A stretch of 39,930 nt of DNA from positions 1-39,930 of the IMG/VR virus record IMGVR_UViG_3300025131_000119. The stretch is one strand, 5' to 3'. This document shows positions 1 to 39,930 of the stretch, one piece after another. The stretch comes from a virus. The first letter of the stretch is position 1, and each line of letters starts with the position of its first letter. The notes beneath the pieces were generated by a model. That model saw only the letters and a program-made list of their open reading frames with translations. It did no database searches and was not told the origin of the DNA. The position numbers were made by a program, and so were the translations under genes.

Positions 1-1
1 A

Positions 2-196
2 CATTTCCACAAAAGAAGATTGATTGAAGATCAAGACCTTTATGTCCGTGAGGGCGACTTTGTTTTATATGGCGATTATTATTACGAGATTGTAAGCACT
101 GAATGGGCAAGACAATTGTTTGGACAGATTGATCATACATTTGAAATCGTAGCTACAGCATACTATTCAAGAGAGGGACTATTCGATGCCACCTGA
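2..196 (+). CDS. Neck protein, gp14-like (3' end only)
   Basis: An open frame runs in from the left edge and stops at 194-196, giving the last 64 residues of a protein whose start lies outside the window. The visible tail is rich in Tyr and acidic residues (EGDFVLYGDYYYEIVS, then FGQIDHTFEIVATAYY). This pattern recalls the C-terminal part of T4-type neck (gp14) proteins, which close the portal vertex before the tail docks. The next genes are gp15-, gp18- and gp19-like, the T4 order apart from missing terminase genes, which supports the assignment. The frame overlaps the next gene by 11 nt. The identity rests on context plus weak similarity; it could be another head-tail connector. Confidence 0.5.
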   Translation, partial: HFHKRRLIEDQDLYVREGDFVLYGDYYYEIVSTEWARQLFGQIDHTFEIVATAYYSREGLFDAT

Positions 197-1082
197 TTAC
201 TCAGACAACCCAAAAAAACAAGAACTTGCTTCATTAAAAGAGTTAGAGATTCAGCCATCAACTATTGAGACAATCGACCGCGCCTTGTTTGAATATATTG
301 ACGACGAGCTTAACATCTTCTGTAGTACAAACAAAGGTTTTAAAAAAGTGCCTTTTATCTGGGCAGGCGCTGAACGTGCTTTTCAAATTAAACATAATAG
401 AGAACTTCGCGATGTTAACGGGTGGCTTATCTACCCTATAATGTCGATTGAGCGCACAGGTATTACAAAAGACCTTGCAAAGCGTGGTGCCTATTATGCA
501 GCAACAATGAATGCGCCTGATAATAAAGGTGGCTCGATGACTGTTGCAAGAACAATCAAGCAGGACAAAACAGCAAACTTTGCAAATGCTGATTCAAAAA
601 AACTAGTTTTAGATGGCATAGGCACTAATCAGAACAACTTCCCAAGAAAGAACGAAAAAGTAGTTTATGAAACAATCACGGTTCCGATACCAGTTTATCT
701 TGAGGTTACTTATACATTAACAGTGATGTCAGAATACCAACAACAGATTAACGAAATAATTACACCCTTCATGACTAAGACTGGTGCTGTAAATTACTTT
801 GTAATTGAAAAGGACAATCATCGTTTTGAAGTGTTTATTGACTCGGATTACACACTAAATAATAACGCTTCGTCATTGCTCGAAGATGCCCGAGGTTATG
901 AGACTGAAATTAGTTTTAGAGTTATTGGATATATCATTGGAGCCGACAAAAACGAAGAGCGCCCCAAGATTGTACGCAGAGAAAACGCCGTTGAAGTAAA
1001 GATTCCAAGAGAGCATGTAATCTTGGGAGATATGCCCGAACATGTTCATGTCAGCGGCAATGTTCCTTTTTATCGGTCATAA
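186..1082 (+). CDS. Tail completion / sheath stabiliser protein, gp15-like
   Basis: This 298-residue protein has the layout of T4 gp15 (272 aa), which forms the ring that caps the tail and joins it to the neck. Visible parallels are an N-terminal VPFIWAGAERAFQ segment (gp15 has a VPI-Y-A stretch there), a central PIPVYLEVTYTLTVMSEYQQ strand pair followed by an INEIITPFM helix, and a late ETEISFRVIGYII strand. It ends in a charged tail with VKIPRE. A purine-rich GAGG lies about 9 nt before the ATG. It sits directly upstream of the sheath gene, where a tail terminator is expected. The call is based on pattern and context, not on an alignment. Confidence 0.62.
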   Translation: MPPDYSDNPKKQELASLKELEIQPSTIETIDRALFEYIDDELNIFCSTNKGFKKVPFIWAGAERAFQIKHNRELRDVNGWLIYPIMSIERTGITKDLAKRGAYYAATMNAPDNKGGSMTVARTIKQDKTANFANADSKKLVLDGIGTNQNNFPRKNEKVVYETITVPIPVYLEVTYTLTVMSEYQQQINEIITPFMTKTGAVNYFVIEKDNHRFEVFIDSDYTLNNNASSLLEDARGYETEISFRVIGYIIGADKNEERPKIVRRENAVEVKIPREHVILGDMPEHVHVSGNVPFYRS

Positions 1083-1113
1083 AGTTATATTTAGGACTTT
1101 CGTCAATTTATTA

Positions 1114-1121
1114 ACTATTTA
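1114..1121 (+). promoter_or_regulatory. Candidate late-promoter motif ACTATTTA before the sheath gene
   Basis: The octamer ACTATTTA lies in the 102-nt gap between the gp15-like gene and the sheath gene, 63 nt before the sheath ATG, within AACTATTTATTAACG. The same octamer recurs in intergenic positions at 4676, 5813, 20681 and 24826. Promoter function is inferred from this recurrence only. Confidence 0.4.
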
Positions 1122-1184
1122 TTAACGATAATCAGAATATTTTTATTCATACGATATTGAAGAGCGACAAGGAGACACTTCATA

Positions 1185-4055
1185 ATGTCAGTTAAATCTT
1201 TTAAGTTTATTTCACCCGGTATTTTCATCAACGAAATCGACGATTCCCAATTACCCGCCACCCCAGATGAGGTCGGTCCAGTGGTTATTGGACGAACAGA
1301 GCGAGGACCAGGAATGCGCCCTGTTAAAGTTAATTCTTTTTCAGAGTATGTGGAAATTTTTGGTAACCCCATTCCTGGCGGAGCCGGTGGCGATGTATGG
1401 CGAGATGGTAATTATACCGCACCAACTTATGCTGCATACGCAGCGCAAGCTTACTTGCGTAACAGCAATGCTACAACCATCGTTCGTCTCCTTGGTGGAC
1501 AAAGCTCACAAGTTGCTGATGGTGGAGCAGGTGAGGCAGGTTTCGAAACCTCTGGTTCTAATATGGCTGACAAAGCCAACAACGGCGGCGCTTATGGTTT
1601 ATTTATGTTTCCATCTGCATCGTTTGATACACCTGTTACTGGTGTTCTTGCAGCCGTTTGGTATCTTAATGAAGGCACAATTGAGCTTTCTGGCACAGTT
1701 AGAAACAGCACTACAATTGCAACTGGTTCTGCCGTCTTAATGAAAGACTTAAATGCTGCTGGTGTTACAGGTGCCGGAACAAAGGAATTTAAAGTCCTTA
1801 TTAAGTCAGCGGCTACAGATCCAGCCACCCAAACAGTTTTACACGAAACATCATTCAACTTTGATCGTTCAAGTTCAAAATATATCCGAAAAGTGTTTAA
1901 CACAAATCCAACACTTATTAACAGTGATATTACAAGAACAGCACAAGCAGAGGTTTACTGGCTTGGACCAACCTATGAAAGAGAAGTGGCTGACAACATA
2001 ACCACTGGAGAAACTTTTGGTATTATCCTTGGTTTAGACAGCGGCTCTAGCAACGCTGCCAATTTCCGCTTTGGATTCCGAGCAGCACAGACTCCTTGGT
2101 TTATCTCTCAACATCTCCAGTCTGCTTACTCCGGCTTTGATGCCAACAACATGACAAAGCTGTTTAAATTTCACACACTTGATTCTGGCGATGATCAACA
2201 GAGAAGAGTTAAGATTTCTATTAGTGGGATTAAGGCTTCAACAACTGAGCTTGATCCTTATGGCTCTTTTAATGTCGAAGTTCGCGATGTTAAAGATAGC
2301 GACAATACACCAATAATCTTAGAAAGATTCACTTCTGTTAACCTTAACCCTAATCATCCAAAATATATTGGAAGAGTTATTGGTGATCAATACCTCGTGT
2401 GGGACGACACTCAACGTCGTTATCGCACATACGGAAACTATCAAAATAATTCAGCCATTATTCGCGTTGAAGTAAATGAAGATGTTGAAGCCGCAGCCAC
2501 TGATGCAAGACTTCTTCCGTTCGGATCTTTCGGTCCAGTTCGATTCAAGAACTGGGGAACAGTTCTCTCCGGTAGTGACACTCCTGCTGATACTTATGTT
2601 ACAGGTGCCTCTGGCATCTCACATCCATTCCTTCATGGTAATCATAACCCGTTCTGGTTTGTCCAAGATGGCACAAGTACCGATGGTCATTTCACTGGAA
2701 CATTAAATTATCCAGCAATTCCGTTAAGAGTCAGCGCTTCCGATGGGGATATACCAGATCCAACAGATGCTTATTTTGGTGTCGATACTTCACAAAATGG
2801 TAATAATCGTTTTGAAAGCAGTTACATTGATATTGTTAGAGCACTGCCAAATTCCGCAGATGCTTTTGCGGTCGGAGCCGGAACTGAAAGATCTTATATC
2901 TTTACCCTTGACGACCTGAAGTCCTCTAATGGTGGAGCCGCTGGTGAGGTTGCAGTTTATTCATCTGGCTCGCGTGTAGCAGGAACATCTTTTACAGCGA
3001 CCAGCGGAACCTATGAACAAGTTCTCGATATGGGTTACAACCGATTCACTGTTCCACTCGTTGGTGGATTTGATGGGCTCGATATAAGAGAAAAAGAGCC
3101 ATTTAACAATACCGACCTTGCAGGCGGAGCCGACACAACAAACTACGCTTATTATAGTGTGAGACGCGCTCTTGATACAATTGCAGATCCAGAGTCTTGT
3201 GAAATGAACCTCTTGACGGTTCCCGGTATCTATAACTCTGCCTTGACTGCCAAGGTTCTTGAGATCTGTGAGAAAAGAGGTGATGCACTTGGTCTTATTG
3301 ACATTGATAGTGGATATGTGCCACAAACTGAGAACACAAGTGATCAGCAAACTAACGCTGGCACCGTGGCAACCGCAGTCTCTAACTTAAGAGCGAGACA
3401 GCTTAACAGCAGTTATGGTGCTTGTTACTATCCTTGGGTCCAAATCCAAGACACAATCAGCGACTCGCTCGTATTCGTACCGCCTTCAGTTGTTGCTCTT
3501 GGAACATTCTCAAGCGCACAGAGAAATTCAGAACTTTGGTTTGCTCCAGCCGGATTTACACGCGGCGGTTTGACAGAGGGCTCTGCTGGTATCCCGGTCA
3601 TTCAAACTCGCGCTCGCTTGAACTCCAAGGAACGTGATGATCTCTATGAGGCAAACATTAATCCGATTGCCACATTCCCAGCAGAGGGTATTGTAATCTT
3701 CGGTCAAAAAACCCTTCAGGTTACCCCTTCCGCGCTTGACCGAATCAATGTTCGTCGTCTCATGATTTTTGTAAAGAAAGAAATTTCTCGAATCGCTGCG
3801 ACAATCTTGTTTGACCAGAACGTCCCAGCAACTTGGAACCGCTTCTTATCAAAGGTTGATCCTTTCCTCCGAAGTGTCCAGTCCCGCCTTGGCTTGACCG
3901 ACTACCGCGTCATTCTCGACGAGTCCACCACGACTCCAGAGTTGATTGATAGAAACATCATGTACGCCAAGATCTTCCTGAAGCCTGCACGAGCGATTGA
4001 ATACATTGCTCTTGATTTTGTTATCACAAATACCGGCGCAGGTTTTGAGGATTAA
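1185..4055 (+). CDS. gp18: Tail sheath protein (gp18-like)
   Basis: This 956-residue protein is the contractile sheath subunit that polymerises around the tail tube. The N-terminus (SPGIFINEIDDSQLP) and the following VGPVVIGRTERGPGMRPV segment are the classic start of phage and R-type sheath proteins. The C-terminus has the conserved sheath core: a SRIAATILFDQN helix, WNRFLSKVDPFLRS, then a final IMYAKIFLKPARAIEYIALDF strand that swaps between subunits. It is longer than T4 gp18 (659 aa), and the extra length lies in the middle (roughly residues 100-600), where sheath proteins carry surface-exposed domains. AAGGAG lies 10 nt before the ATG. The tube gene follows after 41 nt, the usual pairing. 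Confidence 0.95.
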   Translation: MSVKSFKFISPGIFINEIDDSQLPATPDEVGPVVIGRTERGPGMRPVKVNSFSEYVEIFGNPIPGGAGGDVWRDGNYTAPTYAAYAAQAYLRNSNATTIVRLLGGQSSQVADGGAGEAGFETSGSNMADKANNGGAYGLFMFPSASFDTPVTGVLAAVWYLNEGTIELSGTVRNSTTIATGSAVLMKDLNAAGVTGAGTKEFKVLIKSAATDPATQTVLHETSFNFDRSSSKYIRKVFNTNPTLINSDITRTAQAEVYWLGPTYEREVADNITTGETFGIILGLDSGSSNAANFRFGFRAAQTPWFISQHLQSAYSGFDANNMTKLFKFHTLDSGDDQQRRVKISISGIKASTTELDPYGSFNVEVRDVKDSDNTPIILERFTSVNLNPNHPKYIGRVIGDQYLVWDDTQRRYRTYGNYQNNSAIIRVEVNEDVEAAATDARLLPFGSFGPVRFKNWGTVLSGSDTPADTYVTGASGISHPFLHGNHNPFWFVQDGTSTDGHFTGTLNYPAIPLRVSASDGDIPDPTDAYFGVDTSQNGNNRFESSYIDIVRALPNSADAFAVGAGTERSYIFTLDDLKSSNGGAAGEVAVYSSGSRVAGTSFTATSGTYEQVLDMGYNRFTVPLVGGFDGLDIREKEPFNNTDLAGGADTTNYAYYSVRRALDTIADPESCEMNLLTVPGIYNSALTAKVLEICEKRGDALGLIDIDSGYVPQTENTSDQQTNAGTVATAVSNLRARQLNSSYGACYYPWVQIQDTISDSLVFVPPSVVALGTFSSAQRNSELWFAPAGFTRGGLTEGSAGIPVIQTRARLNSKERDDLYEANINPIATFPAEGIVIFGQKTLQVTPSALDRINVRRLMIFVKKEISRIAATILFDQNVPATWNRFLSKVDPFLRSVQSRLGLTDYRVILDESTTTPELIDRNIMYAKIFLKPARAIEYIALDFVITNTGAGFED

Positions 4056-4096
4056 TAAATAAAGCACTATATACTACAACAGGAGACTAACAAATA

Positions 4097-4660
4097 ATGC
4101 CAATTCAGAAATCCAATTTTTGGTTAAACCCAGAATTTGAGCCCAAAAGACAATTTAGATATTTGATTGAACTTACAATCGGAGCACAGAACTTGCAATT
4201 CCTTGCAAAGTCCGTTGATCGTCCGTCTTATACTGTCGAATCAAACCCTCATAAATTCTTTAACCACACTTTCCACTACCCAGGAAGAGTGGAGTGGAAA
4301 TCTATTAGTTTAACCTTGGTTGATCCTGTTAACCCAAATGGTGCCGCACTTCTCTATGAGTACCTCTCAAGCATCGGTATTGAGAAGCCCACAAGTGTTA
4401 AAGCCGCTATTGGCTCCACGATCACTAAAGAATCAGCTTCCTCTGCTCTTGGTAACTTGGTTATCAAAGAGATGGGAACACGTCCAGGTTCCCCTGAGAC
4501 TATCGTTGTTGGAAACTGGCAGTTCCTTAACGCATTCTTAACTAGTGTGGACTTTGGCGATCATACATACGAGTCCGAGGACATGGTTGATATTACCATT
4601 GATGTTCAATACGATTGGGCAGAGTACCAGCGCGGCGATGTCCAAGCGCGTGGCTCCTGA
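4097..4660 (+). CDS. gp19: Tail tube protein (gp19-like)
   Basis: This 187-residue protein matches T4 gp19 (163 aa) in size, position and pattern. It opens with NFWLNPEFEPKRQFRYLIEL and carries the tube hallmark around LAKSVDRPSYTVE, then the FHYPGRVEWKSISLTLVDP strand pair. It ends with a DITIDVQYDWAEY strand. Hexameric rings of such subunits form the DNA conduit inside the sheath. AGGAG precedes the start by about 11 nt. Shortly after the stop a run of eight T (4661-4668) follows an imperfect GC-rich stem within the last codons (about 4627-4653), which might weakly terminate transcription; the 7-nt gap makes that doubtful. Confidence 0.92.
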   Translation: MPIQKSNFWLNPEFEPKRQFRYLIELTIGAQNLQFLAKSVDRPSYTVESNPHKFFNHTFHYPGRVEWKSISLTLVDPVNPNGAALLYEYLSSIGIEKPTSVKAAIGSTITKESASSALGNLVIKEMGTRPGSPETIVVGNWQFLNAFLTSVDFGDHTYESEDMVDITIDVQYDWAEYQRGDVQARGS

Positions 4661-4675
4661 TTTTTTTTAAATAAA

Positions 4676-4683
4676 ACTATTTA
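4676..4683 (+). promoter_or_regulatory. Candidate late-promoter motif ACTATTTA before the gp26-like gene
   Basis: ACTATTTA within ATAAAACTATTTAAAATA, 55 nt before the gp26-like ATG. The same gap contains TATAAT at 4704-4709 with a poor TTAAAA 17 nt upstream, and a near copy of the octamer (ACTATTTT, 4718-4725). Which of these is used cannot be told from sequence. Confidence 0.4.
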
Positions 4684-4738
4684 AAATATAAGCACAGATA
4701 CGTTATAATGTGCATAGACTATTTTAAAAGAGGTGTAA

Positions 4739-5596
4739 ATGTCTAGAAATAAGCAGCGAACTGCTGCTGCCACGGATGCTACTGCTGCAACGACAGCGCC
4801 AACAACCCCGGCAGCACCAACTTCGCTTTCGTATATAACTCCAACAGAATTTGTTGAACTTCCTTCTCGTGGCAAGTTCTATTCCACAGATCATCCCCTT
4901 TGCGGTAAAGAAGTGATTGAGATGAGATACATGACAGCAAAGGATGAGGATATTCTAACTTCCCCTGCTTTGCTTAAGAACGGCGTAGCGATTGACAGAT
5001 TGATTGAAAACCTTATCGTTGACAAAAACATTGACGCGACCAGTTTGCTTATTGGTGATAAGAATGCTATAACACTCGCTGCAAGAATTTCCGGTTATGG
5101 GGAGCAATATGAAGTAAATGTTACTTGCCCTACTTGTAACACAAGCATCGATCATACCTTCGATTTATCTCAAATTCCACATACTCATGGTATTCAACCT
5201 GATGATGATACTGAAAATATTTCGCTAACATCAGAGGGAACATTCGCCGCGACCATGCCTAAAACTCAATTTACTGCTGAGTTTAGATTGTTGAATGGTG
5301 GAGACGAGAATTTCATCGAACAAGCAGCCTCCAGGCTCAGAAAATTAAATTTACCAGAGTCCTCTTCTACAACTTTGCTAAAACAGCTTGTTGTTTCTAT
5401 TAACGGAGTAAATACACCCTCAGAGATTGCCAACTTCATTGACAATATGCCAGCGCAAGATGCGCGTTTCCTGCGTGCCTGCGTGCAGTTGGTTACTCCC
5501 AATGTTGAGATGACACAGAGCTTTGAATGTACGTCTTGCGGTACGACGACCGAAATGGCGGTGCCGTTCACTTCGGAGTTTTTTTGGCCTAACTGA
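4739..5596 (+). CDS. Baseplate hub / tail assembly protein, gp26-like, four-Cys zinc motif
   Basis: This 285-residue protein resembles the T4 gp26 family (T4 gp26 is 208 aa), needed to assemble the baseplate hub. After an Ala/Thr-rich low-complexity leader (residues 8-29) comes the family-like stretch ITPTEFVELPSRGKFYSTDH and MRYMTAKDEDILTSPALLKNG. Two CxxC pairs (C130/C133 and C264/C267) could bind one zinc. The frame ends at EFFWPN, just after a run of seven T, while a gp51-like frame continues in phase +1, as in tail-chaperone pairs made by frameshifting. AGAGGTG precedes the start by a few bases. The tape-measure gene follows one gene downstream, which fits a tail-chaperone role. Confidence 0.7.
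   Translation: MSRNKQRTAAATDATAATTAPTTPAAPTSLSYITPTEFVELPSRGKFYSTDHPLCGKEVIEMRYMTAKDEDILTSPALLKNGVAIDRLIENLIVDKNIDATSLLIGDKNAITLAARISGYGEQYEVNVTCPTCNTSIDHTFDLSQIPHTHGIQPDDDTENISLTSEGTFAATMPKTQFTAEFRLLNGGDENFIEQAASRLRKLNLPESSSTTLLKQLVVSINGVNTPSEIANFIDNMPAQDARFLRACVQLVTPNVEMTQSFECTSCGTTTEMAVPFTSEFFWPN
5579..5585 (+). other. Candidate programmed frameshift site (T7 run)
   Basis: Seven consecutive T span codons TTT TTT T(GG) just before the gp26-like stop at 5594-5596. A -2 slip (next codon at 5583) or a +1 slip (next codon at 5586) moves the ribosome into the downstream frame, which reads GLTDEYMTSVYEQ and stops at 5769-5771. A -1 slip would stop almost at once (TTG GCC TAA). Tail-chaperone genes of many long-tailed phages use such shifts; phage Mu is reported to use -2. 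Confidence 0.5.
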
Positions 5597-5603
5597 TGAG
5601 TAT

Positions 5604-5771
5604 ATGACATCTGTCTATGAGCAGTTCTTTTACTTAAAAATGCACGGAGGCTGGAGTTTCATCGAGGCTTATAATCTCCCAGTTAAACTACGCAACTGGT
5701 TTGTTAGAAGATTATCAAAACATTTTGAAGATGAAAACAAGGCTTACAAGGAAGCCTCAAGAAAAGGGTAA
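5604..5771 (+). CDS. gp51-like hub-assembly product, probably the frameshifted tail of the gp26-like protein
   Basis: This short frame contains YEQFFYLKMHGGWSFIEAYN, then LPVKLRNWFVRRLSKHFEDE and a basic end. The pattern (short helices, LP..LR.WF..RL) recalls the C-terminal extensions of tail-assembly chaperones and the place of T4 gene 51, which directly follows gene 26. The first in-frame ATG (5604) has no good ribosome site, and the coding-like sequence already starts upstream at GLTDEY (5586). Expression as a -2/+1 fusion with the gp26-like protein therefore seems more likely than separate initiation. A separate 55-residue protein remains possible. A strong terminator follows 7 nt after the stop. 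Confidence 0.55.
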   Translation: MTSVYEQFFYLKMHGGWSFIEAYNLPVKLRNWFVRRLSKHFEDENKAYKEASRKG

Positions 5772-5777
5772 TAATAA

Positions 5778-5805
5778 AAACGGGCAGAAATGCCCGTTTC
5801 TTTTT
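5778..5805 (+). terminator. Rho-independent terminator
   Basis: A perfect 9-bp stem (AAACGGGCA with TGCCCGTTT) closes a GAAA tetraloop and is followed by C and five T. It lies immediately after the gp51-like frame and before the next ACTATTTA motif, so it separates two transcription units. Confidence 0.88.
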
Positions 5806-5812
5806 GTGTGAA

Positions 5813-5820
5813 ACTATTTA
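5813..5820 (+). promoter_or_regulatory. Candidate late-promoter motif ACTATTTA, start of the tape-measure unit
   Basis: ACTATTTA within AAACTATTTATAAGAG, 8 nt after the terminator's T run and 31 nt before the next ATG. A TATACT lies at 5831-5836. Its position right after a terminator makes a promoter role plausible. Confidence 0.45.
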
Positions 5821-5851
5821 TAAGAGATAAGTATACTCGGAGGTCTTTACA

Positions 5852-6187
5852 ATGAATGAACCAAACGACTTGGTTGAAATTGAAATTAATTTAAATATGA
5901 AAAAAGAGGGACTTTTAAACGAGTCTGGTCTTGCAGCATTTGGTGGACAAATCGAGTTGATGCTCCAAGGAATGTTTGGGCGAGGTCGCATGCCCCCTGT
6001 TAGAATAAGGGGCAAGAGAAACGATGTTGAGTTGTTTAAAGCTGCTTTGGGTAATGAAGCAAGGTATCTTAAAGCAATGAAGAAGTACGGGCTTAATGAC
6101 CAAAGGACTTATAGAAGCAAGTCTTCTTTAGATAGAGCCCTTCAACAATTTGAAAAAGCTACTGGAATTCCGTGGCCATTTGCGTAG
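5852..6187 (+). CDS. Hypothetical protein in the tail cassette (111 aa)
   Basis: I do not recognise a family. The protein starts with an acidic segment (MNEPNDLVEIEINLNMKK), then a Gly/Met patch (QGMFGRGRMPPVRIRGK), then a basic helical half rich in Lys, Tyr and Arg that ends GIPWPFA. There is no signal peptide or membrane segment. GGAGG sits 9 nt before the ATG, and the tape-measure gene begins 13 nt after the stop. The location between hub chaperone and tape measure suggests a tail or baseplate assembly role, which is inference only. Confidence 0.75.
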   Translation: MNEPNDLVEIEINLNMKKEGLLNESGLAAFGGQIELMLQGMFGRGRMPPVRIRGKRNDVELFKAALGNEARYLKAMKKYGLNDQRTYRSKSSLDRALQQFEKATGIPWPFA

Positions 6188-6200
6188 GAGGTAGTTAATT

Positions 6201-8390
6201 ATGGCTGAAGACGCCGGTAAACTTTTAGATAAAATACTACTAGCAGCAAAGAAAGCCGAAGCGTCTGGCTTTGGTGATTTTGCTGATCAATTTTCCAAAC
6301 TCTCTGAGTCTCTTGTCGAATATTCTGAATTTGGAGATATCCTATCAGCCGTTAACGCAGAGTTTGATGATACAATTGAAAATTTCATCAAGCTATCAAA
6401 AGCCTTCACAGAAGCCAAGCAAGCCGCCAATAATTTTAATAGCAACTTAGATAAGACCATTGTCAGCCTGACTGGTATAACTGATGGCTCTGACACTCTT
6501 GTTGGTTCTTTCTTTAAATTAAGAAAATCATATAAGGCTTTAGAGGTCGATGCTGAGAAGCAGAAAGAATTATATGATGCCCAAGTAGAGGCAATCGCTG
6601 AATATGTCGATAATCTTGATTTTGCAGCCTCCGCAGCCGGAGCCCTTTTTAAAAATACAAAAAAACTGCTCATTGCCAACGATGAAGCTACGGCTGGCTT
6701 CGCCCGCGCAACAGGTATGGGCAAGTCTTTTAACAAGCAAATTTTGCAGCTTGAAGCAAGCAATCGACAATTTGGTGTATCCGTTGAAGACTCAGCCGAC
6801 GCATTGCAGAGCCTTGTAGAAGGTCTGTCTGGTTTTGGTTTAATGGGCACTGAAGTGCAGAATGTGCTTGCCGATGAGGTGGCACAATTAGAGCGTCTTG
6901 GAGTCTCTGGTAATACTACTACGGGTGTGTTCCAAAGCCTAACAAGAACATTCGGAATGAATGCCGAACAGGTTACTCAAGTCACAGAAGAAACGAGAGT
7001 GCTTGCTGGTGAGCTTGGAATATCTGTTAGTGAGGCAGTCGGCAATCTCAACAAGTCTCTGCCTAAATTAGCATCTTTATCAGCAGATCAAGTTGTTCCA
7101 GCATTTAAAGAACTTCAAGAAAGAGCACTTGAAACAGGAATCTCTGTCAACGAATTGGCTGGTATCGCAGAAAGATTCGACACATTTGATGAAGCCGCTA
7201 AGGCAGCAGGTAATCTAAACGCTGTTCTCGGTACACAGATGTTTGACACCATGGGTCTGCTTGAAGCCCAGTTAGAAGGACCAGACGCAGTTATCGAACA
7301 ACTGCGACAAGGTTTGTTAGGCTCAGTTGGTAGTTTTGAAGAATTAACAGTGTTCCAAAGAAAAGCAATTGCTAACGCAAGTGGGCTTAACGAACAGGAA
7401 ATACGCGGACTATTCCTTTCTGAAGAAATAACTGAGGAGCAAAAAAAACAAGCCGAAGAGAGAAAAGCGAATCTTAAAGCTACAATGGATCTTAAAGCCG
7501 AGCTTGCAGCACTTGCACGCGAATTGGCAGTTGCTATTCAACCTTTGATGGATTTCGCTAAACTTATAGTTGGAGCCTTTGCGTCCACCGTTCGGGGGAT
7601 TAAATCGATACCAGGACTCGGCGGGGCGTTTGGAAGTGCCGTCGCAGGCGGTGCCGTTGTCGGTGGCGGTATGGGTTTAAATAAACTAAAAAATAAAGCT
7701 ATGGAAAAACTCACTGGCAAAAAACCCGGTAGCGCAGATGGCTCTAAAAAGAATCCTTTCTTCATGATCAGGCTTCGCGGCAAAGGCAAAGGCGGCGACG
7801 ACGGAGACGGAGGCGGTCTCCTCGGTAAATTTAAGAAGAAAGCCAAAGATAAGTTTATGGGTACTTCCATAGGAAAGAAACTTGGCAACTTCGGCTCCAT
7901 GCTTAAAAGCAAACTCCCCGGTGGCGGTAAAAAAGGCTTCTTTAGTAAAATGAAAAGCGGCTTCGGTGGGCTCAAGAACAAGCTCGGTCGCATACCAGGG
8001 CTGGGAAGACTAGGAACCCTCGGAAAGCTCGGAGGAAGATTTGTCCCAGGTCTTGGTCAAGCAATGATGGCTTACGAGGGTTATAAACTTGCAAGGAAAG
8101 CGTTTGCAACAGGCGGTGGTATCGCTGGCACAGGTCCAGTACCAATCACAGCCCATGGTGGCGAGGTTGTTGTTCCTGTTGAGAAAACACCAGCAGCCAC
8201 CAACTTGGCGAATATGGTTGCTCAAAGATCATCGGTGAACAATAAAGAACTCATCAAAGAAATTAGAAACCTTAACAATCGTCCGATTAAGGTGACCTCG
8301 GAAGTTACAATGGATAAACAAGCGTTTGGAAGTGCAGTTAATAAGCACTTTGGTGCTCCTGGTTCAAAACCAGCAAATAGTGTGGTGTAA
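6201..8390 (+). CDS. Tail tape-measure protein
   Basis: This 729-residue protein has the composition expected of a tape measure. Residues about 1-430 are long Ala/Glu/Lys/Leu helices with repeated phage TMP features (GFARATGMGKSFNKQ, then TRTFGMNAEQVTQVTEET). A hydrophobic helix follows (AIQPLMDFAKLIVGAF), then a Gly/Ala-rich stretch (GAFGSAVAGGAVVGGGMG). After that comes a Lys/Gly-rich low-complexity segment (about 505-615) and a C-terminal domain with AHGGEVVVPVEKTP, a very common tape-measure ending. It would set tail length and leave the tail with the DNA, taking the functional place of T4 gp29. GGAGGT lies 7 nt before the ATG. It follows the chaperone pair, the standard order. Confidence 0.85.
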   Translation: MAEDAGKLLDKILLAAKKAEASGFGDFADQFSKLSESLVEYSEFGDILSAVNAEFDDTIENFIKLSKAFTEAKQAANNFNSNLDKTIVSLTGITDGSDTLVGSFFKLRKSYKALEVDAEKQKELYDAQVEAIAEYVDNLDFAASAAGALFKNTKKLLIANDEATAGFARATGMGKSFNKQILQLEASNRQFGVSVEDSADALQSLVEGLSGFGLMGTEVQNVLADEVAQLERLGVSGNTTTGVFQSLTRTFGMNAEQVTQVTEETRVLAGELGISVSEAVGNLNKSLPKLASLSADQVVPAFKELQERALETGISVNELAGIAERFDTFDEAAKAAGNLNAVLGTQMFDTMGLLEAQLEGPDAVIEQLRQGLLGSVGSFEELTVFQRKAIANASGLNEQEIRGLFLSEEITEEQKKQAEERKANLKATMDLKAELAALARELAVAIQPLMDFAKLIVGAFASTVRGIKSIPGLGGAFGSAVAGGAVVGGGMGLNKLKNKAMEKLTGKKPGSADGSKKNPFFMIRLRGKGKGGDDGDGGGLLGKFKKKAKDKFMGTSIGKKLGNFGSMLKSKLPGGGKKGFFSKMKSGFGGLKNKLGRIPGLGRLGTLGKLGGRFVPGLGQAMMAYEGYKLARKAFATGGGIAGTGPVPITAHGGEVVVPVEKTPAATNLANMVAQRSSVNNKELIKEIRNLNNRPIKVTSEVTMDKQAFGSAVNKHFGAPGSKPANSVV

Positions 8391-8395
8391 ACAAT

Positions 8396-9043
8396 ATGTC
8401 TGTCTCTGCAATAAATCGTGGCATATATTCTGATGGCAGATCCGCTGGAGCCCACGCAGTGGGTAAAAACTATATTGTTACATTTAAACATGTAGCTACA
8501 GGACACTCGGTATCTTTTCCTGCTGCGATCCAAGATTTCAGCGACACTCACACCCCAGATACAAACGAGCAAACTTTTACATCCCAGATGGATCCAATGA
8601 TTCAGCAAGATGGAACAGCAAGAAACATTTCATTTAGTTTTGTTATAGGAAACTCATCTGTTGATGAAGCACGATATAATCAGCAAAGTGTAAACTTACT
8701 GCTTCAAATGATGTATCCTCGGTATGACTATGGAGATAAAACTGCTGTGGGCTCTTATATTGAGATTTCGGGATTAAGTTTTTTAAAAGACTCATCAACA
8801 AAAAATAGCACAAAGTGTTTTATAAAAAATATTTCATATCAATTAGGCACAGAACAGGGATTTATAACACCAGCCCCAGGCGAGTTATATCCAATTCTGT
8901 TAACAATCAGTATTAGCGCACAGGCACTTATTCCAGAGTCCACCAGTATACATGAGATTGACACCATTCTTGAGGCTATGGGTGAGGATCTTGAAGAGCC
9001 GTGGAGACAACCATATCCTCCGACATACCCCAGTTATAAATAA
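8396..9043 (+). CDS. Baseplate/tail-tube cap protein, first of two paralogues (gp48/gp54-like)
   Basis: This 215-residue protein shares a pattern with the next gene: a beta-rich start, a NISFSFVIGNSSVDEARYN strand-turn followed by a helix (NLLLQMMYPRYDY), then a strand-rich end. In the neighbour the equivalent is KIELSFKLPARNVADSKENL plus CQNLARIVYGKYY. Proteins with a tube-like fold that initiate the tail tube on the baseplate (T4 gp48 and gp54) occur as such a pair beside the tape measure, so that role is inferred. The start lies 5 nt after the tape-measure stop with no clear ribosome site, suggesting translational coupling. It ends in a Pro/Tyr-rich tail. The exact identity is uncertain. 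Confidence 0.55.
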   Translation: MSVSAINRGIYSDGRSAGAHAVGKNYIVTFKHVATGHSVSFPAAIQDFSDTHTPDTNEQTFTSQMDPMIQQDGTARNISFSFVIGNSSVDEARYNQQSVNLLLQMMYPRYDYGDKTAVGSYIEISGLSFLKDSSTKNSTKCFIKNISYQLGTEQGFITPAPGELYPILLTISISAQALIPESTSIHEIDTILEAMGEDLEEPWRQPYPPTYPSYK

Positions 9044-9045
9044 TT

Positions 9046-10005
9046 ATGAGTTATCAATTTTCAAATGTAAATTCTTCGGGCAGAACAAAATATTTTCCAT
9101 TACAAGTATCCCGAATTTATAAAAGCCAAACGGGTGTTATTGAAAAATCAGAGGAGTTTTCAAGATTTATTTTTTTAACCAACTATAATGAATCGTTTGA
9201 AGCCGCATGGTCAACCCACGATGCTAACTTTGGTGCTTTGAACAAAACACATAGATATTCTCAAACTAATAGAAAGATAGAACTTAGTTTTAAATTGCCA
9301 GCAAGAAACGTTGCCGACTCTAAGGAAAATTTAGAATTCTGTCAAAATCTAGCTCGCATTGTTTATGGAAAGTATTATACGAACTATGAAACCACACCAT
9401 TTGGATTTGCCATATACAATTACCAAGGAGCACTTTTTGACATTAGGCTTAACTTCGGCAATTTGATTAGAAATGAAAATGTTTATGTCTCGGACTTTTC
9501 TTTTACTCCTAACTTTGATGCAGGCATATTTGAATATAGTTCCACTCCTGTGAGCACCGAGAGCGGAGAAACTAAATTAGGAGAACTAAAGGATAGATTA
9601 TTTGCCCAAGGAAGTGCCGATTTACCAGAAACCTCGTATACTAGCCACAATGATTTGGGCAAAGTATACCCAAAGGAAGTTGAAGTTAGTATTAGTGTGA
9701 CAATTCTCCATGACTATCCACTTGGCTTCGGTGGACCACGCCGTCCAGGCGAGCCCTATAAGTGGGCTGAAAACGAAAACAGAGACTGGCCACATGGTAC
9801 AGGACCGACCTATCCCGTTCTTCAATATATGACAAAGGATAACAATGCCGCATCCGAGTCTCTTTTCGAAATAGAGGAACCAAGTGACGGCGAAGTCCCT
9901 TCCGAAACATTTGAGTCGAAAGGTGGACCAATGGATGGACGCCAGTCCGAATATGTAAAAGATTTTTATATTAATGAATACGGCGATATTGTGTTTATCG
10001 AATAA
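9046..10005 (+). CDS. Baseplate/tail-tube cap protein, second paralogue (gp48/gp54-like)
   Basis: This 319-residue protein begins 2 nt after its paralogue and shares the strand-helix pattern described there (residues about 80-125). It is longer at both ends. The middle has LFDIRLNFGNLIRNENVYVS and a DFSFTPNFDAGIFEY strand pair typical of tube-like domains. The C-terminal third is Pro/Glu-rich and ends FYINEYGDIVFIE. It may be the second tube-initiator ring, like T4 gp54 (320 aa, a close size match). No convincing ribosome site precedes the ATG, so coupling to the previous gene is likely. The T4 equivalence is inferred from size, order and pattern. Confidence 0.55.
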   Translation: MSYQFSNVNSSGRTKYFPLQVSRIYKSQTGVIEKSEEFSRFIFLTNYNESFEAAWSTHDANFGALNKTHRYSQTNRKIELSFKLPARNVADSKENLEFCQNLARIVYGKYYTNYETTPFGFAIYNYQGALFDIRLNFGNLIRNENVYVSDFSFTPNFDAGIFEYSSTPVSTESGETKLGELKDRLFAQGSADLPETSYTSHNDLGKVYPKEVEVSISVTILHDYPLGFGGPRRPGEPYKWAENENRDWPHGTGPTYPVLQYMTKDNNAASESLFEIEEPSDGEVPSETFESKGGPMDGRQSEYVKDFYINEYGDIVFIE

Positions 10006-10031
10006 ATTATATTTTAACTCTAATTATAGTT

Positions 10032-10370
10032 ATGGCTTATACAAATAAATTTAGATACAGAAACAGGTTGCTTTTTTCAAACGATAATGAACTTTATAGT
10101 GATTTACTGGAAGAGAGAGGAGTCGAGAGAATACAGCAATATATTACTGCTGAAACCATAGACTTGAGGAAGGTTGATAACATAACAACCATATCTCATG
10201 TTTGGAAAACGGGCGACAGATATTTTAAATTAGCAAACCAGTATTATGGTCGTCCAGAGCTTTGGTGGATTATCGCCTTATACAATAAGAAACCAACAGA
10301 AGGTAGTTTAAAAAGAGGTGATATGATTTTTGTCCCGACACCAGTTGAACAATTACTGTATTACTTGTAG
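10032..10370 (+). CDS. Baseplate wedge protein with LysM-like domain (gp53-like)
   Basis: This 112-residue protein has a C-terminal LysM-like signature: HVWKTGDRYFKLANQYYGRP, then ELWWIIALYNKKPTEGSLKRGD and IFVPTP. This 'start, run, W-I-Y-N-, G-, I-VP' pattern is typical of LysM-type modules in phage tail proteins, including T4 gp53, which links neighbouring baseplate wedges. T4 gp53 is longer (196 aa). The N-terminal 45 residues are charged and Tyr-rich. The next gene starts 7 nt after the stop. The domain is clear; the assignment to gp53 comes from context. Confidence 0.7.
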   Translation: MAYTNKFRYRNRLLFSNDNELYSDLLEERGVERIQQYITAETIDLRKVDNITTISHVWKTGDRYFKLANQYYGRPELWWIIALYNKKPTEGSLKRGDMIFVPTPVEQLLYYL

Positions 10371-10377
10371 GTGAAAA

Positions 10378-13300
10378 ATGGCAGACTTTACTTTAGCAGA
10401 TTATAAAATTCAAGCATATCTTTTAGCAAATGCTAAAAAGCTAGGTGAAATTACGGGCAGAACTCGCGAGCCCGTCGCCAATGTCCCTGGACTGGCTATA
10501 TTGAACAACCCGCAAAACTATGTAATTAGAAAAGCAGTGGAGACCAGTGGCACTGGGCTTAAACAATCTATTATAAACAGCTTGACTGAAAAAGATAAGA
10601 TATCTTTTGTGGATTCCCTGCCTGGTGTAGTCCGAACTTCTCTTGTGCCTTATGTAAATTTTTATAAAACCATAGTAGAGGGCGACAAAGAGGTAGATAT
10701 AAGGCTGGAAACAGGAAAGATTGACTCAGGGTTTGTTCGTTCCGCTGGGGTTAGCCAAATAGACGGAACAAATCAGTTTAGCAATCCAGGCGTGAACATT
10801 GAGAGTATTGAGATCGTTAGATTGGGCGGTAACCCTGCCGAGATTGATACTAACATTACTTTTAAAGTGGCTTTGCGGGCTCTAAGACTCGGACACTTTT
10901 TTGACAGACAGGTTGCAACTAGTCAAAATGTTAGGAAAAATTTTGATGGAGACTATCCAGAGGCTATAAAGAAACAGCTTGCTGCCGGTATTGCTTGGAT
11001 TGATCTAATCAAGATGAATTTGGAAGAGCAGGAGACAATCAAATCCAACCCAAGTTACAACGCCGTACAACAACAATTACAGAGATTTGGCACCAGATTC
11101 GGTATTGATTTTAGAGATACTTTGTTTAAAGAGGACTCAGCAGGAAATATTTATGATGATCTTAACACAAAGGTAAAAGTTGAGATTGGTTATAAAGCAA
11201 TTAAACAAGAAGTTCTGGTGGAATTAGGCTTGGATGCAAACGCTCAATCAAAAATCAATGAAACAATCGAGGCACAAAAACAAGTCTTTTTTCTCAATCT
11301 AGTTCAGAATGAAATCTCATACGACGCCAAAGATGGTGTCCAGCTTTCAATTGATTTTGTCGCAGCGGGAGCGATGTCAACAACAACAAGAAAAACTGAT
11401 CTGTTATTTGACCCAAGTTTTTTAGAAAGCGAGTTACGGCTTAACGACCAAAGGTGCAAAATATCTGAGAAGATGCCACACAAGGACGCAGGGACGGATA
11501 CTTTTTTCAATACGCAAACTGGTCGCCAGGAGACCAGAACAAGATTCTCGAACAACGTTCGGTCAATGGTTATCGACCCGTTTGCAAGCTTGAGTGGCAT
11601 GTTCGAGGATCAGGCAAAGATGCTAAACATTCAAGATGGAGCGAATACCTACGACATCGGTAACATCGACGACGAGGTGAAGACAGCCGACCTTACTTCA
11701 GGCGAGGCAAAGTCAGGTGCCATTGGACAGATTGAAAATGCTATAGATAAATTAAATCAAATAAAAAGAAACTTATTACTCAATGGGTTATATGGAGCCG
11801 CACTAATGCACGCAAATGCAGAAAGCGATGATTTGCCGATAAACTTTGACGACATTGCAGCGCGAGGCACCGCTGGAACAGGCTCTCAGATGTTAAAGTC
11901 TCGTGTTTATCTGCATCACGCAAGGAAAGATCATATTTTAAACTATGTATCATCATTTTTGTCTCCTATAAGTGACTCTAACCCTAAACCGTATGTCCAA
12001 AACTTTGGAGATTTGTATTTTTTTAGCGAGTCTGACTTGCCCGGTGCTACGGATAATGATTATCCTCAATCAGAACTTAAACGAAATGTTGAGAATTTAT
12101 CAACAAAAACAGACGAAGACTATGTTTCAGATCTTACAAATGATTCAGCATCAAACCTTATTAAAGGAAATGAGGTGCAAATTGAATTCGTATATTTTGG
12201 AGATATAATTGAGACAGCTTTAGAAATTATCGCTGCCAATAATAGACTTGGTGAAGACATCAGTAATCTACAGAGAATATTTAATAGATCCAATAATTTT
12301 AAACACGCAGGTACAAATATTGATGAGGTGGCTAAAACTTGTTTTATTGAACCTTTCTATTGGAACACTACACCACCAACCGATGTATTTAAAAAGTTAA
12401 ATGATCTCTTGGGCGGCGATATTATAATGGGTGATATTACCTATCAAAACCCAGCCGATCCAAATGATACAGTAACGGTTAATCTGGCGGATCTTCCAAT
12501 TTCTATGATAGAATATAAAAAATGGTTTGCAACCCACATCGGCGGTACAGGAAGAACAACGTTTTTTCTTAAAGACTATATCAACATGTTGATGCGCTGG
12601 GTGTCACGACTGGTCGCAGACGCCGTAAATTACAACAGAACCACAACATCAAACAAAAAGCCACCAGAGTTAGTTGTTAACAAAGTGTTTGTGAACAAGA
12701 AGCCACCCAGTGGCGGAAGTATTTTTGGTCAAGTTGTTCAAGCACCCGGCGCACCACAATCTAATGATAAGTCACAATCTGCGGTTGACACATCCAAAAT
12801 TATTAAAGTCATTAATAGTCAAGACCAAACACTTTTGAATCCAAGAGTGTTATCAATTCTGTCTCAAGCACCTTCCCCCAAATTGCCGCTACCTGCTGGG
12901 TCGAGGAATCGACGTAGTAGAGACAGGGACAAGAATATACCACACATCATTATCAATGATGCCGGAAATGGTGCGCTTAGAAGAATAAACTTTTCTAGAG
13001 AAGACATGCCAGGTCTCCGTGAGGCAAGGTTGTTTGAAGGCGAGGATTTTACTGGCACATCTCTTCTTAGGGAAAAATACAATGCTCAAATAGAGCTTGA
13101 GGGAAATAATTTTTTCAAACCAGGGACACTCCTATATGTAGAGCCTGGTGCTGTTGATTTGGGATACACTGATGATACAAACTCTTTTGCACGACAATTG
13201 GGCTTAGGAGGTTATTTTATAGTTATACGCACAACACATAGTCTATATTTTGCTGGAAAGTTTGATTGGCAAACCAGTATTTCTACACAATGGAAGTCTT

Positions 13301-13482
13301 TTGGTGATGAGTTGGCATATAAACCAAATCCAGATCCAAGACCGGGTAAGTGTCAAACTTCTTATTTGGCAAGGTATTCCAAAGCAATAAACCTCGATGA
13401 TACTACTGATCTACAAAAGTTAAAAGATCTTTCAAATAACTATGCGAGTGCAATTCTCAGAAACAAAGAGGAAAATAAGTAA
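10378..13482 (+). CDS. Large baseplate/hub structural protein (1034 aa)
   Basis: This is one of the largest tail proteins here. The N-terminal half holds beta-rich segments (PYVNFYKTIVEGDKEVDIRL; INIESIEI-like strands, then NITFKVALRALRLGHFFDRQ) and long helical stretches (about 430-470). A Pro/Ser-rich linker runs near residues 760-850. The C-terminal domain (about 885-985) reads FFKPGTLLYVEPGAVDLGYT, then LGGYFIVIRTTHSLYFAGKF. That resembles the end of phage hub proteins (gpD/gp27 type), where a strand like 'Y.V....H....G.F.T' closes the ring domain. AGGTG lies before the start. A hub or baseplate role is inferred from this C-terminal pattern and from the neighbours. Confidence 0.6.
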   Translation: MADFTLADYKIQAYLLANAKKLGEITGRTREPVANVPGLAILNNPQNYVIRKAVETSGTGLKQSIINSLTEKDKISFVDSLPGVVRTSLVPYVNFYKTIVEGDKEVDIRLETGKIDSGFVRSAGVSQIDGTNQFSNPGVNIESIEIVRLGGNPAEIDTNITFKVALRALRLGHFFDRQVATSQNVRKNFDGDYPEAIKKQLAAGIAWIDLIKMNLEEQETIKSNPSYNAVQQQLQRFGTRFGIDFRDTLFKEDSAGNIYDDLNTKVKVEIGYKAIKQEVLVELGLDANAQSKINETIEAQKQVFFLNLVQNEISYDAKDGVQLSIDFVAAGAMSTTTRKTDLLFDPSFLESELRLNDQRCKISEKMPHKDAGTDTFFNTQTGRQETRTRFSNNVRSMVIDPFASLSGMFEDQAKMLNIQDGANTYDIGNIDDEVKTADLTSGEAKSGAIGQIENAIDKLNQIKRNLLLNGLYGAALMHANAESDDLPINFDDIAARGTAGTGSQMLKSRVYLHHARKDHILNYVSSFLSPISDSNPKPYVQNFGDLYFFSESDLPGATDNDYPQSELKRNVENLSTKTDEDYVSDLTNDSASNLIKGNEVQIEFVYFGDIIETALEIIAANNRLGEDISNLQRIFNRSNNFKHAGTNIDEVAKTCFIEPFYWNTTPPTDVFKKLNDLLGGDIIMGDITYQNPADPNDTVTVNLADLPISMIEYKKWFATHIGGTGRTTFFLKDYINMLMRWVSRLVADAVNYNRTTTSNKKPPELVVNKVFVNKKPPSGGSIFGQVVQAPGAPQSNDKSQSAVDTSKIIKVINSQDQTLLNPRVLSILSQAPSPKLPLPAGSRNRRSRDRDKNIPHIIINDAGNGALRRINFSREDMPGLREARLFEGEDFTGTSLLREKYNAQIELEGNNFFKPGTLLYVEPGAVDLGYTDDTNSFARQLGLGGYFIVIRTTHSLYFAGKFDWQTSISTQWKSFGDELAYKPNPDPRPGKCQTSYLARYSKAINLDDTTDLQKLKDLSNNYASAILRNKEENK

Positions 13483-13484
13483 GC

Positions 13485-14828
13485 ATGGATCGTTTTCGTT
13501 CGAGTTTGAAGTCTTTTGAATCAAGGGGTGCATACCTTAATTACATTTCAAGACGCTCCTCTTGTAATAATTATATGTCAATCACTGATAATTATTATTA
13601 TGGAAAGGTAAATTCAAACGGAGATATTGTATATCTGTCGGAAAAATACTTGGCTACGCTGCCCACAAGGGGGCAAAAGGTGTTATACGCTTTAAACTTT
13701 GTCACGGATGCCTTTAATGATTTTAGAAAGTATTACCTTAAGGCAATCAATTCAGGTATTGTGAGAGATGATGTGTTGCGAGAAATAATCAACCCGATTA
13801 AGGGTTGGCAAAGTATTCATGAACTATATGCACAAAATATTAAAGGACTATATTCTATTGTTATAAACTCTTATTTACAAAGACAAGATAGGCTCGGAAA
13901 AGCTGCCCCAGATAATTTTGATGATTTTATGAGCGCGATTGACCTTCTTTTTTCTAAAACAGGAAAAAATGTAAACCTCTCTCGCTCCTCGTTTATCGCC
14001 TCATCGGCTGCTCCAATTTCCACAACTGGTCTTGTAATTGAATTAGCTCCGCAAAACAATAGTAGAAAAACAAGTCAACTAGCAGCAGCTTTTTTCACCA
14101 GCCAGAATTATGATTTTTATCTAAAGTCTTTAAAGAAGTTTGGATTTATGGTAGATATAAACTACCCAAGTAGAATTATTGCGGATATTGGATCCCCAGC
14201 GATGCAAGAATATATGAACAAATATGAATTAACAATTGACAACTTGTTCGATAAGTGTTATTATAAGGCAAAAGATTATGACTATGATCTAATCAAGGTT
14301 TACATGACTCAGTTTTATAACAATTACGCCAGTGACTATCCCGTAAAACAGAAAGTCATAAAGGCTGGAAAAGTTAGTGCTCAAAAATATTCTCTTGAGA
14401 CAAGAACAGTGTCTGGTAAAAAGGTGCCGACTTCATCATCTAAGGTTGTTTGCCAAAGAACTTTGAAAGAGGTGATTAGACGCGAAGCAATAACACCACA
14501 ACAATTAGAAACCATTTACAACGATGCATATTGGATTTCGTATTATCCACGACTAATCAATTACGAGATGGATAATCCCTTAGACACAAACAAAATAAAA
14601 AAAGTTGTAAAAAATTCACAAGATTTGCATAAAACACTTGGCATTGACGCAGCAAAGAGTTATATTAATGGTGTATTTAAAGTCTTGCGTTTTCCAATCG
14701 ACGGAAAACATTCAACCACGCTCCAAAAAAGCACCCTATTGACATCAGCGACATCCTCTGATACAATAGGTCCATCGACAACCAACACACCATCCGGCGG
14801 CTCATCCAGCGGTGGCGGTGGATACTAA
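13485..14828 (+). CDS. Putative virion structural protein with Gly/Ser-rich C-terminus (447 aa)
   Basis: I do not recognise a family. The protein is Tyr/Asn/Ser-rich with helical segments (GQKVLYALNFVTDAFNDFRK; FYLKSLKKFGFMVDINYPSR) and a basic middle. It ends in a Ser/Thr/Gly low-complexity tail (GGSSSGGGGY). The start is 2 nt after the stop of the hub-like gene with only a weak purine tract, pointing to coupled translation in the virion operon. It is the last structural gene before the DNA polymerase. A baseplate or neck-region structural role is the best guess from position. Confidence 0.65.
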   Translation: MDRFRSSLKSFESRGAYLNYISRRSSCNNYMSITDNYYYGKVNSNGDIVYLSEKYLATLPTRGQKVLYALNFVTDAFNDFRKYYLKAINSGIVRDDVLREIINPIKGWQSIHELYAQNIKGLYSIVINSYLQRQDRLGKAAPDNFDDFMSAIDLLFSKTGKNVNLSRSSFIASSAAPISTTGLVIELAPQNNSRKTSQLAAAFFTSQNYDFYLKSLKKFGFMVDINYPSRIIADIGSPAMQEYMNKYELTIDNLFDKCYYKAKDYDYDLIKVYMTQFYNNYASDYPVKQKVIKAGKVSAQKYSLETRTVSGKKVPTSSSKVVCQRTLKEVIRREAITPQQLETIYNDAYWISYYPRLINYEMDNPLDTNKIKKVVKNSQDLHKTLGIDAAKSYINGVFKVLRFPIDGKHSTTLQKSTLLTSATSSDTIGPSTTNTPSGGSSSGGGGY

Positions 14829-14837
14829 GAGTGATAC

Positions 14838-16040
14838 TTGTTAGTCCAAACCTTAGACGATAAAAAACACTGTGTCGGTATATACCACGACGGCAAACTA
14901 ATCTATGACTGCGAGGAGTTTGACTTCGACGCTGTATCTGCGACTTGGAACTACAATCCTGCTTTTTCACAAAAAGACGCTCTCATTGCCTCTCTATTCG
15001 TCGGCGGCAAATCCTTAAATGAAGTTTGCCCTGATTTTCTTAGACACCGCTGGGACACCATTAGCACCCGCCTGAACGCTTTCTATAAGTCATTTTCCAC
15101 TGCCAAAATAAGCTTGGATATCAATTGCTTCTTTGACCTTGTTCCTCAACGATTTTTGTTAGAATACTGCGAGGTCAAGAATAAAATTACAGATCACATT
15201 GTTAAGACACACACCAAACCTGCGAACTATGACTTCCTCCGTTCTTTGGCGGAGTTGACTTATGACATCAGCCAACAAAAGTTAAATGTTGATTACTCGG
15301 AGATCGCCCGCGACAGCCATCAACTAAAGGTACGCAACTTCCTTAAGAAGTCCAAATACACCAAACCGCACATCAACTACAATATGTGGGGCACGAAGAC
15401 TGGACGCATGACGACTTATAAGAGTTACTTTCCAATCCTCACGCTTGACAGCGAATATCGCTCTATTATCAAACCGACAAACGATTACTTCGTGGAGCTT
15501 GATTACAATGCAGCGGAACTTCGTGTTCTGCTTGGGCTCGGCGGTAAGCAGCAACCCACTGAGGATCTTCACATCTGGAACTTAAATAACATATATCGTG
15601 GAAACGGAACAAGAGATGAAGCAAAGAAGCGCATCTTCTCTTGGCTTTACAATCCTCAATCAAAAGATTATGCACCGCGCCGCTTTTATGATCGCGAGGG
15701 CATCTTAAGAAAATATTGGAATGGGCAAGTTGTCATTACTCCGATGGATCGTGTAATCAGTGCGGACAAACACCACGCATTAAACTATTTAATACAGAGT
15801 ACAACCAGTGACATTGTGTTGTCCAGAGCATTTAAAATTGCAGAGAAACTAAAAAATAAAAATTCTTTTATTTCTTTCACACTTCATGATAGTATAGTTA
15901 TAGACTTTGACGATACTGAGCGTGAATGTGTCCAAGAGTTGTTAGAGATGTTTTCTCAAACTCCTTTTGGAAAGTTTCAGGTTAACTTAAGTGCGGGCAA
16001 GTCATATGGGGATATGAGGAGGATTGAATGGACACAGTAA
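14838..16040 (+). CDS. Minimal family A (Pol I-like) DNA polymerase
   Basis: Three catalytic motifs of family A polymerases are present in order. Motif A is VELDYNAAELRVLLGL with metal-binding D222. The O-helix motif B is RDEAKKRIFSWLYNP, keeping R259, K263, F267 and Y271 of RxxxKxxxFxxxY. Motif C is FTLHDSIVIDF with H350-D351. At 400 residues it is far shorter than E. coli Pol I (928) or T7 polymerase (704): there is no 3'-5' exonuclease domain and only a reduced thumb region. The start is TTG (14838), because a stop lies just upstream in frame. It may do gap filling or repair, since a full DnaE is encoded at 32307. The last 13 nt overlap the tubulin-like gene. Confidence 0.85.
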   Translation: MLVQTLDDKKHCVGIYHDGKLIYDCEEFDFDAVSATWNYNPAFSQKDALIASLFVGGKSLNEVCPDFLRHRWDTISTRLNAFYKSFSTAKISLDINCFFDLVPQRFLLEYCEVKNKITDHIVKTHTKPANYDFLRSLAELTYDISQQKLNVDYSEIARDSHQLKVRNFLKKSKYTKPHINYNMWGTKTGRMTTYKSYFPILTLDSEYRSIIKPTNDYFVELDYNAAELRVLLGLGGKQQPTEDLHIWNLNNIYRGNGTRDEAKKRIFSWLYNPQSKDYAPRRFYDREGILRKYWNGQVVITPMDRVISADKHHALNYLIQSTTSDIVLSRAFKIAEKLKNKNSFISFTLHDSIVIDFDDTERECVQELLEMFSQTPFGKFQVNLSAGKSYGDMRRIEWTQ

Positions 16041-16864
16041 TCGGGCTTGGAAAAGCTGGTTGTGCTATTGCAGACAAGTTTGCACAATATCCTCAATATA
16101 AGACCTTTAAGATTGACTCCGAAGGTCTTGATCCTAAAAGCAAGAACTGCCATTTGCTAAAAAAACAAGACAGCCCCGAGAAATACGAGAAAGCCGTCCG
16201 CTCGATGAAGACATTCTTTGGCAGAACCACAGATAATGTCCTATTTGTATTGTCTGGCTCTGGCATGATCTCCGGTGCCACACTTCAAATTTTAAAGAAC
16301 CTCCGAGGAAAGAAAGTTAATATTCTTTATATCAAGCCAGATATGGAATTCTTGGGACACACGAACATCCTCCAAGAGCGAGTAGTAAGAAATGTTTTAC
16401 AAGAGTATACTCGTTCCGGTGTGTTCAATCGTATTTTTCTTGTAGATAACAAAAAAGTAGAAGAAGTCCTGGGCGATGTCCCGATTATTGGCTACTATGA
16501 TAAGCTAAATGAACTGATTGTCTCCACTATTCACATGGTTAATGTCTACGATCACCAGAAAGCGATCCATGCGACCCCATTTGATAAGGCAGATACAACA
16601 CGCATTTCAACATTCGGTATTGTAAATGTGGACGAGGGCAAAGAAAAGTTATTTTTTTCTCTTGACAATGTTCGAGAGAAGTGTTATTATTATGCTATCA
16701 ACTCAAAAGCATTAGAGACAGACGGAAAACTTTTGCGAACACTAACTGACAATATCAACAAGAACATTGGCAAAGACGTTCGAGCAGGGTTCCAAGTTTA
16801 CTCTACCTCTTATGAACAAAACTACGGGTACTTGGTGGCAAACACTGAGTTAACGAACAATTAA
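16028..16864 (+). CDS. Divergent tubulin/FtsZ-like GTPase
   Basis: The 278-residue protein follows the FtsZ/tubulin order. A T1-like loop VIGLGKAGCAIADKF (4-18) opens it. Next come a strand and Gly-rich loop VLFVLSGSGMISGATLQIL (71-89) where FtsZ has GGGTGTG, and KVNILYIKPDMEFLG (96-110) like FtsZ's VGVVTKPF-FEG. A strand ending FLVDNKK, an H7-like helix LNELIVSTIHMV (160-171) and a T7-like loop PFDKAD follow; D186 and D189 keep the D-x-x-D spacing of FtsZ's catalytic loop. A short second domain (190-270) completes it. It is shorter than FtsZ (about 380) and has no C-terminal tail. GAGGAGG precedes the ATG inside the polymerase gene, so the two are co-expressed. Filament formation is inferred, not visible. 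Confidence 0.68.
   Translation: MDTVIGLGKAGCAIADKFAQYPQYKTFKIDSEGLDPKSKNCHLLKKQDSPEKYEKAVRSMKTFFGRTTDNVLFVLSGSGMISGATLQILKNLRGKKVNILYIKPDMEFLGHTNILQERVVRNVLQEYTRSGVFNRIFLVDNKKVEEVLGDVPIIGYYDKLNELIVSTIHMVNVYDHQKAIHATPFDKADTTRISTFGIVNVDEGKEKLFFSLDNVREKCYYYAINSKALETDGKLLRTLTDNINKNIGKDVRAGFQVYSTSYEQNYGYLVANTELTNN
16662..16690 (+). promoter_or_regulatory. Sigma70-like promoter inside the tubulin-like gene
   Basis: TTGACA (16662-16667), a 17-nt spacer and TATTAT (16685-16690) lie within the coding sequence. It could drive the small membrane protein gene and SSB. A chance match within coding DNA is possible. Confidence 0.4.
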
Positions 16865-16871
16865 GAATTAT

Positions 16872-17147
16872 ATGAAAACCGCACTAAATTTTTTAAAAGA
16901 CCGCTGGAAAAGAATGGCTACATTGCTTGCCCTTTCTCTAATTGGCACCTTTGCAGCAATGCAGGTTCATAAAAACGGAATTGAACTTGGAAAAAAAGTT
17001 GGGCGATGTGAAGTCACTTGCGCTATTTTTATTGGAGACTTTATTGCACTCGATGGTGACGGATGCCAATGTGAACTGGCAGCAGGATTTGTTGTCACAG
17101 TTCCAATAGATCCAGATTATTTTGAAAATTCTTTGACAGAAGAATAA
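16872..17147 (+). CDS. Small membrane-anchored Cys-rich protein (91 aa)
   Basis: No family is recognised. A basic N-terminus (MKTALNFLKDRWKR) precedes one hydrophobic segment (about residues 15-32, MATLLALSLIGTFAAMQV), giving either a signal anchor or an uncleaved membrane helix. The rest would be periplasmic and carries four Cys as CEVTC and CQC, which could form disulfides outside the cytoplasm. A weak AAGA tract precedes the start, and the gap to the tubulin-like gene is 7 nt. The -35 element of the SSB promoter lies in its last codons. A role at the host inner membrane is inferred from topology only. Confidence 0.65.
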   Translation: MKTALNFLKDRWKRMATLLALSLIGTFAAMQVHKNGIELGKKVGRCEVTCAIFIGDFIALDGDGCQCELAAGFVVTVPIDPDYFENSLTEE

Positions 17148-17161
17148 AACTATGTTACAAT
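17133..17161 (+). promoter_or_regulatory. Sigma70-like promoter for the SSB gene
   Basis: TTGACA (17133-17138), a 17-nt spacer and TACAAT (17156-17161), with a second TATAAT at 17163-17168. The -35 box lies inside the end of the preceding gene. The spacer contains ATAAAACTATGTTA, a partial copy of the ATAAAACTATTTA motif seen before virion genes. Confidence 0.65.
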
Positions 17162-17171
17162 CTATAATAGC

Positions 17172-17193
17172 AAAGCGAGAGAGTTATCGCTTT
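17172..17193 (+). promoter_or_regulatory. 5'-leader hairpin upstream of SSB
   Basis: AAAGCGA (17172-17178) pairs with TCGCTTT (17187-17193) around an 8-nt loop GAGAGTTA. It would sit near the 5' end of the SSB transcript, 41 nt before the ATG, and lacks a U tract. T4 gene 32 mRNA has a 5' structure used for autoregulation, so a similar operator is conceivable here. Confidence 0.4.
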
Positions 17194-17234
17194 GACTCTA
17201 GACCAACCAGTCACAACTACAAGGAGAAAAGACA

Positions 17235-17999
17235 ATGGGAATTGATTTAGATAAAATGAAGCAGCGCAGGGCTGCACTACAAGGAAAAGGCGGCGGCAAC
17301 CGCGATACATTCTGGCGTCCACAAGATGGCGAACAGACTATTCGTATTGTTCCTACCGCTGACGGCGATCCCTTTAAGGATTTCTGGTTTCACTACAACG
17401 TAGGAAACAACCCAGGCTTCCTCAGTCCAAAGAAGAACTTTGGCGAAGAGGATCCACTGAACGACTTTGTTCGGAAGCTTTTTAACGAGGGCACCGAAGA
17501 AAGTATTAAAATGGCGAAGTCGCTTATGGCACGTCAAAGATTTTTCTCACCCGTACTTGTACGAGGTGAGGAAGATAAGGGTGTTCGTATTTGGGGTTAT
17601 GGAAAACAAGTATATGAGCAATTGCTCAACCTTGTCCTTAATCCAGAATATGGAGATATTACCGATACTGACACAGGAACTGATCTTGTTCTTCATTATG
17701 GTAAGCCACCCGGAGCAAGTTTCCCACAAACGAAGCTTACTCCACGTCGTCGCTCTTCTGTCCTCTGTGATGAGGCAGTTGGTGGTGACGAACGATGCGC
17801 GGAATTTCTTGAAAGTATTCCAGAATTCGACACGCTCTTTGAGCGTAAAACGCCAGCAGAAGTAGGCGCTATGTTAGACGCATACCTGCTTGGTGAAGAA
17901 GGCACCAACGAGGGGACTGGTTCAACCACAACCCCTCCTCCCTCCACTGACACAGTGTCCTCTGTTGACGCTGCCTTCAACGAACTCATGGGAGCGTAA
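17235..17999 (+). CDS. Single-stranded DNA-binding protein, gp32-like
   Basis: The 254-residue protein has the layout of T4-type SSBs. The N-terminus is basic (IDLDKMKQRRAALQGKGGG). The OB-fold core starts with WRPQDGEQTIRIVPTADGDP and continues through FWFHYNVG and VRIWGYGKQVYEQLLNLVL (gp32 has KVFKYRFGKKIWDKI there). A Ser/Thr/Pro-rich acidic tail ends DAAFNELMGA, like the regulatory C-terminal tail of gp32 that binds replication partners. The zinc-binding Cys/His cluster of T4 gp32 is absent; only two Cys occur, late in the protein. AAGGAG precedes the ATG. UvsX follows, placing SSB and recombinase together. Confidence 0.78.
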   Translation: MGIDLDKMKQRRAALQGKGGGNRDTFWRPQDGEQTIRIVPTADGDPFKDFWFHYNVGNNPGFLSPKKNFGEEDPLNDFVRKLFNEGTEESIKMAKSLMARQRFFSPVLVRGEEDKGVRIWGYGKQVYEQLLNLVLNPEYGDITDTDTGTDLVLHYGKPPGASFPQTKLTPRRRSSVLCDEAVGGDERCAEFLESIPEFDTLFERKTPAEVGAMLDAYLLGEEGTNEGTGSTTTPPPSTDTVSSVDAAFNELMGA

Positions 18000-18015
18000 T
18001 CCCCGCGCCCACAGG

Positions 18016-18040
18016 GAGGCACAGGGTTATCAGGTGCCTC
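18016..18040 (+). terminator. Hairpin between SSB and uvsX, possible attenuator
   Basis: GAGGCAC (18016-18022) pairs with GTGCCTC (18034-18040) across an 11-nt loop, followed by an interrupted T-rich stretch (ACACTTTTATTTT). The U tract is imperfect, so partial termination that lowers uvsX relative to ssb is more likely than a full stop. The uvsX ribosome site lies 14 nt downstream. Confidence 0.5.
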
Positions 18041-18062
18041 ACACTTTTATTTTGGAGATTAA

Positions 18063-19187
18063 ATGAGAATGGCGAAAGCTAAAAATACAAAAGCTGGTAA
18101 ATTAAACTTATCTGATATGCGTGCCCTTATTAATAAAAGGGCTGGTCTGAATGTCGCTCACGACTTGACTGAACAAAACCCCACCGAGGTTAAAGAGTGG
18201 ATTCCAACTGGCTCTCGCTGGTTGGACTCGATTATTTGTCGTGGTAAACTTTCTGGCATCCCCGTTGGCAAAGTTGTTGAGATTGCAGGTCTTGAAGCAA
18301 CAGGCAAGTCCTATATGGCAGCCCAGGTCGCTGCGAATGCACAAAAGATGGGAATGGATGTTATTTATTTTGATTCAGAGTCAGCAATTGATCCTGGTTT
18401 TCTTGAGAAAGCAGGATGTGATTTAAGTAGCCTTCTCTATGTTCAGGCTGCCTCTGTTGAGTTTGTTTTGGAGACTATTGAAGACCTACTTGCGAACAAT
18501 GATAATCGTATGTTGTTTATTTGGGACTCGCTTGCACTCACACCTGCTATTTCAGACATTGAGGGCGATTTTAATCCCCAGTCCTCCATGGCTGTAAAGG
18601 CTCGTATTCTTGCAAAGGGCATGTCCAAGTTGACTGTACCCATTGCTAACTCGCAGTCTACTTTCTTAGTGTTGAACCAGTTGAAGTCAAACATCACTCG
18701 TTCACCCTCTGAGGCTATGACGACCCCTTATGTCACACCAGGCGGAAAGGCTATGATTTATGCGTACTCGCTTCGCATCTGGCTGACTGGGCGAAAAGCC
18801 AAGGCATCTTTTGTTACTGACGATAAGGGCTTCCGCATCGGTTCAGAGGTTAAGGTAAAGTTGGAGAAATCTCGCTTTGGTACTCAAGGTCGGCAATGTA
18901 ACTTCCGAATCCTTTGGGGAGATGAGATTGGCATTCAGGATGATGAAAGCTTGTTTGATGCAATCGCTGGCTCATCCAATTTGGTTCGCACAGGTGCCTG
19001 GTATACTCTCTTGGATTCCTCTGGGAACGCCTTGGGTGCGAAGTTTCAAGCAGCGAAGTGGACTGACCGAATGGCAGAAGAAGAATTCCGGTCAAGGGTC
19101 CATGAGATTATGGACGAGGAAGTTATTTATAAGTTTGACAAGCGCGTAGGAAACGCAGCAGATTTTTATGAAGAAAATGATGAATAA
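18063..19187 (+). CDS. uvsX: UvsX/RecA-family recombinase
   Basis: The 374-residue protein is a RecA-fold strand-exchange ATPase, close in length to T4 UvsX (391). Walker A is GLEATGKS (76-83). IYFDSESAID (101-110) matches the RecA segment with the catalytic Glu (E106). Walker B is MLFIWDSLAL (D155). FLVLNQLKSNI corresponds to the RecA segment leading to loop L1 and TTPYVTPGGKAM to the L2 region. The C-terminus is acidic (DFYEENDE). GGAG precedes the ATG by 5 nt. With the SSB upstream and the helicase later, it would support recombination-dependent replication and repair, as in T4. Confidence 0.93.
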   Translation: MRMAKAKNTKAGKLNLSDMRALINKRAGLNVAHDLTEQNPTEVKEWIPTGSRWLDSIICRGKLSGIPVGKVVEIAGLEATGKSYMAAQVAANAQKMGMDVIYFDSESAIDPGFLEKAGCDLSSLLYVQAASVEFVLETIEDLLANNDNRMLFIWDSLALTPAISDIEGDFNPQSSMAVKARILAKGMSKLTVPIANSQSTFLVLNQLKSNITRSPSEAMTTPYVTPGGKAMIYAYSLRIWLTGRKAKASFVTDDKGFRIGSEVKVKLEKSRFGTQGRQCNFRILWGDEIGIQDDESLFDAIAGSSNLVRTGAWYTLLDSSGNALGAKFQAAKWTDRMAEEEFRSRVHEIMDEEVIYKFDKRVGNAADFYEENDE

Positions 19188-19226
19188 TAAAACTAGTTAT
19201 ACGTCTATAGAACAGGAGTTAAAACA

Positions 19227-19529
19227 ATGAAATCACTTATTACCGCTGCTCTCTTTGGAGCTTTTCTTTCTGGATGCGCCGCACACGCACATCCACCACA
19301 ACAAACGCACGTTCGTGTACCCGCTCACCAAGTTAAAGCTTGGGTTTGGACACCAGGCTATTATCGAGCTAATGGTGTTTGGGTACGTGGATCTTGGAGT
19401 ATTCAGCATATTGATCGCCACATGCTGAATCGTAATCCTCGCACGCATGTTCGTTGGATTAAGGGACGTAAGCGACCAGTGCCTCCACCCAGGCAAACTC
19501 GTCATCGTCGCCGTCAACACCGACGATAA
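19227..19529 (+). CDS. Small lipoprotein with W/Y-rich and Arg-rich regions (100 aa)
   Basis: The N-terminus is a lipoprotein signal peptide (MKSLITAALFGAFLSGC) with the lipobox LSGC and acylated C17. The mature part has His/Pro segments, then WVWTPGYYRANGVWVRGSW, the W-x-P-G-Y-W type motif found in small bacterial envelope proteins (YXWGXW-like). The end is extremely basic (RRRQHRR). AGGAG precedes the ATG. It stands alone between uvsX and a strong terminator. ATAAAACTAGTTA just upstream (19187-19199) resembles the recurring promoter motif. A phage lipoprotein could alter the host envelope (superinfection exclusion, lysis) but no specific role can be assigned. It may be of bacterial origin. 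Confidence 0.75.
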   Translation: MKSLITAALFGAFLSGCAAHAHPPQQTHVRVPAHQVKAWVWTPGYYRANGVWVRGSWSIQHIDRHMLNRNPRTHVRWIKGRKRPVPPPRQTRHRRRQHRR

Positions 19530-19531
19530 TC

Positions 19532-19570
19532 AAAATGCCCCCACAGAAAACAAGTTGGGGGCATTTTTTT
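19532..19570 (+). terminator. Rho-independent terminator after the lipoprotein gene
   Basis: A 12-bp perfect stem (AAAATGCCCCCA with TGGGGGCATTTT) around a 12-nt loop runs directly into a T run (19564-19570). It lies 3 nt after the stop codon and insulates the tRNA transcription unit that follows. Confidence 0.92.
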
Positions 19571-19584
19571 ATTTAAAATAACCC

Positions 19585-19613
19585 TTGACAACGCCACCAA
19601 GTAATGGTATATT
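19585..19613 (+). promoter_or_regulatory. Sigma70-like promoter for tRNA-Leu and the 5' nuclease
   Basis: TTGACA (19585-19590), 17-nt spacer, TATATT (19608-19613). The tRNA starts 9 nt after the -10 box, so transcription would begin at or just before the mature tRNA 5' end. Confidence 0.72.
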
Positions 19614-19621
19614 ATTATTAA

Positions 19622-19708
19622 GCTTGAGTGGTGGAATTGGTAGACACAAGGGACTTAAAATCCCTCGCCAGTATTGGCATGCGGGTTCGATTCCCGCCTC
19701 AAGCACCA
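19622..19708 (+). tRNA. tRNA-Leu (anticodon UAA)
   Basis: The cloverleaf folds cleanly. The acceptor is GCTTGAG (19622-19628) with CTCAAGC (19698-19704). The D arm contains GGAATTGGTAGAC. The anticodon stem AGGGA/TCCCT encloses loop CTTAAAA (anticodon TAA). A long variable arm typical of class II tRNAs follows, then T arm GCGGG-TTCGATT-CCCGC, discriminator A and an encoded CCA end. It reads UUA/UUG leucine codons, which an AT-rich phage uses heavily. The nuclease gene begins 8 nt after the CCA. Confidence 0.96.
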
Positions 19709-19716
19709 TCTATATT

Positions 19717-20679
19717 ATGAAACGACTATTAGTAATTGACGCTCTCAACTTGATGTTCCGAAACTACATCGTGAACCCAAGTTTATCTACAAACGGACAA
19801 CCCATTGGAGGACTTAAAGGTTTCCTCCAGTCTCTCCAGAAGCTTATCAGGGAAACAAAACCTGACCAAGTTGTCATCTGTTGGGATGGTGAAGGTGGCA
19901 GCCAAAGACGAAAGTCACAAAATAAGGGCTACAAAGAAGGTCGCAAGCCTATTCGCTTGAACCGCGATATTCGCAACCTAACTGAAAACGAAGAGATTTC
20001 TAATAAGATCTGGCAACAGACACGCCTCGTTGAGTATCTTAACGAACTGCCGATTGTCCAGTTGATGCTACCCGCTGTTGAGGCAGACGATATTATTAGT
20101 GTTGTCGTACAGCACCCAAGCTTTGCTGGATGGCAAAAAGTTATTGTCTCATCAGACAAAGATTTCTTTCAGTTGTGTGACGGTGAAACCATTGTCTTTC
20201 GACCCATCCAGAAGCAAATCATCAACCAGACGGGGCTTGTGGAACAACATGGCATTCATCCAAAAAACTTTGCCCTTGCCAGAGCCATCGCAGGAGACAA
20301 GTCAGACAATCTTCCAGGCGTTGGAGGTGTCGGGCTCCCGACAATCTCAAAGCGTTTTCCGTTCTTAGCTGAAGATGTCTCATACGACATTGACACATTA
20401 ATGAAGTATTCCAAAGAACATGCAGGTAAAGTCAAGGCATACACGAATGTACTTGAAAAACGAGCAGTGGTGGAAGAGAATTACAGGCTCATGCAGCTTT
20501 ACATACCCTCAGTTAGTGTACAGGGTAGACAAAAGATCAATTATGCACTTGGCAACTTTAAACCAGAATTTGCCAAAACAAATGTAAAGGCAATGATGAT
20601 TGAAGATGGATTTGGTGTTGTGAACTTCGTCGATATGTATGCTTGGATGAATAAGATTGTAGCAGATTCCCGAATATAA
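19717..20679 (+). CDS. 5'-3' nuclease, T4 RNase H / FEN-like
   Basis: The 320-residue protein is a flap-endonuclease-type enzyme that would remove RNA primers and 5' flaps. Metal-binding residues of the family are visible: LLVIDALNLMF (D8), VVICWDGEGG (D57), PAVEADDIIS (E122, D124, D125) and VIVSSDKDFFQL (D147, D149). The helix-hairpin-helix region is RAIAGDKSDNLPGVGGVGLP. T4 RNase H is 305 residues. The ATG at 19717 is chosen because the family N-terminus starts there and the frame upstream is the tRNA. No Shine-Dalgarno fits, since only 8 nt separate tRNA and start codon, so after tRNA processing the mRNA would be nearly leaderless. Confidence 0.9.
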   Translation: MKRLLVIDALNLMFRNYIVNPSLSTNGQPIGGLKGFLQSLQKLIRETKPDQVVICWDGEGGSQRRKSQNKGYKEGRKPIRLNRDIRNLTENEEISNKIWQQTRLVEYLNELPIVQLMLPAVEADDIISVVVQHPSFAGWQKVIVSSDKDFFQLCDGETIVFRPIQKQIINQTGLVEQHGIHPKNFALARAIAGDKSDNLPGVGGVGLPTISKRFPFLAEDVSYDIDTLMKYSKEHAGKVKAYTNVLEKRAVVEENYRLMQLYIPSVSVQGRQKINYALGNFKPEFAKTNVKAMMIEDGFGVVNFVDMYAWMNKIVADSRI

Positions 20680-20680
20680 A

Positions 20681-20688
20681 ACTATTTA
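20681..20688 (+). promoter_or_regulatory. ACTATTTA motif before the nucleotidyltransferase gene
   Basis: ACTATTTA within ATATAAAACTATTTATT, starting just after the nuclease stop codon and ending 5 nt before the next ATG. If it is a -10-type element, the RNA would start inside or at the annotated gene start, so either the start codon is internal or the motif acts differently here. Confidence 0.35.
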
Positions 20689-20693
20689 TTAAC

Positions 20694-21548
20694 ATGAAAC
20701 TATACAACAAATGGAGAGAAACTTTCGGAGAGTCAGATAAAGCAAATTTGAACTCTGAAATTCTCGTTAAGGGCTTTAAAAATTTTATAAACGAAGACAA
20801 CGATCCTGAGTCCGTGGATCTGTCAAGTTTTGAGTTTCACGATGAACTCAACCAAGACTTTTGGAATCAAGAGGACGATAGATTAGATCCCGAGATTCGT
20901 GTTAAACTAATGGCAATTGCTAATGATTTCTGGGACTCTCTTGAAGTCGGTGACGCTGAATATGATGATATTACTTTCACCGGCTCACTGGCTGCTCACA
21001 ACTACTCTCAGTTTTCAGATGTAGACCTCCATATTCTTGTTGATTTTTCCAATGTCGATGACAAGGTTGATTTGGTGCGAGAATACTTTAACGCCATGAA
21101 GTCTATCTGGAATCGTCTTCACGATATTCTTATTAAGGGCTACGAAGTTGAGATTTATGTGCAAGATATCAATGATCCCCATGAAGCACAAGGTCTCTAT
21201 TCAGTGCTTAATGATGACTGGATTAAAAAGCCTACCCTTGACAAGCAAGACTTTGACAAGGACAACATAAAGAAAAAAGCAGCAGGCTTAATGGACCAGA
21301 TTGATCGCCTCCAGCCGCTTCTTGACGAGGGCAAGTACGAAGAAGCCGAGAAATATGCAGATAAACTAAGAGAAAAGATTCGTAAAATGAGAAAAACAGG
21401 ATTAGAAACAGTTGGTGCATACTCTGTTGAAAACCTCGCTTTCAAAGTGCTGAGAAGGAATGACTACCTCGGCAAGCTTTCTGATGCTAAACGAGAGGCT
21501 TACGATAAAATGCTGTCAATCAAAGAGCAGCAAAACACCAAGGAATAA
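20694..21548 (+). CDS. Pol-beta-type nucleotidyltransferase with a putative capsid-targeting propeptide
   Basis: The 284-residue protein carries the nucleotidyltransferase signature GS-(10)-D-x-D: TGSLAAHNYSQFSDVDLHIL with G97-S98, D109 and D111. A later strand EVEIYVQDI could supply the third acid. The catalytic residues look intact, but the substrate is unknown. The N-terminus (MKLYNKWRETFGE, then LVKGFKNFINEDNDPE) resembles T4 capsid-targeting sequences such as MKTYQEF. FINE contains I-x-E (I32-N33-E34), the T4 prohead-protease cleavage pattern. A Lys/Glu-rich helical C-terminus follows. No good ribosome site precedes the ATG. Virion genes follow, which fits a packaged internal protein; this is inference. 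Confidence 0.75.
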   Translation: MKLYNKWRETFGESDKANLNSEILVKGFKNFINEDNDPESVDLSSFEFHDELNQDFWNQEDDRLDPEIRVKLMAIANDFWDSLEVGDAEYDDITFTGSLAAHNYSQFSDVDLHILVDFSNVDDKVDLVREYFNAMKSIWNRLHDILIKGYEVEIYVQDINDPHEAQGLYSVLNDDWIKKPTLDKQDFDKDNIKKKAAGLMDQIDRLQPLLDEGKYEEAEKYADKLREKIRKMRKTGLETVGAYSVENLAFKVLRRNDYLGKLSDAKREAYDKMLSIKEQQNTKE

Positions 21549-21550
21549 TA

Positions 21551-21970
21551 ATGGCAACGTTTAATTCATATCAGTCGGGATTACACAATGTAGGCTCGTT
21601 CCAAGTTAGTTCGAGTCCTTACGCTACAGCTTCGCTTGATATCAACCCTGGACCTGACTTCGCCAGCGATCCAGTTGTACTACAGATTGATTTTGATCGA
21701 GTGTCAAAATTTATTATTGTAAAGAATGAAGTCTCGGTTGATTTAGCAGACGCCCCGCTTCGTCTTGGTTTCTCAGAGAATGGTGTAAAAGGCACCAACT
21801 ATATCGTGCTCTTTAACGATGAGAGTTTTTCAGCAGATTACAAAGTAAGTCGTCTTTATCTGATGGCTCACACAGCCGTTTCAGCGTCTGCCTCTGTTCA
21901 CGCTGGCATGACTGGAATTCATAAGAATCAATTAGAGCATAACTGGTCCGGCTCGTTGGGTGTCGGATAG
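21551..21970 (+). CDS. Small virion structural protein (139 aa)
   Basis: No named family is recognised. The protein is beta-rich with alternating hydrophobic strands (VVLQIDFDRVSKFIIVKNE; NYIVLFNDESFSADYKVSRL) and ends in a Ser/Gly-rich tail. Such compact all-beta proteins beside fibre genes are often decoration or fibre-associated subunits. AAGGA lies 8 nt before the ATG and the preceding gene ends 2 nt upstream. Its stop codon shares a base with the next start (TAGTG), indicating coupled translation with the following fibre-like gene. Confidence 0.65.
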   Translation: MATFNSYQSGLHNVGSFQVSSSPYATASLDINPGPDFASDPVVLQIDFDRVSKFIIVKNEVSVDLADAPLRLGFSENGVKGTNYIVLFNDESFSADYKVSRLYLMAHTAVSASASVHAGMTGIHKNQLEHNWSGSLGVG

Positions 21971-22527
21971 TGGGATTCAATGGCTATAAAAGTCAAATTC
22001 CAAGAGGATATGTTAAATCCTTAGAGGCAACATTTACGACAACCGCGTCATTTGATGCATATACCGCCAGTCACGACCACGGCGGTGGCGGCGGCGGTGC
22101 CGGTGGTGGTATTTTTACCGAAGTTAACGGAACTCAGGCTTTTACAACTAGTAGTGTTAATATTGGCACAGATGACGCGCCAACTCAAACCTTAAATGTA
22201 AGAGGTGTCACTGAATTAAGTGGTGGTTTGGTCCATAAACGCCAACCCAAGACGGGCAATTATTCAGTAACAACTTCTGATTATTTTATAGCAGCAGATT
22301 CCAGTGGGGGCGTTATTACTTTCTCGCTTCCAAACGCCGCAAGCGCAACAGAAGGGCAGACTTGGGTCTTTAAAGATGAGGGCGGCGCTGCCCATACAAA
22401 CAACATTATTATTTCTCCATCACAAGGCGGGCAGACAATCGATGGTCAGGCTTCGATTAGGTTAGAGTCGCCATATGCTTCAGTCCAGATTTATACAGAT
22501 GGTTTGACTAAATTTTATATCTTCTAA
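21970..22527 (+). CDS. Fibre-like structural protein, GTG start (185 aa)
   Basis: The start is GTG overlapping the upstream TAG by one base. The N-terminal part includes a His/Gly-rich linker (SHDHGGGGGGAGGG). The middle (VNIGTDDAPTQTLNVRGV) is the fibre-repeat type. The C-terminal domain has TSDYFIAADSSGGVITFSLP, then IISPSQGGQTIDGQ and a final YTDGLTKFYIF strand. A version of the same domain ends the 688-residue fibre at 24751 (SVTLPA, HTIDGLTSVELESDYA), showing shared ancestry. It is probably a tail-fibre or spike accessory subunit. Confidence 0.65.
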   Translation: MGFNGYKSQIPRGYVKSLEATFTTTASFDAYTASHDHGGGGGGAGGGIFTEVNGTQAFTTSSVNIGTDDAPTQTLNVRGVTELSGGLVHKRQPKTGNYSVTTSDYFIAADSSGGVITFSLPNAASATEGQTWVFKDEGGAAHTNNIIISPSQGGQTIDGQASIRLESPYASVQIYTDGLTKFYIF

Positions 22528-22606
22528 TTTTTTCACAGAAGATACAAAAAATATTCACTCTTCAAATCTGTCTCCTATATATGGGTGGATGGGATGCTCA
22601 TTTATT

Positions 22607-22632
22607 GAGTCGCTTTTTTATAAAAGCGTCTC
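22607..22632 (+). promoter_or_regulatory. Hairpin in the 157-nt gap before the repeat fibre gene
   Basis: CGCTTTT (22611-22617) pairs with AAAAGCG (22622-22628) around a 4-nt loop, extended by GAG/CTC after one T-T mismatch. Only three T follow, so termination would be weak. The rest of the gap shows no gene; a possible in-frame ATG at 22589 lacks a ribosome site. TAACTATAGGAG close to the fibre start is a poor match to the virion-gene motif. Confidence 0.4.
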
Positions 22633-22684
22633 TTTAGTTGGATATCCGCGTCCACATATTTTAACTATAGGAGATAAACAAAAT

Positions 22685-24751
22685 ATGGCTTATAAATTTC
22701 AACATGGTCAGGCAATCCTTTCTGGCGCGTTAGATCAAGAGGGTTCCATTGACATCAAAGATGATGGCTCTGGAGAATTCGAGTTAAAACATGATGGTAA
22801 CACCATCCTTGACTCTTCTCGTGCTCTTGGCAACGTGACAACCATTTCTGGTTCAGAAATTATTTCTGGTCGTGATTTAAAACTCGACGTTGGTGGTAAA
22901 GTTGGTATTTCAACTGACACTGACCTCTTAACACTTACTGCTCAAAAAGTTAGTGTTGCAGGTGTGCATTCTGCATCTGCTCGCATCGACGGCTTCGGTC
23001 TTCGTATTGACACAGGCGGAACAATTGGCACTGCTGGAGACACCGACCTCTTAACTCTTAACAACGCTTCGGTTGTTGTTGCTGGTGAGCTTCAACCCCT
23101 CACAGTTTCTGCTTCGGCACGAGTTGACGCTTTCGGACTCCGCGTAGACACAGGTGGTGTTATCGGAACCGCAGGAGACAACGATCTCTTGACTCTCAAT
23201 AACGCATCGCTCGTTGTTGCTGGTGAGATTCAACCCCTTACGGTTTCTGCTTCCGCCCGCGTGGATGCATTCGGTCTTCGTGTTGACACAGGTGGAACAA
23301 TTGGTACCGCAGGAGATACCGATCTCTTGACACTTAATAACGCATCGCTTGTTGTTGCTGGTGAGATTCAACCCCTTACGGTTTCTGCTTCGGCACGAGT
23401 TGACGCATTCGGTCTTCGTATCGATACAGGTGGTGTTATTGGAACCGCAGGAGACACAGACCTCCTGACACTTAACAATGATCAACTTGTTGTTGCTGGT
23501 GCTGCCCAAGTTAGCAATGGCTTGTCGGCAACTGGTGGAAACATCGCCGCAGCCGCTGGCGCTGTTTCTGGTTCTACCGGACTCGCTGGTCGTGGAGTAA
23601 CAATTGATGAAGGTGGAAAGCTTGGTACAAGTGCTGATGCTGACCTTGTGCAACTCGACGCTAATAAAGTTAGTGTTGCAGGTGTTGTTTCTGGTTCTCA
23701 AAGACTTGATGGTCGAGGACTTCGCATTGACACAGGTGGTGTTATTGGTACTGCTGGAGACACAGATCTCTTGACCCTTAACAATGGCTCGCTTGTCATC
23801 GCTGGTGGGGCTCAGGTTAGCACTGGTTTGTCGGCAACTGGTGGAAACATCGGCGCAGCCGGTGGCGCTGTTTCTGGTTCTACCGGACTCGCTGGTCGCG
23901 GTCTTACACTCGACACTAATGGTGTCATTGGAACCGCAGGAGATGCAGATCTCTTGACACTTGCCAACGGGGTGCTTCAAATTGCTGGTGAGCTTTCTTC
24001 CTCTGGAGAACTCGACGCTCTTGCTGTTAATGCTCACTCTTTCTCGATCAACAATGAGGACTTTATTGATGCTAGCTCGAATATTACTGCTGCTGGACTT
24101 TCTGGTTCTGGTAATCTTCTCGCTGCTGGTACAGTTCGCCTCGATGGTGTTGCTGCTGCAACAATCGCTGAAGGTGCTGACTTCTTCTACATCTTGGATG
24201 CTGATGATAACTTGATGAAGAAAGAGTCTGTTGCTGATGTCGTTTCCGGTCTTGCTGGTGATGGTCTCAAAAATGGTTCTAACAAGTTTGCTCTTGATCT
24301 CAACGAGTTGACTGCTGCTGCTGTTGACGTTGCTAACGATAGTATCGCTATTGTTGACGCTAACGACTCTAACCTTTCTAAGAAAGAAAGCATTGCTGAC
24401 CTTGTGTCTGGAATCGCTGGCGGCGGTCTTACTGCTACCGCTGGTGTTCTTTCTACACAAGCAGGAACCGTTACCAGTATCCGTACTGACGGCGCTGTTA
24501 ACACCACTGCCTTGGTCGAAGGTTACAACTATATGACTGGTTCTGCTTCCAAGTCCGTGACACTTCCTGCTTCACCAACCGTTGGTGATGTTGTTATTGT
24601 CAAGGCTGGTAACTTGGCTGACGGCGAAGCGCTTACAGTCGCACGCGCTGGTTCACACACAATTGACGGACTTACCTCTGTCGAACTTGAGTCTGACTAC
24701 GCTGCTGCGAGTTTCGTATACCTTGTTGCTAACAACTGGGGTATCGTCTAA
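22685..24751 (+). CDS. Repeat-built tail fibre protein (688 aa)
   Basis: The start at 22685 is chosen because AGGAG lies 10 nt before it and the protein then opens MAYKF, like the next fibre. After an acidic N-terminal segment, residues about 76-440 are eight repeats based on GTAGDTDLLTLNN...VAG...LRIDTGGVI, 40 to 61 residues long, likely stacked as a trimeric beta shaft. Residues about 440-600 form an Ala/Asp/Ser-rich region with two related copies (MKKESVADVVSGLAG and LSKKESIADLVSGIAG). The C-terminal domain (about 600-688) matches the end of the protein at 22527. No chaperone or enzymatic motif is seen. A terminator follows. Confidence 0.82.
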   Translation: MAYKFQHGQAILSGALDQEGSIDIKDDGSGEFELKHDGNTILDSSRALGNVTTISGSEIISGRDLKLDVGGKVGISTDTDLLTLTAQKVSVAGVHSASARIDGFGLRIDTGGTIGTAGDTDLLTLNNASVVVAGELQPLTVSASARVDAFGLRVDTGGVIGTAGDNDLLTLNNASLVVAGEIQPLTVSASARVDAFGLRVDTGGTIGTAGDTDLLTLNNASLVVAGEIQPLTVSASARVDAFGLRIDTGGVIGTAGDTDLLTLNNDQLVVAGAAQVSNGLSATGGNIAAAAGAVSGSTGLAGRGVTIDEGGKLGTSADADLVQLDANKVSVAGVVSGSQRLDGRGLRIDTGGVIGTAGDTDLLTLNNGSLVIAGGAQVSTGLSATGGNIGAAGGAVSGSTGLAGRGLTLDTNGVIGTAGDADLLTLANGVLQIAGELSSSGELDALAVNAHSFSINNEDFIDASSNITAAGLSGSGNLLAAGTVRLDGVAAATIAEGADFFYILDADDNLMKKESVADVVSGLAGDGLKNGSNKFALDLNELTAAAVDVANDSIAIVDANDSNLSKKESIADLVSGIAGGGLTATAGVLSTQAGTVTSIRTDGAVNTTALVEGYNYMTGSASKSVTLPASPTVGDVVIVKAGNLADGEALTVARAGSHTIDGLTSVELESDYAAASFVYLVANNWGIV
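22910..24003 (+). repeat. Tandem repeats encoding the fibre shaft
   Basis: Eight in-frame units occur. Units 2-4 are 46 codons (138 bp) each and nearly identical in DNA. Units 5 and 7 are 61 codons and almost identical to each other, 306 bp apart (5+6 form a 102-codon superunit). Units 1 and 6 are about 40 codons. This points to duplications of two unit types. Confidence 0.88.
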
Positions 24752-24786
24752 ACCATACTCTTATTCAATTTTATTTGGATATTCCT

Positions 24787-24821
24787 GGGTGCCCCTCCTT
24801 GTGGGGGGCATCCTTTTTTTT
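24787..24821 (+). terminator. Rho-independent terminator after the repeat fibre gene
   Basis: GGGTGCCCCTCC pairs with GGGGGGCATCC (two G-T pairs) around a TTGT loop, followed by eight T. It lies 35 nt after the fibre stop codon and 5 nt before the next ACTATTTA motif. Confidence 0.9.
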
Positions 24822-24825
24822 ATAG

Positions 24826-24833
24826 ACTATTTA
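24826..24833 (+). promoter_or_regulatory. Candidate late-promoter motif ACTATTTA before the second fibre gene
   Basis: ACTATTTA within ATAGACTATTTATGTTGG, 16 nt before the ATG and right after a strong terminator, the same terminator-then-motif arrangement as at 5778-5820. Confidence 0.45.
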
Positions 24834-24849
24834 TGTTGGAGGGCTTTCA

Positions 24850-25962
24850 ATGGCTTATAAATTTTCAAGAGACGAGCGAGAGTTCGGAGACATTAAGTTT
24901 GAGTCTGACTCAGACACCGGGCTTGACTTTGAGGAAAACTATATTGGATTTGACACCGATGGTTCTACAAGTATGGTTTTGTCTGGCTCAAGGGTCGGAA
25001 TTGGCACCACGACCCCAGAATATCACTTACAGGTAGCTGGCAATATCGGTGTTAATCAATATATTTACCACAACGGGGATGCCAACACATGGCTCAATTT
25101 TACTGACGATAGGATAAGATTTAAGGTTGGTGGGATGGGCATGGTTGGAATGCATAAGAAAGATTCCGCCCCTCATCAGGTTACAATCAATAATGGAAAC
25201 AATAATATTGACTTTGTTGTTAATAGTAATAATAATAGTAATGATCCGATAATGAGATGCGATGCTTCTACTGCTAGAGTGGGAATTGGTGGGGTTGCCG
25301 CCCCAGACGAAGCACTTCATGTTGGCGGTAATCTTAAGGTTGTTGGAACTAATTTTATAACTGGCTCACTTCAGGTCACAGGCTCTGGTCAATCGCTAAT
25401 AACATTACACACCCGTGATGCCGACAATCTCAAAGAAATTGTTTTTCTTAAAGATGGAAACGCTGCTGCTGCAATGCAAATTAATAGCGCAGAGCATTTT
25501 TTTATTGAAAACGAGAACGCGAAAGATTTAATATTAAGAACTAACAATCAAAACACCTTAAGAATATATGGCTCCAGCCAAAGAGTCGGCATTAATCAAC
25601 CACACGGCTCAACGACAGCAAATGGAGCATTGGATGTTACAGGCGAGGTCATGATAACTGGTAGTGCTCACATCGAAAACACAATAGCATTAAAACAAGG
25701 CAGTGATCCATCAACACTGGATGGTTACGCTCACATCTACGCCAAAAATGATGGGCTCTTTGGTGACGCCGAGTTGTTTGTTAGGGATGAAGCAGGAAAC
25801 GTGACCAAGATTTCACCACATAATAGTCAAGGTGAATGGGAATATTTTTCAAAAAATACTAAAACCGGCAAGGTGTTTCGTGTTAATATGGAGAAGATGA
25901 TTCGTAAGCTTGAAGAAATTACGGGCGAGTCCTTCATAGAAGAGTGGAACGAAGATAAATAA
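24850..25962 (+). CDS. Tail fibre protein (370 aa)
   Basis: It opens MAYKF like the preceding fibre, with nearly identical DNA at the start, so the two may attach to the same site. The body has fibre motifs of the 'VGIGTTTPEYHLQVAG' type (residues about 49-65), repeated more loosely as RVGIGGVAAPDEALHVGG and RVGINQPHGSTTANGALDVTG. An Asn-rich stretch (NGNNNIDFVVNSNNNSND) lies in the middle. The C-terminus is a charged helix (NMEKMIRKLEEITGESF) that could trimerise or be a chaperone-like end. GGAGGG precedes the ATG. No catalytic motif is visible; receptor binding is inferred from the family type. Confidence 0.78.
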   Translation: MAYKFSRDEREFGDIKFESDSDTGLDFEENYIGFDTDGSTSMVLSGSRVGIGTTTPEYHLQVAGNIGVNQYIYHNGDANTWLNFTDDRIRFKVGGMGMVGMHKKDSAPHQVTINNGNNNIDFVVNSNNNSNDPIMRCDASTARVGIGGVAAPDEALHVGGNLKVVGTNFITGSLQVTGSGQSLITLHTRDADNLKEIVFLKDGNAAAAMQINSAEHFFIENENAKDLILRTNNQNTLRIYGSSQRVGINQPHGSTTANGALDVTGEVMITGSAHIENTIALKQGSDPSTLDGYAHIYAKNDGLFGDAELFVRDEAGNVTKISPHNSQGEWEYFSKNTKTGKVFRVNMEKMIRKLEEITGESFIEEWNEDK

Positions 25963-25970
25963 TTATTTAT

Positions 25971-25998
25971 TTGACACACCACTCAGTTGTGTTATAAT
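25971..25998 (+). promoter_or_regulatory. Consensus sigma70 promoter for helicase-nrdJ
   Basis: Perfect TTGACA (25971-25976) and perfect TATAAT (25993-25998) with a 16-nt spacer. An inverted repeat ACACA/TGTGT (25974-25978, 25988-25992) spans the spacer and might be a repressor site. It marks the switch from virion genes to the replication/metabolism block. Confidence 0.85.
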
Positions 25999-26028
25999 AC
26001 CTATGTAATATAATATTCAGGTGTACAT

Positions 26029-27393
26029 TTGAACTCGCAAGAACAAACTAGTTTTAGCAAATACGGCAAGTCTTTTCAAGAGGGTCTTGCTGCCCTTATA
26101 CTACAAGATAGGGCTTTTTCAGACCAGATCCAAGAGGTATTGGAGACGGACTATTTTGAACTAAAATACTTGCAAGTATTCGTCGGCAAGATTTTTGATT
26201 ATAAAAAGGAATATAATGTCCACCCAACTGCTAAGATTCTTTTGACGATTTTTCGTACTGGGATAGAAGAAGAAACAGATGCAGTAAAGAAACAGACCCG
26301 AGATTATTTTTCACGAATTTATAACACTGAAGTAAGAGATGAAGACTTCATCAAGAAAACATCGCTTGACTTTTGTCGGAAACAAACGCTAAAAGAGGCT
26401 ATGATTAAGTCCGTGGGTTTGCTGAAAAGTTCATCATATGATGAGGTTGCAAAAGTCATAACCGATGCTGTTAAGCTCGGCAGTGATTCAGATTTTGGAT
26501 ATGATTATGTAGCAGATTTTGAAAGACGATTTGAAATTAAAGCACGCGACCCAATTAGCACGGGCTGGGATGAAGTTGATCAACTTTGTCGAGGCGGTAT
26601 TGGAAATGGTGAGCTTGGTGTTGTGATTGCACCAACAGGTGCTGGCAAGTCTATGGTACTTGTGCATCTTGGAGCACAGGCGCTTTTACAAGGAAAGACG
26701 GTTGTACATTACACACTTGAGCTTCAAGATACCAGTATTGGCATTCGCTATGATAGCTGTATTACGGGTGTCTCCCTTTCCGAGATGCATTCTTTTAAAG
26801 AAATGATTTACGAAAAGGTACAGGAAGTACCTGGGCGTCTAATTATTAAAGAGTACCCAACAAAATCTGCCAGCACCCAGACAATTAAAAATCATCTGGA
26901 AAAACTTAAACAAAGAGATATAAAAGTTGACATGATTCTGGTAGACTATGGAGACTTATTGAGACCTGTTACCGTTACGAGAGAAAAGAGGCACGACTTG
27001 GAATCTATTTATGAAGAATTACGAGCAACAGCACAAGAAAATAAATGCCCAGTCTGGACTGCATCTCAAACTAATCGTTCAGGTCTAAATGCAGAAGTTG
27101 TAACCCTGGAGGCAATCTCCGAGGCATACAGCAAATGTTTTGTTGCTGACTTTATTTGTTCAGTATCCAGAACAATTGACGATAAGAACAATAATACAGG
27201 GCGGCTATTCGTTGCCAAGAACAGATTCGGTCCAGACGGGCTTGTTTATCCAGCCAAAATGGATCTCAGCAGAGTTAAGATTGATGTGCTGCCTTCGACA
27301 GGTGAAACAATCGGTGAAATTCAAGTTAATGCCGCGAAACAGCAGTCGGAAAAATTAAAAGAAAGATATAAACAATTCAAGGATGGGAAATAA
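26029..27393 (+). CDS. Replicative DNA helicase, DnaB/gp41-like
   Basis: The 454-residue protein (T4 gp41 is 475) has a helical N-terminal domain (1-165) and a RecA-type ATPase core. Walker A is APTGAGKS (201-208). TVVHYTLELQD holds the catalytic Glu region. Walker B is DMILVDYGDLL (D306), and WTASQTNRSG matches the polar-sensing motif H3. VAKNRFGPDGLVYPAKMD fits the arginine-finger/H4 region. It would unwind the fork 5'-3' with one of the phage polymerases. The start is TTG (26029), because AGGTG lies 5 nt upstream and the frame is stopped further up. It overlaps nrdJ by 11 nt. Confidence 0.9.
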   Translation: MNSQEQTSFSKYGKSFQEGLAALILQDRAFSDQIQEVLETDYFELKYLQVFVGKIFDYKKEYNVHPTAKILLTIFRTGIEEETDAVKKQTRDYFSRIYNTEVRDEDFIKKTSLDFCRKQTLKEAMIKSVGLLKSSSYDEVAKVITDAVKLGSDSDFGYDYVADFERRFEIKARDPISTGWDEVDQLCRGGIGNGELGVVIAPTGAGKSMVLVHLGAQALLQGKTVVHYTLELQDTSIGIRYDSCITGVSLSEMHSFKEMIYEKVQEVPGRLIIKEYPTKSASTQTIKNHLEKLKQRDIKVDMILVDYGDLLRPVTVTREKRHDLESIYEELRATAQENKCPVWTASQTNRSGLNAEVVTLEAISEAYSKCFVADFICSVSRTIDDKNNNTGRLFVAKNRFGPDGLVYPAKMDLSRVKIDVLPSTGETIGEIQVNAAKQQSEKLKERYKQFKDGK

Positions 27394-29794
27394 ATTGGGA
27401 AAGTTAAAAGACTACTTCGGTGGTGATGAATTAGCATCAAATGTATGGCTAACAAAATATGCTTTGAAAGATCAGAGTGGAAAGGTTTTAGAGGAAACGC
27501 CAGATGATATGCATCACCGCATCGCATCCGAGTTTGCCCGTATTGAAACAAAGTTTGGTGGCAAAAGTGCTTTGTCTGAGGAACAAGTGTTTGATTTAAT
27601 TAAGAATTTTGAATATATTGTACCTCAAGGTTCGCCTATGATGGGTATCGGTAATAATCATGTCAACGTGTCGCTTTCCAACTGCGTCGTTGTCGCCTCA
27701 CCGGATGACAATATTTCCGCAATTATTGATTCCTCTAAGAATCTCGCTAATTTATTCAAAAGGCGATGTGGCGTCGGACTTGATATCAGCCAACTCCGTC
27801 CCGAGGGCACCCCTGTTAACAACTCCGCAGGCACCACTACAGGTGCTTGGTCGTTTGCTGACTTATACTCATATATCTGCCGCATGATTGGTCAAAATGG
27901 ACGCCGAGGTGCGCTCATGATCTCCATGGACATTCGCCATCCAGATATCGAGAAATTTGTCACGATGAAACACGATCTGACAAAAGTTACAGGAGCAAAT
28001 GTTTCTGTTAAAATTAGTGATGACTTCATGGAAGCGGTTGAGAACAATGAGTCGTTTACTCTCCGGTTTCCTGTTGGCTCAAAAACCCCGAAGTACACGA
28101 GAGAGGTAAGCGCCGCCGCCCTCTGGCAACAAATCGTAGAATCTGCCACAAAGACGGCAGAACCTGGATTGTTGATGTGGGGCAACATTGAAAAGTACCT
28201 CCCAGCCGAGGCGTATGCCGATGTAGGTTTTAAAACAGTATGCACCAACCCTTGTGGGGAGATTCCGCTCTCGGCTTACGATTCGTGTCGATTGATTTCC
28301 GTGAATCTAAAAAGTTTTGTAGATCGAAAGTTCCAAAAAAATACGGAGTTCAATTTTTCCAGATTTTCGGAAACTGTTGCTAAGGCTATGAGACTATCTG
28401 ATGACTTAGTGGAACTTGAAATAGAAAAGCTTGACAATATTATTAAAGCCTGTGACACCTCCGATGAAGTCGAGCTTTGGGAGGAACTGAAGACTGCCTG
28501 TGTTAATGGAAGACGAACTGGTTTAGGTACACATGGCTTGGCAGATGCTTTGGCATGTCTTAACTTAGCTTATGACTCTAAAGAGGCGATGTCAGTAATT
28601 GATAAAATCTATGAAACTTTTAAAATCGCCGCTTATACAGAGAGCGTCCGCTTATCCGAGGAGCGAGGTGCTTTCCCAGTATTTAATTGGGAAAAAGAAA
28701 AGAATAATGCCTTTATCCAATCTCTACCACCGGAACTGCAAGCGCTCATCGCCCAGCATGGAAGACGGAACATCTCAATCTTGACCAATGCGCCAACCGG
28801 CTCTGTTTCTATTCTTTCTCAGACTTCATCTGGTATTGAGCCTGTTTTCCGAAACTCTTATACTCGCCGTCGTAAGCTCTCTCACAACGAGACCGACATG
28901 CAAGCTGATTTCGTTGATGATTTGGGCGATAAGTGGACTGAGTATGAAGTTTTTCACCATAATGTTCGGGACTATCTTGACGCCAACAATACCGACGAGA
29001 TTCCTGATTTTTTCACGGAATCCGACGCTATTGACTGGGAAAACCGAGTAAAAATTCAGGCAGCAATTCAGAAGCATATTGACCACTCAATTAGCTCAAC
29101 AATTAATCTTCCCAAGGGCACCGATCCAGAGGTCGTTTCTCGTCTTTATCAACTTGGCTGGAAACTTGGATTAAAGGGTATCACTGTTTATGTTGATGGC
29201 TCACGAACCGGCGTCCTTATTACAAACACTGAGGAAAACAAAGAATCTTTCCCACAACACCAGGCAGTAAAACGCCCTTCAGAATTACCCTGTAGTATCC
29301 ACCACACAACTATTCAGGGAGAGAAGTGGATTATTTTAGTGGGCATGCTTGACGGCAAGCCTTACGAAGTTATGGGGGGTCTGTCAAACTTAATTGAGAT
29401 CCCCGCGAAGCATACTGAAGGTATTCTTGTAAAACACCCTCGAAAAACAAAGAATTCTGTTTATGACTTGCGTGTTGGTAAGAATGGTGATACAATTGTT
29501 GTAAAGGATCTTGTCAAAGTCTTTGACAATCCAAACTACGCAGCTTTTACTCGCCTTATCTCACTTTCGCTACGACATGGAGCAAACATTCAATATGTTG
29601 TTGAACAAATGCAGAAAGACCGAGACAGCGATATGTTCTCATTCGCCAAGTGTGTTGCGAGAGTTCTTAAAAATTATATTATTGATGGATCCGAAGGGAG
29701 CGATAAAATCTGCACTGAATGTGGTGTAGATGGGCTCATTTACATTGAGGGTTGCTTAACTTGCCGTGAGTGCGGCTTCGCAAAATGCGGATAA
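27383..29794 (+). CDS. nrdJ: Class II (B12-dependent) ribonucleotide reductase
   Basis: This 803-residue enzyme would convert ribonucleotides to deoxyribonucleotides using adenosylcobalamin. Seen in order: HVNVSLSNCVVVASPDDN (C101, active-site pair Cys), CGVGLDISQLRP, the finger-loop NPCGEIPL (C291 and E293), APTGSVSILSQTSSGIEPVF and YVDGSRTGVL, a NrdJ signature. A TSCPD-like domain follows (about 630-690). The zinc/redox tail has C777, C780, C791, C794, C797 and C802. No NrdB-like partner is in the window, as expected for class II. The ATG at 27383 lies inside the helicase gene; a TTG at 27395 is the alternative. T4 itself uses class I, so this gene differs from the T4 model. Confidence 0.93.
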   Translation: MGNKLGKLKDYFGGDELASNVWLTKYALKDQSGKVLEETPDDMHHRIASEFARIETKFGGKSALSEEQVFDLIKNFEYIVPQGSPMMGIGNNHVNVSLSNCVVVASPDDNISAIIDSSKNLANLFKRRCGVGLDISQLRPEGTPVNNSAGTTTGAWSFADLYSYICRMIGQNGRRGALMISMDIRHPDIEKFVTMKHDLTKVTGANVSVKISDDFMEAVENNESFTLRFPVGSKTPKYTREVSAAALWQQIVESATKTAEPGLLMWGNIEKYLPAEAYADVGFKTVCTNPCGEIPLSAYDSCRLISVNLKSFVDRKFQKNTEFNFSRFSETVAKAMRLSDDLVELEIEKLDNIIKACDTSDEVELWEELKTACVNGRRTGLGTHGLADALACLNLAYDSKEAMSVIDKIYETFKIAAYTESVRLSEERGAFPVFNWEKEKNNAFIQSLPPELQALIAQHGRRNISILTNAPTGSVSILSQTSSGIEPVFRNSYTRRRKLSHNETDMQADFVDDLGDKWTEYEVFHHNVRDYLDANNTDEIPDFFTESDAIDWENRVKIQAAIQKHIDHSISSTINLPKGTDPEVVSRLYQLGWKLGLKGITVYVDGSRTGVLITNTEENKESFPQHQAVKRPSELPCSIHHTTIQGEKWIILVGMLDGKPYEVMGGLSNLIEIPAKHTEGILVKHPRKTKNSVYDLRVGKNGDTIVVKDLVKVFDNPNYAAFTRLISLSLRHGANIQYVVEQMQKDRDSDMFSFAKCVARVLKNYIIDGSEGSDKICTECGVDGLIYIEGCLTCRECGFAKCG

Positions 29795-29852
29795 TTAAAA
29801 AAACGAGAAAATGACAATCCATCGTAACATGTACGACAAAAAAGGAAAAACT

Positions 29853-30137
29853 ATGCTACAGCCATTCAACAGGCACATTTTAATCACACCAGAGTTTATT
29901 GAGAGGGAGAAAAAGAAAGAACAATCAACAATTCTGCTCCCTGAAGACTATACAAAGGTAGAGGGTAAATACTGCACTGCCATTGTTCACAATACAGCCG
30001 AAGATTGCCGCTTTGATAATCTTCCGACTGGAAGTCGTATCCTTGTGGATCGTGCGATGATTGAAGAAGTGGAGCACAATGGAGAAAAGCACCACCTCAT
30101 CTTAGACAACTATGTAATTGCACAAGTCACGGAGTAA
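29853..30137 (+). CDS. GroES-like co-chaperonin (gp31-type)
   Basis: The 94-residue protein has the GroES pattern: FNRHILITPEFIEREKK, a mobile-loop region with STILLPEDYT (GroES has GGIVL), then GKYCTAIVHN, LPTGSRILVDRAMIEEV and a final LILDNYVIAQVTE strand. ATG 29853 is preferred over an ATG 42 nt upstream because AAGGA lies 7 nt before it. Like T4 gp31, it would cap host GroEL for folding of phage proteins such as the capsid protein. Similarity is by strand pattern, so a different beta-barrel is possible. Confidence 0.72.
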   Translation: MLQPFNRHILITPEFIEREKKKEQSTILLPEDYTKVEGKYCTAIVHNTAEDCRFDNLPTGSRILVDRAMIEEVEHNGEKHHLILDNYVIAQVTE

Positions 30138-30141
30138 ACAA

Positions 30142-30285
30142 TTGGCGCACCACTATCGTGAATTTTTCATGACTTATGACCGACCCCTCAAAAAAGAAAA
30201 AGAACAGATTTCGGGATCAGTAGAACAGAAAACCGAGAAGAAAGAAGAGAACAGAGAAACTAAATGTTCCGATACGGAAAAATAG
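30142..30285 (+). CDS. Small charged protein, TTG start (47 aa)
   Basis: A TTG codon follows GGAG by 7 nt and opens a frame of MAHHYREFFMTYDRP, then a Lys/Glu-rich stretch ending CSDTEK. It fills the otherwise empty gap and overlaps the next gene by 22 nt. It has no recognisable family; the composition suggests a disordered or coiled segment. Its reality rests on the ribosome site and tight packing. Confidence 0.5.
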   Translation: MAHHYREFFMTYDRPLKKEKEQISGSVEQKTEKKEENRETKCSDTEK

Positions 30286-31172
30286 CTCTTGGGTGTTCAC
30301 TAAGTTCGGCACTTTATTGTTTTTACAACGAAATACCAATGATTTATGTTGAAAGGCGTAAAATCCACCCATTTGAGTTTTTTAAACCCAATACCGATCT
30401 TAGTTTACTAAAAATAGAGCCCCTGCGTTATGACTTGAAAATGTCTGACGAAGGGGTTGCTGTGTTTGGACCTTCAAAACGGCAAGTATATGAGAAAATC
30501 ATGGTCTTGCTGTCCCTGTCTGGACTTGTGCCGTTTTCAAATTTAGCAAAATCGGTCCATATTGATAAAAAACACTTGAAAATTATTACAGAGCACAATA
30601 GAGTTTATAAAGTCGAATATGATGAGCTTATCGTGTTTGATGACACAAAGATATCGGGATTATCGAGTATTTTAAAAGATAATAAAAATCAAAAAACACA
30701 GGTTTTAGACTGGTTTGAGATTAATCAGGGATCTGGTACCAAATTGGACTATATTCAGACTGAGGGCGATTTTATAAACCAGATTTTTTTGTACGAGTCA
30801 AAGCGACCTGACGTAAATCAACAATTCAAGGATTTAGTGGCAATATCTCGCCTAACATCAGACGAGGCAAAGTACGAATACCAAAACTCTGATACATATG
30901 CTCGTTTTAAGGTACTAAAGTGCATGAAAGAGGCTGGAATTCGGGGTCCAAAAAACGGCAAAAATCCAAACTATCCAGAAAGGTCACAAGAGCCCTTCAA
31001 GTGGCTATCTCCAAAAATAACTTTTGTAAAACGTGAGATTGTGCCACCTCCGATGTCGAAATATCGAAACACCAAAAAGATTAACTTTTGTTATGACGCT
31101 CCAGAGCAGATTATGTCAAAGAGCGCCATAAAAATCAATTCTTACCCAACCAAGCTTTTGAACACATTTTAA
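30264..31172 (+). CDS. Protein of unknown function, Rossmann-like N-terminus (302 aa)
   Basis: I do not recognise it with certainty. The start (KIALGCSLSSALYCFYNEIP, then MIYVE) looks like a nucleotide-binding strand-loop-helix-strand. A later segment, SVHIDKKHLKIITEHNRVYK followed by VEYDELIVFDD, has the strand pattern of FAD-dependent oxidoreductases (UDP-galactopyranose mutase type). The canonical GxGxxG is absent (GCSLSS), so cofactor binding is uncertain. The C-terminus is basic with Pro-rich turns. It overlaps the next gene by one base (TAATG), so the two are probably translated together and may act in one pathway. Confidence 0.6.
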   Translation: MFRYGKIALGCSLSSALYCFYNEIPMIYVERRKIHPFEFFKPNTDLSLLKIEPLRYDLKMSDEGVAVFGPSKRQVYEKIMVLLSLSGLVPFSNLAKSVHIDKKHLKIITEHNRVYKVEYDELIVFDDTKISGLSSILKDNKNQKTQVLDWFEINQGSGTKLDYIQTEGDFINQIFLYESKRPDVNQQFKDLVAISRLTSDEAKYEYQNSDTYARFKVLKCMKEAGIRGPKNGKNPNYPERSQEPFKWLSPKITFVKREIVPPPMSKYRNTKKINFCYDAPEQIMSKSAIKINSYPTKLLNTF

Positions 31173-32125
31173 TGGAACCGAAACCAACCGTCAAATTAAC
31201 ATCGTTTCATTTGGCAGGAATTATTCCTGTAGCGGGGCACAAGCACGATTTTGGGTTTCAGTGGGACAATGTGTTAATGCCCATCGCAGAAAACTATACT
31301 GCCTTGGAGAGAAGCGTGATGGAATGTGCTTATGCAGGCTGTGAGACGATTTGGATTGTTTGTAATGAAGATGTCCAGCCACTTATTCGCCACAGATTAG
31401 GTGAAATGGTGCAAGACCCTATTTGGTATGGCAGAACTCTGTCTTTAAACCCGGAAGAAGAGAGAAAACAGATACCAATTTATTATGTCCCAGTTCATCC
31501 AAAAGATCGTGATCGGGTTGACTGCTATGCTTGGAGTATCCTCCATGGGGCAAACACCGCATATTGGATCAGTAAACAAATGAGTGTATGGGTCACGCCA
31601 GATAGATACTATGTTTCTTTTCCGCTTAGTATTTACCCAGAAAACGCACCGAGGGTTCATAGAAAATTAATTTCTAGTGACAATAACTTCTTTTTCTGTT
31701 ATAATGGTAAAACATTGAAAGACGGCGAATACATGGGGTTCACATTCGGACCCGAAGATTTTATTAAAAGCAGGCAAGTGATTAGGAAAGAGGGAACGAG
31801 AGAATGGAAGGACAGCAACAACGAAATACCTACAGAAAGACTACCATTTGAAAAAAGATGGTCTGCACGTCATTTTTCTCTTGACAAAGTATTTAAACCT
31901 GTTATAATATTAGAGTCAAATACAAAAGAGTTGGAGTGGTATCACGACTTGTCAAGTTGGGATGGCTATACCGGCTATTTTGCATCTGAAGAATCAAAGA
32001 CAATACAACGTCCTTATAAAGGCTTATTAAAATACCATGAATGGAATGGTTTAGGAGTAGAAAATGCCAACAAAGACAACATCGGTGAAACCGAACACAA
32101 CGACGGATCTACAGAATCAGATTGA
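31172..32125 (+). CDS. Nucleotidyltransferase-like protein (317 aa)
   Basis: The N-terminal 70 residues follow the sugar-nucleotidyltransferase (GlmU/RmlA) plan: a FHLAGIIPVAGHK strand-loop, VLMPIAENYTALERSVMECA, then GCETIWIVCNEDVQPLI. The usual G-x-G-T-R loop is replaced by GHKHDF, and the metal-site Asp pair is not obvious, so activity is unclear. The C-terminal half is Trp/Tyr-rich, ending in an acidic Asp/Asn tail. Two sigma70-like promoters lie within its coding sequence. The last 62 nt overlap a small gene in another frame. It could work with the preceding Rossmann-like protein in nucleotide or glycan modification, which is speculative. Confidence 0.6.
   Translation: MEPKPTVKLTSFHLAGIIPVAGHKHDFGFQWDNVLMPIAENYTALERSVMECAYAGCETIWIVCNEDVQPLIRHRLGEMVQDPIWYGRTLSLNPEEERKQIPIYYVPVHPKDRDRVDCYAWSILHGANTAYWISKQMSVWVTPDRYYVSFPLSIYPENAPRVHRKLISSDNNFFFCYNGKTLKDGEYMGFTFGPEDFIKSRQVIRKEGTREWKDSNNEIPTERLPFEKRWSARHFSLDKVFKPVIILESNTKELEWYHDLSSWDGYTGYFASEESKTIQRPYKGLLKYHEWNGLGVENANKDNIGETEHNDGSTESD
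31677..31705 (+). promoter_or_regulatory. Weak sigma70-like promoter inside the 317-aa gene
   Basis: GTGACA (31677-31682), 17-nt spacer, TATAAT (31700-31705). It may add to the stronger site at 31881; chance occurrence in coding DNA is possible. Confidence 0.35.
31881..31908 (+). promoter_or_regulatory. Consensus sigma70 promoter upstream of dnaE, inside the 317-aa gene
   Basis: Perfect TTGACA (31881-31886), 16-nt spacer, perfect TATAAT (31903-31908). The sequence reads CTCTTGACAAAG and GTTATAATATTAG, matching the style of the promoters at 25971 and 35735. It would drive the 74-aa gene and dnaE. Confidence 0.72.
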
Positions 32126-32288
32126 TTCGTTACAACAGGAACTTGATACAGAGCGTGCAAAGACACGACATTTTGGGAGTGTCCTTGGTCAAATGCGATA
32201 TCGTGTCACAGAAGTGCTGGACTTAGATCCACAGACACGAACTAAGATTTTGACCGAGATTGATAGCGTATTCACACGCGCACTGTAA
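32064..32288 (+). CDS. Small coiled-coil protein (74 aa)
   Basis: AGGAG lies 6 nt before the ATG, which is good initiation context even though the first 62 nt overlap the end of the preceding gene. The protein has a Thr-rich start, then a heptad-like helix (LQNQIDSLQQELDTERAKTR) and a second helix ending DSVFTRAL. No family is recognised. It sits 18 nt before dnaE and shares its likely promoter. A dimeric helical accessory protein is plausible. Confidence 0.65.
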   Translation: MPTKTTSVKPNTTTDLQNQIDSLQQELDTERAKTRHFGSVLGQMRYRVTEVLDLDPQTRTKILTEIDSVFTRAL

Positions 32289-32306
32289 AAATTAGAGGAG
32301 GGTAAG

Positions 32307-35300
32307 ATGAACGACCGAATAAAAAGTGAAATTCCATTTGTAGGACTGCACGCACATAGCGTGGCAGGTTCGTTATTTGACGCACTTGGGTATCCCCCAG
32401 ACCACATGGACTTTTGTTATGAAAATGGTGGTGATGCATTGGCATTGACCGATCACGGAAACGCCAATGGTCTTTCTCATCAGGTGCTCCATGCCAAAAA
32501 GATGAAAGAAGAGGGCAAGAACTTTAAGCCCATCTTCGGAACGGAAGCATATTTTATTCCGTCTATCTCTGATTGGCGTAAAGAGTATGAGAAAGCCCTT
32601 GAGGACAAGAAGCGTGCCAAAACTCTAGGTTCGGAGTTGAGCGGTGCCACTGTAGAAGACGAGAATTCCAGTAAGAAAGTCCAAGATGTGTTGCGCCGTC
32701 GCCGTCATCTTATCCTCCTCGCACAAAATCAAACAGGACTTCAGAATATCTTTAAGTTGATTTCTGAGAGCTACAAGAGCGAAAACTTCTATCGTTATCC
32801 TCGCATGGACTATGATCTCCTTGCGAAGTATGGGGAGGGAGTTATCGCTGCTTCAGCTTGCCTCGGCGGCGTGTATTCTGGTAATTACTGGGAAAACCGC
32901 GAAGCTGGTGATGAGGCAGTCCTTCAGGCTATGCGTGAAACGACTCGCAAGATGATGTCTATCTTTGGAGATCGGTGGTATGGCGAGTTGCAATGGAATA
33001 ATGTTCCAGAGCAGCATACTATTAATAAATTCATCATTCAGATGCATAAAGAGTTTGGTATTAAGCTAATCTCTACGGCTGATAGCCACTATCCAAGTAA
33101 AGATGCTTGGAAAGACCGCGAGCTTTATAAACGCCTTGGTTGGCTTGGTAAGGCTGCTCCATCTTACGAGAGCACCGAACTTCCAATTGGCGTAGATGAG
33201 ATCGGGTATGAACTTTACCCAAAGAACGGCGACCAAATGTGGGAGTCTTATAAGAAGTATTCAGAAGAATGCGGCGTAGAATATGATGACGACATTGTTA
33301 TGGAGTCCATCACCCACACTCACGAAATCGCCCATCAACGAATCGAAGACTTTTTACCCGATAACAAGGTTCGTCTTCCTGATTTTGTTGTTCCTGCTGG
33401 ATATACTGCGACCCAAGCGCTGGTTAATATGTCTCTCGAAGGCTTGCGCCAACAGGGGCTCCATAATAACAGGGAATATTCTGATCGCCTCCGCCGCGAG
33501 CTAAGTGTTATTGATGATCGAGGTTTCTCAAAATATTTCTTAACAATGAAAGCAATTGCCGACCGAGCAAACGATTGCATGCTCACAGGTCCAGGTCGTG
33601 GTTCTGCCGCAGGCTCACTTGTGGCGTATGCCCTTGGAATCACTCAGATTGACCCAATTAAGTATGGTCTTCTGTTCTCCCGCTTTCTTCGTTCTGATGC
33701 TACTGACTATCCAGATATTGACTACGATGTAGCAGCACCGATGGACCTGAAAGAGCGGTTGATTAAGGAATGGGGCGACACTACAGTTGTTCCAATCTCT
33801 AACTGGAACACTCTTCAGTTGCGATCTCTTATTAAGGATATTTCCAAGTTTTACGGCATCCCGTTCAAGGAAGTGAACGAGGTCACAGGCAAGATGCTTT
33901 TAGAGGCAACACCAGCCGCCAAGAAGGCACACGGCATTAAAGCAGGTGTGTACACACCCACGTTTGAGGAGACAAAAGAATACTCTCCAACCCTACAAGC
34001 GTTCTTGAGCAAATATACCAATATCGCTAATCATATCGATATGTTATATGGTCAGGTGCGTTCTTGTTCCCGTCACGCAGGCGGCGTGGTGGTCGGAGAA
34101 AACCTTGATAATTGGATGCCCTTGATCAACTCCAAAGGTGTCCGTCAGACGCCTTGGGCAGAGGGTCAAAATGTTCGCCACCTTGAGCCGATGGGTTTTA
34201 TTAAGTTCGATATCCTTGGGCTTTCCACGCTTGCAATGCTTGATGGAGCAATCCGTCATGTTCTCAAGCGACACCATAATAATCCAGAGCCAACTTTTAA
34301 CGATGTGAAGGATTATTATAATAAGAATCTGCACCCAGACTCTATTAATTTGGAGAATCAGGAAGTTTACAGCAACATCTTCCACAAGGGCAATTGGGCT
34401 GGTATTTTTCAGTTTACAGAGAGGGGCGCTCAGGGCTTCTGTCAGCGAGCAAAACCCACCAGCATTGTGGATATTTCTGCCATTACTTCCATCTTTCGCC
34501 CTGGTCCACTCTCTGCAAAGGTTGATGACCAATATGTGGAGGCGAAACAGCACCCACAATATATCAAGTACGACCACCCTCTCATTCAAGAGGTAACCGA
34601 GGAAACATACGGCTTTCTTATCTTTCAGGAGCAGATCGCTATCCTCGCCCACAAACTCGGCAAGGATCTGTCTTTGGACGAGGGTAACAAGCTCCGCAAG
34701 CTCCTTACTAAGAAGGGAACAGGCAAAGGGCACGAAGCCAAAATGAAGATTCACTCCAAGTTTATTGCTGGATGTGTTGAAAAGGGCATTGGTCAAAATA
34801 TCGCTCAAGGCATTTGGGATAAGTTTGAATATTTCTCAGGCTACGGCTTTAATAAGTCACACGCTGTTTCTTATTCTATGCTGTCATATCAGTGCGCTTG
34901 GTTGGCTCATCACTATCCCGCAGAGTGGATGGCAGCATTCTTGGACAAAGAGCCCGAGAGTAGAAAAGAGAAAGCAATTAATATTGCCAAAGGCTTTGGT
35001 TTCAATATTAAAAAGTTGGATGTGAATACTTCTGGTCGTGTTTGGGAAATCTCCGAAGATGGCAAGACACTCATTCAGCCCCTAACCTCTATCAAGGGAC
35101 TTGGCGAGGCAGCTATCCAGCAAATCTTAGGCAACCGCCCATTTAATAAAGTTGAGGACTTCATCTTCAATGAAAACATGGTTTACTCTAAGCTTAACAA
35201 GAAGGCACTTGATGTTCTTGTTCGCTCAGGGGCAATGAATGGGCTTGTAGATAACCGCTTTAGCGGGCTTAAGCACTTCTGGTCTGCCGTCGCTGTTGAC

Positions 35301-35738
35301 CGACCTCGCAAACTAAAGAAATTCGAAGAAAACATTGAGGTGTATCGTCCAGAAGGCGACTTCGAAGAGGAAGATATCATTCAATACACCGTTGAACTCA
35401 CAGGTGTGTTTCCAATGTCAGAAGTTATGAATCAAAGTATCATGGATAAATTATATCAAAACATGATTCCTCCAATTGGTGAGTTTGACCCTGATTTGAA
35501 GGTGACTTGGTTTATCCCTCGTAAGATTGTCCCGAGGAAAACAAAGAATAACAAAGAATACTGGGTTGTTGAGGTTATCGACGACACCGGCACTACATCA
35601 AACATTAAGTGCTGGGGCGTGAACTCTAAGCTTGATATCCTCTATCTTAACCGCCCGTATATGGCGAAGCTTGACTATCACCCAACATGGGGTTTTAGCA
35701 CGAGATCTTTACGACATAATTTTAGATTATTGTCTTGA
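32307..35738 (+). CDS. dnaE: DNA polymerase III alpha subunit (family C)
   Basis: The 1143-residue protein matches bacterial DnaE (E. coli 1160). The N-terminal PHP domain has VGLHAHSVAGS and ALALTDHGNANG. The palm has GPGRGSAAGSLVAYALGI, catalytic DYPDIDYDV (D470, D472) and FIKFDILGLS (D635). Further markers are SCSRHAGGVVV, FRPGPLSAK, FLIFQEQIAILAHKLGKDLS and the finger segment EYFSGYGFNKSHAVSYSML. An HhH-like region (TSIKGLGEAAIQQIL) and an OB-like C-terminal domain follow. It seems complete and active. GGAGG precedes the ATG. It is probably the main replicase, replacing the family B gp43 polymerase of T4, which is not seen here. Acquisition from a bacterium is likely but its age cannot be judged. 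Confidence 0.96.
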   Translation: MNDRIKSEIPFVGLHAHSVAGSLFDALGYPPDHMDFCYENGGDALALTDHGNANGLSHQVLHAKKMKEEGKNFKPIFGTEAYFIPSISDWRKEYEKALEDKKRAKTLGSELSGATVEDENSSKKVQDVLRRRRHLILLAQNQTGLQNIFKLISESYKSENFYRYPRMDYDLLAKYGEGVIAASACLGGVYSGNYWENREAGDEAVLQAMRETTRKMMSIFGDRWYGELQWNNVPEQHTINKFIIQMHKEFGIKLISTADSHYPSKDAWKDRELYKRLGWLGKAAPSYESTELPIGVDEIGYELYPKNGDQMWESYKKYSEECGVEYDDDIVMESITHTHEIAHQRIEDFLPDNKVRLPDFVVPAGYTATQALVNMSLEGLRQQGLHNNREYSDRLRRELSVIDDRGFSKYFLTMKAIADRANDCMLTGPGRGSAAGSLVAYALGITQIDPIKYGLLFSRFLRSDATDYPDIDYDVAAPMDLKERLIKEWGDTTVVPISNWNTLQLRSLIKDISKFYGIPFKEVNEVTGKMLLEATPAAKKAHGIKAGVYTPTFEETKEYSPTLQAFLSKYTNIANHIDMLYGQVRSCSRHAGGVVVGENLDNWMPLINSKGVRQTPWAEGQNVRHLEPMGFIKFDILGLSTLAMLDGAIRHVLKRHHNNPEPTFNDVKDYYNKNLHPDSINLENQEVYSNIFHKGNWAGIFQFTERGAQGFCQRAKPTSIVDISAITSIFRPGPLSAKVDDQYVEAKQHPQYIKYDHPLIQEVTEETYGFLIFQEQIAILAHKLGKDLSLDEGNKLRKLLTKKGTGKGHEAKMKIHSKFIAGCVEKGIGQNIAQGIWDKFEYFSGYGFNKSHAVSYSMLSYQCAWLAHHYPAEWMAAFLDKEPESRKEKAINIAKGFGFNIKKLDVNTSGRVWEISEDGKTLIQPLTSIKGLGEAAIQQILGNRPFNKVEDFIFNENMVYSKLNKKALDVLVRSGAMNGLVDNRFSGLKHFWSAVAVDRPRKLKKFEENIEVYRPEGDFEEEDIIQYTVELTGVFPMSEVMNQSIMDKLYQNMIPPIGEFDPDLKVTWFIPRKIVPRKTKNNKEYWVVEVIDDTGTTSNIKCWGVNSKLDILYLNRPYMAKLDYHPTWGFSTRSLRHNFRLLS

Positions 35739-35742
35739 CAAT
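35729..35742 (+). promoter_or_regulatory. Palindrome overlapping a -35 box and the dnaE stop
   Basis: ATTGTC-TT-GACAAT is a perfect 6-bp inverted repeat with 2-nt centre. It covers the dnaE stop codon (35736-35738) and the -35 element of the next promoter. A repressor bound here would block that promoter. Operator function is inferred from geometry. Confidence 0.45.
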
Positions 35743-35763
35743 TAAAAATACCTCAGTTATAAT
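35735..35763 (+). promoter_or_regulatory. Consensus sigma70 promoter for the dut-guaB-like block
   Basis: Perfect TTGACA (35735-35740), 17-nt spacer, perfect TATAAT (35758-35763), 26 nt before the next ATG. No terminator is seen up to the end of the window, so it may drive the whole downstream block. Confidence 0.88.
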
Positions 35764-35789
35764 AGTAAAACATTAATTAGGAGAATGTA

Positions 35790-36080
35790 ATGGACTTATC
35801 ACTTGTAAGTAACGATGTTGTTGTGGAAGCACGACTAAATCAAGAAGAAGAAGCAAAGCGTCAAAAGGTGCTTGAATACATTCGCTCACTCAGGGCGATT
35901 GAGGATGCTATCGAGCCATACGCAGAACAAAGGCGTGAACTCAAGGCAGAGTTTAAGGAACAGGGCTGGCTGTCGGGAGATGAGATTTCTATCGCAGTAA
36001 AGGCTTACCGCATGCTCAAGGCAGATCAAGATATCGACGAGCTTGTTGAGATGTTTAACTTCTTGCGAGGTGAGAAGTGA
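35790..36080 (+). CDS. Small helical protein (96 aa)
   Basis: The protein is almost wholly helical and charged: EEEAKRQKVLEYIRSLRAIE, then YAEQRRELKAEFKEQGWLSG and a Leu/Glu-rich end. The order (helix with R-LE pattern, 'YAE....K..G', then a basic helix) is loosely like GapR/DUF2312, a DNA-binding protein of alphaproteobacteria, but the resemblance is weak. AGGAG lies 8 nt before the ATG. Its stop overlaps the dUTPase GTG start (GTGA), so the two are coupled. Confidence 0.7.
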   Translation: MDLSLVSNDVVVEARLNQEEEAKRQKVLEYIRSLRAIEDAIEPYAEQRRELKAEFKEQGWLSGDEISIAVKAYRMLKADQDIDELVEMFNFLRGEK

Positions 36081-36535
36081 TTATTGAATATCACAGAACC
36101 CACTTTAATTCGCACCCTCCAACACGAGGGAATCCAAGCGATGCGGGGCTGGATGTTTATTTTTCACCAAAGGAACAGGAAGCAATTACCATTGAGCCAG
36201 GACAGAGTGTCATTCTGTCCACTGGGCTTAAGTTTGGTGTCCCCCACGGCTATATGCTGGAGGTTAAAAACCGCTCCAGTGTGGCATCAAAGCGTTCGCT
36301 TATCGTTGGCGCTTGTGTCGTGGATTCGGGATATGATGGAGAGGTTTTCGTCAACCTCCACAACATTGGGACTGAACCACAGATTGTTGAGCCGCACACT
36401 AAGATTGCACAGGTTGTCATGACACCAGTCGTTTCATTCCGTGCTCTTGAGACCACGAATCCAGACCTTTATGGTTGGTATCCTATTACAATTAGCGAAA
36501 GAGGCGATGGAGCCTTGGGGAGTACAGATGAGTAA
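36077..36535 (+). CDS. dut: dUTPase (trimeric type)
   Basis: This 152-residue enzyme would hydrolyse dUTP to dUMP, keeping uracil out of phage DNA and feeding thymidylate synthesis. All five trimeric dUTPase motifs are visible. Motif 1 is SDAGLDVYF, motif 2 is VKNRSSVASK, motif 3 is VVDSGYDGEV (D83 catalytic, Y86), motif 4 is KIAQVVMTP and motif 5 is ERGDGALGST (usual form RG-GGFGST). The start is GTG, overlapping the previous stop as GTGA. It complements NrdJ in dNTP supply. The last 8 nt overlap the next gene. Confidence 0.95.
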   Translation: MIIEYHRTHFNSHPPTRGNPSDAGLDVYFSPKEQEAITIEPGQSVILSTGLKFGVPHGYMLEVKNRSSVASKRSLIVGACVVDSGYDGEVFVNLHNIGTEPQIVEPHTKIAQVVMTPVVSFRALETTNPDLYGWYPITISERGDGALGSTDE

Positions 36536-37193
36536 TCATGCCATGAGTTCACAGCAAGCAAGTCAAAAAAAGAGGCAAGGACATAAACGCGAACAAGAGT
36601 TTAATAAAAGATACGGAGATCCCAACGCATCAATCAATCATTCTGGTGCGTCCGCCGATTGTGAGATTAGCGAGGGTCATGAAATTCTGGAAACCTTGCA
36701 AGAAACAATTGGAACAAATTCCAGAGAAGTTTCTTTGAAGGGTGGCAATACTATTCAGATTCATCTCGGCAACTTGCCGGAATTAACCGATAAGAACAGC
36801 TACATCACCTTCAAGGCGAACATAAAAAACAGAAAGGCAACTTGTGTAAAGCATGGAATTCCTTTTTCACAACAGGAAGAATCTCTTCGTCAAAAAGACT
36901 TTTGGGATAAATATCTGAAAAAAGGTGATATTCTGGCTTATTCTTACGATGATACAGGTGATGGACCGCACATCTTTTTTAATATGGATGATGTTAATGA
37001 TTTTATTATCAAAGAGTGTGAGTGGCGACTGCTACCAACTGGTCGTTTAAAAGGAGATATCCAGGGCAAGCAGTATCTGACTTATGAATATCGTCGTAAA
37101 GCAAGGCAGTTTGTGCTTGGGGCACATGGCGGTAAGAAGGGTAAAGAATTTATTGACCTCTTGCAGAAAAACTTGAGGCACGTTATTGCATGA
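36528..37193 (+). CDS. Putative nuclease paired with an adenine methyltransferase (221 aa)
   Basis: The ATG at 36528 is chosen because GGGGAG lies 5 nt upstream; an earlier ATG would sit deep in the dUTPase gene. The start is Ser/Gln/Lys-rich (SSQQASQKKRQGHKREQEF). Then a PD-(D/E)xK-like pattern appears: helix Glu (E22/E24), SADCEIS with D44, and REVSLKGGNTIQIHLGNLPE with E67 and K71. The spacing D-(26)-S-L-K and the 'SLKGG..IQ..LGN' strand are reminiscent of type II restriction enzymes, but the standard E-x-K is S-x-K. The stop overlaps the methyltransferase start (ATGA). Nuclease activity is inferred; another DNA-binding or modification-linked protein is possible. Confidence 0.5.
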   Translation: MSNHAMSSQQASQKKRQGHKREQEFNKRYGDPNASINHSGASADCEISEGHEILETLQETIGTNSREVSLKGGNTIQIHLGNLPELTDKNSYITFKANIKNRKATCVKHGIPFSQQEESLRQKDFWDKYLKKGDILAYSYDDTGDGPHIFFNMDDVNDFIIKECEWRLLPTGRLKGDIQGKQYLTYEYRRKARQFVLGAHGGKKGKEFIDLLQKNLRHVIA

Positions 37194-38197
37194 AGACGGT
37201 ATTAAGATACGCTGGTGGCAAGTCACGGGCTATCAAGAAGATCACGCCCTTTGTTGAGTCATATGACACCATTGTTTCTCCGTTTATTGGCGGAGGATCA
37301 TTAGAGGTTTACTGGGCTTCAGAGGGCAAGAAGGTCGTAGGTGCCGATACATTTGGTATGCTTGTTAACTTTTGGCACCAGCTTCTTGATAACAACGAAG
37401 CCCTTGCTTCTGAGTTAGAAAAAATACAGCCAACTCAGGAAGTGTATAAACTTGTGAAAGAGCTATTAGTCTGTTCTCCAGAGACCCAAGATATGTTGGC
37501 ACACTGGAAAACCGACTTTTACAAAAGGCAGCAAGTTTTGCTTCCAGAGGTTAAACTGGCTGCTTACTACTATTTTAATCACAACACCTCTTATGGTCCT
37601 GGCTTTCTTGGATGGCCATCAAAGATCTACATGGACGAGGCGAAGTGGGCTAAAACAATTAATAAAATTAAAGAATTTAGTTGCCCAAACCTCTCTGTAT
37701 TGCACCAGTCATTTGAAAAAACAATAACTGAAAATAAAGGTGTTTTTTTATATTTAGATCCGCCATACTATACTAAAAAAAGTGAAGACAATAAGATGCT
37801 TGGCGGCATTTATCCAATGAAAAACATTCCCGTACATCACCAGGGTTTTGATCATGAACTGCTGAGAGATTTATTGCTATCTCACGATGGCGACTTTGTA
37901 CTTTCTTACAACAACTGTGAAACAATTAGAGACTTTTATTCTGATTTTGACCACTTCTTTCCACAATGGCATTATTCAATGGACATTGGAGAGACCAGAA
38001 TTGGTAAAAATAGAGAAGAGAGAACAAGCGAAGAAGAGCTTAATAAAGTAGACGAACTTACAACTCAAATTGATGAGCTTGAGTTGCAGCCTGTACAGAA
38101 TAAAAAACAAATAGCGCTGTTAAAAACTCAACGCCATGAAATCATGAAAAAAGAATCTCATGAGATATTAATCGTCAAAAGGACAAATAATGAATAG
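37190..38197 (+). CDS. DNA N6-adenine methyltransferase (D12/Dam class)
   Basis: The 335-residue protein has the D12-class motif order. LRYAGGKSRAIKKI (motif X) is followed by SPFIGGGSLEVYW (motif I, residues 31-43), KVVGADTFGMLVNFW (motif II), then YLDPPYYTKK with the catalytic D190-P-P-Y193. GDFVLSYNN matches motif VI. It would methylate adenine in a target such as GATC, but specificity cannot be read from sequence. The C-terminus carries a Glu/Lys-rich coiled helix (about 270-322), unusual for Dam. It overlaps the preceding putative nuclease by 4 nt, suggesting a functional pair. Confidence 0.9.
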   Translation: MKTVLRYAGGKSRAIKKITPFVESYDTIVSPFIGGGSLEVYWASEGKKVVGADTFGMLVNFWHQLLDNNEALASELEKIQPTQEVYKLVKELLVCSPETQDMLAHWKTDFYKRQQVLLPEVKLAAYYYFNHNTSYGPGFLGWPSKIYMDEAKWAKTINKIKEFSCPNLSVLHQSFEKTITENKGVFLYLDPPYYTKKSEDNKMLGGIYPMKNIPVHHQGFDHELLRDLLLSHDGDFVLSYNNCETIRDFYSDFDHFFPQWHYSMDIGETRIGKNREERTSEEELNKVDELTTQIDELELQPVQNKKQIALLKTQRHEIMKKESHEILIVKRTNNE

Positions 38198-38474
38198 AAA
38201 ACAACGACGTGCAAGAGATGCACAAATCCGAAAAGACGGAAATGAGGACTTAGCGGCACAAGTCGCCATGTTCGGTAAACTACCCGAAGAATGCACTGCC
38301 TGCGAGATCCCATATGATAAGAAAAATAAAGAGATGGCAACAACTTGGAACGTTGTTGTTCGTAAAGAGGACGAGGAAAACCCCGTTCGGCTTTATTGCC
38401 CACATTGTTGGAACACAGCACAAGAAGTTATAAGCAATTTCCTTAAAACCACGGAAGGGAAAGATGAACCTTGA
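38190..38474 (+). CDS. Zinc-ribbon protein (94 aa)
   Basis: The start MNRKQRRARDAQIRK is strongly basic. Two CxxC pairs (C35/C38 in ECTACEIPYD and C70/C73 in YCPHCWNT) are spaced like a zinc ribbon. A helical, acidic end follows. AGGA precedes the ATG, and the gene overlaps both neighbours (8 nt with the methyltransferase, 11 nt with the IMPDH-like gene). The fold suggests nucleic-acid or protein binding. No specific family is recognised. Confidence 0.72.
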   Translation: MNRKQRRARDAQIRKDGNEDLAAQVAMFGKLPEECTACEIPYDKKNKEMATTWNVVVRKEDEENPVRLYCPHCWNTAQEVISNFLKTTEGKDEP

Positions 38475-39495
38475 AACACACCTCACATTTGACGACGTTT
38501 TGCTGACACCTCAGTATAGCAACATTAAATCGCGGAGAGAGGTTACGCTAAATGCAGAATTATCAGAGGGCTTAGAGCTTCGTGTCCCGATTGTCTCAGC
38601 CCCTATGGATACTGTGTGCGGCGGTCTTATGGCAGCGAGATTGGCTGAATTCGGTGCGCTTGGTATTGTACATCGCTATAATACAATTGAGAAACAAACA
38701 GAGATTGTTTCCAAGGCATCGGAGGATGGATTAAAAAATGTTGGTGCTGCTATCGGTATTACAGGGGATTATATCGAACGCGCTGGTGCCCTTGTCGAAG
38801 CCGGAGTTAGTGTGCTCTGTTTGGATGTAGCTCACGGAGATCATATTTTGATGCATGTTGGTGCTCATAATATTGTTGATAAATTCGGTCATAAAGTGCA
38901 TATAATGGCTGGAAATATCGCCACCTATACTGGTGCTTTGACACTTGCACAGATTGGCGTGGATAGCCTCCGCGTAGGCATCGGCGGCGGGTCAATTTGC
39001 TCCACCCGCATTCAGACCGGACACGGAATGCCAACCCTTGCCTCCGTTATTGAATGTGTGCGAACAAAAGAAAAGTTTCCCGATCTTAAGATTATTGCTG
39101 ACGGTGGAATTAAGACATCTGGCGATATGGTTAAAGCTCTCGCCGCAGGAGCCGATTTTGTAATGGTTGGCTCTCTGCTGGCTGGCACAACAGAGGCACC
39201 TGGCGATGTGATTCACAAGGGCGGCGAGACATATAAATCTTATCGTGGAATGGCAAGCAAAGACGCACAGATGGATTGGCGAGGCAAGACCTCTTCCCTT
39301 GAAGGTGTTGCAACAGTGATTCCATATAAGGGTGCTGTCTTCCCCGTATTAGAGGGTCTTGAAAACGGAATCCGCAGTGGACTTTCCTATTCAGGTGCTC
39401 GCAACCTCCAAGAGCTTCGCGAGAACGCGCGATTCATTCGCCAGACTGCTTCAGGACTTTCCGAGAGTAATACGCACATTATGTGGAGATACTAG
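38464..39495 (+). CDS. IMP dehydrogenase / GMP reductase family enzyme
   Basis: The 343-residue TIM barrel opens [20 protein letters not shown] and has [14 protein letters not shown]. The catalytic loop is [19 protein letters not shown] with C179. Phosphate-binding [20 protein letters not shown] follows, then the flap-type [11 protein letters not shown] and [18 protein letters not shown] (about 490 aa) usually carries two CBS domains; none fits here, and the length and TGHGMP loop are closer to GMP reductase or CBS-less IMPDH. It would either push IMP toward GMP or recover IMP from GMP, altering purine pools during infection. The two activities cannot be separated by eye. Confidence 0.88.
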
Positions 39496-39833
39496 TGCCC
39501 AAAAAGCAGTGGGAGGAAAAAGGTGAGAAGATCCAAACTTACATACCTGAATCACATAAGGTAGAGTTAAAGATTCGTCTTCATTACCACGGCATGACCC
39601 AAGCAGGTTTTTTACGAGGTATTATAAAAGCGTTTTTGGAAGAAGACACCCAATTTATGGCATGGTTTGACGAATGGAAGCTGCGAAACAGCAAAGTAAA
39701 GTCTTCAAAGAGACATACCAAATCAGATAAGCTAAAACAAAAAGGAAAAGAACTCTCGTCGATGTTTGGAATCAACGAGGGGGAATTAGAAGACATCTTT
39801 GATGTCATTGCACAGGAACACCCAGACTTATGA
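39495..39833 (+). CDS. Putative ribbon-helix-helix-type regulator (112 aa)
   Basis: The GTG at 39495 is chosen because GGAG lies 6 nt upstream and the overlap TAGTG repeats that seen at 21968-21972. An ATG 12 nt earlier has no ribosome site. A short strand-like segment (KIQTYIPESHKVELKIRLHY) precedes helices (GMTQAGFLRGIIKAFLEED), as in MetJ/Arc-type DNA-binding proteins. The second half is Lys/Ser-rich then acidic (GINEGELEDIFDVIAQE). It may regulate phage promoters such as the palindrome near 35729, which is speculation. Confidence 0.6.
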   Translation: MPKKQWEEKGEKIQTYIPESHKVELKIRLHYHGMTQAGFLRGIIKAFLEEDTQFMAWFDEWKLRNSKVKSSKRHTKSDKLKQKGKELSSMFGINEGELEDIFDVIAQEHPDL

Positions 39834-39930
39834 CCGAATGCGCTAAAAAATGTTGTGAACTTAAAGTATCTTGCCCCGTCTCAGGCTGCCGAGATTGGAT
39901 TAACTTTGAGGAAGATTTAAATTGTGTTAA
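39830..39930 (+). CDS. Cys-rich putative sigma/HTH-type small protein (5' part)
   Basis: The ATG overlaps the preceding stop (ATGA) and the frame stays open to the window edge, giving 33 residues: MTECAKKCCELKVSCP, then GCRDWINFEEDLNC. This Cys-rich start with 'CR.WI....DLNC' resembles, from memory, small proteins that continue into a sigma70 region-4-like helix-turn-helix. The diagnostic HTH part lies outside the window, so the family is tentative. Confidence 0.5.
   Translation, partial: MTECAKKCCELKVSCPVSGCRDWINFEEDLNCV

Follow-up and report, generated by a model that had tools for sequence, protein, structure and literature searches.

In phage lambda, the short protein gpG is accompanied by a rarer, frameshift-extended form, gpGT, produced by a -1 shift in a gene located between those for the tail tube and the tape measure. 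This frameshift is kept across long-tailed phages with its direction and slippery site varying, and has been called conserved in them 'except T4' (Atkins et al., 2016, PMC5009743). In T4, gp26 and gp51 are hub assembly chaperones, and gp51 is required yet absent from the particle (Leiman et al., 2010, PMC3004832). The two T4 proteins are encoded separately, by two divergent genes and not through a frameshift, and both match the family PF12322 (E 9e-64 for gp26 and 4e-52 for gp51), T4 gp51 consisting of the PF12322 domain plus a tail in a single frame. For +1 frameshifting, the prfB (RF2) gene provides a known site, CUU UGA with an upstream SD-like element.

The window analysed here, the whole of a 39.9-kb IMG/VR virus fragment (IMGVR_UViG_3300025131_000119, 39,930 nt), contains a contractile-tail cluster in the order sheath, tube, gp26-like gene, C-terminal tail ORF, 111-aa ORF and tape measure (Table 1); beyond one 69-base match, no DNA-level relative was found among phage records. 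The gp26-like gene scored 65.3 bits against PF12322 (curated cut-off 24.5) and thus belongs to this family. As in lambda, it lies between the genes for the major tail tube and the tape measure, a flanking also found in SP-15, LIS04 and Flavobacterium phage immuto; in some jumbo phages the gp26-like gene is not so placed. The TMP_3 and TMP_N matches of the tape-measure-like gene are both under the Pfam cut-off, and the 111-aa ORF was without Pfam or PHROG match. A terminator-like hairpin (5780-5806; ACGGGCA-GAAA-TGCCCGT then T-rich bases) lies directly 3' of the tail ORF, and a tRNA-Leu gene with anticodon taa was found at 19622-19708.

Table 1. Features of the tail gene cluster and of the putative frameshift site in the window.
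Feature	Position	Strand	Match or basis
Sheath gene	1185-4055		phrog_23
Tail tube protein gene (gp19-type), upstream neighbour	4097..4660	+	phrog_4542 tail tube, E 8e-19
gp26-like gene, short product of 285 aa	4739..5596	+	PF12322 T4_baseplate, E 8e-18; phrog_150 baseplate hub, E 4e-19
Possible stimulator, an SD-like CGGAG abutting the slip codons on their 5' side	5574..5578	+	
Putative +1 slip site TTT TTT TGG (T7 at 5579-5585), non-T base before	5579..5587	+	
+1-frame C-terminal tail, 61 aa	5586..5768 (stop codon 5769-5771)	+	tail HMM
111-aa ORF between tail ORF and tape measure gene	5852-6187		no known family
Tape measure protein gene, downstream neighbour	6201..8390	+	TMP_3, E 7e-5; TMP_N, E 2e-3; size and position

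At the end of the gp26-like gene, frame 0 reads GAG TTT TTT TGG CCT AAC TGA, with the T7-bearing TTT TTT TGG five codons ahead of the TGA at 5594. The +1 frame (the same as -2) continues as GGC CTA ACT GAT GAG TAT ATG, with its first ATG at 5604-5606, and in this frame a second ORF (5586-5771) overlaps the gp26-like gene. An earlier reading made from the sequence alone (the sequence-only reading) had noted a T7 run near the gp26-like stop, a stop soon met by a -1 shift and a protein-like downstream frame, and these observations hold: the run lies at 5579-5585 and the stop at 5594-5596, the -1 frame is closed by TAA at 5590, and the second frame is open to the TAA at 5769-5771 and varies as coding sequence does, mostly at third positions (entropy by codon position 0.62/0.34/1.28).

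Several scans with a tail profile gave 267 partly redundant loci (distinct-gene counts are given where computed); the tail is in +1 at 259 of them, in -1 at eight and never in frame 0. In the window's own clade, TTTTTTTGG is kept in all 79 readable IMG/VR relatives (46-100% identical). Both slip-site Phe codons are TTT in 65 of 65 distinct clade genes, compared with 26-30% TTC at five further conserved Phe columns elsewhere in the gene (65 distinct relatives), and the codon-invariant columns, three of 54 conserved degenerate ones, are all at the slip site (F296, F297 and P299). Judged from these alignments, such codon constancy is not due to chance. The homologue alignment that the sequence-only reading had proposed as a check thus finds the phase conserved in 259 of 267 loci and the T run in 79 of 79 clade members, and on this comparative ground the observation is confirmed as real and conserved.

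Instead of arising by frameshift, the tail might be a separate gene whose translation starts at an ATG of its own (5604) through translational coupling. That ATG could start a tail-only product in the window phage, which counts against the frameshift model, and an ATG is present there in 48 of 62 distinct clade tails; the S-PM2 gene annotated gp51, which is the shifted tail ORF of that phage, likewise has an annotated ATG start directly following the stop of gp26. Against this, some 50 tails lack any ATG, GTG or TTG ahead of the conserved core, so that separate initiation is unavailable there with ordinary start codons, the GLxDxY stretch between the slip point and the ATG is conserved with coding-type variation, the slip codons are under codon-level selection, and T4-type gp51 has the tail fused. 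Own starts are clear at two loci (L188 and L193), where UUU is lost from the site and the tail begins at its own ATG; a tail with its own start and no slippery codon, which the earlier reading had named as evidence against itself, is a rare exception (2 of 267 loci). Separate initiation is accordingly considered a very improbable explanation of the second frame. The separately started tails of these two loci carry an added N-terminus.

The +1 loci vary in their slip codons. TTT TTT TGG CCT was found at 193 loci, TTT CTT TGG CCT at 35, TTC TTT TGG CCT at 14, TTT CTA TGG CCT at four and CTT TTT TGG CCT at three, and a few further types exist. Among named phages the sites are TTT TTT CAC (SP-15), TTT TTT AGT (LIS04), TTC TTT CGT (GXN1), TCC TTT TTT TGG with the tail in +1 (RM378) and TTT CGC (BRock, whose tail falls outside the profile and whose frame is nevertheless +1); TTT TTT CGT (L285) and GAC TTT TTC (L292) also obey UUU-Y. 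At every +1 site a UUU is retained with U or C as the next base, which would let tRNA-Phe move one base to UUU or UUC; this UUU-Y is the feature common to the sites compared, T7 not being required.

The sequence-only reading had left the shift as either -2 or +1. Where T7 is present, a -2 ribosomal shift and RNA polymerase slippage on the run would each lead into the same frame as +1; however, the 14 TTC TTT TGG and four TTT CTA TGG loci have the tail in that same frame with neither -2 re-pairing nor a long homopolymer available, which rules out these two routes and makes a fusion by either of them highly improbable. The +1 alternative stands, being on this comparison the sole shift common to all sites of the +1 set. 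Homopolymers are generally prone to sequencing error, but the chance that an assembly or sequencing error (a T6 or T8 misread) has broken a continuous gene is negligible and that option is ruled out, given the same phase in 259 loci including the isolate genomes SP-15 and Mel-JY01 (a Microcystis phage), the run in 79 of 79 IMG/VR relatives and the absence of frame 0 among the 267 loci.

With a +1 frameshift as the preferred reading, most ribosomes would terminate at 5594-5596, releasing the short gp26-like protein. In a minority, peptidyl-tRNA-Phe on UUU (5579-5581 or 5582-5584) would re-pair with the overlapping UUU, and the shifted ribosomes would read GGC CTA onwards, adding the 61-residue tail as three helices; the fusion peptide would span TSEFFGLTDEYM. 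As in prfB, the P-site tRNA would slip +1 onto an overlapping codon with an SD-like sequence upstream, whereas the window locus would use tRNA-Phe on UUU and sites of its type have a sense codon (usually UGG) next in frame 0, with the stop several codons on. Over the 14 nt upstream of the slip codons, anti-SD pairing averaged -4.2 kcal/mol against a background of -1.2 (226 distinct genes); this SD-like stretch is enriched yet not universal, and conserved residues may contribute to the enrichment. No RNA structure stimulator was found 3' of the slip site.

The short and long forms would act together as tail-assembly chaperones in the manner of lambda gpG/gpGT, the shared domain handling the tape measure or hub and the tail engaging the tube or another tail part. 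It is thus very probable that one gene yields two proteins, a short gp26-like form and a rarer +1-shifted long form, as a G/GT-like pair; the conserved phase, slip codon and tail, the roughly 50 tails lacking a usable start, and +1 as the one shift open to all +1-set sites are read directly from the sequences, and we infer the shift itself, its efficiency and the chaperone role, the last from gene position, the short/long design, a conserved shift of changing direction and the T4 gp26/gp51 literature. Like G/GT-type genes, the locus consists of a pair of overlapping ORFs with a conserved slippery site linking them; unlike that of lambda, its shift would be +1 at UUU-Y. No sequence or fold homology to lambda gpG or HK97 gp13 was detected (Pfam TAC families, PDB), so the likeness is one of function and not of membership by descent.

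The opposite direction, -1 at U_UUU_UUC, appears from sequence comparison to be used by cyanophages and some jumbo phages. Each of 63 distinct cyanophage-type genes carries T TTT TTC and places the tail in -1. In 121Q, RaK2, Atu_ph07, Hallingskeid and Paride the site is U UUU UUC and a -1 ORF follows it, and XacN1 and RAS14 have U UUU UUU, the tail profile matching only 121Q, RaK2 and Hallingskeid among these seven. The T4-superfamily outgroups examined have one PF12322 gene apiece, and those in -1 carry U UUU UUC (S-PM2 and phiW-14) or U UUU UUU (HTVC008M and phiM12); RM378, in +1, is also one of these outgroups. S-PM2 resembles the window in having a single PF12322 gene with an overlapping tail ORF, but its tail is in the -1 frame at U_UUU_UUC and the two ORFs are deposited as separate genes.

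The base before the slip codons is seldom T in the +1 set: 85.6 occurrences were expected among 226 distinct genes and five were seen, all at TTC TTT sites and none at TTT TTT or TTT CTN sites. That T is kept out of the position ahead of the first TTT is consistent with the -1 heptamer U_UUU_UUU being avoided. TTT CTN sites also exclude a preceding T, though no canonical -1 heptamer would form there, and another reason may therefore contribute. Two loci (L064 and L066) have gained the T (GAT TTT TTT TGG), and their tails are in -1.

The label 'gp51-like' given earlier to the second frame proved apt: in T4 the counterpart of the shifted tail is the C-terminal portion of gp51, and in cyanophages it is the small gene that is annotated as gp51. 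In a 20-sequence set, the cyanophage -1 tail profile matched the C-terminus of all 13 T4-type gp51 proteins (E 3e-14 to 4e-7), running through the slip point, and matched no gp26. Profile comparison linked +1 tails to -1 tails (P 1.5e-9) and -1 tails to gp51 tails (P 3.5e-14); compared directly, +1 and gp51 tails gave a weak hhalign score of 20.3 against a shuffle maximum of 15.6. In AlphaFold models made separately, the tail and the T4-type gp51 C-terminus share helix order, the three-helix model of the 61-aa tail having a pLDDT of 89.6. The window tail thus appears homologous to the gp51 C-terminus, strongly by way of the cyanophage tails and weakly in direct comparison, and the proposed joining of gp26-like and gp51-like products by frameshift is strongly supported by the comparative evidence. 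In PHROGs, gp51 matches phrog_150 and phrog_634 and S-PM2 gp51 matches phrog_634, which also matches six of 37 relatives' tails, the window's own not among them.

Foldseek of the 61-aa tail against BFVD found nothing significant, the gp51 model had no fold match in the PDB, and no Pfam TAC family matched the tails above cut-off (best 0.029, in one tail). A weak structural match to the gp51 model (E 2e-3) was seen for BFVD A0A0A0YVM8 of Citrobacter phage Moon (545 aa), named 'Tape measure chaperone'. Weak matches to DUF6760 (Pfam) were found in 14 of 37 phage tails (best E 0.001). A search of genomes for copies in bacteria turned up a single MAG locus, with few more afterwards. A Bacillota genome (L291) has at about 7.4-7.7 kb a DUF6760 match (2e-6) adjoining tube-like genes of an apparent extracellular contractile injection system; from the DUF6760 matches, such systems may carry a related tail domain.

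The locus shares the family PF12322 with T4 gp26 and gp51, and its shifted tail has a counterpart in the gp51 C-terminus. T4 is probably no exception to the G/GT rule: gp26 would correspond to the short form and gp51 to the long one, arising from a duplication in the T4 line with the long form fixed in frame, and relatives outside the T4 family proper would frameshift one gene, the direction flipping between -1 (U_UUU_UUY) and +1 (UUU_Y) mainly by way of a single base preceding UUU. In one T4-type gp51 (L301:2001-2758) the frame is interrupted around codon 120, well away from where the slip site would be, by error or in a decayed gene.

No earlier report of the frameshift proposed here was found in open PMC text, subscription journals lying outside that scope. 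The locus and its relatives amount to an extensive natural experiment, both on +1 frameshifting where the slip codon is simply UUU-Y and on one-base switching of shift direction. Many records list two genes or miss the second, and the annotation of several hundred phages would change. The same short/long pair is found across the relatives of T4, which itself seems to use two separate genes (26 and 51), and the locus with its relatives offers a specific, testable answer to the status of T4 as the G/GT exception.

Follow-up and report, generated by a model that had tools for sequence, protein, structure and literature searches.

A divergent family of the tubulin/FtsZ superfamily encoded beside a mini family A DNA polymerase in environmental phages

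The window analyzed here, a 39,930-nucleotide stretch of viral DNA (IMG/VR record IMGVR_UViG_3300025131_000119), carries a set of replication genes on one strand (Table 1). Directly following the gene for a mini family A DNA polymerase is an open reading frame for a 278-residue protein; we use the name TubL for this protein and its family. An earlier note on this DNA had read the protein as a divergent tubulin/FtsZ-like GTPase whose gene overlaps that of a phage DNA polymerase. The reading frame is present as described, with its start inside the end of the polymerase frame, giving an overlap of 13 bases. Compared with seven relatives of 76–97% protein identity, TubL has a dN/dS of 0.03–0.07, with synonymous sites close to saturation in several of the seven pairs. 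TubL is under purifying selection, and because of these low ratios we regard it as a real and strongly constrained gene.

The gene neighborhood in the window largely agrees with the earlier reading. Pfam or PHROG matches support the family A polymerase, the gp32-type single-strand DNA-binding protein and UvsX; the membrane protein listed with them is read from one hydrophobic stretch only, in the 91-residue product of the gene after TubL. Among the loci listed, matches to this small protein come chiefly from closer relatives.

Table 1. Positions of genes and of sites within TubL in the window; residue counts refer to 124 aligned TubL rows
Feature	Position	Strand	Basis
Mini family A DNA polymerase, 400 aa	14838..16040	+	PF00476 E 8.3e-13; alignment A4
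GAGGAGG, ribosome-site-like stretch within the polymerase gene	16016..16022	+	Five bases 5' of the TubL ATG
TubL, tubulin/FtsZ-fold protein, 278 aa	16028..16864	+	ATG start; predicted fold, profile comparison, dN/dS
T1-type loop GLGKAGC (residues 6–12)	16043..16063	+	G6 and G8 in 124/124, G11 in 113/124; aligns with FtsZ T1
T4-type loop SGSGMISGA (residues 76–84)	16253..16279	+	G77 in 118/124, G79 in 98/124, S82 in 111/124; aligns with FtsZ GGGTGTG
VLQEYTRS (residues 123–130), family signature, end of fifth helix	16394..16417	+	Q125, Y127, R129 and S130 in 124/124
N141, putative guanine contact, T6 region	16448..16450	+	111/124 rows; aligns with N of FtsZ IPND
Central helix H7 (residues 156–175)	16493..16552	+	Secondary structure of the model
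N161, putative guanine contact, start of H7	16508..16510	+	112/124 rows; aligns with an N of FtsZ H7
T7-like loop (residues 176–192)	16553..16603	+	Compact; no H8 helix in the model
Small protein, one N-terminal hydrophobic stretch, 91 aa	16872..17147	+	Sequence; no Pfam/PHROG match
gp32-type single-strand DNA-binding protein	17235..17999	+	Pfam match
UvsX-like recombinase	18063..19187	+	PHROG match
5'-3' exonuclease	19717..20679	+	PF02739; listed ORF from 19585, likely start MKRLLVIDALN at 19717
DnaB-like helicase	26029..27393	+	PF03796 E 3.1e-18
DnaE-type polymerase III alpha, 1143 aa	32307..35738	+	tblastn matches to annotated phage DnaE proteins

Used alone as a query, TubL had no match at E ≤ 1 in Pfam (PF00091 included), in PHROGs or, by tblastn, in phage records, and a search of PDB sequences returned nothing related. 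PF00091 likewise found no match at E ≤ 10 in the window record, with 13 of 14 control genomes positive, and tblastn with a distant TubL member, L043, gave no match among phages at E ≤ 5. A Pfam scan of 62 full-length members sharing less than 85% identity (alignment A2) produced weak matches to TrkA_N in 10 members (best E 0.0097) and to Tubulin in five (best E 0.019). Because these weak matches were split, family searching alone could not decide the identity of TubL. The predominance of TrkA_N, along with the resemblance of the segment GLGKAGCAIA to a dinucleotide-binding turn, raises the alternative that TubL is an NAD(P)-dependent or other Rossmann-type enzyme or sensor that merely resembles FtsZ.

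Structural information bears directly on this question. An AlphaFold2 model of TubL built on alignment A2 is confident throughout most of its length (pLDDT 94.3; pTM 0.91; 252 of 278 residues at 90 or above). It consists of an N-terminal part with six strands and helices, a 20-residue central helix and a C-terminal domain with four long strands, one short strand and two helices. This order of elements matches that in FtsZ, and the model contains the nucleotide-type domain, H7 and C-terminal domain that define the two-domain architecture of the tubulin/FtsZ superfamily. All 50 matches listed by Foldseek against the PDB are FtsZ or TubZ (best E 7.9e-13), and in most of the rows listed FtsZ chains have a TMq of 0.67–0.76. 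The 50 entries listed by VIA-align are all CetZ, TubZ, FtsZ or, by title, tubulin/microtubule structures, including CetZ 3zid_B (Z 24.6, 256 residues aligned, rmsd 3.0), TubZ 2xka_F (Z 23.5, 275 residues, rmsd 3.1), FtsZ 2r6r (Z 22.7, 269 residues, rmsd 3.6) and tubulin (Z 21.5, 264 residues, rmsd 3.2). The gap in Z between CetZ and TubZ is about 1, and VIA differences under 1 count as ties. Among predicted viral structures, the top match is the FtsZ-named protein A0A6J5RW92 (E 4.8e-13, TMq 0.79), followed by a "cell division protein" (6.5e-11), an unnamed protein and the PhuZ of phage Noxifer (9.4e-7).

These results confirm the proposed tubulin/FtsZ-like fold and leave the Rossmann-type alternative highly improbable. 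CetZ, TubZ and FtsZ align with 256–275 of the 278 residues at Z 22.7–24.6, the C-terminal domain included, and the viral-model matches are led by FtsZ-, tubulin- and PhuZ-named proteins, with the first oxidoreductase row at E 5.8e-3. A plain Rossmann dehydrogenase is ruled out by the full-length fold match, which takes in both the long central helix and the C-terminal domain.

Comparison of profiles adds a second line of evidence. Aligned by hhalign with an FtsZ profile of 31 collected sequences from which gappy rows had been removed, A2 scored 31.7 (E 0.0014 for one comparison, HH probability only 17.7%), with TubL residues 4–169 placed against the FtsZ GTP domain from T1 to H7. This score was unmatched by 100 column shuffles (maximum 24.7), by a reversed profile (16.0) or by six decoy families of the same phages (polymerase, UvsX, gp32, exonuclease and two others; 20.4 or less). 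Sequence homology of TubL to FtsZ is thus detectable at the profile level. The expected relation to the Tubulin/FtsZ families emerged in part: our own FtsZ profile comparison stood above its controls, but curated Pfam families did not place TubL. Based on fold and profile homology together, we are nearly certain that TubL belongs to the tubulin/FtsZ superfamily. Membership in FtsZ, TubZ, PhuZ or CetZ proper is not supported, and we regard TubL as a new, divergent family of the superfamily.

The divergence is most apparent at the nucleotide site. Every motif named in the earlier note is found in TubL (GLGKAG, SGSGMISG, KPDMEFLG, LNELI and D-x-x-D at residues 186–189), and at 278 residues the protein is indeed shorter than FtsZ. 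We counted residues over 124 aligned TubL rows, 123 of them distinct (the window protein appears twice). The T4 signature GGGTG(S/T)G occurs in none of the 124 rows, and the window protein has SGSGMISG in place of GGGTGTG, in line with the altered GTP-binding signature reported earlier. We keep TubL in the superfamily despite the missing signature because its placing rests on fold and homology; it is not filed in any family that the T4 motif defines. The T4 signature is typical of the superfamily, and paralogues lacking motifs have been noted (PMC2875224). Outside T1, the most constant feature of TubL is VLQEYxRS, and its conservation suggests a candidate partner surface.

Two asparagines are putative ligand contacts. 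We take the asparagines of T6 and H7 to be guanine contacts of the superfamily, and N141 and N161 of TubL are assigned to these positions by alignment. Both are kept in 111 of 124 rows, both are lost in 12 and N141 alone is lost in one. Eleven of the 12 rows without either asparagine also lack a T4 glycine. However, 20 other rows have lost a T4 glycine and kept both asparagines, so that loss is not confined to the site as a whole. In a quick tree from which the scored columns had been left out, and which has several long branches flagged, G79 changed eight times, N141 three times and N161 twice. Joint loss of N141 and N161 would be the pattern of a shared ligand site, though one that rests on two or three events; an independent-pair test found two to three pairs, too few to reach significance. 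The member L043, which lacks both asparagines, is predicted to have the same fold (pLDDT 93.8, CetZ Z 24.5) and keeps its gene position after a polymerase.

The catalytic loop is less well preserved. An acid is present at residue 186 in 64 rows and at 189 in 95, with both in 50 and either in 109; the D-x-x-D pointed out earlier is thus present in the window protein but is not a feature of the family. Because the T7-like loop is compact, no H8 is seen in the model and the acids vary, GTP hydrolysis by TubL is uncertain. GTPase is therefore best kept as a putative label for TubL, given that conservation of the catalytic loop is poor and that the putative site has been lost from one group of members. 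Judging from the retained residues, most TubL members probably bind GTP.

One possible role is that of a dynamic, GTP-driven filament like PhuZ or TubZ, which would position or segregate phage DNA and replication centers and would adjoin the polymerase gene since replication genes are made together. The structural neighbors CetZ, TubZ, FtsZ and tubulin polymerize, and for this reason the filament alternative stays strong; polymerization is also described for phiKZ TubZ (PMC3678025). Both asparagines kept in 111 of 124 rows, and an acid at 186 or 189 in 109, fit such a filament, whereas the variability of those acids taken singly (189 in 95 rows, 186 in 64), the lack of H8 in the model and the loss of both asparagines in 12 rows do not. 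Nor is a relation to phiKZ PhuZ detectable by profile: A2 against this one sequence scored 18.8 (E 0.089), inside the shuffle range. Weighing these points, together with the occupant of the same gene slot in a sister lineage described below, we hold a filament to be possible without favoring it.

TubL is common in environmental phages. A single TubL sequence retrieved 49 related loci in viral contigs, and a profile search of viral contigs found at least 582 stretches encoding relatives. A WOR-3 bacterium was considered as a host and set aside; the one confirmed match, from a species-genome scan with one peptide pattern and limited reach, is a 5-kb phage piece flanked on each side by a run of 100 N in a scaffolded MAG, and is therefore uninformative about the host.

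The tie to replication genes recognized in the window extends across the family. Among loci retrieved with the polymerase (best 80 of 558 confirmed; frames taken stop to stop), 78 of 80 have TubL next downstream on the same strand, and the other two end 18 and 788 bases past the polymerase, so that TubL follows in 78 of 78 testable loci. In 63 of these loci the TubL frame either overlaps the polymerase match or begins within 27 bases of its end; the remaining 15 have a gap of 217–766 bases. Where the loci listed are long enough, the usual order on one strand is a gene of unknown function, the mini family A polymerase, TubL, gp32, UvsX and the exonuclease; the genes beside TubL in these loci are replication genes. 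From this arrangement, TubL and the mini polymerase are probably made in step. Adjacency of the two genes is evidence of co-production at best. Each of 16 long records (65–204 kb) encodes one TubL.

These observations also bear on whether TubL is an FtsZ mimic that enters or caps the filaments of host FtsZ and so stops division during infection. TubL shares a superfamily with FtsZ, and FtsZ-binding phage proteins have been described, T7 gp0.4 and lambda Kil among them. However, its position is fixed in a replication block rather than among small host-takeover genes, and a dN/dS of 0.03–0.07 with a single copy per record fits a core gene. We consider interference with host FtsZ improbable.

Each of the ten longest TubL records encodes one DnaE-type polymerase and one mini family A polymerase near TubL, and none has a family B polymerase at E ≤ 0.001. 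The mini polymerase is therefore probably not the main replicase. Together with the separate exonuclease it probably constitutes a split polymerase I, which may complete lagging-strand fragments.

A homologous block is present in Flavobacterium phage immuto (160 kb), Microcystis phage Mel-JY01 (190 kb) and a 484-kb uncultured phage, comprising a mini polymerase, a small protein that we call slot-B, gp32, UvsX, exonuclease and helicase. Slot-B lies directly after the polymerase in immuto and Mel-JY01, and other reading frames intervene in the 484-kb phage. It has approximately 130–150 residues, and the immuto copy is 41–46% identical to those of the other two phages. With slot-B as bait (best 80 of 522 loci), the polymerase is found at most 600 bases upstream in 78 of 80 and gp32 downstream in 79, one locus not being testable; TubL occurs in none of these 80. 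Conversely, a search for slot-B at E ≤ 1 recovered it in immuto and Mel-JY01 but neither in the window nor in ten long TubL records. The idea that slot-B is a shrunken TubL was rejected: a weak HMM match (0.034) obtained with a two-sequence set failed a profile test with 76 distinct sequences, in which the score of 20.1 was exceeded by three of 100 shuffles (up to 23.6) and a fourth reached 20.2. A length of 130–150 residues falls short of what a tubulin requires. That two proteins occupy the one slot and exclude each other suggests that either can perform a function linked to the mini polymerase, and the small protein holding this position in the sister lineage fits a polymerase-tied job rather than a cytoskeleton. 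The same slot does not prove the same job.

We propose that TubL may be a core part of the replication module in one phage lineage, where it would serve as a scaffold or partner of the mini family A polymerase at phage replication sites and act together with gp32, UvsX, the separate 5'-3' exonuclease and the DnaE replicase. In most members GTP would act as a switch or as a structural ligand, and a minority would have lost the putative nucleotide site but kept the fold and gene position. We regard this as the best explanation and assign it a probability of about one half; the contact with the polymerase and the scaffold role are what we infer from the evidence above. A more specific version, in which TubL is a fixed replisome component, namely a GTP-switched (and in one member set GTP-free) accessory subunit of the mini polymerase in a slot filled by an unrelated small protein in the sister lineage, seems to us less likely than not. 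Counting against the polymerase-partner reading are the HH probability of 17.7%, the T4 signature in 0 of 124 rows and the 20 rows with partial site loss. The filament-forming structural relatives (FtsZ, TubZ, CetZ and tubulin) also count against it and make a filament the simpler default.

In the literature consulted here, tubulins, among them PhuZ and TubZ of phages, form filaments that place or move DNA. With a common tubulin-fold family linked to a polymerase gene, the tubulin fold would be connected with DNA replication as such. TubL members that have lost the nucleotide site would be natural variants in which to ask how the fold works in the absence of GTP. With either of two proteins filling one operon slot, function can be tested by complementation in a cultured phage. 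Re-annotation of many environmental phage genomes could also follow, given that the window protein has no match in the standard family collections.

Tubulins of phages or plasmids are already known in the form of PhuZ and TubZ (PMC3678025, PMC7824862, PMC7162821), and divergent FtsZ families have been described in cells (PMC2875224). Our literature search, which covered few subscription journals and no bioRxiv preprints, did not turn up a description of a tubulin-fold family associated with a phage polymerase. Among the proteins compared here, slot-B of Immutovirus and Mel-JY01 resembles TubL in gene position, its homologous block placing it between a mini family A polymerase and gp32, but is about 130–150 residues long and has no detectable relation to TubL. 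A0A6J5RW92, annotated "FtsZ Cell division GTPase" in an uncultured Caudovirales phage, is the best predicted viral structure match, but has 452 residues and was compared by predicted structure only. PhuZ is likewise a phage tubulin, and that of Noxifer matches the TubL fold (E 9.4e-7, TMq 0.55), but more weakly than FtsZ chains do, and the phiKZ protein has no detectable profile-level relation to TubL. As the earlier note anticipated, gene context also differs from that of known phage tubulins: phiKZ PhuZ adjoins genes of unknown function and a phosphatase, whereas TubL adjoins a polymerase. FtsZ resembles TubL in structure (2r6r, Z 22.7) and in profile alignment from T1 to H7; TubL differs in having no PF00091 match at E ≤ 1, a changed T4, a compact T7 and only 278 residues. 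TubZ, a plasmid and phage partition tubulin, aligns over 275 residues (2xka_F, Z 23.5), but with 18% identity and a length of 414 residues, and the TubL gene follows a DNA polymerase gene. CetZ, an archaeal tubulin-like protein, has the highest structural score (3zid_B, Z 24.6), about 1 above that of TubZ. It is only 15% identical to TubL and longer (342 residues), whereas TubL lacks GGGTG[ST]G in all 124 rows and sits in phage replication operons.

Each of the 10 long relatives tested encodes both a DnaE-type replicase and the mini family A polymerase, and none of the 10 encodes a family B polymerase. In the window the mini polymerase gene occupies 14838-16040. Genes of the gp32 and UvsX types accompany this polymerase set. 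As listed, the exonuclease ORF starts at 19585 and thereby spans tRNA-Leu (taa); this start is probably false. A single phage encodes both IMP dehydrogenase, an enzyme of guanine nucleotide synthesis, and TubL, a putative GTP-binding protein.

Features of the window and of sister-lineage loci (locus handle before the colon)
Feature	Position	Remarks
tRNA-Leu (taa)	19622-19708	directly before the 5'-3' exonuclease gene
Cpn10 (GroES-like) co-chaperonin gene	29811-30137	weak match, 21.2 bits vs cut-off 21.1
DnaE-type replicase	32307-35738	
IMP dehydrogenase gene	38464-39495	PF00478, E 2.9e-105
slot-B	L298:1346-1801; L299:7675-8064; L300:7776-8171	after mini polymerase; Immutovirus, Mel-JY01, LR756508

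A divergent TubL group of eight sequences (L209, L211, L215, L216, L217, L219, L221 and L223) carries GSS(Y/F)SSNY where the T4 glycines stood, with both asparagines, N141 and N161, present in the alignment. The TubL frame is broken in two further contigs (L044:1863-2695, two overlapping frames; L084:7986-8837, one in-frame break), which reflects either sequencing error or decay. Another locus (L125:7697-12736) lies in CP070664.1, a MAG "chromosome" of candidate division WOR-3 belonging to a species-representative genome; this 5-kb phage piece is flanked by runs of 100 N and is probably a binning error.

In the sister lineage, the protein occupying TubL's place, slot-B, is approximately 130-150 residues long. 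Family searches returned nothing but weak, unconvincing matches for it; 522 relatives were confirmed in viral contigs.
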